Below the pieces are notes generated by a model that did no database searches, was not told the origin of the DNA, and was given only the letters and a program-made list of their open reading frames with translations. From Caldisericia bacterium (GTDB lineage Bacteria > Caldisericota > Caldisericia > UBA6126): a stretch of 54,639 nt of DNA. Positions 1 through 54,639 of the stretch are shown here, in pieces (positions within the stretch are counted from its first letter, which is position 1; each line of letters starts with the position of its first letter). The stretch is from positions 31,153-85,791 of the forward strand of contig JAQVSG010000003.1 in NCBI GenBank assembly GCA_028700655.1, read 5' to 3'. A program made the translations under genes and the position numbers.

Positions 1-1998
1 GGTTCCTTCTATACAGTCTTTTTCCATTTTAACGAGAATGCGTCCGCCTTCTTCGTCACCACAACAAGGGTTCCTATCTGGATGGGCAGACCATTCTATG
101 GCTTCTCCTAATGAATTTACTCGAACATCAATACAAGCATATTTATCAGGAGGGTTGCCTGGGATACTGTTGTAATAATCTAGTGCTGTCACTCCTAAGT
201 TGGTATCTACCAGTGTAGCGGGAAACAGAATAACTAAATCATAGACTGGATCTGTGGGAGCACAATCTTTTTTAAAGTAAACTGAATAAAAGCCATCGGA
301 ATCAGGATCAATAGTCATTCGCACAATACAACCGCAATACTCAGTCCACGGTTCTTCTCCACCACAATCACATTGGAAAGAAACCGTAGCTACTTCTGGA
401 CAACAGGGTACTTTCACTTCTTGCGATTCGGGGTAGAACGTGCATTTTTCATTCTTTGGTACTACTTTGTAGATTGCTGGACATGGAAGAGTGCAATCCG
501 TATCAAAGTATCCTTCATCGTTTGCTAAGCCTTTCCATATGGCATTTCCATTTTGATCATAGATATACACGACAGTATCATCTCTGCATTCTTCAGGAAG
601 TTTCACAATGATTCTTCCTTCATTGTTGCCATCACACGGTAGACAACGAACTCCATAAATCAGACCATATAATGGAGCAGTGGTGTTATAGTGAATGAAG
701 AAGAGAGAATGAGTGCCAGCGGGAACATTATTGGCCGTGAGTGTTGAACCTGTACAAACCCCAGAAGCACTTCCAATTCTGTTCTCTTCTGTAATAGCAT
801 CCAAAAAAACATCTACTTTATCATCAACAAATATGTCAATCTCTAGATTGGTGCATTTTGGGAGATTAAAATCATGTTTATATACGGCGTTTGAATCGGT
901 ATTGGTAGCACCATTCCAGTGGGGTGTACCAGGATATATCCAACAACCCCCATTTTTATAAATGTTTTCCCATGGTGAATAGGGATCTGCAGAAGTACCA
1001 TCATGAGGTGTTGGAGTGGGGGGTAGATTGCAGCTTCGTCTCCATCCTTTTGAGTCTGCATCTGAACAAGGTATTGCCATGATGGGTAGCCATTCTTTTT
1101 CAACATGTGTTACACTAGTGCTATTCTTTAAGACTTTTACTTCACAGCCACTGACCATGCAATAGTCATGATCATACGGAGCATATTCTGGGCAAGGGCA
1201 GATACAGTCGCATTCACCGTCATTTTTAAAAATCAGTTCTGCAATTCTAGTGTCAGGATGCCATTCAATTTTTTCTGTTTCAAGAGCATCCGCAGTCACT
1301 CGTAAAGGCATTAAAGATCGACCTTCTGCTATAAAGGGCACAACGGAAGGGTTGTGTGGATCAATCATTAATTCTTGTCCATTTAACTTGTACTTATTGT
1401 TGCCAATCTGAAACTCAATCGTTGTGCCACTAAGTGTGGTAATAGATACAGTGCGAGTAGTGCCATCCCAACCGATGGATGCTCCTACTTCTTTGGCTAC
1501 GTAGCTAATGAGCAAAAACATGCGATCCCAACGGATAACAGGAGATGTCTCCATGGGACCTTTTTGAACATCATTGACCCAGTACATTGTATTATCTACC
1601 TGGTATTTAAGATTTTTTCTGCACTCATTATCTTCTTGAGGACATGAAGGAGTAGCGCAGGATTCGTTTGATGTAGCAATGCGATTATTGTGTTCATCAA
1701 ATGCAACTACGATATAACAATAGCTGGTTCCATTAACAATGTTCTTTGTGTCTTTGTACGATGTTTCTTTGATGGGGAAGTCGGTAAGGGGCATATCGCT
1801 TTGATTGCCTGAACCAATTCCTCTGTAGATATAGTAGCTATGTGCTTGTTCGACCTTCTCCCATTGGAGATAATTAAAGCCACAATATCCTCGAGAAGAT
1901 AGTTGAAAAGTTGGTAATGTTTCTGCGAAAACAGGGAAGAAACTAAGTAATAGTGAAAACGAGAGCAACAATGATAGAAATTTGTAAAACTTTTTCAT
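1..1998 (-). CDS. Secreted FN3 / stalk-domain Cys-rich protein (3' end outside window)
   Basis: The frame is open for 666 codons from an ATG at 1998 to the window edge, so the C-terminus is missing. The start is preceded by GGAGGGTCTC, a strong ribosome site. A signal peptide covers residues 1-26 and ends FPVFAE. Residues 27-118 look like a fibronectin type III domain. Residues 136-257 form a copper-amine-oxidase-N (stalk) module with the EGRSLMPLR signature. The rest is rich in Cys and Pro, with repeated CCPE- and CxC-type patches and likely beta-sandwich domains. It is inferred to be exported or cell-surface; the stalk module gives no enzymatic function. It shares the stalk module with the genes at 19869-22736 and 25852-28095. 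Confidence 0.8.
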   Translation of the reverse strand, partial: MKKFYKFLSLLLSFSLLLSFFPVFAETLPTFQLSSRGYCGFNYLQWEKVEQAHSYYIYRGIGSGNQSDMPLTDFPIKETSYKDTKNIVNGTSYCYIVVAFDEHNNRIATSNESCATPSCPQEDNECRKNLKYQVDNTMYWVNDVQKGPMETSPVIRWDRMFLLISYVAKEVGASIGWDGTTRTVSITTLSGTTIEFQIGNNKYKLNGQELMIDPHNPSVVPFIAEGRSLMPLRVTADALETEKIEWHPDTRIAELIFKNDGECDCICPCPEYAPYDHDYCMVSGCEVKVLKNSTSVTHVEKEWLPIMAIPCSDADSKGWRRSCNLPPTPTPHDGTSADPYSPWENIYKNGGCWIYPGTPHWNGATNTDSNAVYKHDFNLPKCTNLEIDIFVDDKVDVFLDAITEENRIGSASGVCTGSTLTANNVPAGTHSLFFIHYNTTAPLYGLIYGVRCLPCDGNNEGRIIVKLPEECRDDTVVYIYDQNGNAIWKGLANDEGYFDTDCTLPCPAIYKVVPKNEKCTFYPESQEVKVPCCPEVATVSFQCDCGGEEPWTEYCGCIVRMTIDPDSDGFYSVYFKKDCAPTDPVYDLVILFPATLVDTNLGVTALDYYNSIPGNPPDKYACIDVRVNSLGEAIEWSAHPDRNPCCGDEEGGRILVKMEKDCIEGT

Positions 1999-2042
1999 AA
2001 AGAGACCCTCCAAGTGAAAGAATATATTGCCTACCTAAATTT

Positions 2043-2071
2043 TTTATATAGTAATCATGGTTTTTTGTCAA
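2043..2071 (-). promoter_or_regulatory. Promoter of the FN3/stalk gene
   Basis: On the minus strand a perfect -35 TTGACA (2071-2066) is followed after 17 nt by TATAAA (2048-2043), about 45 nt before the start codon at 1998. This separates the gene from the long upstream run that ends with the SRAP gene. Confidence 0.7.
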
Positions 2072-2089
2072 TTTTGTAACCATAAATCT

Positions 2090-2112
2090 AAAAAAAAAGG
2101 TACGACTTTTTT
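2090..2112 (-). terminator. Weak intrinsic terminator after the SRAP gene
   Basis: Just past the SRAP stop, the minus strand reads a run of A, a short GTCGTAC loop and then nine T (2098-2090). The stem is almost all A-U, so termination may be weak. It is placed correctly to end the long upstream run. Confidence 0.3.
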
Positions 2113-2740
2113 AAAATAGTGGAGATTTTTGGATTGGTTCAATCAAAGAAGAAAAATTATTTTTTGGGGAGTTTATCTTGTGAGAGACAGGGTAGTTACT
2201 GAGAAGAGAAAAAGATGTAGGTGTCATAATGTTTTGCAAATCTGTTATTGAAGTTTTTGTATCCAACCATGCTTCTAAATCCAAGGGATGGATAAGGACG
2301 GGCATGCGAGAATGAACTGGCGAAACAGTTTCATTGGCCATTGTAGTTAGGATGGCCACTTCGCTATGGTATATTCCCGCCAATCCAAGGACGGGAGAGG
2401 ATGAAGAAAAGAAGTAATGGGGCTGTTTATGGGAATCCCATTCAAAAAACCCTGTAGCAAGGACAATGCATCTTGAAGAAAAAAACATTTGCTGGAACAT
2501 TTTTTTTTCATGAACGGTTTCTGATTTCGCATTGATGACATATTGTAGAGGTGAGTTTTTGGGTTTCAATGTAAAACCCCATGGACGCTTATCAATATGG
2601 ATTGATAAGCTACTTTTCGCTAAAAAAAAGATTTCTGTTGATGGAGCTATATTGAAGCGAGGGGGAAGCTTAGATAGCATAGAGATATCATGGGGTCCAA
2701 AAGTGGGCGTGGGATTGGCTAAAGCAAATCTACCACACAT
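2111..2740 (-). CDS. SRAP family protein (HMCES/YedK-type abasic-site DNA-protein crosslinker)
   Basis: A 209-residue SOS-response-associated peptidase domain protein. The family covalently traps abasic sites in single-stranded DNA through Cys2, which becomes the N-terminal residue after Met removal. The start at 2740 was chosen because it places MCGRFAL first; an ATG further upstream in the same frame would bury the catalytic Cys. Family residues visible are Cys2, Asn30 (RFNIAPS), Asn70/Glu74 (NAKSETV), Glu100 (GFFEW) and His143 (HSRMPVLI). The length is normal for bacterial members. The gene begins 4 nt after the stop of the PLP-enzyme gene and has no strong ribosome site of its own, so translation is probably coupled. 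Confidence 0.9.
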   Translation of the reverse strand: MCGRFALANPTPTFGPHDISMLSKLPPRFNIAPSTEIFFLAKSSLSIHIDKRPWGFTLKPKNSPLQYVINAKSETVHEKKMFQQMFFSSRCIVLATGFFEWDSHKQPHYFFSSSSPVLGLAGIYHSEVAILTTMANETVSPVHSRMPVLIHPLDLEAWLDTKTSITDLQNIMTPTSFSLLSNYPVSHKINSPKNNFSSLIEPIQKSPLF

Positions 2741-2744
2741 ATAC

Positions 2745-3986
2745 TTATGGAAGTTGATTCCAGAGGAACTCTGCATAAGTTCTTGATTGTTCTGCATAGA
2801 GTCCTGGCTGGAAGTATAAATAGTACGGAGGGTGATAAAAACCATCGGCAGAAAACTCAATCGAAGAACCAGGTACAAATGTGCCACCAGCCATAATAAT
2901 GGGGTGTTTGTATCCATTTTGAGAAAAGGGTTCTGCTTTGACATGAGAATCAATAGGAGAGCACTTTTGAACTCCTTGAGAAAATAGATCCATATATTCT
3001 TTGGTTTTGCATTCAATGGCAAGGACAATATCGTAATGCTTTTCCGACCAATGAGGTGAGGTTGTAAAACCCATTTCCTCAAAAAAAGCAGATAAATAAA
3101 GATTTCCTTTTAGGGATTCTCGTACGGTTAATGGGGAATGAAAAAGACCCAACAAAATCTCATAGGTAAATCCAAGATTTGGCATAAATTCATATCCTAG
3201 ACCGGGTGCAATAAGGTAGGAAGAGATTCTATCAATGTATTCTTCCTTTCCAACAATATATGCACCAGTTCGGGCAATTCCAGCACCGGGATTTTTCATG
3301 AAAGAACCTGCACAAACATCCGCCCCACATTCAATGGGTTCTTTTGTTTCTGTAAACTCACCGTAACAGTTGTCTACTGCAACAACAGATTGTTTGTTAT
3401 GGAATCGAATGGTCTGAATGATTTTTTCTATATCCAAAGAGGATATGGTTTTACGGGCAGAATACCCTCTAGATTTTTGGATCCAGCATACACGAGCACT
3501 TTCTATAAGGCGAGAATCTTCCTCCGTTAATGTAGGAGAATGGAGCAGATTGATTTCTTTGTAGTGAACACCTTTTTCAAGCAAAGTTCCGGGGAAATGA
3601 TCCTGTATACCAATACAACTCTTAAGGGTTTCATAAGGAGCACCGGTTACGCTTAGAAGAATATCGTCCTTTTGGAGGAGAGAATTAAGAATAAGGAACA
3701 ATGCATGTGAACCTGACGTTATTTGCGGTCGTACCAACGCTTTTTCGGCCTGAAAAAGAGAAGAAAACACAGCTTCGGTCACTTGGGTCCCACAATCTCC
3801 CAATCCATATCCAAAACCAGGTTGTAATTGATAGCCTGACACTTGATTCTGTTGGAAAGAATTCAGTACTTTTTTGAAAGCAAGGCTATAGTTTGTGTCG
3901 ATTTCTTCATAGTAGGGCCTTAGTTGGTGACGAATTTTCTGGTCAAAAGCGAGAAAAGTACTTTTAGGACGAGTCGTTTTTGACAT
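2745..3986 (-). CDS. Methionine gamma-lyase / aluminium-resistance family PLP protein
   Basis: A 413-residue fold-type I PLP enzyme of the family annotated as methionine gamma-lyase or aluminium resistance protein (YnbB-like), common next to miaB or hfq/glnA in Bacillota. Motifs: GFGYGLGD near residue 57, TSGSHA at 90-95, Asp205 in AVDNCYGE for the pyridine nitrogen, and Lys231 in SFMKNPGAG as the likely Schiff-base lysine. The physiological substrate is not certain; the family is inferred to cleave C-S bonds. The start at 3986 lies 4 nt past the miaB stop; the upstream extension of the frame lies inside miaB and lacks family sequence. Confidence 0.85.
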   Translation of the reverse strand: MSKTTRPKSTFLAFDQKIRHQLRPYYEEIDTNYSLAFKKVLNSFQQNQVSGYQLQPGFGYGLGDCGTQVTEAVFSSLFQAEKALVRPQITSGSHALFLILNSLLQKDDILLSVTGAPYETLKSCIGIQDHFPGTLLEKGVHYKEINLLHSPTLTEEDSRLIESARVCWIQKSRGYSARKTISSLDIEKIIQTIRFHNKQSVVAVDNCYGEFTETKEPIECGADVCAGSFMKNPGAGIARTGAYIVGKEEYIDRISSYLIAPGLGYEFMPNLGFTYEILLGLFHSPLTVRESLKGNLYLSAFFEEMGFTTSPHWSEKHYDIVLAIECKTKEYMDLFSQGVQKCSPIDSHVKAEPFSQNGYKHPIIMAGGTFVPGSSIEFSADGFYHPPYYLYFQPGLYAEQSRTYAEFLWNQLP

Positions 3987-3990
3987 TGTA

Positions 3991-5298
3991 TTAAAAATGT
4001 ACCAGTTGGCCTTGTAACGTAAAATTTTGAACACAATCTACAGATACATGAACAATATCGCCTGGTTGTGGAATTGAAGTGGAAGGCAATGGAAATTGGA
4101 TAAGACGATCTTCCCATGTTTTTCCAATTCCTTTTTGCCCAGATGTATGTAAGACAAATACCTTGCATGTTTGATGAAGAAATCGTTGAAGATTTGTTTT
4201 TGCGATTCTTTTTTGGGTAGTAAGAAGGATATTTAGTCGATCTTTACTGATCATAGGGGATACATGGTTATCAAAAGTAGCTGCCTTGGTACCTGGTCGG
4301 GGAGAATAGACAGCACCGAACACGGAATCAAATCGCACTTGTTCCATTAATGCAAGCGTATTGTCAAAGGCTAGGGTGGTTTCTCCGGGAAATCCAACAA
4401 TGACATCGGTGGTAATGGACGCATGGGGAAAATACGATCGGATCCAAGATATCTTTTCAAGATACTCTTCAGCCGTATATCCTCTTTTCATTTTTTTTAA
4501 TATTTCGTTATCACCGTGTTGAACGGGAAAATGAAAGCGTTTGACAATGGTATTATGTCGCCGGACTATTTCTAATAAGTCCTTGTTAAACTCTCTGGGG
4601 TGAGATGTTAAAAAATCTAGACGTTGAATATCGGGGTTGGATGAAACTTGATCAAGAAGCTCAGAAAAGAGAATAGAGGGGTGTAAATCCTTGCCATAGC
4701 AGTTAACATTTTGTCCCAACAGGATTATTTCTTTTACACCTTCTTGTAGAGATTGTTCGACATCTCGCAGGATGGCATTGACGGGTCTGCTTTTTTCTCT
4801 TCCTCGAACATAGGGAACGATACAGTAGGTGCAGAAAGAATCACATCCAAATATGATGGGTATATATTTTGATAGCTCTTTAGGATGCGTTTGGGTGGGA
4901 GTGAAACTTGGGGTACTATCGGAGGAAAAGCCTTGTTCTTTCAAAAACAGCAAAAAATCCGAATCTACTTGTGTGGAATTGAGAGCGCCATGAAGATAAT
5001 CGATGGCATTGTGATGGGATAGTTTGGCTAAAAGATCAGAAGCACAACCTACTACACAAAGAAGGATGGAAGGTTTTTTTACTTTCCTATGATGTATTCT
5101 TCCAATGGCGCTGGCGGCTTTTTGGACAGATTTATCTCGAACAGCACAGGTATTGATGATAATAAAATCCGCTTCTTGACTAGTGGAAGCTGGTATCATC
5201 CCGTGTTGCTGGAGGATGTCTTCGTATAGACTGGAATCATAGGAGTTCATCTGACATCCTATGGTTTGAATGAAATACTTAGTCTTCGTAAAGGGCAT
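3991..5298 (-). CDS. miaB: tRNA-2-methylthio-N6-dimethylallyladenosine synthase MiaB
   Basis: A 435-residue radical SAM methylthiotransferase that adds a 2-methylthio group to i6A37 of tRNAs reading UNN codons. The N-terminal UPF0004 domain carries Cys15 (GCQMN), Cys51 (NTCAVR) and Cys85 (GCASD), which bind the auxiliary 4Fe-4S cluster. The radical SAM cluster is Cys152, Cys156 and Cys159. The last ~60 residues fit a TRAM RNA-binding domain. GCQMN near the N-terminus separates MiaB from RimO, which is encoded separately at 9633-10970. The start overlaps the end of ymdB by 20 nt, implying coupled translation. Confidence 0.95.
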   Translation of the reverse strand: MPFTKTKYFIQTIGCQMNSYDSSLYEDILQQHGMIPASTSQEADFIIINTCAVRDKSVQKAASAIGRIHHRKVKKPSILLCVVGCASDLLAKLSHHNAIDYLHGALNSTQVDSDFLLFLKEQGFSSDSTPSFTPTQTHPKELSKYIPIIFGCDSFCTYCIVPYVRGREKSRPVNAILRDVEQSLQEGVKEIILLGQNVNCYGKDLHPSILFSELLDQVSSNPDIQRLDFLTSHPREFNKDLLEIVRRHNTIVKRFHFPVQHGDNEILKKMKRGYTAEEYLEKISWIRSYFPHASITTDVIVGFPGETTLAFDNTLALMEQVRFDSVFGAVYSPRPGTKAATFDNHVSPMISKDRLNILLTTQKRIAKTNLQRFLHQTCKVFVLHTSGQKGIGKTWEDRLIQFPLPSTSIPQPGDIVHVSVDCVQNFTLQGQLVHF

Positions 5299-6076
5299 AA
5301 TCTCCTCGAATATAGGTTGTTTTTGCGGATTCTATATCGATATCAACGTGGACATAGGATACAATCGTTGGACCTTTTGTTTCAATTTCAAACAAAGCAG
5401 GTCGTTGAGTTAAGTAAGTATCAATGATAATCTCTGATTTGACTCCCAGAACAGACTGATATGCCCCACACATTCCGGCATCTGTGATATACCCTGTGCC
5501 TTTTGGGAGGATTTGGGAATCGTGTGTTTGGATATGCGTGTGGGTTCCCACCATACAGGATACTTTTCCATCTAAAAAAAAGCCCATTGCCTTTTTTTCA
5601 CTGGTGGTTTCTGCGTGAAAATCGACAAAAATAAGGGAGGTTTTCTCTTTGATTCTTTGAATTTCAGTTTCAATGGAGCGAAATGGGCAATCGGTTGGAT
5701 TGCCCATGAATATTCGACCCATAATATTGATAACACCAATAGTAGTCCCGTCTTCCAAAGTTAGTACTTTACTACCGTAACCAGGAGTTCCTGGGGGGTA
5801 GTTTAACGGACGAAGAACAGAATACTCCTCCAAGTGAGGAATAATGTCTTTTTTTCGCCAAATGTGATTTCCACTCGTAAAAACGTCAATTCCTGTTTCT
5901 TTTAAATCCATCGCATGATTCTTAGAAATACCCTTTCCACCAGAGGTATTTTCGCAATTTGCAATGACAAGGTCATAGCTGTCTCTGTGGTCATGGAGAA
6001 ATCGCTTTACACCTTGTCGGCCTAACTTGCTGACAATATCCCCCAAAAAAAGGATCTGGAGTGAACTATTTTGCAT
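5279..6076 (-). CDS. ymdB: YmdB-type metallophosphoesterase (2',3'-cyclic nucleotide phosphodiesterase)
   Basis: A 265-residue calcineurin-like phosphoesterase. In Bacillus the homologue hydrolyses 2',3'-cyclic nucleotides and affects RNase Y-linked gene expression. Metal-site motifs: GDIVSKLGRQGV near the N-terminus, NCENTSGGKG, SGNHIW, DFHAETTSEK and GTHTHIQTHD. The start is set at 6076 (MQNSSLQILFLGD), overlapping the rny stop by 11 nt; the longer frame would enter rny coding sequence. It sits between rny and miaB as in many Bacillota, but no spoVS lies between, which is weak evidence against a spore former. Confidence 0.92.
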   Translation of the reverse strand: MQNSSLQILFLGDIVSKLGRQGVKRFLHDHRDSYDLVIANCENTSGGKGISKNHAMDLKETGIDVFTSGNHIWRKKDIIPHLEEYSVLRPLNYPPGTPGYGSKVLTLEDGTTIGVINIMGRIFMGNPTDCPFRSIETEIQRIKEKTSLIFVDFHAETTSEKKAMGFFLDGKVSCMVGTHTHIQTHDSQILPKGTGYITDAGMCGAYQSVLGVKSEIIIDTYLTQRPALFEIETKGPTIVSYVHVDIDIESAKTTYIRGDYALYED

Positions 6077-7598
6077 AGGCCACAGACCTGGTTTCGCGAA
6101 TAACAGTAACTTTGATTTGACCTGGATACTCCACTTCATTTTCGACGCGTTTCACAATATCGTACGAAAGCTTTGTGAGAAGAATATCATCCACTTCATT
6201 GGGTTTTACAATGATACGAAGTTCTCGACCTGCTTGTACAGCATAACTTTTGTCGACACCATCAAATTTGTTACAGATATCTTCCAGTGTTTCAATACGT
6301 CGGATATAGGCTTCTACATCCTCTTTACGAGCACCAGGTCTTGAAGCAGATATAGCATCAGCTGCTTGTACCAATCCAGAAATGACACAATTGGCTGGAA
6401 CATCTCCATGGTGAGAAGCGGCTGCGTTTACTACTTCGTTGCTTTCTCCATATTTCTTGAGAATTTCAGCTCCCAAAATTGCGTGGGAACCTTCCATTTC
6501 TTTATCAACGGCTTTCCCGATATCGTGAAGCAAACCAGCACGTTTTGCTCGGCTTACATTTTCTCGAATTTCCGATGCCATGGCACCACTCAGAAGAGCT
6601 ACTTCTTTGGAATGATTCAAGACATTCTGGGAAAAACTGGAACGGTATTTCAACCGACCAAGAAGTTTAATCAACTCTGGATTCATAGTGCGGATCCCCA
6701 ATTCAAGAAGGGTATCTTCTCCTTCTTGAAAGATAAGGGAATCAATTTCTTTTTTGGCGGCTTCTACAAGTTCTTCAATTCTTGCTGGATGGATTCGGCC
6801 GTCAAGAATAAGTTTTTCCAAAGCCAATTTTCCAATTTCTCTCTTTATGGGTTCATAGGAAGAAATGGTAACAACCTCTGGAGTATCATCGATGAGCAAA
6901 TCAACCCCAGTTAAACTTTCGAAAATTCGAATGTTTCTGCCTTCTCGGCCAATAATTTTTCCTTTGATATCATCGCTGGGAAGGGGTACAACCGAGATTG
7001 TCGTTTCAGAAGTTTGATCGACACATATTCTTTGAATGGAAGTTGTTACTATTTTCCGAGCGGTTTGATCAGCGATCTCTTTGAAGTTATCTTCAGAGGC
7101 TTTTAAACGTGTAGCAATTTCATACTTATATTCTTCTTCCATTTTGGAGAATAGTTCTTTTTTTGCTTCTTCTTCTGACAATTGAGATATTCTGTACAAT
7201 TCTTTGTCTTGGAGATCGATTTTTTCCTGGATCTGATTTTGTGATTTTTGAAGCTCTGATTCTTTTTGGTTTAAGCTTTTTTGCTTTTTATCAATATTTT
7301 CAATTTTTCTATCAATATCAAGTTCTCTTTTTTGAAGGTAACTCTCCTTCTTCTGCAATTGTTTTTGTTTTTCATTGTTGTCTTGATCATATTGACTCTT
7401 GATCTTGTATGATTCATCCTTGGCTTGGAGAACCATCTCCTTTTTTACTCTTTGTGCTTCTTCTTTTGCAATAGCAATGATTTGTTCAGCAGATTCTTGC
7501 GCATTTTTCTTACGTTTCTGTGTTAGGTTCTGGTAAAAAAAGTATAATCCAGTAGCTCCTACTACGAGCCCTATAAGTATACCTATAATAATTTCCAC
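6066..7598 (-). CDS. rny: Ribonuclease Y
   Basis: A 510-residue membrane-anchored endoribonuclease that starts mRNA decay. One N-terminal transmembrane segment (residues 3-22) is followed by a long charged coiled coil to about residue 180, a KH domain with GKIIGREGRNIR, and an HD domain whose metal pair is His358-Asp359 (LLHDIGK). The length fits the family. The start is GTG, supported by GGAGG at 7607-7611, 8 nt upstream. It is followed directly by ymdB, its functional partner in Bacillus. Confidence 0.96.
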   Translation of the reverse strand: MEIIIGILIGLVVGATGLYFFYQNLTQKRKKNAQESAEQIIAIAKEEAQRVKKEMVLQAKDESYKIKSQYDQDNNEKQKQLQKKESYLQKRELDIDRKIENIDKKQKSLNQKESELQKSQNQIQEKIDLQDKELYRISQLSEEEAKKELFSKMEEEYKYEIATRLKASEDNFKEIADQTARKIVTTSIQRICVDQTSETTISVVPLPSDDIKGKIIGREGRNIRIFESLTGVDLLIDDTPEVVTISSYEPIKREIGKLALEKLILDGRIHPARIEELVEAAKKEIDSLIFQEGEDTLLELGIRTMNPELIKLLGRLKYRSSFSQNVLNHSKEVALLSGAMASEIRENVSRAKRAGLLHDIGKAVDKEMEGSHAILGAEILKKYGESNEVVNAAASHHGDVPANCVISGLVQAADAISASRPGARKEDVEAYIRRIETLEDICNKFDGVDKSYAVQAGRELRIIVKPNEVDDILLTKLSYDIVKRVENEVEYPGQIKVTVIRETRSVAYAK

Positions 7599-7625
7599 AA
7601 TTGGTTCCTCCGTGTAGAGGACCGA

Positions 7626-8063
7626 TCAAAAACCGCGGTTGTAAAGAAAGGTATATATTCTCTGCTTTTTCTTCAAAGGAGGAAGATGGGCTAATTCTTG
7701 GTTTTTGTTTTCAATTAGCATCCGTTTCATTGATTCCTCCAAATCATAAGAATAAAACCTTTCTATCATTTGTTCCACAACATCTTGTGGAATATGCTTC
7801 ATTTGTAGTACATACCGGATCTTAAATCGACCCCATTTTTTTAGTGTTTGCATTTCATGTATATGATACTTGAAAAGAGTGGTATCGTCTAGTAACAAAC
7901 TATTTTTACATTGTTCAATTGCCTCATCGCTTTCTTGGTCAGAGAAATCTTTTGTTTGTAACTGAAATAAAAGTTCCCATGAATAATAGGCTCTTCTGCT
8001 TAACAATCGAAGGGCTGTTTGATAGGCACTACGATTTTTTAGGTTTGTCTTTTGTTTTTGCAT
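7626..8063 (-). CDS. recX: Regulatory protein RecX
   Basis: A short helical protein of 145 residues that limits RecA filament growth. The sequence shows the three-helix repeat pattern of Rec[16 protein letters not shown] near the N-terminus, then [16 protein letters not shown] and [15 protein letters not shown]. The start overlaps the 3' end of recA by 35 nt, a strong context cue. There is no clear ribosome site, so translation is probably coupled to recA. It is slightly short for the family but has the core repeats. Confidence 0.85.
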
Positions 8064-9090
8064 TCATACTAGGTGAAGTTTCTGAAGTTTTTGGTTGTAT
8101 CATGCCAAAGGTTTCTTTCACTTTTCTTTCAATTTCTGACAAGGTATCTGGGTTGTCTAGCAAGTATCTTTTAACATTTTCGGTTCCTTGTCCTATTTTT
8201 TGATCTTGGTAGGAATACCAGGATCCACTTTTATGTATGATGTCTTTGTCCACTGCCAAGTTGACAACTTGACCTTCGTGGGATATTCCTTGACCATAAA
8301 TTAACTCACATTCACAATTTTGGTACGGAGGGGCTACTTTATTTTTAACTACCTTAATACGGATAATTTGACCAATAGGGTCTGTTCCGTTTTTGATTAA
8401 CTCTCCTCTTTTCGTTTCTAGCCGAACCGATGAATAAAATTTCAATGCACGTCCACCCGTGGTTGTTTCTGGATTGCCAAACACAATACCAATTTTATCA
8501 CGGACTTGGTTGATGAAAATGGCGGTACATTTTGATTTATTGAGAACACCCGTTAGTTTTCTTAAGGCTTGAGACATGAGTCGAGCTTGCAGCCCCATTT
8601 GTGCATCACCCATAGCTCCGTCAAGCTCTGCTTTGGGGACAAGGGCAGCCACAGAATCAATCACGATACAGTCAACAGCACCACTGCGTATCATGATTTC
8701 AGCGATTTCTAGTGCTTGTTCTCCGTAATCGGGTTGAGAGATCACTAAGTCTTCTAAATTGACTCCAAGTTGTTTTGCGTAGTTTGCATCCAGTGCGTGT
8801 TCTGCATCAATATATACGGCTTTAGCGCCTATTTTTTGTACTTCTGCAATAGCTTTCAAAGCTACCGTGCTTTTCCCTGATCCTTCTGAGCCATAGATTT
8901 CAACAATTCTACCGCGAGGATAACCTCCGATGCCCAGAGCAATATCCAATGTAAGGATTCCAGAGGAAATGGCTTCATCATTTCCTTTTTTCTCAAAATA
9001 ATCCGTATCCATTTTCATAATGGCACCTTTGCCATAGGATTTTGTTACCTGCATCATTGCGGATTCTAAAGCTTTTTCACGTTCGTTCAT
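8029..9090 (-). CDS. recA: Recombinase RecA
   Basis: The 353-residue ATP-dependent strand-exchange protein and SOS co-protease. Walker A is GSEGSGKST at residues 67-75. Other family blocks are [36 protein letters not shown] and the [15 protein letters not shown] loop. The C-terminus is Lys/Ser-rich and ends KPKKS. The start at 9090 ([11 protein letters not shown]) is preceded by AGGAGATATT; an in-frame upstream extension is not family-like. It is followed by overlapping recX. No obvious LexA box was seen in the 33 nt upstream, and the gene appears to be transcribed with cinA. Confidence 0.97.
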
Positions 9091-9123
9091 AATATCTCCT
9101 TTCAAAAACAAAACTTCCTTATC

Positions 9124-9633
9124 TTATTTTATGGTTTTTTTAATTTGATCCCATAAAAATTCGATTCCGGTAAGAACTGCTTGATATTTTATATCTTCTC
9201 GAGGTAAAGTCGATGAAAATTTACAATGTTTACATACAATTCTACCGTTTGGAGTAGAAATTCCAATGTATACAGTCCCTACTTCGCCACCTGCTTGGTT
9301 TACACCTGGACCAGCATTGCCAGTAAAAGAAATACCATAGTCCGCATTCATAGTTTTTTTCACATTTTGCGCCATTGCTTTTGCAGTGAAACTTGATATT
9401 ACACCATAGGTTTGGAGATCTATTTCTGAAATTCCCAATCGTAGAGTTTTTGCTCGGATAGTATAAGGGACAATCCCTTCTAATAATACTTTTGAGCTAC
9501 CAGGGATAGCTGTAATTATTGAGCAACACAACCCACCCGTTATGGACTCCGCAACACTTATTGTTTCTTTGCATTGAAGAAGGGTGTGGACAATGTTTTC
9601 TGCAATATTATATAGTCTTTCTTTCGGAGGCAT
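9124..9633 (-). CDS. CinA C-terminal domain protein (PncC-type NMN amidohydrolase)
   Basis: A stand-alone 169-residue CinA-C domain, the part that deamidates nicotinamide mononucleotide in the pyridine nucleotide cycle. Motifs: TISVAESITGGL near residue 24, SKVLLEGIVPYT, AMAQNVKKTMNADYGISFTGNAGP, and GTVYIGI. The N-terminal MoCF-like domain of full-length CinA is absent. The ATG overlaps the rimO stop as TAATG, so translation is coupled, and recA follows 33 nt later, the usual cinA-recA order in Bacillota. Confidence 0.88.
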   Translation of the reverse strand: MPPKERLYNIAENIVHTLLQCKETISVAESITGGLCCSIITAIPGSSKVLLEGIVPYTIRAKTLRLGISEIDLQTYGVISSFTAKAMAQNVKKTMNADYGISFTGNAGPGVNQAGGEVGTVYIGISTPNGRIVCKHCKFSSTLPREDIKYQAVLTGIEFLWDQIKKTIK

Positions 9634-10970
9634 TAGAGAATCTCTGCTTTGATTTCATCGTTTGTCACTTTTGTAAGTTTACAATTTACGATGGAGCCAA
9701 CATTGTGCTGTAACCGAAAGGGATTGCCATATACATGGAGTGTGGGATCAACGTCTGGTGCCTCCCGTATACTTCTTCCGATTGCACATCGAGAGGGAGC
9801 ATCAAAACGTTCTAAAAGAATCGGGATGATTTGAGATAGGTGAGAGCTATCCAATTGCCAAGAAATATGGGTTTGGCATTCATACGCTTTTTGCATTCGT
9901 TCTTGCTTGATATCTTCAGAGACGGGACCTGTTTGAGAATACGAAGGTGTTTCTTTTTCTTGCGAATAGGGAAAAAATCCTACACGATCCAAAGGGTACT
10001 CTTTCAATTTTTGGATTAAAAATGAAAAATGAGAATCGGTTTCACCAGGATATCCTACAATAAAAGTGGAACGGAAAGTCATGAAAGGGAAAATGTCTTT
10101 TAAAGGATAGATTTCTTCTAGATAAGAAAGAGCGTTTGTAGGCCTATTCATTCTGGCAAGAATGTCTGGATGATAATGCTGAAAGGGCATATCAATATAG
10201 GGGACTACACTGGGGATAGAAAGAATATCACGTAGCTTTGAAAATGCGATCTGATGAGGATACATGTACAAAATCCGAATCCATGAAAAACGTTGAAGGT
10301 TTGCAATGGAACGGACGATGGTGTATAAGTTTATGTCTTCTTTTAGATCGTGGCCATATAAAGAAGTGTCTTGGGCAATAAGAACCAGTTCTTGAACGTT
10401 GTAATGATCAGCTATAAATAAACATTCTTCAAGAATAGAGGAAGTTGAAAAGCTTCTGTAGCTACCTTTAATGGATGGAATGAGGCAATACGAACAATGG
10501 CGATTACAGCCCTGGGCAATTCGTATATATGCATACGACGGCGTGGAAAGGATGCGATGATGGGAGTGAGACTGCATAGAAAAATAGTCTTCCACAGCTA
10601 CCAGGGGATCTTGATTCTGCAATAATGTGATGGAAGGGAAATAGGATCGAAGAATCTCGGGGAAACGATACGCGAAGCAACCCAAAACAATAATCTGGGA
10701 AGGGGATATGGAATAGGTAGAAAGAATATCTTGGATGACAGAAATCCCTTCTTCACGGGCAGTTGCGAGAAAGCCACAGGTGTTTATAACAAAATAGTCT
10801 GTTTGTGTTGATTCAGGGACAATTTGAAATCCATTTTGAGAGAAAAGGGCTGCGATTTTTTCTGTAATGACTGTATTTTTTGCACAACCCAAACTAACAA
10901 AAGATACCTTCTTTTGTTTACGGTTGGGGATTGTTATGTTCAAATCGTTTTGTATCAACCACGATACCAC
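9633..10970 (-). CDS. rimO: Ribosomal protein S12 methylthiotransferase RimO
   Basis: A 445-residue radical SAM methylthiotransferase acting on the conserved Asp of ribosomal protein S12. Cys29 (SLGCAKN), Cys65 (NTCGF) and Cys98 (LGCFA) bind the auxiliary cluster; Cys155, Cys159 and Cys162 bind the radical SAM cluster. SLGCAKN rather than GCQMN marks RimO. The C-terminus fits a TRAM domain. The start is uncertain: GTG at 10970 has a poor ribosome site, while TTG at 10958 has AAGGTGG upstream, and a further TTG lies at 10943. All of these overlap the end of the rodZ-like gene. Confidence 0.93.
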   Translation of the reverse strand: MVSWLIQNDLNITIPNRKQKKVSFVSLGCAKNTVITEKIAALFSQNGFQIVPESTQTDYFVINTCGFLATAREEGISVIQDILSTYSISPSQIIVLGCFAYRFPEILRSYFPSITLLQNQDPLVAVEDYFSMQSHSHHRILSTPSYAYIRIAQGCNRHCSYCLIPSIKGSYRSFSTSSILEECLFIADHYNVQELVLIAQDTSLYGHDLKEDINLYTIVRSIANLQRFSWIRILYMYPHQIAFSKLRDILSIPSVVPYIDMPFQHYHPDILARMNRPTNALSYLEEIYPLKDIFPFMTFRSTFIVGYPGETDSHFSFLIQKLKEYPLDRVGFFPYSQEKETPSYSQTGPVSEDIKQERMQKAYECQTHISWQLDSSHLSQIIPILLERFDAPSRCAIGRSIREAPDVDPTLHVYGNPFRLQHNVGSIVNCKLTKVTNDEIKAEIL

Positions 10971-11805
10971 CTTTTAGGGTGTCCATAAGAATGTATTGGT
11001 CTGGTTCCAAGAGGATGTCTAAACTAACGACCTCCCCCTCGTCTCCTACTCTTTCTATAGAAAAACCATTCAGTCGCAAAGAGATGATTCCGGCATTTCC
11101 TAAATGTACCCGAAAGGATTTTTCACATTCGTAGGAAGCTTTATCGATAGATTCGCGAAGCGTATATGCATTTTTTGTAACACCATCTACGACAGGTTTT
11201 ACCCAACAACTTTGTTGATTGGTTGTATCGGCCTTAATCTCTACAACAAGTTTATCGAAAAAAGGGGTCGTGTAGGAAATATCCTCAATGCTTCCCAGTG
11301 AATTCTCTAAAGACGGCAACGTTTCATCTTCAAGAGAGGGAGTAGTAACGACAGTGACGGGATCGGTATCTTCTCGAACGTCTTCCGTAGGATTTAAGGG
11401 TGTTTGTTGTGTGTTGTTTCGTTGAGAAAAAACCCAAGCGCTAATACCCCATACCGAAACACCAACTACAAGTGCTACAATAAAAGTTATGGCAATCCAT
11501 TTTGCATTCGTATGAAAAAAAGACTTGAGCCTATCAGAAACCGACATAGGGGAGTCGTCAATTATTTCTTCAGGAGCAATTTCATCCAAATATCGCTTCA
11601 GTATAAATACTTGATCCAATCCAAGGTATTCTGCATAAATCCGTAAAAAACTCCTTGTATATACAGGATCAGGAATTTGGTTATACGTTCCGTTTTCAAT
11701 AGCTTCCAAGTATTTCCGTCGAATTTTCGTTTCTTCAGAAACCTGGGCTAATTTAAAATCCAGTTCTTCTCTTTTTTTCTTTAAAATTGATCCAACTTTG
11801 TCCAT
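10918..11805 (-). CDS. RodZ-like helix-turn-helix membrane protein with DUF4115
   Basis: A 295-residue protein with an N-terminal Xre-type helix-turn-helix (residues 1-70), one transmembrane helix at about 103-125 and an extracytoplasmic C-terminal domain of the DUF4115 type. The family links the MreB cytoskeleton to the membrane and shapes cell elongation. In Bacillota it is often next to rimO-pgsA-cinA. Two Cys (SCW and YEC) lie in the outer domain and could form a disulfide; that is inference. It overlaps rimO by about 50 nt. Confidence 0.87.
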   Translation of the reverse strand: MDKVGSILKKKREELDFKLAQVSEETKIRRKYLEAIENGTYNQIPDPVYTRSFLRIYAEYLGLDQVFILKRYLDEIAPEEIIDDSPMSVSDRLKSFFHTNAKWIAITFIVALVVGVSVWGISAWVFSQRNNTQQTPLNPTEDVREDTDPVTVVTTPSLEDETLPSLENSLGSIEDISYTTPFFDKLVVEIKADTTNQQSCWVKPVVDGVTKNAYTLRESIDKASYECEKSFRVHLGNAGIISLRLNGFSIERVGDEGEVVSLDILLEPDQYILMDTLKGGIVVDTKRFEHNNPQP

Positions 11806-11811
11806 AGTAGT

Positions 11812-11839
11812 ATTGTAGCACTTTCTTTTGGTTAGTAAA
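11812..11839 (-). promoter_or_regulatory. Possible leaderless promoter for the rodZ-like gene
   Basis: The minus strand shows TTTACT (11839-11834), a 16-nt spacer and TACAAT (11817-11812). A start 6-7 nt downstream would fall at or next to the ATG at 11805. No Shine-Dalgarno sequence precedes this ATG, which fits a leaderless message. The match could be chance in A+T-rich DNA. Confidence 0.4.
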
Positions 11840-11845
11840 TGAAGA

Positions 11846-14209
11846 TTATTTAGACGTAAAGACTTCCTTAAAAACGTCCTTTAAATCTTCGACGGTAACA
11901 ATGCTTAATTTCTTTAAAATATCTTTGGGAATTTCAATCAGATTTTTTTCGTTTTCTTTAGGGATGAGTACTTTTTTAATGCCGGCTCTTTGGGCGGCTA
12001 ACAGTTTATCTTTTAATCCTCCAATAGGGAGTACGCGTCCAATAAGGGTTGCTTCACCTGTCATCGCAATGGATGGAGAGACAGATTGTTGTGTAAACAG
12101 TGAGATAATGGTAGTAAAGATAGCAATTCCTGCAGATGGTCCATCTTTAGGGATGGCACCTTCGGGGAAGTGTAAATGGATATCTTGATTTTCCAGAAAG
12201 GAAGGATCAATTTTGAAGAAATCTGCATTGCTTTTTATGTAGCTTAATACTGCTGTAGCGGATTCTTTCATAACTTCACCCAATTGTCCTGTGAGAATTA
12301 GCTTGCCAGTTCCTTTCATTGAAATAGCTTCAATAAATAGTATTTCGCCACCAAATTGGGTAACGGAAAGACCTGTGGCAATTCCTGGACCATAATCTTT
12401 TCCTGCTACTTCGTGGTGATTTACCGGAACTTTCAAGTATTTAATCAAATCATCTGCAGTAACTACCACTTTGCGAAATGATTTTGAACTCGCTTTTTTC
12501 ATTGCGATCTGTCGGAAAATTTTGCCAATTTGACGTTCCAAATTTCGGACCCCGGATTCTCTTGTATAGTCTGAGATAATCGCCTTCAAAGCATCTTCGG
12601 GTAGCGCCACATTGGTTGTTTTTAATCCTGTATTTTCCAATTGTCGCGGGACCAAAAAATCGTTGGCTATATGATATTTTTCTTCGTCGGTGTAACCAGG
12701 AATGTTGATTACTTCCATACGATCTCGAAGTGCGCTGGGGATTGTATGAAGAACGTTGCCTGTTGTAATGAAGAAAACATTGGATAAATCGTACGGGATT
12801 TCCAAAAAGTGATCGCTAAAACTCGTGTTTTGTTCTGGATCAAGGGCTTCTAGCAATGCAGAGGAAGGATCTCCTCGGAAGTCATTGCCAACTTTGTCAA
12901 TTTCATCCAAAAGAAAGACTGGATTTCTTGTACCTGCACTTTTCATTCCTTGGATAATGCGGCCTGGCATTGCCCCCACATAGGTTCTACGGTGACCACG
13001 AATTTCAGCCTCGTCACGAATTCCTCCGAGAGATATTCGTACTATTTTTCGTCCCATCGCTCTTGCAACAGATCTACCCAAAGAAGTTTTTCCAACCCCA
13101 GGAGGTCCTATAAGACATAAAATAGGAGCTTTTATTTTGGTACTTAATTTGCATATGGCTAAATACTCTAGAATTCTATCTTTTACGTCATCAAGTCCAT
13201 AATGGTCTTCATCTAACATCTTTTTCGCTTGTTTTAGGTCCAAGACATCCTCGGTGGTTTGATCCCATGGAAGGGCTAGAATCCACTCAATATAGTTCCG
13301 AACGACTCCGGATTCAGCCATCATAGGAGGCATTTTGGTCAACCGATTAATTTCTTCGTTTAACTTTTTAACAACATTTTCGGGGAGTTTTCTTTCCTGC
13401 ATTTGTTGACGATATTTCTCTATGTCATCAGCAAATTCACCGTCGCCTTCTCCCAGTTCTTTTTGAATCACTCGAAGCTGTTCGCGAAGATAATACTCCC
13501 TTTGCGTTTTATCAAATTTTTCCCGTACTTCAGAGTCGATCTTTTTCTGTAATTGCAGTACACCAATTTCTCTTTTTAAGAATTCAATAATTTTAAAGAA
13601 TCGATCTTCTCCCTGGAGGGTTTCCAGTATTTGTTGTTTTTCTTCAACCGGTAGGATAATGTAGGAAGAGATCATGTTCGAAAGACGTTCCATGTTGGTA
13701 ATATTGGACAAATCAACATAGTTTTCGGGAGAAAGCCGTTTATTTAGCTGATAATACTCTTCAAAAGAGTCAATAAGTTCCTTTTTTAAGGCAGTTTTTG
13801 ATGCAGATTGTAGGTCAATTTGGTCCAAGGGAGTTACTTTGGCAACATAATAATTATCTTCCAAAACAAAATCTGTAATCTCTACTCGAGAAAAACCTTC
13901 GATGATTACGCGGAGAGTTCCGTCAGGAACGCGAATAACCTGGAGAATTTCGGCTCCAATTCCCGTTCTGTAAAGATCTTCAGTTTTGGGATCTTCAATA
14001 TGCTCATATTTTTGGGTGGTGAGAACAATAAAACGATCTTGGCGAAGAGCTTGTTCAATCGCATTAATGGATTGCTTTCTGGCGACCGTTAGTGGTTGGA
14101 CAACATTGGGGAATAAAACAACGTTGCGAACTGGAACCAAAGGGGCACCCGTAAAAAAACTCATATCATCATTGGGTGTTACTGTAGTTTTTGATGTGTA
14201 ATTTTTCAT
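11846..14209 (-). CDS. lon: ATP-dependent protease Lon
   Basis: A 787-residue LonA protease that degrades misfolded and regulatory proteins in the cytoplasm. The N-terminal substrate domain starts LVPVRNVVLFPN at residue 24. The AAA+ Walker A is GPPGVGKT (368-375) and Walker B is FLLDEIDK. The protease domain carries Ser692 in KDGPSAG and Lys735 in GGLKDK as the catalytic dyad. The start at 14209 has AGGT 8 nt upstream. It directly follows clpP; in most bacteria clpX lies between the two, but there is no room for it here. Confidence 0.97.
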   Translation of the reverse strand: MKNYTSKTTVTPNDDMSFFTGAPLVPVRNVVLFPNVVQPLTVARKQSINAIEQALRQDRFIVLTTQKYEHIEDPKTEDLYRTGIGAEILQVIRVPDGTLRVIIEGFSRVEITDFVLEDNYYVAKVTPLDQIDLQSASKTALKKELIDSFEEYYQLNKRLSPENYVDLSNITNMERLSNMISSYIILPVEEKQQILETLQGEDRFFKIIEFLKREIGVLQLQKKIDSEVREKFDKTQREYYLREQLRVIQKELGEGDGEFADDIEKYRQQMQERKLPENVVKKLNEEINRLTKMPPMMAESGVVRNYIEWILALPWDQTTEDVLDLKQAKKMLDEDHYGLDDVKDRILEYLAICKLSTKIKAPILCLIGPPGVGKTSLGRSVARAMGRKIVRISLGGIRDEAEIRGHRRTYVGAMPGRIIQGMKSAGTRNPVFLLDEIDKVGNDFRGDPSSALLEALDPEQNTSFSDHFLEIPYDLSNVFFITTGNVLHTIPSALRDRMEVINIPGYTDEEKYHIANDFLVPRQLENTGLKTTNVALPEDALKAIISDYTRESGVRNLERQIGKIFRQIAMKKASSKSFRKVVVTADDLIKYLKVPVNHHEVAGKDYGPGIATGLSVTQFGGEILFIEAISMKGTGKLILTGQLGEVMKESATAVLSYIKSNADFFKIDPSFLENQDIHLHFPEGAIPKDGPSAGIAIFTTIISLFTQQSVSPSIAMTGEATLIGRVLPIGGLKDKLLAAQRAGIKKVLIPKENEKNLIEIPKDILKKLSIVTVEDLKDVFKEVFTSK

Positions 14210-14236
14210 ATTTTTTACCTAGATAGGCATTCCTCC

Positions 14237-14809
14237 TTAAAAGATTCTGTCTATCAGACCGTATTCTTTTGCTTCTACCGGAGTAAAAAAACAATCTTGT
14301 TTTGTGTCTGAAGAAATTCTTTCGATCGATTGACCAGTGTGGTTGGATAAAATTTCATTGAGAGTATTGTGTTCTCTTTTGAGTTCTTGCGTGTAAATAT
14401 CAACATCGGTAGCTTTTCCAACAAGACCACCAGAGGGTTGATGGATCATAATGCGGGCGTGTGGAAGAGCAAATCGTTTTCCAGGAGAACCGGCGGATAA
14501 AATGAGTGCTGCTATGCTAGCGCTTAACCCTATACAAATGGTTCGAATTTCGGGTTTAATATACTGCATTGTGTCGTATATTGCCAAACCTCCTCTAACA
14601 ACTCCTCCTGGACTATTAATGTAGATAGAAATATCGCGAGATGGATCTTCTGCTTCTAAAAAAAGCAATTGAGCAATAATAGCATTGGCAGACTGTTCTG
14701 TTAAATATTCTCCTCCGAGAAAAAGGATCCGATCTTTTAAAAGACGAGAATAAATATCATATTGCCTTTCCCCATGTTCCGTTTTCTCAATGACCCAAGG
14801 TATTTGCAT
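14237..14809 (-). CDS. clpP: ATP-dependent Clp protease proteolytic subunit ClpP
   Basis: The 190-residue serine peptidase that forms the barrel of Clp proteases. The catalytic triad is Ser98 (GLSASIAA), His123 (MIHQPSGG) and Asp172 (DTKQD). The active-site block reads [14 protein letters not shown] rather than the common GxAASMGAxLLxAG, a mild divergence. It lies 12 nt after tig and 27 nt before lon. A Clp ATPase partner (ClpX or ClpC) must be encoded outside this window. Confidence 0.96.
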
Positions 14810-14821
14810 ACAAATCCTTTC

Positions 14822-16108
14822 TCAATGCTTTGAAACATCAGAAAATGATACCTTTACTGTATCCTTTAATAAGGCAATTACAGATTGCCTTATTAAATTG
14901 TCGCGAACTAAGTTTTCAATATGCTGCATGTTAATTTTCTTTTGTTCTTCTTTAGTATATGTACCCAAAAATTCATCCATTTTGCCATGCACATCGGAAT
15001 CTTTAATTGAAATTTCGGGGTGATCCTTGTAGATTTGACGAATCAACATATCTACCTTAATGTGTTCTTTTGCTTTTGGTTCCAGTTGTTTTTTAAACTC
15101 GTCCATATCCAAGTGATTGCTCTCTAAAAAAGCGTCCATTGTGATTTGAGATTTATCCAACTGTTCTTTGTATTCACTCAATTCCATATCTACATAGCTT
15201 TTCAAAAGACTGTCTGGAATTTTCTCTAAATTTATTTTTTCTTGTAAGTGGGTGAAGATTGCCATCAATTGATTCTCGTCTTTTCTTTTTTCAACCTCTT
15301 GCTTGGCTTCTGATTGTAAGCGATTTTGAAGATCTTCAAGGTTTTCGTCATGATTAATTTTCTCAAGCAACGATTGGTCTAGGGATGGAACGATCTTGTT
15401 CTTATAGCTTATTACTTGTACTTTGAACTGAAGCTCTTTTACCGAAGTTTTGTAATCGATAATGGTAAATTCGCCAGGAGATAATTTCATAATTTTGTCA
15501 TCACTATCGGGAAACAACGTGTTTTTCCCTAGTTCAATGACAGACATGTTTCCAGGTTCTTTGATATCGGCAGGAGTTTTCCCTTCTGGAACCTGAGAAT
15601 ATTCTATAATGGCGTAATTCCCAATTTCAGGAGAGCCTTCAATAGGTTCCCAGGTTGCATGAATATTGAGAAATTGATCCATTTTGTTTTTGTATAAATC
15701 TTCTTCACTAGGAGGTTTTTCTGCTTTTACAGAGAGGGTTGATAAATCCGGAAGTGTTACTGTGGGGTATAATTCTGCTTGCAAGGTCACGGTGAAAGGT
15801 TCATTTTCTACGGGTACATCCTTGTAATCAACTTTGGGATATTCAACATAGTCTTCTTTTTTCTCCCGAAGCAAAAAAACGATTGCATTTTCTGCCAATC
15901 GGTAGAGAATATCTTCATAGAAGTGCGTAGAATTCACATGTTTTTTTACCAGATTTAAAGGAGCTTTGCCTTTTCGAAAACCTTGTATGGCTATAGAAGA
16001 AGCATATTCCTTGTATAAGGATTGAAAATGAGAGGCTATTTCTTCTTTTGTAAAGTCTACATTGGCAGTCACTGTAGAGTTTTTCACTTCATAGTTTGTA
16101 AGTTTCAT
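14822..16108 (-). CDS. tig: Trigger factor
   Basis: A 428-residue ribosome-associated folding chaperone. The ribosome-docking signature GFRKGKAP is at residues 43-50. A divergent FKBP-like domain follows at about 150-245, and the C-terminal helical arms make up the rest. Overall length is typical. The start at 16108 is preceded by CCTAGGAGGAAAT. It heads the tig-clpP-lon group from its own promoter at 16145-16172. Confidence 0.94.
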   Translation of the reverse strand: MKLTNYEVKNSTVTANVDFTKEEIASHFQSLYKEYASSIAIQGFRKGKAPLNLVKKHVNSTHFYEDILYRLAENAIVFLLREKKEDYVEYPKVDYKDVPVENEPFTVTLQAELYPTVTLPDLSTLSVKAEKPPSEEDLYKNKMDQFLNIHATWEPIEGSPEIGNYAIIEYSQVPEGKTPADIKEPGNMSVIELGKNTLFPDSDDKIMKLSPGEFTIIDYKTSVKELQFKVQVISYKNKIVPSLDQSLLEKINHDENLEDLQNRLQSEAKQEVEKRKDENQLMAIFTHLQEKINLEKIPDSLLKSYVDMELSEYKEQLDKSQITMDAFLESNHLDMDEFKKQLEPKAKEHIKVDMLIRQIYKDHPEISIKDSDVHGKMDEFLGTYTKEEQKKINMQHIENLVRDNLIRQSVIALLKDTVKVSFSDVSKH

Positions 16109-16144
16109 ATTTCCTCCTAGGAATTACTTGTTTAAGCTTATATA

Positions 16145-16172
16145 CTTATACTATACCCAACATTAAAGTCAA
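16145..16172 (-). promoter_or_regulatory. Promoter of tig
   Basis: Minus strand TTGACT (16172-16167), a 16-nt spacer and TATAAG (16150-16145) give a good sigma-A-type promoter about 37 nt before the tig start. The remaining 16173-16292 must hold the divergent rplM promoter; TTGATT (16189) with TAAATT 16 nt later is only a weak candidate. Confidence 0.65.
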
Positions 16173-16292
16173 ATATTTATAAGAGTGGCTTGATTTTTCC
16201 CTGTGTTTGTGTAAATTATTACAATTGTTTGAAAATATAGAAATAGAATGGCATTTGTGTGCTGTTTATTGACGAATAGATTGAGGTAAAAT

Positions 16293-16724
16293 ATGACGAC
16301 ACATTTTTATTCTGAACAGGAAGTACCGAAAAAGTGGTTTGTTATTGATGCAAACGGAAAGATTTTGGGTAGAGTAGCCAAAAAAGCTGCCGAAATTATT
16401 ATGGGCAAGAACAAACCTGAGTTCACCCCCAATGCTGATATGGGTGATTTTGTCATCATCACAAATGCAGCCAAAGTGAAGTTATCGGGGAATAAAGAAT
16501 TGTCCAAGATTTATTATCGTCACTCCGGATATGTTGGGGGGCTAAAGAAGACTCCTGCATTCCGACAAAGAAAAAAAGATGCTTCTCGCATGATTTATAA
16601 GGCTGTTTGGGGGATGGTAAAAAACGGATCGTTAGCACGTAAGCAAATGACAAAATTACGTATATTTAACCAAGCCGACCACAAACATGAAGCTCAACAA
16701 CCGATGCAAGTTACTACATTATAA
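16293..16724 (+). CDS. rplM: 50S ribosomal protein L13
   Basis: The 143-residue ribosomal protein L13. It shows the family blocks WFVIDANGKILGRVA, the GDFVIITNAAKVKLSGNK region, HSGYVGGLK and the WGMVKNGSLARKQM stretch. GAGGT lies 6 nt before the ATG. It is followed 12 nt later by rpsI, the usual rplM-rpsI operon, and is divergent from tig. Confidence 0.97.
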   Translation: MTTHFYSEQEVPKKWFVIDANGKILGRVAKKAAEIIMGKNKPEFTPNADMGDFVIITNAAKVKLSGNKELSKIYYRHSGYVGGLKKTPAFRQRKKDASRMIYKAVWGMVKNGSLARKQMTKLRIFNQADHKHEAQQPMQVTTL

Positions 16725-16736
16725 GGAGAAAACAAT

Positions 16737-17129
16737 ATGGCATCACACCCAATTCTAAGCACTGGTTATAGAAAAACTTCTATTGCCAGAATTGTTTTGA
16801 AACCCGGATCTGGAAAATTTCGTGTCAATGGTAAAGATATGAAAGACTATTTCATATCGGATCTTCAACAAAAGCGATTAATGAGCGTTTTTCACATCGG
16901 GAAAAAAGAAAACCAGTTTGATATCCGCGTAAAAGTTCATGGTGGCGGGTCTTCTTCTCAGGTGGCAGCATGTCGCCACGGTATAGCGCAAGCGATTGTC
17001 GATTTTGATCCCGATACCAGATCTATGTATCGAGACAGGGGTTTTCTTACGAGAGATCTTCGTATTAAAGAAAGAGCAAAAGCTGGACTTCGCGGTGCCA
17101 GAAAAGATCGTCAGTATCGTAAGCGATAA
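16737..17129 (+). CDS. rpsI: 30S ribosomal protein S9
   Basis: The 130-residue ribosomal protein S9. The N-terminus has GYRKTSIARI, followed by GSGKFRVNG, the VHGGGSSSQ block, and the C-terminal tail KDRQYRKR that reaches the ribosomal P-site. An AAGGAGAAAAC ribosome site precedes the ATG. It is the second gene of the rplM-rpsI pair. Confidence 0.97.
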   Translation: MASHPILSTGYRKTSIARIVLKPGSGKFRVNGKDMKDYFISDLQQKRLMSVFHIGKKENQFDIRVKVHGGGSSSQVAACRHGIAQAIVDFDPDTRSMYRDRGFLTRDLRIKERAKAGLRGARKDRQYRKR

Positions 17130-17137
17130 CAGGACCC

Positions 17138-17899
17138 ATGGAATTTACCTCCGACGGTGCATTACGGAGCTGGGTTCACAACCATTGTTTTGATACTACG
17201 AATGAATATGTAAAAACAGAGGTCGATGAAGATTCATCGGCCTCTTTTCGATTTCAAGAGCGTCTTGCCTTTTTTCTTTTGGATTATTCCTATCCAACTT
17301 CTATCACAAAAGAATCTGCCAGTCGTTATTTCTCTTTTCTCTACACCCTATGGAAGTCAGTTGTTCTATTTGGGTTTTCCTATGCGTATCCCATGGAAGA
17401 TAAAGTTACCAAGCTTTCGTTAATGCATGCCGACAATATGTTGGCTCATGCAGCTACTATTTTTGGTACGATTGAGCACCATGCAAAAATGGGAGACCTT
17501 CTCAATAGAACAATGCTCGCAATTACCATGAACCTAAAAGACCAGCCTATTTCATATGTAAGAGATCATTCTTTGCATTTATCTAACACTGACTGGGAGG
17601 ATTTTCAAAAGAAACGATATCTACCTATATTGCTCTTTTTCCTTGATGCCTTAACTTCTTTTTATGACCTTCAGAATTACGCAATGGAAAGAATTCTTCT
17701 GTATGTATACGATCTTGCTTTGCAATCTGATCCGATATATGAGAGTTCCCAATCGAATGATTTTTACTATAATAAAGTACTGAAGACTACTAGCTGGAAG
17801 GTAATATATGTCAACAACCAAAATTCTGGAAGCTCGTTCTATCTCCCGATCTCTTCGAACTCAATTGAAAGAAGAGATACAGCAGTGTCATCCAAATAA
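17138..17899 (+). CDS. Unknown mostly helical protein overlapping folD
   Basis: A 253-residue frame with no family I recognise. It starts 8 nt after the rpsI stop. The sequence looks helical and soluble, with several hydrophobic stretches around residues 45-90 and 165-200 but no signal peptide and no clear transmembrane helix. Its last ~30 codons overlap folD by 92 nt in another frame; the low-complexity Ser/Asn end of the protein lies entirely in the overlap. The functional end may be earlier, or a frameshift may have extended it. It could also be part of a co-transcribed ribosomal-folate unit. Confidence 0.55.
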   Translation: MEFTSDGALRSWVHNHCFDTTNEYVKTEVDEDSSASFRFQERLAFFLLDYSYPTSITKESASRYFSFLYTLWKSVVLFGFSYAYPMEDKVTKLSLMHADNMLAHAATIFGTIEHHAKMGDLLNRTMLAITMNLKDQPISYVRDHSLHLSNTDWEDFQKKRYLPILLFFLDALTSFYDLQNYAMERILLYVYDLALQSDPIYESSQSNDFYYNKVLKTTSWKVIYVNNQNSGSSFYLPISSNSIERRDTAVSSK

Positions 17900-18665
17900 A
17901 CCCTGCTTGGCATCGGTATTATTGGAGGCTTCTTCCGACGCATTAAGCTATGTAGAAAACCAAGAGAAGGCCGCAAAAAAGATTGGTTTGCACTATGAAT
18001 TGATTTCCAAAGTGAATGCAAATGAAGAAGAAGTCCTTCAATGCATAAAAGAACTGAATGAAGATTCTGCCATACATGGAATCATTATTCAACGACCTAT
18101 CCCCCCACGGATTTCCTTCTCTATGCTTGCCAATACTCTACTACCGGAAAAAGATGTCGATTGTATCCATCCCTATACAGCCGGGCGATTATTCCAATCC
18201 AATCCTTTGTTCTTGCCCCCCACACCTGCTTCTGTAATGATGATATTGGATGTGTATCAGATCCCATTGGAAGGAAAAGATGTTGTTATGCTTGGTCGAT
18301 CTGATGTAGTAGGCAAACCATTGTCTATGATGATGTTGCAGAAAAATGCAACCGTTCAAATCTGCCATAGTCACACGGATGATCTTGTGTTCAAATGCAA
18401 AGCAGCAGACATTCTTATTGTTGCTGTAGGAAAACCACATTTTGTGACTCCTCAGATGGTTCATAACAATTCCATTGTCATTGATGTAGGAATCAATTTT
18501 TGGAACGGAAAATTGGTCGGCGATGCCGATACAGAGTCCTTGATTTCGCGAGTTTCCGCCATTACTCCTGTGCCAGGAGGAGTTGGCACACTCACCACGT
18601 CTATTCTTTTACAAAATACTCTCAAAGCCTATCGTTTTCAAGCGAAGCACAATGACATTGTATAA
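17808..18665 (+). CDS. folD: FolD-family methylenetetrahydrofolate dehydrogenase, catalytic Lys replaced by Gln
   Basis: A 285-residue FolD-type protein. The family interconverts 5,10-methylene-, methenyl- and 10-formyl-tetrahydrofolate with NAD(P). The fold is intact: the QRPIP block (Gln95), DVDCIHP (Asp118), GRSDVVGKPL (163-172) and a PVPGGVG block. Several signature positions differ. The YVxxK motif reads YVENQ, so the catalytic Lys (E. coli Lys54) is Gln52, while Tyr48 remains. PCTPxG reads PPTPAS, and GGVGPMT reads GGVGTLT. In human MTHFD1 the equivalent Lys is needed mainly for the cyclohydrolase step, so this protein may act only as a dehydrogenase. The start has GGAAGG 6 nt upstream. 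Confidence 0.87.
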   Translation: MSTTKILEARSISRSLRTQLKEEIQQCHPNKPCLASVLLEASSDALSYVENQEKAAKKIGLHYELISKVNANEEEVLQCIKELNEDSAIHGIIIQRPIPPRISFSMLANTLLPEKDVDCIHPYTAGRLFQSNPLFLPPTPASVMMILDVYQIPLEGKDVVMLGRSDVVGKPLSMMMLQKNATVQICHSHTDDLVFKCKAADILIVAVGKPHFVTPQMVHNNSIVIDVGINFWNGKLVGDADTESLISRVSAITPVPGGVGTLTTSILLQNTLKAYRFQAKHNDIV

Positions 18666-19860
18666 AGATTCTTGTGTGAAGAATTCTCTTGGTGGTATCT
18701 ATATACATATTCCTTATTGTCTCTCCAAATGCAATTATTGTGATTTTGTGAGTGTCCCCATCGACAACCATCTACCTCAATATCTTGACGAGTTGGGACA
18801 AGAAATTCAGTTGCGGAGTAAGGATTTTTCCTTTATGTCTGTGGATTCCATATTTTTTGGAGGAGGGACGCCATCGCTGCTGTCCATTGAACAGATAGAA
18901 AGAATCTTAACACAACTACATGAGAACTACTCAATCCAAAATGATTGTGAGATAACTATCGAAGCAAACCCCGATACAATAACCAAAGAATTGATTTCTG
19001 GATATCGATCACTTGGGATGAATCGAATAAGTATAGGAGTACAGTCTCTACATGATGATGTGCTAGCGATGATACGAAGAAGACATACCGCTCAGCAGGC
19101 CATTAATGCCATACTATGGGCGCACGAAGCTGGGTTCACTTCCATCAATTGTGATTTTATTATTGGATTGCCTAACGAAACAGATCGGGGCATTGAAGAA
19201 CAGACTCAACAAATAGGCACTCTACCAATCACTCATATATCCACCTATTTCCTGACTTTATCGCGAAAAACACCTAATGTGAAGCAAATACGGTTAAAAC
19301 AAATATCCATTCCTTCTGAAAAACAAACCTTACATCATTGGAATACAATGGTTAAAGAAATCTGTGCGCATGGGTTTCGTCATTACGAGATCTCCAATTT
19401 TGCAAAACCCTCTCATGAGTGTAGACACAATCTTCACTATTGGAACCTAGATTCTTGGGCTGCATTTGGACTTTCAGCAACAGGACATTGCAATCCAGAT
19501 CCCATGAAAAGATCGCATCGATATACAAATTTCTCTTCTTTTTTTCAATATAGCGCAGCTTTAGCATTGCACAAAACTCCCACAGGGAAGATGGAAAAAT
19601 TGACAGAAAAACAGACTCATTTTGAGAAGAATATGCTTCATTTCCGATTGTTAAACAAAGGGATTCTGTTATCGGATATCCCCTTACAAAACCGAAAAAT
19701 CCTACACGATTTTTATTGTAGGGGATGGGTTCGTTTTCAATACGAACACCCTCTTCGGGAAGCGACCGAAGGGATTGTGCATCATTGTCCCCGCATCGTA
19801 CTCACCGAAAAGGGTGTTGTAGTATCGAATGAAATTATTGTTCGATTGTTACAGGATTAA
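18652..19860 (+). CDS. hemW: HemW-like radical SAM protein
   Basis: A 402-residue member of the HemW group, once annotated as oxygen-independent coproporphyrinogen III oxidase and now seen as a heme-binding chaperone. The radical SAM motif is Cys23, Cys27 and Cys30 in CLSKCNYCDF. FGGGTPS, the EANPDT block, RISIGVQS and the FIIGLPNET block follow in order. The C-terminal HemW domain is present (EKNMLHFRLLNKGI). The start at 18652 was chosen because the longer frame lies inside folD; it overlaps the folD stop by 14 nt. Convergent with the next gene, with only 8 nt between. Confidence 0.88.
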   Translation: MTLYKDSCVKNSLGGIYIHIPYCLSKCNYCDFVSVPIDNHLPQYLDELGQEIQLRSKDFSFMSVDSIFFGGGTPSLLSIEQIERILTQLHENYSIQNDCEITIEANPDTITKELISGYRSLGMNRISIGVQSLHDDVLAMIRRRHTAQQAINAILWAHEAGFTSINCDFIIGLPNETDRGIEEQTQQIGTLPITHISTYFLTLSRKTPNVKQIRLKQISIPSEKQTLHHWNTMVKEICAHGFRHYEISNFAKPSHECRHNLHYWNLDSWAAFGLSATGHCNPDPMKRSHRYTNFSSFFQYSAALALHKTPTGKMEKLTEKQTHFEKNMLHFRLLNKGILLSDIPLQNRKILHDFYCRGWVRFQYEHPLREATEGIVHHCPRIVLTEKGVVVSNEIIVRLLQD

Positions 19861-19868
19861 AATAAGTA

Positions 19869-22736
19869 TTATTGTAGTTTCCGGATGAGGATGGTTTCGG
19901 TTTCCTTAACCCATTCTACATCCGCTCCAAAACTTTCGGCAATAAACCGTACAGGTACGAAAGTTCTACCATTTTGGATAACCGGTGGTGCATCCATTTG
20001 ATGTACTGAAGCATTCACCATAGCGATCCTATTTCCAATTTGCATACTAATGGTTGTATCTGCTGTTTTAATAATGATCGTTTCTGTCTCTTTCAACCAT
20101 TCTACATCCGCTCCAAAACTTTCGGCAATAAACCGTACAGGAACAAAGGTCCGACCTTCAATAATAAAGGGAGGAGCATCCAGAACAGCAATTTCATCAT
20201 TGATCGTGGCTGTTTCCTTGCCAATACCTAGTTGAATTAATGTTTCGTGCCAGTTATACACAGTTACTTTTTCCTCTGTTCGATTACCCAGTATATCATC
20301 GGCCGTGAATGTGATACTATTGACACCCAATTGTAAGGGCAATTCTACCTGAAACAAGTCATGAACAACTTTGGCTTCAATTCCGTTGGCTTTTACTATG
20401 GAACCTGGTTCTGTACGTCCTGTAAAATTCCATGAATTCTTATCAATCAGCTTTTCTTCTGGAACATTGACTAGTAAGGAAGGTGGAGTGGTGTCTCGCA
20501 CTACCTCTACCAATTTTTTAACAGTTTGTTCTTCATAGCTAGCTTGAACCAAGATAGCATTCATCCCTTCTTCAATGTGAATTCCTTCGAGCGTGAATGT
20601 ACCATTCTCTGCCACTTCTTTTGACTGGCTTTGGCAGGTGATGATTGCACCTACAGAACTGTATCCAGAGATAGCCATTTGCGATTGTTTTGTGGGAGAT
20701 TTGACCGGATCGATATCCAGGAACAACTTAATCTGTTCTGGGAATACAGGAATGGTAATCGAGTCACCAATCAAATTTTCTTTCCGTACCCGTATTGTTA
20801 TCTCTCCTGTTTCAGTTGGTTTAATGGTACAACGAAAAATACCATCCTGATTGGATAGTCCTTTTTCCCATACACCGCATCCGTCGACTTCAACAGTAGC
20901 TCCTTCTACCCGCTTTTGTGTACCAACCTCTTTTATTGTAATGGTTAGATCTGTTTTTGTGTTTTGATGGACTTTCGAAGGATTGCATTCAATTCCTTGT
21001 CCTTTGACCGAGTCTAGGTATAAGATCTTTTCCAGTTTGATTTGACAAGGACCGCTGGTGGTAGTGTTCTTGAATACAGCATCCACCCATACGACGCTTT
21101 CTCCTAATCCAGTAGGAGTGAATAGCATGGTTGTAACGGCTTTTCCATCGACCCAGTTTAATCTTCCATAGATTGCAGTTTCACTTTGGTTTCCGCTTAA
21201 TCCAATAATCCCCTCCATGGAAGGAGAAAGATCTCGGATATCGCCAGGGGTGATTTCAAACAATAGGTGATTTTCTTTACCGAATACGATGTCGTAGTTT
21301 GCTGTATTGAAAAAAGATTTTCCCAATTCAATGGAGGTTTTGGCATTGTATACCTTAACACCAGGTTTCCCGGAACCAATGATTCGTGTAGGTATACAAT
21401 CAAAATCCAGAAAGAATACATGGTCTTGTTGATACCGTGTTCGAATTTTTGTGGGAGACGAAGAACTAATGGGTGGTCCTCCTGCAACATCTCGGGCTCC
21501 ATATGGATTGCACGCTACAAAACCACCGACATTTGTGATATCCTCGGAGAACAGATAAAAGGTGCAACTTCCTTGACGGTCAAATAACAAGGAGTCATGG
21601 AAATCCAATTTTTGGTCGTCATTCAGGTCAGCGATTAAATATCCCCCCGATTTTTCAGAATTGTAAATGGATCCTAATCCCCAGCCTTCATAAGGGGGGG
21701 CGAAATCAAATTGGGGATCCAATTCAAAAGAACCATCTTCCCATTGCACATTGGAGGTAATATAGTAGGTTAGGTAGTCTGTTTTTACAACATTACCATA
21801 TTGATCTAGGTCGCGAACATGAAAGTCAGACATTTCAATCATTTCTCGGTTTCCTCGATCAATTTTCCCATTCCGGTTGTAGTCTACACCTAGGTGTAGA
21901 TAGTACCGTTGATGGGTATCCGTTATGAATGTTGTCTCTGTATTGTTGAGAGAGAAGAAGCCCCTACTTTTTGAAACAGAATTGTATTCAAAATTCGCAC
22001 ATTCTGTGGTAAAGGGAGTAAAACGAGCAACCTCTGTAGCTCCATTGCAAACATTGATGTCCCTATCGATACCTCGAATCATTTTGCCTTGAGCATTTCT
22101 AGCATATGCTGTAATTTGGTAGATTCGATTATCGCCTGCTGTCATAATAAAATCTGGATTCCCAGGAACTGTGAATTTGGTACCATTTGGATCTTCTGTA
22201 TTCATGATTTCATAATTCACATCTGGAGATACTACCTCGATACGTACAGCACCTGCTGCTTTACGGTCTGGAGTATAGGCTGTTATGATAAAGCTACCCG
22301 TGTCGTTAGCACAAAACCCTTTAAAAATGTAGATTCCTTCGCCAGCAAGTCGAAAATCGATTTCAATGGGTCGAAAACCAAACAAACTCAGGTTGTCTTC
22401 TAGACTTCCATCATCGTTATGCAAATCAGTCCTCACCCAATAATGTTGACCAATTTCGTCAGGGTGAGAATCTTTAAACAGTAAATTCCAGACAGCTTCG
22501 TCCTCAACTTGACCACCAAGTGTTAGGTCGACAGGATTGCCAGCTTGGTCCGATATATAAATTGTAAAAGGTTCATTGGGATCTATCATTTCTGGTACAC
22601 AGCCCGCTGTTAGGGGTTGAGGGGAATACGTTAGAACCAATGAATTTGCAGCATTCGCAGTGGGAATTTCAAAATGTATGATACTTATACTAAAAAGTAG
22701 TGTTACCGTTGTTATCAGTGCTATAAATTTTTTCAT
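19869..22736 (-). CDS. Large secreted protein with Ig-like regions and two C-terminal stalk repeats
   Basis: A 955-residue exported protein. The start at 22736 has GGAGG upstream and is followed by a signal peptide ending near residue 29 (TANAA). The body is a series of beta-rich segments, including an acidic NRNGKIDR-type calcium-loop-like stretch, a carboxypeptidase-regulatory-like repeat, and a bacterial Ig-like domain beginning DTTPPSLLVNVP. About residues 830-955 hold two stalk (copper-amine-oxidase-N) units, each with GRTFVPVRFIAESFGADVEW. No enzyme motif was found. It is probably a cell-surface or secreted structural or binding protein. The two stalk units share a perfect 45-nt DNA repeat. 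Confidence 0.8.
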   Translation of the reverse strand: MKKFIALITTVTLLFSISIIHFEIPTANAANSLVLTYSPQPLTAGCVPEMIDPNEPFTIYISDQAGNPVDLTLGGQVEDEAVWNLLFKDSHPDEIGQHYWVRTDLHNDDGSLEDNLSLFGFRPIEIDFRLAGEGIYIFKGFCANDTGSFIITAYTPDRKAAGAVRIEVVSPDVNYEIMNTEDPNGTKFTVPGNPDFIMTAGDNRIYQITAYARNAQGKMIRGIDRDINVCNGATEVARFTPFTTECANFEYNSVSKSRGFFSLNNTETTFITDTHQRYYLHLGVDYNRNGKIDRGNREMIEMSDFHVRDLDQYGNVVKTDYLTYYITSNVQWEDGSFELDPQFDFAPPYEGWGLGSIYNSEKSGGYLIADLNDDQKLDFHDSLLFDRQGSCTFYLFSEDITNVGGFVACNPYGARDVAGGPPISSSSPTKIRTRYQQDHVFFLDFDCIPTRIIGSGKPGVKVYNAKTSIELGKSFFNTANYDIVFGKENHLLFEITPGDIRDLSPSMEGIIGLSGNQSETAIYGRLNWVDGKAVTTMLFTPTGLGESVVWVDAVFKNTTTSGPCQIKLEKILYLDSVKGQGIECNPSKVHQNTKTDLTITIKEVGTQKRVEGATVEVDGCGVWEKGLSNQDGIFRCTIKPTETGEITIRVRKENLIGDSITIPVFPEQIKLFLDIDPVKSPTKQSQMAISGYSSVGAIITCQSQSKEVAENGTFTLEGIHIEEGMNAILVQASYEEQTVKKLVEVVRDTTPPSLLVNVPEEKLIDKNSWNFTGRTEPGSIVKANGIEAKVVHDLFQVELPLQLGVNSITFTADDILGNRTEEKVTVYNWHETLIQLGIGKETATINDEIAVLDAPPFIIEGRTFVPVRFIAESFGADVEWLKETETIIIKTADTTISMQIGNRIAMVNASVHQMDAPPVIQNGRTFVPVRFIAESFGADVEWVKETETILIRKLQ
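19911..20141. repeat. Perfect 45-nt direct repeat encoding the stalk core, 186-nt period
   Basis: The 45 nt at 19911-19955 recur without a mismatch at 20097-20141, exactly 62 codons apart. They encode the RFIAESFGADVEW core. The flanking sequence has diverged, so either the duplication is recent or the core is kept identical by gene conversion. Confidence 0.9.
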
Positions 22737-22799
22737 CGGAAGCCTCCAGAGAGTTGTTTTCATTGTAATAAGTAGGGGAATTTGGAGAAAAAGTTCACT

Positions 22800-23777
22800 T
22801 TATTTGTGAGGAAAACGGATTCTAAAAAAAAGGAAAATGCCTCCGAATGAAAGGGGAAGATAAAAAGTAAACAATCGGAGTAGAAAGATAAATACAGGGG
22901 AGGATCCGCCAATGAATAAGGAATATACATATCCCAACCCAACTTCTGCCATGCCGCTTCCTCCAGGACTGGGTAAAACAGATTGAAACATATAATAAGC
23001 TGCTTGCAACATGGCTACATCAATAAATGGAACCTTGAGTTGCAATGCTCGAAACAAAGGATAGGGAAGAGAAAAAAGAAGGCACCAATACAAAAGAATG
23101 AACGATATTGTAGGAGGCATCCAAGAAGTATTCTTTAAAAGAGGATCCATCGTTTTTGGAAATGTTATAAAAGAATCTCCTACAGTTTGCATAGATGTCT
23201 TCCAAAGGGGAATTGTATCCCCTATCCAATAGAAGAATTGAGAGAATTTTTTTCGTACTTGAGCCGCCAACCTTGAACGGTTCAATAGGAGTATATAACC
23301 AAGAAAAACAGCCGTACCGTACCCAAAAAGAATGCTTACAACATGCCACCCAAAAAGATCTTTTACATAAAAAGCTAAACCAATTGAGATGATGGCGCGA
23401 AGTATTCCATTGAGGGTACTTTTTAACAATAAGGACGGAAGCGCAATATCGACCTGGATGTTGTGGTTTGATAAAAAACTTGTTAAAGCCGGTATCATAC
23501 CAATTTGAAAAGGGGTGATGGCCCCAAAAAAAAAGGCGCTAAGAGTCAATTGAAACAATGTGAGTAGGGGAAGATGCTTACGATGTGAGCGCAAGATAAA
23601 TAGTAGAGCAGCAGCATCGCAAAACCACATGAATAGAAACAGGAGAAAGGCCACCACAATCCAAGGGTAATGAAGTTCAAGAAAAGAAAACTGTCCCGAT
23701 TGATTCCATAAATAGACAATGCCAACGATGGAAAAAAGACAAGCAATAATGAATCCGATCCAATGCTTTTTATGCAT
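22800..23777 (-). CDS. Flippase-like integral membrane protein (LPG synthase TM region / UPF0104)
   Basis: A 325-residue protein with about eight hydrophobic helices, resembling the lysylphosphatidylglycerol synthase transmembrane domain family (AglD/YbhN group). Visible cues are the GAITPFQIGMIPA block and the conserved PSPGGSGMAEVG motif near the C-terminus. Members move or modify lipids or lipid-linked sugars; the substrate here is unknown. There is no cytoplasmic synthase domain. The start at 23777 (MHKKHW) is preceded by GCAGGATG and overlaps the thiI stop by 8 nt; the much longer upstream frame lies inside thiI. Confidence 0.8.
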   Translation of the reverse strand: MHKKHWIGFIIACLFSIVGIVYLWNQSGQFSFLELHYPWIVVAFLLFLFMWFCDAAALLFILRSHRKHLPLLTLFQLTLSAFFFGAITPFQIGMIPALTSFLSNHNIQVDIALPSLLLKSTLNGILRAIISIGLAFYVKDLFGWHVVSILFGYGTAVFLGYILLLNRSRLAAQVRKKFSQFFYWIGDTIPLWKTSMQTVGDSFITFPKTMDPLLKNTSWMPPTISFILLYWCLLFSLPYPLFRALQLKVPFIDVAMLQAAYYMFQSVLPSPGGSGMAEVGLGYVYSLFIGGSSPVFIFLLRLFTFYLPLSFGGIFLFFRIRFPHK

Positions 23778-24900
23778 CAAGAACATCCTGCAGGTATTGC
23801 AATATCTCTTCTCTGATGGATATTCTAGCGTGGAGTTCAATACGTTTTTTTGGAGAAATGGATGTAGCCGGTTGAGAGGGAACAAAAGGGCAGTCGGGAT
23901 GAATGTATAACCCATAGGTTCCAATGGTTTTTGCCAACTTGATGATATCTATTTTGTCGTAGGTTAACAAAGGGCGATAGATTGGCATGTCAATGGAGGA
24001 TGTTAGTTCAAACAGATTGGATAGGGTTTGCGAAGCTACCTGACCCATGTTTTCACCCGATGTTATTCCTAGCGCAAACGTTCTTTTTGCGATCGTTTCG
24101 GCTGTGATATACATAGACTTTTTGCAGTATATGCATTGAAATGAACCAGCTCCCTTTTCGGATAGATATCGGATAAAGGATGTGAAAGGAATTGTTAATA
24201 GAGAAATAGAGGCCCCTGACCACGATTCTAGAATCTCTTTGTAAAGGTCTGGTGAGTCTTCGCCTAGGTGCAACAATAGTAACTTGCATCCTCTTTTAGC
24301 CATTAACCATGCAGCGACAGGGGAATCGATACCTTTTGATAACAAGGCAACTACTTTTCCTTGTGAACCATAAGGAAAACCGCCTGGTCCGGGAAAGGTT
24401 TTGGCGTAGATATAGCAATTGTGTTCTTTGGCATCAATATGAATGGTGAAAGCAGGATTCTTTAATTGAACTTTCCAAGATGGGAAAAAACTGGAAGCTT
24501 CATATTCCATGGTGTAGTGGGATATTGAAATACGTTTATCCTTGTTTGCAGTCACGCGGTATGAAATGGGATGAAAAGAACCAAGAGAATGCTTTAAAAG
24601 CTTGATCGCAGAACGAATAGAAGGGATTGTTGGTTGACACTCAATGGCGACACTTACAGAGTGTACGCCAAATGTATTGGCTATTGTATGAATCACTTCT
24701 TCGCTTAACGATCCATAAAGATAGAAAATATTTTGGCGGAGTTGCAATTGATAGTTTCCCATCAAAGGACTGCGATCTAGCTTCCATCGAAGTCTTGCTT
24801 CAAGAGTTTTTTCTAAGGCTTTACGAACAGGCTTACTTTTTAAGTAGATTTCTCCATATCGAATAATGGCCACATCATAGACACTTCTCAAGTAGTGCAA
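23770..24900 (-). CDS. thiI: tRNA sulfurtransferase ThiI
   Basis: A 376-residue protein with a ferredoxin-like N-terminal region, a THUMP domain (about 60-165) and a PP-loop ATPase domain. The family activates U8 of tRNA by adenylation for 4-thiouridine and can supply sulfur to thiamine synthesis. The PP-loop reads SKGIDS at 188-193 where SGGIDS is usual. The ITSGENMGQVASQT block is present. There is no rhodanese domain, as in Bacillota. The start is TTG at 24900, supported by AAAGGAG 6 nt upstream. It lies 42 nt after the formimidoyltransferase gene. Confidence 0.9.
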   Translation of the reverse strand: MHYLRSVYDVAIIRYGEIYLKSKPVRKALEKTLEARLRWKLDRSPLMGNYQLQLRQNIFYLYGSLSEEVIHTIANTFGVHSVSVAIECQPTIPSIRSAIKLLKHSLGSFHPISYRVTANKDKRISISHYTMEYEASSFFPSWKVQLKNPAFTIHIDAKEHNCYIYAKTFPGPGGFPYGSQGKVVALLSKGIDSPVAAWLMAKRGCKLLLLHLGEDSPDLYKEILESWSGASISLLTIPFTSFIRYLSEKGAGSFQCIYCKKSMYITAETIAKRTFALGITSGENMGQVASQTLSNLFELTSSIDMPIYRPLLTYDKIDIIKLAKTIGTYGLYIHPDCPFVPSQPATSISPKKRIELHARISIREEILQYLQDVLDA

Positions 24901-24942
24901 ACAAGACTCCTTTATCTATAAAGTTAGGATTTATGGGGTCCA

Positions 24943-25842
24943 TTAATCATTGTGAATTTTCATGTCAATGATTTGGTCAGCACTCAGAGAAGGGAGTTGT
25001 GTATAGTAAGAGAAAGAATCTAAGATGGCTTGCAATGGAATCAGTCCAATTAACTCTGTTTCTCGAATGGATACTCCCCAACGGCTTGCTTCCATACGGA
25101 TAACTTCAATTAAGCGATAGAGAGGAAGCTTTTTAAAGTGCAAATTATTCATGGAGATTTGAACCATCGATTTTTCTTCAATGAACATTCCCATGGCTTG
25201 CAGGTGTTGTAAGCCTCCACCACTTTCACGGATAGAGTTTGCAATAGAGTTGGCAACGTGCATATCGGTTGTATCTAGGTACACATTAAAAGCAACTAAA
25301 AATTCTCTAGCACCAACTGCTACACACCCAAAAGTAGGGTGCTTCTCGGTAGGTCCAAAATCGGGTTCCCATTTGCTTTGTTTAATTTTTTCATCAAAAC
25401 CTTCAAACTCACCTTTCCGAATAGTTGGCAGTTTGGCGCATTGTTTTCGTTTTGCGGAGTTTGCATATAAATACACAGGAATACCTAATTCAGAACCTAT
25501 TCTTTCTCCCAATTCCTCGCTGATTTGAACACACTCTTCCATGGTGGTTTCTCCCAGCGGAATAAAGGGGATAACATCGACGGCACCCATGCGTTTATGA
25601 GTTCCACTATGTTTTGTTAAATCAATGAGAGAGGCTGCTTTTTTTGTTAATGCATAGGCTGCTTCTTTCACTTCTTGAGGAGTCCCCACAAAAGTAATAA
25701 CAGATCGGTTGTGATCTGGATCGGATGAATAATCGACGAGTTTTACACCAGCGGTGTTTCGTACTTCGTTGACACAAGCCTCTATGATCTCTTGATTTCG
25801 ACCTTCAGAAATATTCGGGACGCATTCTACTAATTTTGCCAT
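24943..25842 (-). CDS. ftcD: Glutamate formimidoyltransferase
   Basis: A 299-residue protein matching the transferase half of FTCD, which moves the formimino group from N-formimino-glutamate to tetrahydrofolate in histidine breakdown. It begins KLVECVPNISEGR, carries His82 in the SGTHKRMGA block (the proposed general base) and has the FGPTEKHPTFGCVAVGAR block. The cyclodeaminase half is not fused and no separate fchA gene is in the window. AGGAGGAAACC precedes the ATG. It follows the PQQ/stalk gene by 9 nt, so it is probably co-transcribed. Confidence 0.92.
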   Translation of the reverse strand: MAKLVECVPNISEGRNQEIIEACVNEVRNTAGVKLVDYSSDPDHNRSVITFVGTPQEVKEAAYALTKKAASLIDLTKHSGTHKRMGAVDVIPFIPLGETTMEECVQISEELGERIGSELGIPVYLYANSAKRKQCAKLPTIRKGEFEGFDEKIKQSKWEPDFGPTEKHPTFGCVAVGAREFLVAFNVYLDTTDMHVANSIANSIRESGGGLQHLQAMGMFIEEKSMVQISMNNLHFKKLPLYRLIEVIRMEASRWGVSIRETELIGLIPLQAILDSFSYYTQLPSLSADQIIDMKIHND

Positions 25843-25851
25843 GGTTTCCTC

Positions 25852-28095
25852 CTATTTTTTGTAGTTTGGATACTCAATCGTAATGGTTTGAGTTGAGCCA
25901 TTCCATTCCACCTTACCATTCAGTTGTTCGGTTACAAAGCGGAGGGGAATAAATGTTCTTCCATTGGTAATCTCGGGGGCTACTTGGTCGGGAAGAACTG
26001 TTTTTGATCCATTGATCGTGCAATAGGATTTGTTGATCCAAAGATCGATGATTTTGTCATATTGTGTAAGCCGAATTTTCTGTTCCTTGGCAACCCATTC
26101 GACATTTGATCTCATGTTTTCTGCAATAATTCTTAAAGGAACAAGAGTTCTACCATTTTTAATATAGGGAGGGGCTTCAATAGAGGAAGACCTATTGTTG
26201 ATTTTTACCGTCATTGAGCCGATTTGCAAAGTAATCAGTGTTGTTTTTCCTCGTTGGATGGGAAAGGAAATGGATGTAGTAACAGCTGTTTTTGAAAATA
26301 GCAGAGTGTCTCGAATGGACACATTGGTAAATGATAGCGTTGCAGGTTTGTTTTCTAGAGTGGCGGTTTTTGCCTCGAAAACTAGCGTAGCCAAGGTACC
26401 ACTTCCACTTTCTCCCAATTCGTTTCTAGAATAATTTATAGACACTTTTCCGTCAGAGGGAGAGGGCGTTGCATTAAAAAATACATCTTCATGATTACCC
26501 ATGAAGAAATCACCTTGTTTCACGTCTTTTAAATATAGTAAATCGGTGGGATATTTGATTGTATACCCAAAAGACCGTACTTTATCTGCATTTTCAACAC
26601 GAATAGGGATAGAGAATTCTTGTCCGTCAAAAATATTCTTTGGGGTCTCTAATGACAAGACAGTATCTTTCCCCTTTTCTTGTATAACCAGAACAGCATA
26701 CGCTTCTCTTTCAATATCTCTTTTTCCAGAGAAAGCTTGAATGGATATACGGTATTTTGCTGGTTGAGCTTCTTCTGTTGTGTCTACGACAAGAACGATT
26801 TCACCGGGGGGTTGAACCTGCGATTTATCAAACCATCGTGCAACTCCTTTGCAAGAGCAAGGGAAGCCTCCTGCAGAAAACGACACAGGGTCATGAAAAC
26901 CTTCTGTACTAACTACTTTTATTTTGAATTGACAACTTTCACCGGGAGAAATGGTTTGAACTTCATTTTCAATTTCAATATGGAAATCAAAATTTTCAGA
27001 AGCATACATAAGGATGTCACCATTTTGTGTACCTATAAATAGTTTGCCATTCGAAATAGCCATACCCGCACTTATGGGACTATCGAGGGTATCTGAAAAA
27101 ACGAGCGTTCCATCAAAAGAATCGAGAGCAACAATACTGTTGTCTTTGCCAGGAAGGAACACAACTCGATTGGCTGATACAGGGGGAATTGTGCAGTCTG
27201 GAGAGGAGTAGGACCACATTTCAACACCCGTTCCTGCACTAATTCCTACGTATCGATCTGTAACTCCAGAGCACAATACTCGTTTGTCAAAATAACAAAA
27301 ACTGAAGGGAGTTGAAAAGCTATTGGCAAATTCTTGTTTCCAATACTGACGTCCTGTTATGTAATCGTAAGCATATAGGTTTCCCTTTTTGTCCCCGAAA
27401 TAAATGGATTCTGTGCCTGCAATCGGAGCACTTGTTATCTCAGCGTTTACATAGTAATTCCAGTGTTTTTTTCCATTTTGACTGTCGATACAGGCAATTT
27501 GCCCTTTTTCAGTTACCACATATAGCGAATTGAACTTAAGACAAATTCCGTGTGTAATGGATTCATGCAAATCTACATCCCAAATCGTTTTACCATCCAG
27601 TGCATTCAAGGCGTAAATATGGCCATCCACGGTAGCCACTATTAAATATCGATAAAACTTTAACAAAGGAGCGGTAACCTTTTTGTTGAGGTGGCGTGTC
27701 CATAAAATAGTGCCAGTTTTTGCATCTAGGCAGTATAAATGTCCGGCTTCGGTGATGGCAAAAAGATCCAAATTACTGATCATCATGCAGCTTTTTATGG
27801 AGTCCCCAATTGTTTGGCTCCATACTTTTTCTCCATTAAATACCGAAGAACAACCAATCATTCCTTTTGTAGTGGAATAGTACACGGCATTGTCATGCAC
27901 CAACAGTCCACCTGTTAAAGTTTCTCCAAGCGAAATACGTAGTCTTTCCTGCAAAGGGAAATACAACGTTTCTTTTACCATACCGCTTCGGGATTCATCT
28001 TTTTGGAAAGCATACCACTCTTCCGCAAAAGCAGGTAAAAAAGCACTGATAGTCAACATAAAAACTACGAAAAGCAATGTTAATCGTGTGCGCAT
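25852..28095 (-). CDS. Secreted PQQ-type beta-propeller / cohesin-like / stalk-domain protein
   Basis: A 747-residue exported protein. A signal peptide (1-24, ending FAEEW) precedes a PQQ-like beta-propeller over about 30-375, with repeats such as GKTIWDVDL and GTILWTRHL. About residues 480-610 resemble a cohesin domain, and 625-745 form two stalk units (NGRTLVPLRIIAE and NGRTFIPLRFVTE). GAGAGG lies upstream of the ATG. The architecture suggests a surface or scaffold protein rather than a quinoprotein dehydrogenase, because no substrate domain is visible. It is 12 nt after the hexapeptide-repeat gene. Confidence 0.83.
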   Translation of the reverse strand: MRTRLTLLFVVFMLTISAFLPAFAEEWYAFQKDESRSGMVKETLYFPLQERLRISLGETLTGGLLVHDNAVYYSTTKGMIGCSSVFNGEKVWSQTIGDSIKSCMMISNLDLFAITEAGHLYCLDAKTGTILWTRHLNKKVTAPLLKFYRYLIVATVDGHIYALNALDGKTIWDVDLHESITHGICLKFNSLYVVTEKGQIACIDSQNGKKHWNYYVNAEITSAPIAGTESIYFGDKKGNLYAYDYITGRQYWKQEFANSFSTPFSFCYFDKRVLCSGVTDRYVGISAGTGVEMWSYSSPDCTIPPVSANRVVFLPGKDNSIVALDSFDGTLVFSDTLDSPISAGMAISNGKLFIGTQNGDILMYASENFDFHIEIENEVQTISPGESCQFKIKVVSTEGFHDPVSFSAGGFPCSCKGVARWFDKSQVQPPGEIVLVVDTTEEAQPAKYRISIQAFSGKRDIEREAYAVLVIQEKGKDTVLSLETPKNIFDGQEFSIPIRVENADKVRSFGYTIKYPTDLLYLKDVKQGDFFMGNHEDVFFNATPSPSDGKVSINYSRNELGESGSGTLATLVFEAKTATLENKPATLSFTNVSIRDTLLFSKTAVTTSISFPIQRGKTTLITLQIGSMTVKINNRSSSIEAPPYIKNGRTLVPLRIIAENMRSNVEWVAKEQKIRLTQYDKIIDLWINKSYCTINGSKTVLPDQVAPEITNGRTFIPLRFVTEQLNGKVEWNGSTQTITIEYPNYKK

Positions 28096-28107
28096 TTAAC
28101 AACCTCT

Positions 28108-28821
28108 CTAACGTGTTCCAGATTTGTCGCCTCGTCGAAGTATATGAGGTTCCTTGTCAACCAGGTCATGATTCTGAGATAATTTTACAAATTTTTCTTT
28201 AGGAATAAAACCATAAAGTAGCGTATTTGAATAGGCCCATGTATATTTTCCAATAACCGTTCCGGGAAGGGTAGAAACATTGGAACCAATACGAACATAG
28301 TCTCCACAAATGAGTCCAAATTTGTCGTGACCTGTTTGTATGATTTGATCTTGAATAGTGAGCTCTACTTCTCTTTGGTCAAAACGTCGATTGTCTGTAA
28401 TTGTGCCGGGGCCTATTCTTGCCCCTTTGCCTATGATACTATCGCTGACAACGGCATGGGAGGAAACCTTCACATCATTGAATAGCAAGGAATTCTTGAT
28501 TTCACTATTATGTCCTAAAACAACATAGTCTCCAATAACAGAATACGGTCGAATGAGGCTGCTGCTCCGGATGATACAATTGTTCCCAATCCAGCATGGT
28601 CCTTGAATGCTAACATATTCATCAATGACTGTGTTTTCACCGATATAAACAATGCCTTTCAAAATGGCAGATTGTTGAACAAATCCTTGAATTTTACTTG
28701 TATGAAAAGAGAAAAGTGAATTTTTTAATCGCAACAACTCCCATGGATTGCTGTTATCGTCTACTTCAAAGGGGCAGGACTTCAAATCTTCAAAATAATA
28801 CCCTAAAGATAATTCGTTCAT
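28108..28821 (-). CDS. Left-handed beta-helix (hexapeptide-repeat) protein
   Basis: A 237-residue protein dominated by hexapeptide repeats from about residue 45 to 205 (for example IGENTVIDEYVSI, IGNNCIIRS, VIGDYVVLGHNSEI and IGKGARIGPG). This is the fold of GlmU/GlmM-linked acyltransferases and of sugar-nucleotide transferase C-termini. There is no nucleotidyltransferase domain, so it is either a stand-alone acetyltransferase-like protein or a regulatory homologue. The ATG is preceded by AAGGATGG. It heads the minus-strand group that continues with the PQQ/stalk gene. Confidence 0.75.
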   Translation of the reverse strand: MNELSLGYYFEDLKSCPFEVDDNSNPWELLRLKNSLFSFHTSKIQGFVQQSAILKGIVYIGENTVIDEYVSIQGPCWIGNNCIIRSSSLIRPYSVIGDYVVLGHNSEIKNSLLFNDVKVSSHAVVSDSIIGKGARIGPGTITDNRRFDQREVELTIQDQIIQTGHDKFGLICGDYVRIGSNVSTLPGTVIGKYTWAYSNTLLYGFIPKEKFVKLSQNHDLVDKEPHILRRGDKSGTR

Positions 28822-28834
28822 GAAAATCCATCCT

Positions 28835-28950
28835 TTTGTCTTTTTGTACTATTATAGTGACCTTTGTGAAAGATACTATTATTCTTTGGATGGAATACCA
28901 AATTGTTATTCTTTCGATGAATTTTTTGTACAATAGTACAAAAAGACAAA
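28835..28950. repeat. 19-nt inverted duplication of divergent start regions
   Basis: The 19 nt at 28835-28853 are the exact reverse complement of 28932-28950. Read in each gene's own direction, both copies follow or overlap a -10 box: TATAAT (28856-28851) for the hexapeptide gene and TACAAT (28929-28934) for the gene at 28971. Each leads into the ribosome site. No convincing -35 was found on either side. The element could be a shared initial transcribed region or a regulator site. Confidence 0.75.
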
Positions 28951-28970
28951 GGTGAAAATCGGTAAATAGT

Positions 28971-29549
28971 ATGAAAAAACGAGGTAGGACTCTCTTTGTT
29001 CTCTTCTTTCTTTTTGTTTTCTTGCTGGTGTGTTTTGCTTTTCTAAATCCCTCTCGGGTAGCAATTCATCCAATTGTTGCGAAGGATCGACCCAATGTTG
29101 GCTGCCAAATAGCTTGTGATCCTTTCAGAAAAGTTTCCAAAGATCAGCTCAATACAGATTGGTTTTCGGCTGTAGAACATATGTACTACCATTCTGCAAG
29201 AAGCTGTAATAAAGCTTTGCGGGATTTATCTTTAGAAGAATTGCATACCGAATTTGATTTGTGGTACGATCACCTTGGGTGGAAATACCATTTGGAGAAT
29301 TATGGATGGGCTGGGAAAAATGGAACTAGTGAATACTATCATTATGATCCATGGGATCAGTATTGCTGGGAATACACCATTAGGGAATACTTACAACCCG
29401 TAGAAGGATATGGGTACAAACGAGCTGTTTTATGTGATACCGTCAGAGTTGAAATAGCTACTTTGCAAATGATTCATTGGTTAATTAATTGTAGAGTGCG
29501 TGAAAAAATTCGCAATACCGGACACAATGTAATCTTTTTTTGTCATTGA
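28971..29549 (+). CDS. Unknown membrane-anchored, aromatic-rich extracytoplasmic protein
   Basis: A 192-residue protein of no family I recognise. Residues 7-26 are a strongly hydrophobic signal anchor after KKRGR. The outer part is rich in Tyr, Trp and His (HMYYHSARSC, FDLWYDHLGWKYH, EYYHYDPWDQYCWEY) and holds six or more Cys, starting with CQIAC at 45-49. The last ~40 residues turn basic. It is divergent from the hexapeptide-repeat gene and shares its duplicated start region. It lies 47 nt upstream of iorA, but a separate promoter precedes iorA. Confidence 0.6.
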   Translation: MKKRGRTLFVLFFLFVFLLVCFAFLNPSRVAIHPIVAKDRPNVGCQIACDPFRKVSKDQLNTDWFSAVEHMYYHSARSCNKALRDLSLEELHTEFDLWYDHLGWKYHLENYGWAGKNGTSEYYHYDPWDQYCWEYTIREYLQPVEGYGYKRAVLCDTVRVEIATLQMIHWLINCRVREKIRNTGHNVIFFCH

Positions 29550-29567
29550 TAAGGTTATCCATATAAT
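29540..29567 (+). promoter_or_regulatory. Promoter of iorAB
   Basis: TTGTCA (29540-29545), a 16-nt spacer and TATAAT (29562-29567) predict a start near 29574, 23 nt before the iorA ATG, which has AAGGAGG upstream. The -35 lies in the last codons of the gene before it. Confidence 0.65.
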
Positions 29568-29596
29568 TAATTTGTATTCTGTCATAAGGAGGAACT

Positions 29597-31438
29597 ATGC
29601 TTTTAGATAATAAACCTGGACTGGTAGAACTGTTAATGGGAAACCAGGCTGTTGTCAGAGGTGCTTTGGAAGCTGGTGTGGGTGTGGCTTGTACGTACCC
29701 CGGAACACCCGCTTCTGAAATTGGAGACACCTTCGCAAAATATTCGATTGCTGCAAATTCCTATTATTGGGAATATGCAACCAATGAAAAAGTTGCCTTT
29801 GAAACAGCACTAGCTGGAAGTTGGTCAAATTTACGATCCATTGTTTCTATGAAACATGTTGGAATCAACGTGGCAGCGGACGCTCTATTGTCTATGACGT
29901 ATGGAGGATCTGTTGCGGGGTTAGTATTAGCCGTTGGTGATGATCCTTCATGTTTTTCTTCTCAAAATGAACAAGATAGCCGTAATTATGCACGTTTTGG
30001 TATGTTTCCTTGTATGGAGCCTTCTTCTCCACAAGAAACAAAGGATATGGTAAAAGATGCTTTTGCCTTGTCAGAATCATTCCGATTGCCTGTTATGATC
30101 CGCCAAACGACAAGAAGTGCTCACTGTTCAGGAAATGTTGAATACGGTCCCATTCCTGAACAAAGAAATGAAGTTGTATTCACAAAGGATAAACTGCATA
30201 AAGCTGTGTTGCCTTCTCATGCTTATCAACTTCACCCCGACTTGATTGCTCGATTTCAATCTCTACGAGATTTCATTTGTGATTCACCCTGGACAAGAAT
30301 GTCTTTAAAAGGTCCCTTTGGAATCATTGCCAATGGTCTTACGGGGAACTATGTCAAAGAATCTCTACACTACGAAAACCTAGAGGATATTAGCTTTTTG
30401 CACCTTGGAATCACCTATCCATTGCCAGAAAAATCATTACTTACCTTCATTCAACACTGCGATACTGTGTTGGTAGTGGAAGAACTGGATCCCATTACAG
30501 AAGAAACGCTGAAAAGAATTGCTTTCGATAACAATGTTCAAGTAAAGATTCATGGAAAAGATGTTCTCCCCAGTACCTATGAATTCAATACTAGAATTAT
30601 TCATGATGCTATCATGAATACGTTACCTAAGACACCTACCATTTCTTTCAAAGGGGAATCGCTACCGGAAGCAAGCAAAATGCCTCCCCGATTTCCAGTT
30701 CTTTGCCCGGGATGTCCTCATCGATCTACCTTTTATGCGATTCGCAAAGCAGACCCTAAAGGTATTTACCCCAGCGATATTGGTTGTTATACCTTGGGCA
30801 TACAACCTCCGTTAAATGCAGTGGATACTTGTGTGTGCATGGGTGCTTCTATTGGCGTTGGATCCGCGTTGGCACATTTTAACAAAGAAAACGTTTTTGC
30901 AACCATAGGCGATTCCACTTTTTTCCACACTGGCCTTCCTGCTTTGGTGAATGCTCTTTGGAACAAATCAAATGTGAATATTATTCTGGTTGACAATAGT
31001 ATTACTGCTATGACTGGCCAACAGCCAAATCCAAGCTGTGGGCTTAATTCTGTTTTCGAGAAAATAGAGACCCCCATCTATCCCGAAAAAATTGCTGAAG
31101 CGATGGGTGTTCAGTTTATTCGCGTTATAAATCCTTTGAAGATTAAAGAATCCATAGAAGTTTTCAAAGAAGCTGCTGCCTTCAAAGACGGACCTTCGTT
31201 CATTGTGTCCAGAGCACCTTGCTGTATGCTAAAAGGATTCCAAAAAAAGACACCCGTGAGTATTGATACGAAAGCTTGTATAGGGTGTAAGATTTGTACA
31301 TCAAAGTTTAGCTGCCCTGCTTTAATATGGGATGAAACCACAAAACATCCCATCGTAGATCATGATCTTTGCAATGGTTGTGAAGCTTGCATCGAAGTGT
31401 GTCCCTCGGGAGCTATTGTAGAAGGAAAGGAGCAATAA
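29597..31438 (+). CDS. iorA: Indolepyruvate:ferredoxin oxidoreductase, alpha subunit
   Basis: A 613-residue thiamine-diphosphate enzyme subunit that oxidatively decarboxylates aryl pyruvates to aryl-acetyl-CoA with reduction of ferredoxin, typical of amino-acid-fermenting anaerobes. The N-terminal pyrimidine-binding domain has GNQAVVRGALEAG and YPGTPASE; the diphosphate-binding domain has GDSTFFHTGLPAL and NSITAMTGQQ. The C-terminus carries two 4Fe-4S clusters: Cys561, 564, 567, 573 and Cys592, 595, 598, 602. Length and order are normal. iorB follows after one base. Confidence 0.95.
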   Translation: MLLDNKPGLVELLMGNQAVVRGALEAGVGVACTYPGTPASEIGDTFAKYSIAANSYYWEYATNEKVAFETALAGSWSNLRSIVSMKHVGINVAADALLSMTYGGSVAGLVLAVGDDPSCFSSQNEQDSRNYARFGMFPCMEPSSPQETKDMVKDAFALSESFRLPVMIRQTTRSAHCSGNVEYGPIPEQRNEVVFTKDKLHKAVLPSHAYQLHPDLIARFQSLRDFICDSPWTRMSLKGPFGIIANGLTGNYVKESLHYENLEDISFLHLGITYPLPEKSLLTFIQHCDTVLVVEELDPITEETLKRIAFDNNVQVKIHGKDVLPSTYEFNTRIIHDAIMNTLPKTPTISFKGESLPEASKMPPRFPVLCPGCPHRSTFYAIRKADPKGIYPSDIGCYTLGIQPPLNAVDTCVCMGASIGVGSALAHFNKENVFATIGDSTFFHTGLPALVNALWNKSNVNIILVDNSITAMTGQQPNPSCGLNSVFEKIETPIYPEKIAEAMGVQFIRVINPLKIKESIEVFKEAAAFKDGPSFIVSRAPCCMLKGFQKKTPVSIDTKACIGCKICTSKFSCPALIWDETTKHPIVDHDLCNGCEACIEVCPSGAIVEGKEQ

Positions 31439-31439
31439 C

Positions 31440-32030
31440 ATGAAAGAGTTCAATATTGTAATGTGTGGTGTTGGCGGACAGGGAACCGTTCTCGCTTCAA
31501 AAATTATTGCTCAGACTGCTATACGAAAATCAATGAATACACGCGTTGGAGAAACACACGGTATGTCGCAAAGAGGGGGTACTGTCATTTCTCATGTTCG
31601 CATTGGGAGTGAAGTGTACGGTGCTTTGATACCAGAAGCACAAGGCGATTGTATGTTAGCTTTTGAACCAGTTGAGAGTTTGCGTTACATGAATTACATA
31701 CGGAAGGGTGCTTACATTGTGTTAAACGAACACCCCATTGTTCCTACTTCAGTAAATGCAGGAATGGCAACATATCCAAGTTTCGAAGAAGTAAAAAAAG
31801 AGTTACAAAGAGCAACCGATAATATTATTCATACCGACGCATCGAAAATCGCCACTGAAACAGGGGGGATTATTTCCTTGAACATGGTGATTCTAGGAAT
31901 GTTTTCTCAAATCCCAACTTGTCCTTTTTCTGCAGAAGATTTAAAGCAATCCATTGAAGAACTAGTGAAACCCAAATTTGTTGAGTTAAACCTTGCAGCT
32001 TTTGACAAAGGAACTACCGTACTACACTAG
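31440..32030 (+). CDS. iorB: Indolepyruvate:ferredoxin oxidoreductase, beta subunit
   Basis: The 196-residue gamma/beta-type subunit that completes IorA. Family motifs are CGVGGQGTVLAS near the N-terminus, GETHGMSQRGG, and the VRIGSEVYGALIPEAQ stretch. It starts one base after the iorA stop with AAGGAG inside the iorA end. It converges with the small AsnC-domain gene, whose stop codon overlaps its own. Confidence 0.94.
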   Translation: MKEFNIVMCGVGGQGTVLASKIIAQTAIRKSMNTRVGETHGMSQRGGTVISHVRIGSEVYGALIPEAQGDCMLAFEPVESLRYMNYIRKGAYIVLNEHPIVPTSVNAGMATYPSFEEVKKELQRATDNIIHTDASKIATETGGIISLNMVILGMFSQIPTCPFSAEDLKQSIEELVKPKFVELNLAAFDKGTTVLH

Positions 32031-32260
32031 CCGATTACAATGCATGTGATTGTCTTTGTTACACCGCCGATGACCTGGATTTCATCGCTGACAATTTGTC
32101 CCAGTTTTTTCAGGTCGTCGGCTTCTATATTGATGATCAAATCATAAGGACCCGTAACCAGATCAACTTCTTTAACTCCTTTGATAGCTCGAATTTTATT
32201 CAAAGCTTCTTCTGTTTTGCCTGCTTGGGCCTCAAGTAATACATAACCTTTTGAAATCAT
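32027..32260 (-). CDS. Stand-alone Lrp/AsnC ligand-binding (RAM) domain
   Basis: A 77-residue protein equal to the C-terminal effector domain of Lrp/AsnC regulators, without the DNA-binding helix-turn-helix. It begins SKGYVLLEAQAGK and contains GVKEVDLVTGPYDLI and IEADDLKKLGQIV. Such lone domains form ring oligomers and may bind amino acids. TCCTAGGAGGGTTGTT lies before the ATG. It is convergent with iorB and shares 4 nt with it, so a link to amino-acid fermentation is plausible but only inferred. Confidence 0.85.
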   Translation of the reverse strand: MISKGYVLLEAQAGKTEEALNKIRAIKGVKEVDLVTGPYDLIINIEADDLKKLGQIVSDEIQVIGGVTKTITCIVIG

Positions 32261-32317
32261 AACAACCCTCCTAGAGTTTTGGTTCCTTATAGTATAGTGA
32301 AATTTGTTTCCTTTGCC

Positions 32318-32344
32318 TTGTATATCAGAAAGACTTCCTATAAT
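32318..32344 (+). promoter_or_regulatory. Possible promoter of the antiporter-like pair
   Basis: TATAAT (32339-32344) lies about 35 nt before the ATG at 32380. TTGTAT (32318-32323) is the best -35 at a short 15-nt spacing. GGGGTG supplies the ribosome site. Confidence 0.45.
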
Positions 32345-32379
32345 AGTAAATTGTTGTCCAGTTGCAAAAGGGGTGTTAT

Positions 32380-33915
32380 ATGGAACTCTATAGTGTTTGG
32401 CTACTACTACCTTTTTTATATATTGCTGGGATGTTGATTAGCAAAAGTCAAAAGCCTTCTTATTATGCCACATATAATTGTTTTGCTATTGCTATCCTGT
32501 TTGTTCTCTTACTATTTCTATATCCGTTCAATCAACCCATGGAATCTGTTGTTACAATAGCCAATCACGGACCTTTTCATATATCGTTCACAATGGACCT
32601 TCTTGCCTGGATAACGTCAGTGTTCTGTCTCATCGTTTGGTTTTTTTCTTCTCTGTATTCTGTTCATTATTTTTCCAAAAACGAACAACAAAACATCAAG
32701 CGGTATCAACTTTTTTCCCTACTTAATTTGATGTGTGTGCTGTTCATTTTCAATGCAGACAATTGGGTTACTTTCTTTATTTTCTTTGAGCTTCTTTTGG
32801 TTGTTTCCTATGTATTGATTATTCATTATCAAAAGCCAGATACCTACGCTGCTGGTTTACGATACGTATTCTTTCAAATTATTGGGGGTCTTTTTTTCCT
32901 CAGCACAATCATGATTCTATATTCCCTTCTGGGAACCACCGCTTTTGTTCCTGGAGGATATGCGATCTTATCAGAGTCTTCCTTTTTCATCGTTTTATTC
33001 TGGGGTTTTGTTATTGCTTTTGCTGTTAAAGCAGGGCTTTTCCCCGTCCATATTTGGCTCCCTGAAGCTCACCCTGTAGCGCCTTCACCCGCTTCAGCGC
33101 TGCTATCAGGGATGGTTATTAAAACAGGTGTTTTTGGTATTATGCGGATGGCCATTGAAACCTTTGGAATCAGTAATTTAGTAGGGAATATGTCGGTTAC
33201 AGTTTTATTACTGATTGCCATCTTTACAATGTTTTGGGGATCCGCTATCGCCATTGGACAATCGCACATTAAACGAATGTTAGCGTATTCTAGCGTCTCT
33301 CAAATGGGATATATTGTAATGGGTACCATGCTTCTTTCCCCCATCGCTATACTGGGAGCTTTGCTACATATGTTAGCTCATTCTATTGTGAAATCCTTAT
33401 TGTTTATGTCTGCAGGGACTATGATTCACCAGGCTGAAACAACGGATGTTACAGCGTATTCTGGATATGGATACCGGTCTCCTATTGTATTTGGAGCTTT
33501 TACCATAGGAGCTCTCTCAATGATTGGTTTTCCATTGTTTGCAAACTTTATCACAAAATGGGCTTTGGGTGTTGGAGCTGTGGAAGCGATTCAACTAGAG
33601 TATATTGAACCTTGGTTGGGCAGTATTGCTATTGGAATTCTTCTTTTAAGCAGCATTTTAAATGCTCTTTATTATCTACCCATCATTATCCAAGGATGGT
33701 TTCATGTTCCTCAACCAGAGAATGGAGATTCCTTTGGTTCGGCACGGCCAATTCCTGTTATTCGATACAAAACTCCTGTCACTGTCACTGTTACCATGAT
33801 TGTGTTAGCAGTCATCATTGTAGCTTACGGTATATACCCCGATCCAATCATTAACATTTGCAGAGATATTCTAACGAGTTTAACTCCTACGAATTCCTGT
33901 CCTTCTCTCTTTTAA
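32380..33915 (+). CDS. Proton-translocating membrane subunit, NuoN/MrpD type
   Basis: A 511-residue polytopic protein of the complex I / Mrp antiporter family. Hallmarks: Glu in the FFELLLVVSYVLI helix, the half-channel block FPVHIWLPEAHPVAPSPASALLSG region with its Lys (VKAG), and the IKRMLAYSSVSQMGY helix. About 14 transmembrane helices are expected. MrpD and NuoN cannot be separated safely without alignment. The start at 32380 was chosen over an in-frame TTG at 32362 because GGGGTG precedes it. The stop overlaps the next start as TAATG. Confidence 0.87.
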   Translation: MELYSVWLLLPFLYIAGMLISKSQKPSYYATYNCFAIAILFVLLLFLYPFNQPMESVVTIANHGPFHISFTMDLLAWITSVFCLIVWFFSSLYSVHYFSKNEQQNIKRYQLFSLLNLMCVLFIFNADNWVTFFIFFELLLVVSYVLIIHYQKPDTYAAGLRYVFFQIIGGLFFLSTIMILYSLLGTTAFVPGGYAILSESSFFIVLFWGFVIAFAVKAGLFPVHIWLPEAHPVAPSPASALLSGMVIKTGVFGIMRMAIETFGISNLVGNMSVTVLLLIAIFTMFWGSAIAIGQSHIKRMLAYSSVSQMGYIVMGTMLLSPIAILGALLHMLAHSIVKSLLFMSAGTMIHQAETTDVTAYSGYGYRSPIVFGAFTIGALSMIGFPLFANFITKWALGVGAVEAIQLEYIEPWLGSIAIGILLLSSILNALYYLPIIIQGWFHVPQPENGDSFGSARPIPVIRYKTPVTVTVTMIVLAVIIVAYGIYPDPIINICRDILTSLTPTNSCPSLF

Positions 33916-35747
33916 TGATCCCTATTTCTTTGGGTGTTACCGATTACACCACTCTGTTCCTTTTTCTCACTATTCCTCCTTATGTTGCCTCCTTTATCTA
34001 TGCTTTTAAATATGTGCATGCTCGAAAAGTCGAATTTTTTACTTTTTTTATACTCACATTCATAGGTAACGTTGCTATATATTTCACCAAAAACCTTCTA
34101 TCGTTGCTCATTGTCTACGAATTTGTTTCTCTTGTTAGTTTCCCATTAATACTGCACGAGAGAATTAAAGAGTCTTTGCAAGCTGCAAAACTATACTTCA
34201 TCTTTTCTCTATTCAGCGGTGTTTTAGTTTTAGGAGGCGTTTGGTTTGTCAAATTGCCTGCTTATCAGGTTACCGGAGCTGTTATGATGGCGCTTGGATT
34301 TATGGTGAAAGCAGGGGGATACCCTTTTCATGTTTGGCTTCCTGAAGCTCACCCCGTAGCTCCTCCACCGGCATCAGCCATTCTATCGGGGTGTATTATT
34401 AAAATTGGTTTTTATGGAATGATGCAAGCCTTTATTCTTGTTACTGTTCCTCCTCTTTATGGGTATATCCTATTAGGAATCTCCCTGATTACTATGTTTT
34501 TTGGTGTCATTCAAGCCCTTCTTCAGTCGAACGCAAAGCGAATGCTTGCCTTTCATAGCGTGTCTCAAATGGGCTATATTTTAATGGGTTTGGCTTTGTT
34601 TGTTATTTTCCAAAACACAAACGCTTTGGCTGCCTCTATTCTTCATGCTGTGAACCATGCTTGGTTTAAATCGGCACTGTTTCTTTCTACAGGTGTTTTG
34701 GTGCTTTATTTTGGCACACTGGATATGTATTCCATTCGAGGTCTTTTGAAGCAGAAATGGTTGGTAGCAATACTGTTCTTAATTGCTGTTATGGGCATTT
34801 CGGGGGTTCCTTTTACGAATGGATTCATATCCAAAAATGCTCTTCATGAAGAATTGTTGCTCCATGCTTCATTTTTGTTCCTATTTGCGGAAGCAATCTT
34901 TCTTTTAACAGCCGTGGGTACTTTTACATCCAATTTCAAAATGTTCTACCTAACGTCTTTTCGGTCTATGCAAAAACGATATCGATTGCGTTTTGATTGG
35001 CGAGAAGTTATCCCATTAGGATTGCTAGCAATTCTTATTCTTCTATTTGGCTCCTATCCATTGTTATATCAATTTTTGTTGCCGGCAAAGTTTTCTTCTT
35101 TTCATCATGTATTAGAGGGTTTATCCTTACCACATCATGGTTTTGTGCATTCCTTAATGGGGTTTCTATGGGTATCTTTTGGAGGTATTTTGCTCATTGT
35201 AGTGGGATTGAAAAAAGGCTGGTTTCATATTGCTGTCCCTTATTCCTGGACGGCATTATCATGGTGGTATAGAGTATACGGTACTATAAGAATGTTTTGT
35301 ACTGGTTTGTGTCAAAAAATAGACGATGCGATTGTACATCAATATGATGCTTGGATAACCTACTTGGCGAGTCCCTGGTTTTTGACGTGTCAAGAAATTG
35401 ATGCTATGTTTCCTCGTCAAAATGTGCAATCCTGCCGGAGACTTTCTTCAAGCTGTTGCTCTCTCGACGGAAGAGTGGATAAAGTGAGTGGCTCTATTGT
35501 TCCCGGAATGACCTCTTGGACACACCATGTCAGTGAAAAATTTTGTACAATGGATGATCGCGTTGGTCAAATGTGGGATCAAGTAAAAAAAATGTTTCTC
35601 TTTGTGCTTGATAAGTCTGATAAAGAAGATCAAAATAATGCCAAACGATATGCTTTTATGGTTTCTCAAATAGGGAAAGTTGTCATTGTTGTTACCACCC
35701 TTCTTACTATTGCTGTATTTGTTTTCTTTATCGTGTGGGTTCAGTAA
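33915..35747 (+). CDS. Proton-translocating membrane subunit with long C-terminal extension, NuoL/MrpA/HyfB type
   Basis: A 610-residue antiporter-like protein paired with the previous gene. Hallmarks: Glu in IVYEFVSLVSF, YPFHVWLPEAHPVAPPP, and AKRMLAFHSVSQMGY. After the core helices, residues ~400-610 hold additional hydrophobic helices and a Cys-containing hydrophilic stretch (SCRRLSSSCCS) before a final transmembrane helix, unlike plain MrpD. The ATG lies inside the preceding stop (TAATG) with no ribosome site, so translation is coupled. No MrpB, C, E, F or G, Nuo or hydrogenase subunit is next to it. Confidence 0.82.
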   Translation: MIPISLGVTDYTTLFLFLTIPPYVASFIYAFKYVHARKVEFFTFFILTFIGNVAIYFTKNLLSLLIVYEFVSLVSFPLILHERIKESLQAAKLYFIFSLFSGVLVLGGVWFVKLPAYQVTGAVMMALGFMVKAGGYPFHVWLPEAHPVAPPPASAILSGCIIKIGFYGMMQAFILVTVPPLYGYILLGISLITMFFGVIQALLQSNAKRMLAFHSVSQMGYILMGLALFVIFQNTNALAASILHAVNHAWFKSALFLSTGVLVLYFGTLDMYSIRGLLKQKWLVAILFLIAVMGISGVPFTNGFISKNALHEELLLHASFLFLFAEAIFLLTAVGTFTSNFKMFYLTSFRSMQKRYRLRFDWREVIPLGLLAILILLFGSYPLLYQFLLPAKFSSFHHVLEGLSLPHHGFVHSLMGFLWVSFGGILLIVVGLKKGWFHIAVPYSWTALSWWYRVYGTIRMFCTGLCQKIDDAIVHQYDAWITYLASPWFLTCQEIDAMFPRQNVQSCRRLSSSCCSLDGRVDKVSGSIVPGMTSWTHHVSEKFCTMDDRVGQMWDQVKKMFLFVLDKSDKEDQNNAKRYAFMVSQIGKVVIVVTTLLTIAVFVFFIVWVQ

Positions 35748-35749
35748 CA

Positions 35750-36010
35750 ATGAAAATTAGTAGTGGTGTTTTTTTGAAATGGATATTGATGATCGTCCTT
35801 GCTTTTTCACTACCGCTCTCTGGCAAACGAGTTGTTATTAAAAAGGGATATGAAGAACACTACTTTCTAACGTATTACAGAAACCTTTCTTCGTTTTACC
35901 ACAACACAGATATTGTGAAGGAGTTTGTAAAAAAAACTCCTATTTCTCAAATTCTGCACGATGGATTTGTATGGGTTATTGAACCCGACGACATAGATGA
36001 TGAAACCTAG
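35750..36010 (+). CDS. Small secreted or membrane-anchored protein
   Basis: An 86-residue protein starting 2 nt after the antiporter-like subunit. It has an N-terminal hydrophobic segment (about residues 6-24, WILMIVLAFSLPL) that could be a signal peptide or anchor, then an aromatic-rich region and an acidic end (EPDDIDDE). No family recognised. Its stop overlaps the start of rsmA, so it belongs to the same transcript. A GTG at 35735 in frame is a less likely start. Confidence 0.5.
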   Translation: MKISSGVFLKWILMIVLAFSLPLSGKRVVIKKGYEEHYFLTYYRNLSSFYHNTDIVKEFVKKTPISQILHDGFVWVIEPDDIDDET

Positions 36011-36785
36011 AAAATCGTTGGGGCAAAACTTTCTTCATGATATTCATACCATTGGAAAAATCCGAGAGGCTTTAGACCTGCAGCCATCGGATCAATTGCT
36101 TGAAATTGGACCAGGGCTTGGTGCTTTAACTAAGCACCTGTTGCCAAATTGCAGACAATACACCGCGATAGAAATTGATCCCCGATGTGTCAAAGAATTG
36201 GTTCCCTGGGAACAAGAGTACCCCTATTTTCAAATCATAGAAGGGGATTTCTTATCGATTCTTCTTGAACCTTGGAAAAATTACACCAAGGTGGTGGGTA
36301 ATCTCCCATATCATATTGCTACCCCCATCATGGAAAGAGTCGCTACTCAGTTGCAACCCAATAAAATCGTATGTATGTTTGCTATTGGAACTGCCAACCG
36401 TTATATAGCCGACGTAGGAACCCCTCATTATTCGTCTGCTTCAGTCATGATGCAATCGTTTTTTTCTATTGAAACCGTGTGTACGGTACAAAAAGGATCC
36501 TTTTTCCCGCCCCCCTCCATTTCTTCGAAAGTATTATCCTTCATTCCCAAACAGGTTCCTGTCGAGAAAACTTTACAATTTACAAAATTTGTACAGAAAA
36601 TTTTTTCGTATCGAAGAAAAACTCTTTACAATGCCATAAAAAATTCATATTCTGAAAACGTTGCATCGCATATTCAATCAAGCTGTACTATTTCGATGCA
36701 AAGAAGGCCAGAAACGTGTAGTATTGAAGAATTTCACTTTTTGTATCAAAAATACCAGGGAATACATGATGAAGAAACCGAATAA
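36000..36785 (+). CDS. rsmA: 16S rRNA dimethyladenosine transferase RsmA (KsgA)
   Basis: A ~261-residue SAM-dependent methyltransferase that dimethylates two adjacent adenosines near the 3' end of 16S rRNA. Motifs: KSLGQNFLHD, LEIGPGLGALT, AIEIDPR, GDFLS and the catalytic NLPYHIATPI block. The FFPPPSISSKVLSF block marks the C-terminal part. The stretch between (CMFAIGTANRYIAD) departs from the usual QKEVAxR pattern. ATG at 35997 or 36000 are both possible. It overlaps the small upstream gene and ispE. Confidence 0.92.
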   Translation: MKPRKSLGQNFLHDIHTIGKIREALDLQPSDQLLEIGPGLGALTKHLLPNCRQYTAIEIDPRCVKELVPWEQEYPYFQIIEGDFLSILLEPWKNYTKVVGNLPYHIATPIMERVATQLQPNKIVCMFAIGTANRYIADVGTPHYSSASVMMQSFFSIETVCTVQKGSFFPPPSISSKVLSFIPKQVPVEKTLQFTKFVQKIFSYRRKTLYNAIKNSYSENVASHIQSSCTISMQRRPETCSIEEFHFLYQKYQGIHDEETE

Positions 36786-37626
36786 ATACTTTGCCTATGC
36801 CAAGTTGAATTTGCAGCTTCGTGTGATAGGGCTTGCACGCGATGGGTTTCACTTGTTGGATATGGTCAATGTGCTCATTTCATTACATGATGATGTTACC
36901 ATCGATATACGACCGGAACGAAGGAATGAAATCTTTTTATCGTCCTCAAGAAATTTCTTTACTCATCCTCAAAAAAACCTTTTGTACAAGGCGTGGGATT
37001 GGTATACAAAAAAAACAGGGATTCCTATCAGCGCCAAAGTGCACTTATACAAAAGAATCCCTATAGGTTCTGGCATGGGAGGGGGATCTTCTGACGCAGC
37101 AACACTGCTTCGAATATTGAACAATCTGTTCCAAGGTATGACAGAAAAAGAGTTGATACAAGAATCCGTAGAAATTGGCTCGGATGTACCCTATTTTCTT
37201 ATAGGAGGGCTTTGTCGAGTTACAGGGAAGGGCGAGAACATACAGACTCTACCCGAGAATGAAGAATTGTCTCATTTGCATGGAGTGGTTTGTTTTCCAA
37301 GAAAAAACGTCTCTACTACAAAAGTGTATGCTTTGTATGATGAAAACAACAAGTCTTTTTCCCAGGGTTTATCTGACGATTTTGCCTTATTTCCAACCTA
37401 TAACGACTTAACACCATCGGCTTCCGAAATTCAACCCAGCATTTCGCAGTGTTTATCATTTGTAAATAGCACAAAACCTGCCTATTATGGCATGAGCGGA
37501 AGTGGTTCTGCATGTTTTGGATTGTATACCTGTACAAAATCTAGTAAAAATGCAATGGATTTTCTGCTAAGGAAAGGATATCGAGTATGGCTCGTAGAAA
37601 CAAACCAAAAAAGAAATTATCCATAG
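36766..37626 (+). CDS. ispE: 4-diphosphocytidyl-2-C-methyl-D-erythritol kinase IspE
   Basis: A 286-residue GHMP kinase that phosphorylates CDP-ME in the non-mevalonate isoprenoid pathway. Lys13 (YAKLNL) and the ATP loop PIGSGMGGGSSDA at 99-111 are present, as is the C-terminal MSGSGSACFGL block. The start at 36766 (or 36769) has AGGG upstream and overlaps the rsmA stop; the longer frame lies inside rsmA. The rsmA-ispE order is common in Bacillota. Confidence 0.93.
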   Translation: MMKKPNKYFAYAKLNLQLRVIGLARDGFHLLDMVNVLISLHDDVTIDIRPERRNEIFLSSSRNFFTHPQKNLLYKAWDWYTKKTGIPISAKVHLYKRIPIGSGMGGGSSDAATLLRILNNLFQGMTEKELIQESVEIGSDVPYFLIGGLCRVTGKGENIQTLPENEELSHLHGVVCFPRKNVSTTKVYALYDENNKSFSQGLSDDFALFPTYNDLTPSASEIQPSISQCLSFVNSTKPAYYGMSGSGSACFGLYTCTKSSKNAMDFLLRKGYRVWLVETNQKRNYP

Positions 37627-38033
37627 AGACAAAAAAGAAGAATACACTGAATCCCGGAATCGTGGTTTTGGCCCTTTCCATTTTATTTTTTGTGGGTCTG
37701 TATTATTTGCATACACACCCTGGTATTTTTCAAATGCCTAGCCACGATACGCCACGATATCTTCATGTCATTAATGGGTATTCGCAAGAAAAGCGAGTAT
37801 TCGATATGAATGAGGATCAAACCATAATGGAAATAGGAGCTTTAGGGAAGGTACAAATTCTTATCCGCGAAGGAAAAGCTTGTATTGAAGAATCCAGCTG
37901 CCCCAACCAAACGTGTGTGAAAAGTGGTTGGATAGCTGCCATTGGAGAATCTGTGATTTGTGCTCCCAATCAAGTTATGATTCGCATTCAGAGTTCTACA
38001 GAGTCTATTGTACCTGAATTTTATTCGGAGTGA
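37587..38033 (+). CDS. NusG domain II (NusG_II-like) membrane-anchored protein
   Basis: A 148-residue protein with a Lys-rich cytoplasmic start, one transmembrane helix at about 23-41 and an extracytoplasmic NusG-II-type domain. The conserved Cys pattern is visible: SCPNQTCVKSGW (Cys105, Cys110) and CAPN (Cys125). In Clostridia such proteins often sit near heptaprenyl diphosphate synthase component I genes; their role is not settled. It overlaps ispE by 40 nt and converges with ridA over 13 nt. Confidence 0.8.
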   Translation: MARRNKPKKKLSIETKKKNTLNPGIVVLALSILFFVGLYYLHTHPGIFQMPSHDTPRYLHVINGYSQEKRVFDMNEDQTIMEIGALGKVQILIREGKACIEESSCPNQTCVKSGWIAAIGESVICAPNQVMIRIQSSTESIVPEFYSE

Positions 38034-38410
38034 GGGAAGGCTGCTATTGCTTCAATCTCTACTTTACAATTTTTTGGAAGTTTGTTAACGGCAACGCAAG
38101 ATCGTGCCGGGGGGTTGTTTTCAAAGTACTTTCCATACACTTCATTAACGCTAGCAAAGTCATTCATATTGACAATGTATAGGGTTGTTTTTACGATATC
38201 TTCATACGATAACCCTACATTTGACAGAATAGCTCCTATATTTTTCATAACTATTTCAGTTTCTTCTTCTATTGAACTTGGATTGTAGAGTCCAGTAAAA
38301 GGGTCTATTGGGATTTGCCCAGAGAGGAATAAGAAGGTATTAAAACGAACTGCTTGTGAGTAAGGACCAATTGCTTTTGGTGCTTTTTCTGTTTGAATAC
38401 ATTTTTTCAT
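38021..38410 (-). CDS. ridA: RidA family enamine/imine deaminase
   Basis: A 129-residue trimeric YjgF/RidA protein that hydrolyses reactive 2-aminoacrylate and other imines released by PLP enzymes. Motifs are GPYSQAV, LSGQIPIDP, the catalytic Arg in PPARSCVAVNKLP, and Glu in VEIEAIA. CAGGAGAAAAAAAC precedes the ATG. It is transcribed against its neighbours; a -35/-10 pair TTGCTT-18-TACTAT is a weak promoter candidate just upstream. Confidence 0.94.
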   Translation of the reverse strand: MKKCIQTEKAPKAIGPYSQAVRFNTFLFLSGQIPIDPFTGLYNPSSIEEETEIVMKNIGAILSNVGLSYEDIVKTTLYIVNMNDFASVNEVYGKYFENNPPARSCVAVNKLPKNCKVEIEAIAAFPHSE

Positions 38411-38500
38411 GTTTTTTTCTCCTGTTTTTTCGTATAGTATTAGTAAGAAAAAGCAAAAAGCAAATTGCTGGAATTGATTTTTAAAGCAAAAAATGGAAGC

Positions 38501-38528
38501 TTGACTTAGTCAGGTTTTGAAGTATGAT
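38501..38528 (+). promoter_or_regulatory. Promoter of rplU
   Basis: TTGACT (38501-38506), a 16-nt spacer and TATGAT (38523-38528) predict a start near 38535. That leaves a ~40-nt leader with a GGAGG site before the ATG at 38576, too short for a typical folded L21 leader. Confidence 0.6.
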
Positions 38529-38575
38529 AGCAATTTGGATATTTGTAACACTGAATTATGCATATGGAGGAATCT

Positions 38576-38887
38576 ATGTACGCAGTTATTGAGACTGGTG
38601 GAAAACAGTATAAAGTTGAAGAAGGTCAAATCCTTCGAATTGAAAAATTGGATCAAGAAAAGGGAAGCGAAATTACCTTCACTCCTCTTTTAATTGGGGG
38701 AGACGAAGTGGTTGTTGGAGACGATGCGAAAAGTTTTCATGTGCACGCTAGCATTTTGAAAAGTGATGAAAAAGCAAAAAAGATTTCTGTTTTTTTCTAC
38801 CGCAACAAAACCAACGAGCATAAACGACGGGGTCATAGACAACGTTATTCCGAAATTAAAATCACATCTATCGGGAGGCAAGCATGA
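38576..38887 (+). CDS. rplU: 50S ribosomal protein L21
   Basis: The 103-residue ribosomal protein L21. It begins MYAVIETGGKQYKVEEG and ends in the KRRGHRQRYSEIKI block. GGAGG precedes the ATG at 38576; the in-frame upstream ATG at 38558 is less likely. The stop codon overlaps the next start as ATGA. The genes usually found after rplU (prp and rpmA for L27) are not here. Confidence 0.96.
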   Translation: MYAVIETGGKQYKVEEGQILRIEKLDQEKGSEITFTPLLIGGDEVVVGDDAKSFHVHASILKSDEKAKKISVFFYRNKTNEHKRRGHRQRYSEIKITSIGRQA

Positions 38888-40197
38888 AACGTAACGTAAT
38901 CATTATGGGAGCAGCTGGAAGAGATTTCCACAACTTTAATGTGTTTTTCAGAGACAATGAGGATTACAATGTTGTGGCTTTCACAGCTACACAGATTCCT
39001 GAAATTGACGATCGAAAATATCCCAGAGAACTCTCTGGGCATCTTTATCCTCAAGGAATCGAAATTCATCCAGAAGAAGAGTTGACAGAATTGATCCAAA
39101 AACATGACATAGATGTCGTTGTGTTTTCTTATTCTGACCAACCCTACCAATCTGTGATGAACAAATCTTCTTTGGTAAATGCCGCTGGCGCTGATTTTTG
39201 GTTAATGGGTTATAACAATACCACTGTTCAATCCACAAAACCATTGTTATCAGTTTGTGCCGTCCGAACGGGTTGTGGTAAGTCTCAAACCAGCCGAGAA
39301 GTAGTCCGTATCTTCCAAAAAATGGGGAAAAAGGTCGCTGCTATTCGCCATCCCATGCCCTATGGCGATCTAGCCAAACAGGCCGTCCAACGATTTGCTT
39401 CTTTAGAAGATCTAAAAAAACACGAATGTACCATTGAAGAAATGGAAGAATACGAACCCTATATCGCTATGGGTGCTATCATTTTTGCCGGCGTCGATTA
39501 CGAAGCTATTTTACGTGAAGCAGAAAAAGAAGCAGATATTATCTTGTGGGATGGCGGCAACAACGATTTTCCATTCTACAAATCCGATTACAAGATTACC
39601 ATCGTAGATCCAACCAGACCTTACGATGAAATTTCTTATTATCCCGGAGAAGTAAATGTGAGAATGGCTGATTGCATCATCATTAACAAAGAAGAAACTG
39701 CCAATTTAGAAGACATTAATGATGTTCGCGATAATTGCCGTGCTATCAATCCAAATGCAGTCATTATCGATGCAACCTCTCCATTAACCATCGAAAACCC
39801 TCAACTTCTTCAAGGTAAAAGAGCCCTTGTTGTGGAAGATGGCCCCACTCTGACTCATGGAGAAATGGATATCGGAGCTGGTTATTTAGCCGCTCGTAAA
39901 TGTGGTGCTGAAATTGTTGATCCCAAGCCCTATGCCGTTGGATCAATTAAAGAAGCCTACGAAAAATATCCACAACTTGATGAAATTGTTCCTGCTCTTG
40001 GTTATTATGAAAAACAACTCCGAGAATTGGAAGAAACCATCAATTCTGCCGACTGTGATGTTGTTGTTATAGGAACCCCTATCGACCTGAGCCGTGTCAT
40101 TTCCATTAAGAAACCTACTGTTCGTATTGGATATGAACTTCAGGAAATCGGCAAACCGACTCTTGAGGATTTGCTAAAAGAAAAATTTAATAAGTAA
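38884..40197 (+). CDS. COG2403 GTPase / cyclic 2,3-diphosphoglycerate synthetase-like protein
   Basis: A 437-residue P-loop protein resembling archaeal cyclic 2,3-diphosphoglycerate synthetase and bacterial COG2403 'predicted GTPases'. It starts with a Rossmann-like MGAAGRDFHNF, has the P-loop VRTGCGKSQTS at 127-137, then ILWDGGNNDFPFY and the DPTRPY block, and GEMDIGAGYLAARK. The true product in bacteria is not known. It is coupled to rplU by an ATGA overlap and followed 11 nt later by ornithine carbamoyltransferase, suggesting a metabolic rather than ribosomal role. Confidence 0.82.
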   Translation: MKRNVIIMGAAGRDFHNFNVFFRDNEDYNVVAFTATQIPEIDDRKYPRELSGHLYPQGIEIHPEEELTELIQKHDIDVVVFSYSDQPYQSVMNKSSLVNAAGADFWLMGYNNTTVQSTKPLLSVCAVRTGCGKSQTSREVVRIFQKMGKKVAAIRHPMPYGDLAKQAVQRFASLEDLKKHECTIEEMEEYEPYIAMGAIIFAGVDYEAILREAEKEADIILWDGGNNDFPFYKSDYKITIVDPTRPYDEISYYPGEVNVRMADCIIINKEETANLEDINDVRDNCRAINPNAVIIDATSPLTIENPQLLQGKRALVVEDGPTLTHGEMDIGAGYLAARKCGAEIVDPKPYAVGSIKEAYEKYPQLDEIVPALGYYEKQLRELEETINSADCDVVVIGTPIDLSRVISIKKPTVRIGYELQEIGKPTLEDLLKEKFNK

Positions 40198-40208
40198 GGA
40201 GACTCTTT

Positions 40209-41144
40209 ATGCCTGGCTTATATCAAGGAAGAAATTTTGTATCGATCCATGATTATACGGTAGAGGATGTGCAACGCATTTTTGACCTTACTAAAGCATT
40301 AAAACTGGACGAACATACCAACCAAAGAAAACCTATATTGAACAACAAAACACTGGGAATGATTTTTGAAAAATCCTCAACCCGAACTCGAGTTTCCTTC
40401 GAAATTGGGATGAACCAAATGGGGGGAAAAGCGATTTTCCTTAGCAGCAGAGACATTCAATTGGGTCGTGGAGAAACCATTCCCGATACCGCCAAAGTGT
40501 TAAGTCGATATGTTGATGGTATTATGGCCCGTGTCTTTTCACATGATACTATCGTCCAACTTGCTACTTATTCTACTTGCCCTGTTATCAACGGTTTGTC
40601 CGACTTTTTGCACCCATGTCAAGCTGTCGCTGATTTTTTCACAATGTATGAAAAACGAGGCTATCTAAAAGGTTTACACTTAACCTATATTGGAGACAGC
40701 AACAATGTGTCCAATTCTCTTATGATGGCTGCTGCAAAAACAGGAGTTGACATGACGATTTGTTCACCTGGAGGGTTTACTCCTTGTGATCAAATCATGG
40801 AGTGGTGGAAAATGGATTCTCCTTTGACAGGAGCTCAGCTTACATTAATCTCAGATCCTTCTGAAGCTGTTTCAAAAGCAGACTTCATTTATACCGATGT
40901 TTGGACTTCCATGGGTCAAGAGAAAGAAGAAGAAGAGCGTCGTCGTATTTTCCAACCCTATCAAGTGAATGATGAACTCCTTTCAAAAGCGTCTAAAGAT
41001 GTCATGGTTTTACATTGTCTTCCTGCACATCGAGGCGATGAGATTACTGATTCTGTAATGGATGGTCCCAAAGCAGCAGTATTTGATGAAGCTGAAAATC
41101 GTCTTCATGCGCAAAAAGCAATTATGGCACTTCTTATGAGCTAA
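40209..41144 (+). CDS. argF: Ornithine carbamoyltransferase
   Basis: A 311-residue transcarbamylase making citrulline from ornithine and carbamoyl phosphate, or the reverse in arginine fermentation. The carbamoyl-phosphate sites are STRTR (57-61) and HPCQ (135-138); the ornithine-side motif HCLPAHRGDE and the DVWTSMGQE block favour OTC over aspartate or knotted carbamoyltransferases. AAGGAG precedes the ATG. Whether it is anabolic (argF) or catabolic (arcB) cannot be told; no other arginine gene is in the window. Confidence 0.93.
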   Translation: MPGLYQGRNFVSIHDYTVEDVQRIFDLTKALKLDEHTNQRKPILNNKTLGMIFEKSSTRTRVSFEIGMNQMGGKAIFLSSRDIQLGRGETIPDTAKVLSRYVDGIMARVFSHDTIVQLATYSTCPVINGLSDFLHPCQAVADFFTMYEKRGYLKGLHLTYIGDSNNVSNSLMMAAAKTGVDMTICSPGGFTPCDQIMEWWKMDSPLTGAQLTLISDPSEAVSKADFIYTDVWTSMGQEKEEEERRRIFQPYQVNDELLSKASKDVMVLHCLPAHRGDEITDSVMDGPKAAVFDEAENRLHAQKAIMALLMS

Positions 41145-41145
41145 C

Positions 41146-42732
41146 ATGTACGTTCACACTGGTCAGGATACCTATGCAACTGACAAAATGATGGAGGATG
41201 AATTTTTAGTATCCCCCATGCAGTTGATGGAAGTTGCAGGAAAGAACGTTGCTGATCAGATTTTGAAATATACGAATCCAACGGTTCGTACTGCATTGAT
41301 TGCAATTGGACCGGGTAACAACGGTGGAGATGGAATGGTTGTTGCCCGGTTCTTAGTTTCTCAGGGCTGGAGTATTCTTGTAGTTCCCGCATTACCACTA
41401 GATACTTCAACAGGACCTGCCAAAAAGAATTATCAAATCCTTCAGAAAATTTGTCAAAACCCAATATTCCACTCCCAGATTCTAGGACCCTATTCTATAT
41501 GTTCTCTTACCGAAGAAGTAGTTCGATCGTATCTGCAAAAAAACACTACTTGTATCATCGTGGATGCGTTGTTTGGAGTAGGATTAAAAAGGCCTATAAC
41601 AGGCAAAACAGCAGAGTTGATTCAAATATTGAACAGTGCAGGACGTCCAATCATTTCTATCGATATGCCCTCTGGAATTAGTTCTGAAACAGGTTCCATT
41701 GTGGGAGCTTTTCATACTTCTGCGATCAAAGCAGATTTCACAGTTACTTTTGAAGCACCCAAAATAGGACATTTGCTATACCCAGGTAAACAATATACAG
41801 GAACTCTTCTTGTAACCAAAATTGGCATTTTGCATCCGGCTTTGGAAAAACAATCCCCCTATACAACAATTCTGGATGAACACCAATTGACCACATTTAT
41901 CAAACCTAGGCCAAATCATTCTCACAAAGGTCTTTTTGGAAGGGTTTATTGTATATGTGGGTCTTCTCCTTACAAAGGAGCGCTTACTTTTTCTCTTCTT
42001 GGAGCTATGCATGCTGGTGCTGGCCTAATAACAGCCTGCTATAAAGAAACCAATGAACTGTTGCTGTCCTCTAGTGTCATTCCAGAAGCTACTCATTTTT
42101 TAATCCCCGTCAAAAATGATCATTATACGACCCATTCTTACGCCCATTTTGTGCACCATGTCCACCCTAGTAGTATTGTATGCATCGGGTCTGGTCTTGG
42201 CCGTGAAATGGACATACAAGAGTTTTGTCGCCATCTATATCTTCAGTTACCCAATCCCATGGTACTAGATGCGGACGCTCTTTGGGCTATTCGTAACCAC
42301 CTCTCGGATACTCGGTGCGGACCCAGAATTGTTACTCCTCACCTTGGAGAAATGAGTTATCTAACAAATACATCTGTCGATGACATTCAAAAGAATCTTG
42401 TTGAGATTGCAATTGAATATGCAAAAAAATGGCAGATGATTGTTGTACTGAAATCTTCGACTACTGTTGTAGCAGATCCTACAGGATCTTGCTATATCAA
42501 TAACTATAGCTCCTCTGCACTCGCACAGGGTGGTGCTGGTGATGTATTGGCTGGCACTATTGCAGGTTTCATGGCACAAAGATACTCATCCTACCATGCT
42601 TGCATCTTGAGCGTTGCTTTACATAGTCTGGCAGCCATTGAAATGGAGCAGGATTTAACCTCCTGGGCTTCGTCCACATCTACGCTTCCTACTTACTATG
42701 GCACCCTTCTTCATCGCATTGTAAATACATGA
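41146..42732 (+). CDS. nnr: Bifunctional NAD(P)H-hydrate epimerase / ADP-dependent (S)-NAD(P)H-hydrate dehydratase
   Basis: A 528-residue metabolite-repair enzyme. The N-terminal YjeF_N epimerase domain has the GPGNNGGDGMVVAR block, DALFGVGL and SIDMPSGI; the C-terminal carbohydrate-kinase-like dehydratase has HKGLFGRVYCICGS, TPHLGEMSYLT and GGAGDVLAG starting at residue 462. Both halves look intact. It starts one base after the argF stop without a clear ribosome site and overlaps the following gene by ATGA, so translation is likely coupled. Confidence 0.94.
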   Translation: MYVHTGQDTYATDKMMEDEFLVSPMQLMEVAGKNVADQILKYTNPTVRTALIAIGPGNNGGDGMVVARFLVSQGWSILVVPALPLDTSTGPAKKNYQILQKICQNPIFHSQILGPYSICSLTEEVVRSYLQKNTTCIIVDALFGVGLKRPITGKTAELIQILNSAGRPIISIDMPSGISSETGSIVGAFHTSAIKADFTVTFEAPKIGHLLYPGKQYTGTLLVTKIGILHPALEKQSPYTTILDEHQLTTFIKPRPNHSHKGLFGRVYCICGSSPYKGALTFSLLGAMHAGAGLITACYKETNELLLSSSVIPEATHFLIPVKNDHYTTHSYAHFVHHVHPSSIVCIGSGLGREMDIQEFCRHLYLQLPNPMVLDADALWAIRNHLSDTRCGPRIVTPHLGEMSYLTNTSVDDIQKNLVEIAIEYAKKWQMIVVLKSSTTVVADPTGSCYINNYSSSALAQGGAGDVLAGTIAGFMAQRYSSYHACILSVALHSLAAIEMEQDLTSWASSTSTLPTYYGTLLHRIVNT

Positions 42733-43505
42733 GGAGAAGTTTTCTATACATCCTTTATGCAGTCATTCTTTTTCTTTCTTTTTCTCTGTTTTCTTGCGCC
42801 ACTTCCTCTAGATATGTAACCGATGTAGTGGACGGTGATACTATTGTTGTGAATGATGGAACTCGGATACGATATATTGGCATCAATACTCCTGAAAAAG
42901 GCCAACGCTACTACTCTGAGGCAAAGGAACGAAACCGACAATTGGTGCAAGGAAAAACCATTTATCTTGAGTTTGATGAATCTCAATTTGATTCCTTTGG
43001 GAGAACCCTAGCCTATGTGTATACTGAAGAAGGGTTTGTGAATGAGCTGATTGTGAAAAGCGGTTTAGCAATGGAGTTTTACCGTTCACCCAATGGAAAG
43101 TATCGTAAGTTATTGAAACGAGCCGAAGAAGAAGCCAAAAAACAGGGTTTATACTTGTTTAAACCCTCCCCTTATCAATCGTCACTGGCAATACACGATT
43201 TTCACTATGACGCTGAAGGTGATGACAATGATAATGTGAATGGCGAATGGGTTGTTATTGGCAATGTTTCTACAAAACCCATTCATTTAGCGGGTTTCTA
43301 TTTTTATGATGAATCCTTTCATCAATATACATTTCCAGAAATCGTTCTTGACCCTGGTAAAAACATTAAAATTTTTACAGGTGTTGGAGAAGATACCGAT
43401 CAATTCTTGTATGCAAAATTCTCAGAACCGATTTGGAACAACTCGGGAGACACTCTTTTTGTATACGACTTTTTGGACCGTCTCGTTTTAGAAGAATCGT
43501 ATTAA
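42729..43505 (+). CDS. Lipoprotein staphylococcal-nuclease-like protein with C-terminal lamin-tail-like domain
   Basis: A 258-residue exported protein. A signal sequence ends at a lipobox-like SLFSC (Cys23), so it is probably membrane-anchored. The SNase domain has VVDGDTIVV, RIRYIGINTPE (Asn where many have Asp) and the DSFGRTLAYVY active-site Arg. Residues ~155-255 look like a lamin-tail/LTD beta-sandwich (NVSTKPIHLAGFYFYD, NSGDTLFVYD). Likely an extracellular nuclease. It ends the rplU-led operon; an inverted repeat follows. Confidence 0.85.
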   Translation: MRRSFLYILYAVILFLSFSLFSCATSSRYVTDVVDGDTIVVNDGTRIRYIGINTPEKGQRYYSEAKERNRQLVQGKTIYLEFDESQFDSFGRTLAYVYTEEGFVNELIVKSGLAMEFYRSPNGKYRKLLKRAEEEAKKQGLYLFKPSPYQSSLAIHDFHYDAEGDDNDNVNGEWVVIGNVSTKPIHLAGFYFYDESFHQYTFPEIVLDPGKNIKIFTGVGEDTDQFLYAKFSEPIWNNSGDTLFVYDFLDRLVLEESY

Positions 43506-43538
43506 AGAAGATTTTTACAAAAACGTGTCTTTTAAATG

Positions 43539-43583
43539 AAAACAAGCCCAAGAGTTTTGAAATTTGTCGTTTAGGCTTGTTTT
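43539..43583. terminator. Possible bidirectional terminator between convergent genes
   Basis: A 10-bp inverted repeat AAAACAAGCC / GGCTTGTTTT (43539-43548 and 43574-43583) has A and T runs on its outer ends, so it could stop transcripts from both sides. The 25-nt loop is larger than usual. Confidence 0.45.
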
Positions 43584-43604
43584 GCTTGCCAATTACAGAA
43601 GGAT

Positions 43605-44132
43605 TTAGCGTTTAAAAAAGACCTTGTTTCTTTTGTGTGTTACGTCTGGGATAATGTAGTCCAATGAATGACCAACACTATCAAACTGCCCGGGCAAAAA
43701 AGTAAAATTTAACTTTTTGTTGTCCAGTGTAACAATGGATAGGCTGTCATTGTTTCTATGTTCGAAACCATCTTGATCTCGTGAAACAGAACCTCTTTTT
43801 AAAACAAGTTTTGCAATGGAGTCGGGAAGGATCGAAAAATTGTGAGGACTTTCTTGTATGATTTCATCAGGATTCATTTCGAGATAACGTTGGTGGAAAT
43901 TTGTGTGAGTACTCCATTTGGCACCAATCTTCTTGAAGATGTTTGCTTTCTTTCCATTTTTTTCATGGTCATCAATCTTTTTTTCATACTCTTCTTGTGC
44001 TAGTTTGGGATCGTGGTATGCAACAACAATCCGTTGGTCGGTAAAGGCTAAATAGCACTGTTTCTGTTTGAAAAAACCCAATTTATGACCCGACATAGGG
44101 GTTACATGTTTTATGACTTCATTGGTAGACAT
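43605..44132 (-). CDS. Unknown protein, paralogue of 44215-44745
   Basis: A 175-residue cytoplasmic protein with no family I can name. It aligns end to end with its upstream neighbour: both have a CxxAFTDQRIVVAYHDP-type block (CHLIFTNLRIIVAYYDP in the other), FHQRYLEMNPDEI versus FYHRYICMSPEEI, and a DxDGFE motif. The beta-rich pattern with 'LIFTDxRI' recalls bacterial PH/GRAM-like domains, but this is a guess. The start at 44132 has TAAGGAG upstream; the longer frame enters the neighbour's gene. Confidence 0.65.
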   Translation of the reverse strand: MSTNEVIKHVTPMSGHKLGFFKQKQCYLAFTDQRIVVAYHDPKLAQEEYEKKIDDHEKNGKKANIFKKIGAKWSTHTNFHQRYLEMNPDEIIQESPHNFSILPDSIAKLVLKRGSVSRDQDGFEHRNNDSLSIVTLDNKKLNFTFLPGQFDSVGHSLDYIIPDVTHKRNKVFFKR

Positions 44133-44162
44133 AACAAAACTCCTTACAGTGGTAATGGATGA

Positions 44163-44191
44163 AATATACCATAAAACCGAATGATTGAAAA
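44163..44191 (-). promoter_or_regulatory. Possible promoter of the downstream paralogue
   Basis: Minus strand TTTTCA (44191-44186), 17 nt, TATATT (44168-44163), about 30 nt before the ATG at 44132. It suggests that this copy can be expressed apart from its neighbour. Confidence 0.4.
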
Positions 44192-44214
44192 GGACGTGGA
44201 AAGAAAATAATGAA

Positions 44215-44745
44215 TTAGCTGTAAAACAGAAATTTATCCCCGTTGTATTTTGCATTGGGGACAATTTGATGCAATGCACCACAAAGTTCGTGGAAAAAAC
44301 AAGATTTCAAATAAAAACTTTTTCGATGTTTGCTTTTTAAAGTGATATTGAGCTTGTCGGGTGTGTGGTCTTCAAAACCATCCACATCTTTACAACAGGA
44401 TCCTTTGGAAAAGACTAAATTACGAATATCGGAACCGTGTATACAGAAATTATCAGGATGTTCTTTCAAAATTTCTTCAGGCGACATGCAAATATAGCGG
44501 TGGTAAAACGTGGAAAATGATTGAAATCGTAGATTTACTTTCATATAAACACCGGAGGAGGAGCCGTTGTTGATATAACTGGTTAACTGTTGTTTATATG
44601 CTTCTAAAGCTTTATCGGGATCATAATAGGCAACAATGATCCGCAGGTTTGTAAAAATCAAATGACAAGATCTTGCACTAAAAGTTGACATTTTATGAGA
44701 CGCTTTTTTCGTTGTAATACTGAGAATATACTCTTGGGAAGCCAT
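44215..44745 (-). CDS. Unknown protein, paralogue of 43605-44132
   Basis: A 176-residue protein, first of a tandem pair. It shares the order of conserved blocks with the second copy (ATTKKxSxK-type start, IIVAYYDP, FYHRYICMSPEEI, KDVDGFEDH, and a final KFLFYS versus KVFFKR). Amino-acid identity looks roughly one third by eye, so the duplication is old. It has an excellent AAAGGAGGT ribosome site and its own promoter. No signal peptide or transmembrane helix is visible. Function unknown; a bacterial PH-like fold is possible. Confidence 0.7.
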   Translation of the reverse strand: MASQEYILSITTKKASHKMSTFSARSCHLIFTNLRIIVAYYDPDKALEAYKQQLTSYINNGSSSGVYMKVNLRFQSFSTFYHRYICMSPEEILKEHPDNFCIHGSDIRNLVFSKGSCCKDVDGFEDHTPDKLNITLKSKHRKSFYLKSCFFHELCGALHQIVPNAKYNGDKFLFYS

Positions 44746-44780
44746 TGCTCTACCTCCTTTGCATAGAGTTAGTTTTCAAT

Positions 44781-44809
44781 ATTATACCGAAAAAAGAGAC
44801 AAATCACAA
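44781..44809 (-). promoter_or_regulatory. Promoter of the first paralogue
   Basis: Minus strand TTGTGA (44809-44804), 17-nt spacer, TATAAT (44786-44781), about 36 nt upstream of the ATG at 44745. Confidence 0.65.
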
Positions 44810-44880
44810 TGAAAATGAAAAAAAGGTTACAAAATGGTTAAAAAATAGAAATGATTGATTATTGTGAAGGATGGACTCCG

Positions 44881-45348
44881 TTACAATTCCTCCATACAAT
44901 TGTCTAAATAGCATTGCAGGTACTTTTGATTGGTGTGATTCTTTTGAATAAAAGTGGATAATTCTTTGGGATGGGTCCTTTTCATATATTGTAAAAGCTT
45001 TGTAAATGCTTGCCCAGTAATTGCATGTTCTGTAAGACAAGCAATTGTTTTCGATTCATCAGGAGCAACATCCAAGATCGAATGAAAGAAAAAATAGAGG
45101 ATTTGATGGCGTACCCAAATAAAGTTAGCCTGTTTCTCTCCTTCTTCCGTTAATGAAATGACCCCATATTTTTCGTAGTGAATCAGTCCTTCGCTTGCAA
45201 GATGCTTCAACGCAGTAGTAACCGAGGAATTACGAACATGCAAAAGAGAAGCGATATCCTTGGTGCGGACTCCCTTTTTTTCGTTAAAAATACGCAAAAT
45301 CGCTTCTAAGTAGTCTTCAAGTGAAGTGCTGATGTGTTTACTATTCAT
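44881..45348 (-). CDS. DtxR/MntR-family metal-dependent transcriptional regulator
   Basis: A 155-residue regulator with an N-terminal winged helix (SLEDYLEAILRI, then the DIASLLHVRNSSVTTALKHLASEGLI helix-turn-helix) and a helical dimerisation/metal domain. The family senses Mn(II) or Fe(II) and represses uptake genes. The C-terminal part is divergent and I could not confirm all metal ligands. No SH3-like third domain, which fits MntR rather than DtxR. Its target is unknown; it follows the polyferredoxin gene but has its own promoter. Confidence 0.85.
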   Translation of the reverse strand: MNSKHISTSLEDYLEAILRIFNEKKGVRTKDIASLLHVRNSSVTTALKHLASEGLIHYEKYGVISLTEEGEKQANFIWVRHQILYFFFHSILDVAPDESKTIACLTEHAITGQAFTKLLQYMKRTHPKELSTFIQKNHTNQKYLQCYLDNCMEEL

Positions 45349-45364
45349 ATGGTGACCTAAAAGT

Positions 45365-45392
45365 ATTATAGCTTTTTAAAAAAAGTAGGCAA
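45365..45392 (-). promoter_or_regulatory. Promoter of the DtxR/MntR-like gene
   Basis: Minus strand TTGCCT (45392-45387), 16-nt spacer, TATAAT (45370-45365). A TTTTAGGTCACC stretch just downstream resembles half of a DtxR-type operator and could serve autoregulation; that is speculative. Confidence 0.6.
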
Positions 45393-45462
45393 GACTGCTT
45401 TTATATTCTGTTCTACATTGTACCAAAACTGCTCATCAATAAGGGTGTTGCAATGAATTACG

Positions 45463-46095
45463 TTACGATTTTCTTTTGTAAATAATGGCTTGCGCCGGAC
45501 ACACAGTTTCGCATTCAAAACATTGATGGCACAATGCAACGTCAATAGATGCCCTATGATTCTTGGGATCAATAGAGATTGCGTTTGGTGGACAAACTGA
45601 GACACAAGTTTTACATCCAGTGCATTTTTCTGTAACCACTCTTCGAGAGAATAAGGCTGTTCTTCCGCATAGTTTTTGCAAGGTACCAAAAGGACAAATG
45701 GCATTGTGAAACACCTCTGGAAGAAAGAAAAATGTAAGGATAATGGCGACTCCAGCAAAATATAGAGGGATAGGGAGGAGTTGTCTTTTAAGTACTTGAG
45801 AGGTAACAACAAAGGCGATAAATGCAATGAAAAGGAGCCATGAAAACCAACCTGAGGACAACCATGAGGGAGTTTTTCTTTGGGGTAGTTTGTGTTTCTT
45901 AACAATTTTGTCTGTTGCAATCATACATGTGTTGATGGGACAAATCCAACCACAAAAAAAACGACCGAAAAAAAAAGCAGCGATGAGAGTAATACCATAT
46001 AAAACGATCCAAATCACAGAAATGTTACGAAACATAACAAATAGAAAAAGAAGAAGTGAAACGATTCGAACAAAATACAACCAAAAGTTTTTCAT
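45463..46095 (-). CDS. Membrane 4Fe-4S polyferredoxin, NapH/YccM type
   Basis: A 210-residue electron-transfer protein with about four transmembrane helices. The membrane part carries CGWICPINTC (Cys48, 52, 57) and a later CPFG; the C-terminus has two classic 4Fe-4S clusters at Cys158, 161, 164, 168 and Cys189, 192, 195, 199. NapH-type proteins take electrons from menaquinol, so placement just after menA and ubiE is meaningful. No terminal reductase is next to it. The start at 46095 has AGGTGG upstream. Confidence 0.87.
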   Translation of the reverse strand: MKNFWLYFVRIVSLLLFLFVMFRNISVIWIVLYGITLIAAFFFGRFFCGWICPINTCMIATDKIVKKHKLPQRKTPSWLSSGWFSWLLFIAFIAFVVTSQVLKRQLLPIPLYFAGVAIILTFFFLPEVFHNAICPFGTLQKLCGRTALFSRRVVTEKCTGCKTCVSVCPPNAISIDPKNHRASIDVALCHQCFECETVCPAQAIIYKRKS

Positions 46096-46130
46096 GATAG
46101 CCACCTGTTTTTAGGGATTTTTCACGAGTA

Positions 46131-46862
46131 CTATCCCAATTTTTGTCCAACAAACAATTGTGTAATTCCCATTGTTAACGATTCTGATGTTATGATTTTT
46201 AATCCAGATTTTTGCATCAAAGCATGAAAATCTTGAATAGAGGGAAACTGTAAAATGGAGTCTCCCAAGTACCGATAGGCTTTTTTGTGTGGAGAAAAAA
46301 AGGAAGCAATGGTTGGCAGAATATGACACAAATACCATTGATACCACATTTGAATCCATCGATTTTGCTGGGATACCATTTCCAGTACAACCACTCGTCC
46401 TCCGGGAAGGATCACTCGTACCATTTCTTCCAATGCTTTTTGTCGATCTGGAATATTGCGAATCCCAAAAGCGATTACGGCAGTGTCGAAACTATTATCT
46501 GGAAAAGGGAGTTGCGTGGCATCTCCTGTAATGAATGCAACGGAAGGGGAGTTTTTTTTCCGAGACCATTTTTTGTTGGCAATAGCAATCATGGAGGGAG
46601 AGAAATCAATACCTGTGACGGATACATGAGGAAATGCTGTGGCTGTTGCAAAGGCTATATCCCCTGTACCTGTAGCAACATCAAGGCATTTCATGGTAGA
46701 AAAAAAGTGCATACTTCGAACGGCTTTTTTTCTCCAAACGAAATCCTGTCCGAAACTCAAAAGATGATTGAGAAAATCATACCGATCCGATATTGATGCA
46801 AAAATACTTCGAACCATTTGAGTTTGCTTTTCGGGCAGAATCTTTTTGTGATCTGTTACCAT
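46131..46862 (-). CDS. ubiE: Demethylmenaquinone/ubiquinone methyltransferase UbiE (MenG)
   Basis: A 243-residue SAM-dependent C-methyltransferase that carries out the last step of menaquinone synthesis. It shows the UbiE signature FASISDRYDFLNHLLSFG near residue 21, DVATGTGD (61-68), the GDATQLPFPDNSFD block, FGIRNIPDRQKAL, and EMVRVILPGGR. It overlaps the end of menA by 7 nt and is followed 35 nt later by the membrane polyferredoxin. Confidence 0.95.
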   Translation of the reverse strand: MVTDHKKILPEKQTQMVRSIFASISDRYDFLNHLLSFGQDFVWRKKAVRSMHFFSTMKCLDVATGTGDIAFATATAFPHVSVTGIDFSPSMIAIANKKWSRKKNSPSVAFITGDATQLPFPDNSFDTAVIAFGIRNIPDRQKALEEMVRVILPGGRVVVLEMVSQQNRWIQMWYQWYLCHILPTIASFFSPHKKAYRYLGDSILQFPSIQDFHALMQKSGLKIITSESLTMGITQLFVGQKLG

Positions 46863-47761
46863 ACAAATCCACTAATAACAAATCCTATTCCAAAAAGGAA
46901 TTGTGTCAACAATACAATCCCTACATTAAACTGCATCATAGGTTGGAAAGAATTGGTTGGGAGAGAAAGCAGTGTTTTGGTTTTGGTTGCCATGGGAATT
47001 GTTAAAAGTGCCAACATGCTATACAGAGGGAAAAAACCTAAAAGAACGTTTTCGGCAATAAATATATACAATAGGACTAAAGTGAGTTTATAAAACCAAA
47101 TGGATCGTTCAATGCCAAATACTATAGGAAAGGTTTTTCGGGTTCCTATTTGATCGGCTTCAACATCTGGAAATTCATTGATAAAAAGCAAGTTATGAAC
47201 CAATATTAGAGAGGGTATGGATGCAAGAAAAATGAGAAGAGAATAGTGCCCGGTTTGTACAAAATATGTCCCTATTACAGGTAATGCTCCCAATCCAATA
47301 CCAGCAGACCATTCGCCACCCACCCATTTTAACAAAACGGGAGAATACAGAGTGACAATAGTACCAGCTACTAGAATCAAGGGAATCAATTGCCAACCCG
47401 TTGGGATTGTATATACAAAGTACAAGCCAACAACACCAGCAAGAGCTAGGAATATCAAACCAACGGCAAGAGTGGTCTTTGGTGAGATGATAGAAGACTG
47501 GATGGAACCACTACCACCATTAAAAGGGCTGCGATTGGTTTTTTGATCAATCCCGCTTCGATGATCAAAGTAGTCATTAAGAACATTGACGCTGATGTGA
47601 GCAAAAAGCAGTCCTACCAAGGAAAGAATTGCACTGCTCCATCGGAAGGAGTTTTCAAACCAAGCAACACCATTTCCAATGATACTCAAAACCACACATA
47701 AAACTAAATATTGCGCGCGTATAATTTGCATCCAATGCTGAATATATGTTTTCCACTTCAT
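46856..47761 (-). CDS. menA: 1,4-dihydroxy-2-naphthoate prenyltransferase (MenA), UbiA family
   Basis: A 301-residue integral membrane prenyltransferase that attaches the isoprenoid tail to the menaquinone head group. The first Asp-rich motif is NDYFDHRSGID at 62-72 and the second is DVEAD near residue 183. About eight to nine transmembrane helices are predicted. The FNGGSGS block after the first motif is typical of MenA. The start at 47761 has AAAGGTG upstream. No other men or mqn gene is in the window. A weak promoter lies at 47774-47803. Confidence 0.9.
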   Translation of the reverse strand: MKWKTYIQHWMQIIRAQYLVLCVVLSIIGNGVAWFENSFRWSSAILSLVGLLFAHISVNVLNDYFDHRSGIDQKTNRSPFNGGSGSIQSSIISPKTTLAVGLIFLALAGVVGLYFVYTIPTGWQLIPLILVAGTIVTLYSPVLLKWVGGEWSAGIGLGALPVIGTYFVQTGHYSLLIFLASIPSLILVHNLLFINEFPDVEADQIGTRKTFPIVFGIERSIWFYKLTLVLLYIFIAENVLLGFFPLYSMLALLTIPMATKTKTLLSLPTNSFQPMMQFNVGIVLLTQFLFGIGFVISGFVW

Positions 47762-47773
47762 ACAGGACACCTT

Positions 47774-47803
47774 TCCATATTGAGTCTATAGGATACTTGT
47801 CAA
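47774..47803 (-). promoter_or_regulatory. Weak promoter candidate of menA-ubiE
   Basis: Minus strand has a perfect TTGACA-like -35 (TTGACA, 47803-47798) but only a poor -10 (TATGGA, 47779-47774) at 18-nt spacing. The start would be a few bases before the ATG's ribosome site. Confidence 0.3.
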
Positions 47804-47903
47804 ATGATCTCACAAAAGAAAAATAGACATAGCAAACCCACTGCTATTATGAGTAACAAGGGAAAATATTCAAATAGGGGGATAAAAAAACAGAAACATA
47901 CTG

Positions 47904-47946
47904 CTCCCTGGTACCAATAAAATACCATTCTATTGGTACCAGGGAG
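47904..47946. repeat. 16-bp perfect inverted repeat (hairpin) after an unknown gene
   Basis: CTCCCTGGTACCAATA (47904-47919) and its exact complement (47931-47946) flank an 11-nt loop. It lies just downstream of the gene ending at 47958. A T-rich stretch follows on the minus strand only after about 10 nt, so it may be a terminator, an mRNA 3' stabiliser or a protein site. Confidence 0.85.
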
Positions 47947-47957
47947 AGTGATAAAAA

Positions 47958-48374
47958 TTAATGAATAATACAGTAGTTGGATCTTCGAATAACGCAATAC
48001 CCTGATTTGGTTTCAATCAGAACAATATCCAAATTTTGTATTTGGTGGTTGAGTGCCGCAATAAAATCAATAAAAGCAAACCATTTCTTGCATTCATTTT
48101 CCGCAGCACCATACAGGGACTTCATGTGGTTCATTAAGGTTACAACTTCTAGTGCTCTTGAATCGTCCTTGCCCAATTTTTTTAATTCTTCTTCCTGGTC
48201 CCGCCCAACAAAAGAATTATACTCATTCAACATGAACTTCAGGGATTCCGGGTGAATACTCATAAACAAGTCATCAAACGACTCAATAGCCTGATTCATT
48301 TCTTCCTGAGTACTTTGTTTTTCAAGCTGTAATACAGCTTTCTTTACGCCGTCAATCGTTGATATTCGCTTCAT
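47958..48374 (-). CDS. Unknown small protein
   Basis: A 138-residue soluble protein with no family I recognise. The first ~90 residues look like a helical bundle with many charged residues; the C-terminus has a short beta-like stretch (DIVLIETKSGYCVIRR). AAAGGAGGGAATCAACA precedes the ATG, a strong ribosome site, and TATAAT lies at 48417-48412 without a clear -35. It stands alone between panD and menA and is followed by the 16-bp hairpin. Confidence 0.65.
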   Translation of the reverse strand: MKRISTIDGVKKAVLQLEKQSTQEEMNQAIESFDDLFMSIHPESLKFMLNEYNSFVGRDQEEELKKLGKDDSRALEVVTLMNHMKSLYGAAENECKKWFAFIDFIAALNHQIQNLDIVLIETKSGYCVIRRSNYCIIH

Positions 48375-48480
48375 TGTTGATTCCCTCCTTTGGTAATCAT
48401 TGGATACTGTTATTATAAGGATTGGATCACAGAATTCCTAGTAAAAATAGGAAAATTGGTTACAAATTGGAAGTGGAAAC

Positions 48481-48855
48481 TCACTTTTTATGGGTACCTA
48501 ATTCTTCCCGAAGAAATCGATTGTTGGAATCAACAAATGTGATTTTTGGAGAATGGTTTTGACTTTCTTCTGAAGTCACTTGACAGTAGGCCATAATAAT
48601 AACTTCATCGCCAGGTTGCACCAATCTAGCAGCGGCTCCATTCAAGCATATTACACCACTGCCTGCAGCTCCTTCAATAACATAGGTTTCAAATCGATTT
48701 CCATTTTGAATATCAACAATGTGTACCTTTTCATGTTCTACGATCCCACTGCTTGCCATTAGCTCCTTGTCAATCGTAATGCTTCCCATGTATTGTAGGT
48801 TTGCGTCTGTGACGATCGCTCTATGAATTTTCGACTTTAAAAGAGTAAGAATCAT
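48481..48855 (-). CDS. panD: Aspartate 1-decarboxylase
   Basis: A 124-residue pyruvoyl enzyme precursor that makes beta-alanine from aspartate. The self-cleavage site Gly24-Ser25 is intact (YMGSITID), giving the pyruvoyl group on Ser25. [23 protein letters not shown] and GDEVIIMAY are typical. It is last in the pantothenate operon and its ATG overlaps the panC stop (ATGA). Confidence 0.96.
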
Positions 48856-49706
48856 ATTGCCTCCAGATGTGTTCGATAATTGTCAATCAGTCGAGTGTTT
48901 CCAATTTTTACAGCCAAGGCGATCAACACATCACCTTTTACATTTTCAAGGGGGGTTAAGGTTTGTGCATCCACAATTTCAATATATTCAACGGTAGCTA
49001 GGGGCTCAAGTTGTATTTTTTCCTTCATTTGCGACCGGATGACAGAAGCACTGGTTTCTCCTTGCATCATCAGATTATTCGCAAGTTCCAAACTCTTCGA
49101 AAGCACTCGGGCGGCAGTTCTTTCTTGTGGCGAAAGGGTTGAATTTCTAGAACTCATAGCCAATCCGTCTTTTTCCCGTACAATAGGGCAAGGTACTATC
49201 TGTACCGGAATACTCAAATCGTGCACCATTTGTTGGATGATGACAAGCTGCTGTGCATCTTTTTCTCCAAAATACGCCCGATCCGGCATAACAATGTTGA
49301 AAAGCTTGTTTACCACGGTACATACTCCCCGAAAGTGTCCCGGTCTTGTAGCTCCACACAGAGAGTTACCGAGTTGGTTGATATCTACAAACGCATAGGT
49401 TGGATCGGGATACATTTCCTTTGTACAGGGAGCGAAAATTAAGTCCACTTCTTCTTTGTCGCACTGCTGAGTGTCGTTTTCCATATTTCTGGGATAGTTT
49501 TCAAAATCTTCATTGGGTCCAAATTGGGTAGGATTCACAAAAATACTGACCACAACCTTATCATTCTGTTTTCGAGCTTTCCGTATTAAGCTTGCATGTC
49601 CTTCATGTAAAAACCCCATGGTAGGAACAAAACCAATAGAAGAGTTTCTGTGTTTCCAATCTTGTATGATTTCGCGCATCGCCTGAATATCTTCTACAAT
49701 TGTCAT
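48852..49706 (-). CDS. panC: Pantothenate synthetase
   Basis: A 284-residue ligase joining pantoate and beta-alanine with ATP. Motifs are [14 protein letters not shown] at 28-41, [13 protein letters not shown], the [11 protein letters not shown] block and MSSRN. The start at 49706 ([10 protein letters not shown]) has AAAGGAGAAAA upstream and overlaps the panB stop by ATGA. Confidence 0.96.
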
Positions 49707-50563
49707 TTTTCTCCTTTCGAAGCTTCCCAATGATCACTTTGCATTTGGGTTAGAAGAGAGGAGTCCATGGGAAATGAATGCTCTTTAGTGGGAAAGGAAC
49801 CCTTCTGGACGTCCTGGATATATTGCTGGATTTTGGTTTTCATCAAAGACCCACTATTTTCGTACATCTTCACAAACGAAGGACTCATTTCTGAATACAG
49901 CCCGAACATGTCGTGAAATACCAGTATCTGCCCATCGCAGTGAACTCCAGCACCAATCCCAATGGTTGGAACAGATAGTTTTTCTGAGATCATTTGTGCC
50001 AATTCTGTAGGAATACACTCCAAGACAATCGCAAATACGCCAGCTTCCTCCAACAATGCAGCATCGTAGTTCATTTTCTGGCATGCATGCAGTGTTTTTC
50101 CTTGTATCTTGTACCCTCCCAAACTATGAATAGATTGCGGAGTTAGACCAAGATGTCCCATTACAGGGATTTGAGCTTTCACGCAGGCTTTGATTTGGTC
50201 GATAATTTCTTCTCCACCCTCCATTTTAATGGCTTCAGCATGTCCTTCTTGAACCAATCTGCCAGCATTAACGACTGCATCATAGGCAGAAGTTTGGTAC
50301 GACATAAAGGGCATATCCACGACAAGCAAAGCATTTCTCGTTCCTTTCGAAACTGCTTTTGCATGGTGAATCATATCCTCCATTGTTACTTGAAGAGTAT
50401 TTTCATGTCCTAAACAGACCATTCCCAGTGAATCTCCTACTAATATTCCATCTATATCTGCTTCATCTACTATTTTGGCTGTAGTATAATCATAGGCTGT
50501 CACCATGGATATTTTTTTATGTTTTTCTTTCATTTGTTGAAATGTTTGCACTGTTTTTTTCAT
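49703..50563 (-). CDS. panB: 3-methyl-2-oxobutanoate hydroxymethyltransferase
   Basis: A 286-residue enzyme making ketopantoate from 2-ketoisovalerate and 5,10-methylene-tetrahydrofolate. Motifs: MVTAYDYTTAKI, GILVGDSLGMV, VDMPFMSY, KMEGG and MGHLGLTPQS. The start overlaps the stop of the DUF2520 gene (ATGA). It uses the folate cofactor handled by the FolD-like protein encoded at 17808. Confidence 0.96.
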   Translation of the reverse strand: MKKTVQTFQQMKEKHKKISMVTAYDYTTAKIVDEADIDGILVGDSLGMVCLGHENTLQVTMEDMIHHAKAVSKGTRNALLVVDMPFMSYQTSAYDAVVNAGRLVQEGHAEAIKMEGGEEIIDQIKACVKAQIPVMGHLGLTPQSIHSLGGYKIQGKTLHACQKMNYDAALLEEAGVFAIVLECIPTELAQMISEKLSVPTIGIGAGVHCDGQILVFHDMFGLYSEMSPSFVKMYENSGSLMKTKIQQYIQDVQKGSFPTKEHSFPMDSSLLTQMQSDHWEASKGEK

Positions 50564-51462
50564 TGTAATCCTTCATTCTCTGCTATTTGTACCGAACTTA
50601 AAACGGTTTGAAAAAGTTCTTTCAGCGAAGAATAATCGTTTTGAGGATGCTTATTCTGAGCAATGTTTACCAGTTCACTCGAAAGAATCGCATACAGTCT
50701 TTGTTTTTCTAGGGGTAAACAATCCAGATGTCTTTGAATGGTAACTACATCATTCCGGTCCACTGGTCCCGTCAGAGAATCCGTAATTCCATGGTCGAAT
50801 ACACTTTGGATCGTAGTTTCTATCAAAGGTTTTGTCATTTTTTGAGCACATTCCAGGGGGATATTACACTCCTGTAGTAGTTCCCACCCGGTGTGAATCA
50901 GAACGCTTAGAAAACTAGATAGTAGCACATTGGCAGCATGGTACATGTGTTTTTTTTCTGCCTCAATACAAACTACAGAATTCCCAAGATGAGAAAAAAA
51001 CAATTGTAGATCCTCAAGGTGTTGATCGGGACCTTCCACAGTGAAGTAAGCATTATACAAGCTGCGATAAGCATTTGGATCAGAAGTAATAGGAACAACA
51101 GGATGAATCGCATATCCAATAGCACCCTTTTTTTCTATTCCATCAAAAATCTGCGAGGACATCACGCCACTAGTATGACACACAATTTTCCCATGAAGAG
51201 GAACTTGCTTTAGATCATTCCAAACCTCTGCAATGGCCCCGTCTGGTGTAGTGATAAAAAGAATATCGCATGCCTGCGCACACTCTGATATACTTTGAAA
51301 AACGATGGATTGGGTATTGTGAGCAGATTTTTGAGAAGAAGATGTATGTAGACTATAGTATCCACCAATACAAAGATTGCTGTGGTAAAAATACAATCCA
51401 AGGGCGTTTCCAACTTTACCCGCACCAATAAAACCGATTGTGGAGGATTGCAATGATTTCAT
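50560..51462 (-). CDS. Rossmann-like/DUF2520 protein, probable ketopantoate reductase (PanG-like)
   Basis: A 300-residue dehydrogenase-like protein. The NAD(P) fold starts GFIGAGKVGNALGLYF; ITTPDGAI and the CHTSGVMSSQ block follow, and the C-terminal DUF2520 helical domain includes the HAANVLLSSFLSVL stretch. Its place between coaBC and panB, with ATGA overlap to panB, fits a ketopantoate reductase of the PanG type that replaces PanE. That role is inferred from context, and I recall rather than verified that PanG belongs to this family. Confidence 0.8.
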   Translation of the reverse strand: MKSLQSSTIGFIGAGKVGNALGLYFYHSNLCIGGYYSLHTSSSQKSAHNTQSIVFQSISECAQACDILFITTPDGAIAEVWNDLKQVPLHGKIVCHTSGVMSSQIFDGIEKKGAIGYAIHPVVPITSDPNAYRSLYNAYFTVEGPDQHLEDLQLFFSHLGNSVVCIEAEKKHMYHAANVLLSSFLSVLIHTGWELLQECNIPLECAQKMTKPLIETTIQSVFDHGITDSLTGPVDRNDVVTIQRHLDCLPLEKQRLYAILSSELVNIAQNKHPQNDYSSLKELFQTVLSSVQIAENEGLQ

Positions 51463-51498
51463 TACAAACTCTTACAATATCTCAAAGGATAGGAAAAC

Positions 51499-52686
51499 TC
51501 AGGAACCATTTTGAAGCAAACCAAATTGTTCTATCAAAGTTTGTAGAATTATTGTAGCAAGCTCTTCTTTCGATTGGGCTTGCAATTTCGCCGAATGCTC
51601 ATGGGAAATGATCCAAACCGATCCATCCATGGAAGAAAAATTAGCAAGATCGTTACCAATCATGATGTCAGCGTTTTTCCGAATTTGTTTTTCTTTTGCT
51701 CGTTCCAGTAAACATTCGCTTTCAGCAGCGAATCCAATCAGAATTTGATGTTTTTTCGTGGCTCCCAGTTCTGCAAGAATATCCTGATTTTGTTTTAATT
51801 CGAGGGTTAAAACCTGATCTGTTTTTTTTATTTTCTGCGATTGGATTTGTACCGGTTTGAAATCAGAAACTGCCGCTGCCATAAACACAATATCAACATG
51901 CGGGTATACTTTCATTACTTCCGAATGCATCTCCTCAACAGTTTCAACTCGAATGCACTTTAAACTCGGATTTTCTAAATGAGAATTCGCGGCTATCAGA
52001 GTAACGTCTGCCCCCATATCATGGCACGCTTTGGCAAGCGCAAAACCCATTCGTCCCGAGGATGTATTGGAGATATATCGTATAGGATCAAGGTATTCTC
52101 GGGTAGCACCAGCGGTGATGAGTATTTTTTTGTGGGAAAGCAAAGCAGGACAAAAGTTGTTTTTCACTTCCTGAACAATGCTATCGACATCTTTTAACCG
52201 ACCTCTACCACTTGTCCCACATGCCAAAGGGCCTTCATCGGGTTCGATGAAACGATACCCTCTTTTTAGTAGCTGATTGCGATTGAAAACCATGGTTGGG
52301 TTTTCATACATATGAACATTCATAGCGGGGGCAAAGAGTACTTTTTCAGGGGGAGCTGCTGCTAGAATAGATGTTAGTAGGTCATCTGCAATCCCCGCCG
52401 ATACTTTCCCAAAAACATTATAGCTTGTAGGAGCAATCAGGATAAGGTCCGATTCAGAGGCAAGTTTAATATGAGTTACATTTTTGCACGAACCTTCTTC
52501 AAACATAGAAGTATATACTGTATTGTGAGATATAGTCTCAAAAGTAAGAGGGGAGATGAGATTGGTGGCATTTTTTGTCATCACAACCGACACATAAAAC
52601 TCATCTTGGATCAACCTGCGAACAATTTCAATGCTTTTGTATGCTGAAATGGATCCAGTCACACCAAGAACAATATGTTTCTTCAT
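51499..52686 (-). CDS. coaBC: Bifunctional phosphopantothenoylcysteine decarboxylase / phosphopantothenate-cysteine ligase
   Basis: A 395-residue Dfp protein catalysing two steps of coenzyme A synthesis. The FMN-dependent decarboxylase half has GSISAYKS, His72 (THIKLA), Asn123 (PAMNVHM) and the Cys156 lid (ACGTSGRGRL). The ligase half has the ITAGATREYLDPIRYISN block and KKTD-type loop. It heads the operon coaBC-DUF2520-panB-panC-panD, with AGGAG upstream and a promoter at 52747-52774. Confidence 0.95.
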   Translation of the reverse strand: MKKHIVLGVTGSISAYKSIEIVRRLIQDEFYVSVVMTKNATNLISPLTFETISHNTVYTSMFEEGSCKNVTHIKLASESDLILIAPTSYNVFGKVSAGIADDLLTSILAAAPPEKVLFAPAMNVHMYENPTMVFNRNQLLKRGYRFIEPDEGPLACGTSGRGRLKDVDSIVQEVKNNFCPALLSHKKILITAGATREYLDPIRYISNTSSGRMGFALAKACHDMGADVTLIAANSHLENPSLKCIRVETVEEMHSEVMKVYPHVDIVFMAAAVSDFKPVQIQSQKIKKTDQVLTLELKQNQDILAELGATKKHQILIGFAAESECLLERAKEKQIRKNADIMIGNDLANFSSMDGSVWIISHEHSAKLQAQSKEELATIILQTLIEQFGLLQNGS

Positions 52687-52746
52687 GCAAACTCCTAGCT
52701 ACCGCTCCAAAAAAGATACGGTGCATATTCAAAAGAATTCACTAAG

Positions 52747-52774
52747 ATTGTAACACCCAAATGCTAGATGTAAA
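52747..52774 (-). promoter_or_regulatory. Promoter of the coaBC-pan operon
   Basis: Minus strand TTTACA (52774-52769), 16 nt, TACAAT (52752-52747), about 60 nt before the coaBC ATG at 52686. Positions 52775-52994 hold no gene I can support; an 8-bp inverted repeat TTCTGATT/AATCAGAA occurs there (about 52931-52980). Confidence 0.55.
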
Positions 52775-52994
52775 ATTTAGAGTTTTACCTATTTTTATTT
52801 CGAGTCCTATAGAAAAACACCTCTTTTGTCTAAAAGAATATCTTTTTACATCTCTACAAAACGTTTTTCAAATTCACAATATCTCGATGTCTTTTAAGGA
52901 ATACTATGAATGTTATCCAAAGTGACTGTTTTCTGATTGTCATTTCACAATGGTATCGACTCCTCTTAGAATCAGAAATTTTGGAAACCACGAA

Positions 52995-53022
52995 TTGAAG
53001 TTTTAAACCCTTGGAGTATAAT
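52995..53022 (+). promoter_or_regulatory. Promoter of the riboswitch-SulP unit
   Basis: TTGAAG (52995-53000), a 16-nt spacer and a perfect TATAAT (53017-53022) place the start near 53029, right at the first stem of the riboswitch. Confidence 0.7.
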
Positions 53023-53030
53023 GATGGAGT

Positions 53031-53144
53031 ATTGCTTAATCTTCTTCGGAAGAGTGGGGGAACCAGAACCAGTTTTTTGGGGTGAATCCAATTGCGGTAG
53101 GGATGGCAATCCATTCCGAACCCGTCAGCTAACCTCACCAGCAA
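53031..53144 (+). promoter_or_regulatory. Candidate cyclic-di-AMP riboswitch (ydaO-yuaA type)
   Basis: The leader carries the conserved blocks of the ydaO-type aptamer in order: GAGTGGGGGAACC (53052-53064), GGGGTGAATCC (53079-53089), GGTAGGG (53096-53102) and CCGAACCCGTCAGCTAACCTC (about 53116-53136). A closing stem pairs TTGCT (53032-53036) with AGCAA (53140-53144). These blocks define a c-di-AMP sensor that usually controls potassium, osmolyte and cell-wall genes. The call is from memory of the consensus; a covariance search against RF00379 would confirm it. Confidence 0.82.
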
Positions 53145-53174
53145 ATGAAGAAATTTGTTTGGTGGAGGTTTTTG

Positions 53175-54639
53175 TTGAAAGTAAATTGGTTTACAGAGAT
53201 AACGGCTGGAATAACAGTTGGAATCGTGGCTTTACCTCTTGCTTTAGCGTTTGGTGCTGCCAGCGGCGCTGGTCCTGCAGCGGGTATTTATACAGCCATT
53301 GTTAGTGGTCTTATTGCAGGAGTGTTTGGTGGATCTCGTTTTCAAATCACTGGACCAACAGGAGCCATGACGGTAGTTTTAATTAGCATTGTTACCCAAT
53401 ATGGCATACCGGGAATGTTGGTGGCTGGTTTTATGGCAGGTATACTCCAAATTATTTTTGGATTTTTACGTGTTGGAAAAATCATTCACTTAATCCCTCA
53501 CAGTGTTGTAGCAGGATTTACCAATGGCATTGCTATCCTGATATTCATTGGACAGATTAAACATCTATCAGGAGGCATATTGATTGCTATGGTTACCATA
53601 CTAGTCATTTTGCTTTGTCAACATTTCTTGCCTAAGATTCCAGCTTCTTTTATAGGTTTGCTTGCAGGGATGGGAGTTTTTTTTATTCTAGGCACTCGGG
53701 GACCTTCTGTAGATACAATTCCTCAATCACTTCCTTTGTTTCAATTTCCTACTTTTCAACGAACCATGCTGCTTTCCTTGTTGAAACCTGCCATTACGAT
53801 AGCCCTATTAGGAAGCATTGAATCTTTATTGTCTGCAGCAGTAGCTGACAATATGACTCATACAAATCATGATCCTAACAGAGAATTGATAGGCCAAGGT
53901 CTTGGTAATTTAGCGGCCTCCTTTGTAGGAGGAGTTCCTTCTACGGGAGCAATTGCTCGTACTGCTGTTAATATTAAAAGTGGAGGACAAACCCGTTGGG
54001 TGAGTCTAGTACATAGTCTATTACTGCTTGTTTTTTTGCTGTATTTGGGTTCCTATACTCTCTGGATTCCTTTAGCAGCTCTGGCTGGAGTTCTTGCTGT
54101 TACTTGCTGGAATATGATTGACAAAGAAAGCGTACTAATGATATTTAAAGCACCAAAATCTTACACTGTGGTAATGATTGTTACCACTATTGTAACTGTA
54201 CTTGTTGATATCACCTATGCAGTAGGAGTTGGGATTTTGCTAGCTATAGTTATTCATGCTTTTCATAGTTCTAAACTACATTTGGATCCTATCATCCATC
54301 CTGATCTTCCCGACAATGTACAAGTCTATTCTATGGAGGGTACTCTTTTCTTTGGGAATACAAGCCTTTTACATCCTTTGAAAGCATTGCCTTGTCATGG
54401 TTTGTTAGTGGATGCAAACAAACTACAATGGCTAGATGCCTCTGCAGGAATCGAAATTCAAAAACTGGCTCAATTGAGAAGCCGTTGTGGGAAGTCATTT
54501 TTTCTCTACGGTTTATCTGAAGAGCTTCAATCTACCCTTATTCGCGTGAATGGAAGCAAATTTGCATCCAATCATTTGACGACCAATATGGAGCAAGCTT
54601 TGCACAATATGAGTAAAATTCTTCCCTTCTCGCAGGTAT
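53175..54639 (+). CDS. SulP-family anion transporter with STAS domain (3' end outside window)
   Basis: A 488-codon open frame to the window edge. The protein has the SulP start WFTEITAGITVGIVALPLAL, QITGPTGAMTVV, then IHLIPHSVVAGFTNGIA, the GQGLGNLAASFVGGVPSTGAI block and, after about residue 380, a STAS domain with LLVDANKLQWLDASAG. SulP members move sulfate, bicarbonate or other anions. The start is put at TTG 53175, 6 nt after GGAGG (53164-53168); an in-frame ATG at 53145 has no ribosome site and touches the riboswitch. Control by c-di-AMP would tie it to osmotic or ion balance. Confidence 0.88.
   Translation, partial: MKVNWFTEITAGITVGIVALPLALAFGAASGAGPAAGIYTAIVSGLIAGVFGGSRFQITGPTGAMTVVLISIVTQYGIPGMLVAGFMAGILQIIFGFLRVGKIIHLIPHSVVAGFTNGIAILIFIGQIKHLSGGILIAMVTILVILLCQHFLPKIPASFIGLLAGMGVFFILGTRGPSVDTIPQSLPLFQFPTFQRTMLLSLLKPAITIALLGSIESLLSAAVADNMTHTNHDPNRELIGQGLGNLAASFVGGVPSTGAIARTAVNIKSGGQTRWVSLVHSLLLLVFLLYLGSYTLWIPLAALAGVLAVTCWNMIDKESVLMIFKAPKSYTVVMIVTTIVTVLVDITYAVGVGILLAIVIHAFHSSKLHLDPIIHPDLPDNVQVYSMEGTLFFGNTSLLHPLKALPCHGLLVDANKLQWLDASAGIEIQKLAQLRSRCGKSFFLYGLSEELQSTLIRVNGSKFASNHLTTNMEQALHNMSKILPFSQV

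Follow-up and report, generated by a model that had tools for sequence, protein, structure and literature searches.

Here, we report a c-di-AMP riboswitch that stands directly in front of a SulP/SLC26 family anion transporter gene in Caldisericia bacterium, at the 3′ end of the stretch of 54,639 nucleotides that was analysed (the window). We propose, with a probability of roughly 0.6, that this riboswitch controls the transporter with an ON polarity: c-di-AMP would bind the aptamer, which would exclude an alternative hairpin in the cell and allow SulP to be produced. c-di-AMP riboswitches are regarded as OFF switches, mostly of K+/osmolyte uptake and of cell-wall genes. The riboswitch and the SulP gene almost certainly form one unit, and SulP is a real and recurrent target, apparently undescribed, of a known riboswitch class. 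No SulP target of a c-di-AMP riboswitch was found in the literature searched; as the primary gene lists (Nelson 2013, Block 2010) lie outside this search, the absence is weak evidence.

First, a search of the whole 54.6-kb window with Rfam cmscan returned RF00379 (ydaO/yuaA) as the single family above gathering score, at 53023-53158 of the forward strand. The match covers the full model (1-134), is not truncated and scores 83.1 bits (E 6.6e-18, gathering threshold 38), which confirms the ydaO-type aptamer claimed in the initial annotation by the covariance check proposed there. In the RF00379 alignment, the P1-closed aptamer body extends over 53033-53143, with 53033-53036 pairing with 53140-53143, and the core helix joins 53054-53059 to 53133-53138. 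The statement that all conserved blocks are present was nearly right. Indeed, among the columns with a conservation of 85% or more, the window aptamer deviates from 33 other aptamers at only three: two make up one compensatory paired swap from C-G to U-A, and the third is an A to C change at 53139. Judged by its sequence, the window aptamer is a c-di-AMP riboswitch and would bind this ligand. The same genome encodes a diadenylate cyclase domain (3.3e-38), as do 9 of the 11 genomes searched, so that c-di-AMP is probably made by the host.

A promoter ahead of the aptamer is plausible. A sigma-70-like consensus match at 52995-53022 of the forward strand comprises a -35 box TTGAAG (52995-53000), a 16-nt spacer and a -10 box TATAAT (53017-53022) that ends about 10 nt upstream of P1, a placement that suits the aptamer; transcription would start near 53029 and carry the aptamer in the leader. 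This site had been called a clear promoter, and its score (10/12 in a consensus scan) and position speak for it, but such matches are frequent by chance (4 in the region versus 1.5 +/- 1.5 expected).

The downstream frame (53175-54639, forward strand) encodes the SulP protein that had been annotated there, with a Pfam Sulfate_transp transmembrane domain (PF00916, 4.6e-69, 233.4 bits versus a cut-off of 23.2). Its 3′ end is missing, since the window stops at the last base of the contig (85791 of 85791), inside the gene. The compact arrangement of riboswitch and SulP holds as adjacency and is repeated in four Firmicutes MAGs. We scanned one genome per species for 84,980 species with a two-sequence alignment as query and took the 80 nearest SulP loci; RF00379 lies directly upstream of SulP in 4/80, at 93.5-98.4 bits, in UBA5388 (L029), ZC4RG06 (L030), Clostridiaceae AS10tlH2TH_408 (L031) and UBA4882 (L039), ranked 1, 2, 3 and 11, respectively. 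The remaining SulP loci gave no aptamer in a pattern search covering all 80 or in an Rfam search of 20, and no riboswitch was found in the loci fetched for SulP relatives from 386 other genomes (pattern search, 20 also by Rfam) or with the SulP relatives of plasmids and phages. Viral contigs held one SulP, which lacks a riboswitch, and the window core has no exact copy among them. A tree groups the four Firmicutes SulPs as a clade with a support of 100 and puts the window protein next to them with a support of only 47, which allows for either a single origin of the pairing or two.

In the Firmicutes loci, the genes after SulP encode MrpE, MrpF and MrpG in L031 (L031:1980-3089) and MrpF, MrpG and MbhD in L039 (L039:4096-5091) according to Pfam, and the frames after SulP in L029 look like Mrp genes by eye (L029:3482-4847), suggesting a riboswitch-controlled SulP-Mrp (Na+/H+ antiporter) operon in these three loci. 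Three of the leaders (L030, L031 and L039) contain a strong hairpin with a U-tail, which starts immediately beyond the aptamer, 21 nt from the first base of CUAACC, and L029 has the same hairpin after a masked stretch; the left arm of the terminator lies at +21 in the Firmicutes relatives versus +2 in the window. A separate terminator after the aptamer is the usual OFF layout. An antiterminator pairing between CUUGG and CCAAG was also considered and rejected: it can be drawn in all four Firmicutes leaders, yet is not better than in shuffled sequences.

The translation start of the window SulP is most likely TTG 53175 and not ATG 53145, the first ATG, which adjoins P1 of the aptamer and has no Shine-Dalgarno sequence. 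A GGAGG at 53164-53168 of the forward strand lies 6 nt upstream of this TTG, the SulP frames of L029 and L039 likewise begin at TTG in contexts (GGGGTGATTTTTTGAAA and GAGGTGATTTCTTGAAA) that resemble that of the window (GGTGGAGGTTTTTGTTGAAA), and the three proteins align from there onward; together, these observations favour TTG 53175.

The nearest solved structures are SLC26Dg (5da0, E 7.1e-59) and BicA (6ki1, E 1.2e-48), which by sequence belong to the same SulP/SLC26 family as the window protein. The alignment with SLC26Dg extends into its C-terminal region, as far as residue 455, with no separate Pfam match to STAS in this truncated gene. The window protein differs from BicA by Glu216, which occupies the column of the BicA Asp, and by a score of 224.1 bits against the BicA NCBIfam equivalog cut-off of 880, a gap for which the absent gene end is too short to account; the NCBIfam cut-offs for DauA and the sulP subfamily are also missed by the truncated protein. 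At the position of this acidic transport-site residue, L030 has Glu as in the window, BicA has Asp and the Mrp-linked L029, L031 and L039 have Ser, hinting that ion coupling may differ in these three proteins.

From the 3′ part of the aptamer to the Shine-Dalgarno region, the minimum free energy fold contains a 16-bp hairpin interrupted by two bulges (-17.2 kcal/mol), followed by UUUGUUG. On the forward strand, its left arm (AACCUCACCAGCAAAU, 53131-53146) overlaps two aptamer strands, the 3′ strand of the core helix and that of P1, its right arm (AUUUGUUUGGUGGAGGUU, 53153-53170) contains the Shine-Dalgarno, and a U-tract at 53169-53173 (UUUUUGUU) is, from its sequence and a terminator search, a possible intrinsic terminator tail. 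Since the left arm holds these two aptamer strands, the hairpin and the aptamer are mutually exclusive as folds, and this exclusion is also expected in the cell. Folding agrees with this: in the free ensemble the Shine-Dalgarno and the start are mostly paired, and they are mostly open when the aptamer pairs are enforced. When the linker was shuffled with the Shine-Dalgarno kept, an equally good fold arose in 17/5000 cases (p about 0.003). The aptamer 3′ strand pairs with the downstream stretch at -16.4 kcal/mol, versus -8.9 +/- 2.2 for shuffled sequences. In a survey of 34 riboswitches, 33 of which were testable (L029 being masked there), this excess is by far strongest in the window and the other 32 lie within about 1.5 sd of their own shuffled sequences. 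A hairpin this strong precedes only 3 of the 480 U5 runs of the window. The hairpin of the leader is known from one genome only, with no relative for covariation, and part of its pairing comes free, as the conserved CUAACCUC of the aptamer is anti-SD-like.

From these elements, we propose the following mechanism. The 3′ strand of the aptamer (53133-53143) could take either of two partners, each excluding the other. When c-di-AMP is bound, this strand would be kept in the core helix and P1, GGAGG and TTG 53175 would be free and SulP would be made. In the absence of c-di-AMP, it would pair with the Shine-Dalgarno region and the resulting hairpin (53131-53170) would mask the ribosome site; together with the U-tract, it may additionally terminate transcription. 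If aptamer and hairpin exclude each other, c-di-AMP should turn SulP ON. This follows a logic described for Na+ and c-di-AMP aptamers, in which a terminator stem that overlaps the aptamer gives an ON switch and a separate one an OFF switch (PMC9337991); by this overlap rule, the window would carry an ON design. Such an inverted platform was absent from the initial annotation and is new in the present analysis.

An ON polarity runs against the published c-di-AMP riboswitches, which are OFF switches (PMC9960051, PMC6488665). It is conceivable, though rather unlikely, that the window carries an ordinary OFF switch instead, c-di-AMP lowering SulP through a platform missed by folding, such as an aptamer that occludes the ribosome site or a ligand-dependent pairing of the Shine-Dalgarno. 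All characterised members found in the literature searched are of this polarity, including the translational nlpC riboswitch of C. glutamicum (PMC9960051), and the four Firmicutes SulP leaders show an OFF-type layout. However, the terminator search found no terminator outside the aptamer before the gene in the window, and the strand complementary to the Shine-Dalgarno would be locked within the aptamer once the ligand is bound. The ON polarity, a prediction from one sequence, is to our mind the fairly probable one.

Comparison with known systems helps to situate this proposal. The ydaO/kimA-type riboswitches (B. subtilis kimA, B. thuringiensis kdp) use a separate terminator to turn OFF K+ importers (PMC6488665). 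The window shares with them the RF00379 family and core and the position in the 5′ UTR of a transporter gene, but its predicted platform overlaps the aptamer and its target is an anion transporter. The C. glutamicum nlpC riboswitch was measured as OFF, with a CTCC-SD pairing proposed for the bound state (PMC9960051). Like the window, it has no separate canonical terminator and is most likely translational; unlike the window, it controls a cell-wall peptidase, and a long hairpin between the aptamer 3′ strand and the Shine-Dalgarno is not described for it. Finally, a putative chloride efflux transporter of Synechocystis, slr0753, is a reported c-di-AMP riboswitch target (PMC10117731). This leader also precedes a putative anion transporter, which is reported as a chloride efflux transporter rather than a SulP and belongs to a different phylum. 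The initial annotation suggested that a SulP target would add anion or bicarbonate transport to c-di-AMP control; with slr0753 as a precedent, anion transport under such a riboswitch is not wholly new.

By secondary-structure energies, which leave aside tertiary and ligand terms, the hairpin is about 24 kcal/mol more stable than the aptamer state; a switch must therefore rely on an aptamer that is captured during transcription and on the energy of tertiary contacts and ligand binding. This large bias, the three deviations at conserved columns and the lack of any other RF00379 match, both in its own genome and among the 54 phylum genomes searched, would fit a relic, that is, an acquired leader that no longer switches and leaves SulP constitutive or silent. 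We consider this improbable, as the 83-bit match is full-length with an intact conserved core, a U-A pair compensates for the lost C-G, the Shine-Dalgarno and promoter are well placed and the host-like composition indicates that the leader has probably been kept for long.

Neither the riboswitch (in genus or family relatives) nor a SulP of this type (in genus, family or class) was found, and the phylum gave one SulP match at 31%. The adjoining panB and coaBC (window 49703-52686), an accessory CoA-synthesis stretch, are likewise unmatched in the five relatives G001-G005, which belong to the same genus, family or order, and SulP would lie in an accessory stretch as well. This stretch looks acquired but long settled. 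The same lack of SulP, riboswitch, coaBC and panB in genus and family relatives could arise if the contig end came from a different organism by an assembly or binning error. We rejected such contamination, which is highly improbable: single-copy RecA and a second gene of the contig are 81% and 89% identical, respectively, to genes on one G001 contig with equal spacing, tetranucleotide profile and GC are the same in the last 6 kb as elsewhere, and the estimated contamination is 0.07%. The distance from RecA to this second gene, cyclic 2,3-diphosphoglycerate synthetase-like, is 32 kb in both genomes (window 8029-40197, G001:C146:6058-38191), so that synteny probably extends to roughly the 40-kb mark of the window. 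Two neighbouring Proton_antipo_M genes (NADH:quinone oxidoreductase/Mrp antiporter) lie at 32362-35747 of the window, and no complete operon for complex I or Mrp is evident around them. Elsewhere in the genome, a Mrp-type antiporter cluster (MNHE 2.8e-38; L110:1315-7047, G000:C21) is present, with no SulP in view.

Altogether, we see slightly better than even odds that the pair of aptamer and SulP, which has OFF-type leaders in Firmicutes, where it occurs with Mrp genes, is linked here through a leader whose ribosome site becomes accessible on c-di-AMP binding. The expression platform would then be the new element of the window, the Firmicutes leaders of the same pair being predicted as OFF-type. 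This unit would probably contribute to the ionic or osmotic balance of the cell. A SulP target that recurs in Firmicutes with Mrp antiporter genes would link c-di-AMP to anion and Na+/pH balance. If the proposed switch is true, the existence of this pair in an ON form would indicate that a shortened leader can invert the polarity of a riboswitch, and SulP would act at high c-di-AMP, which may suggest a function such as anion release.
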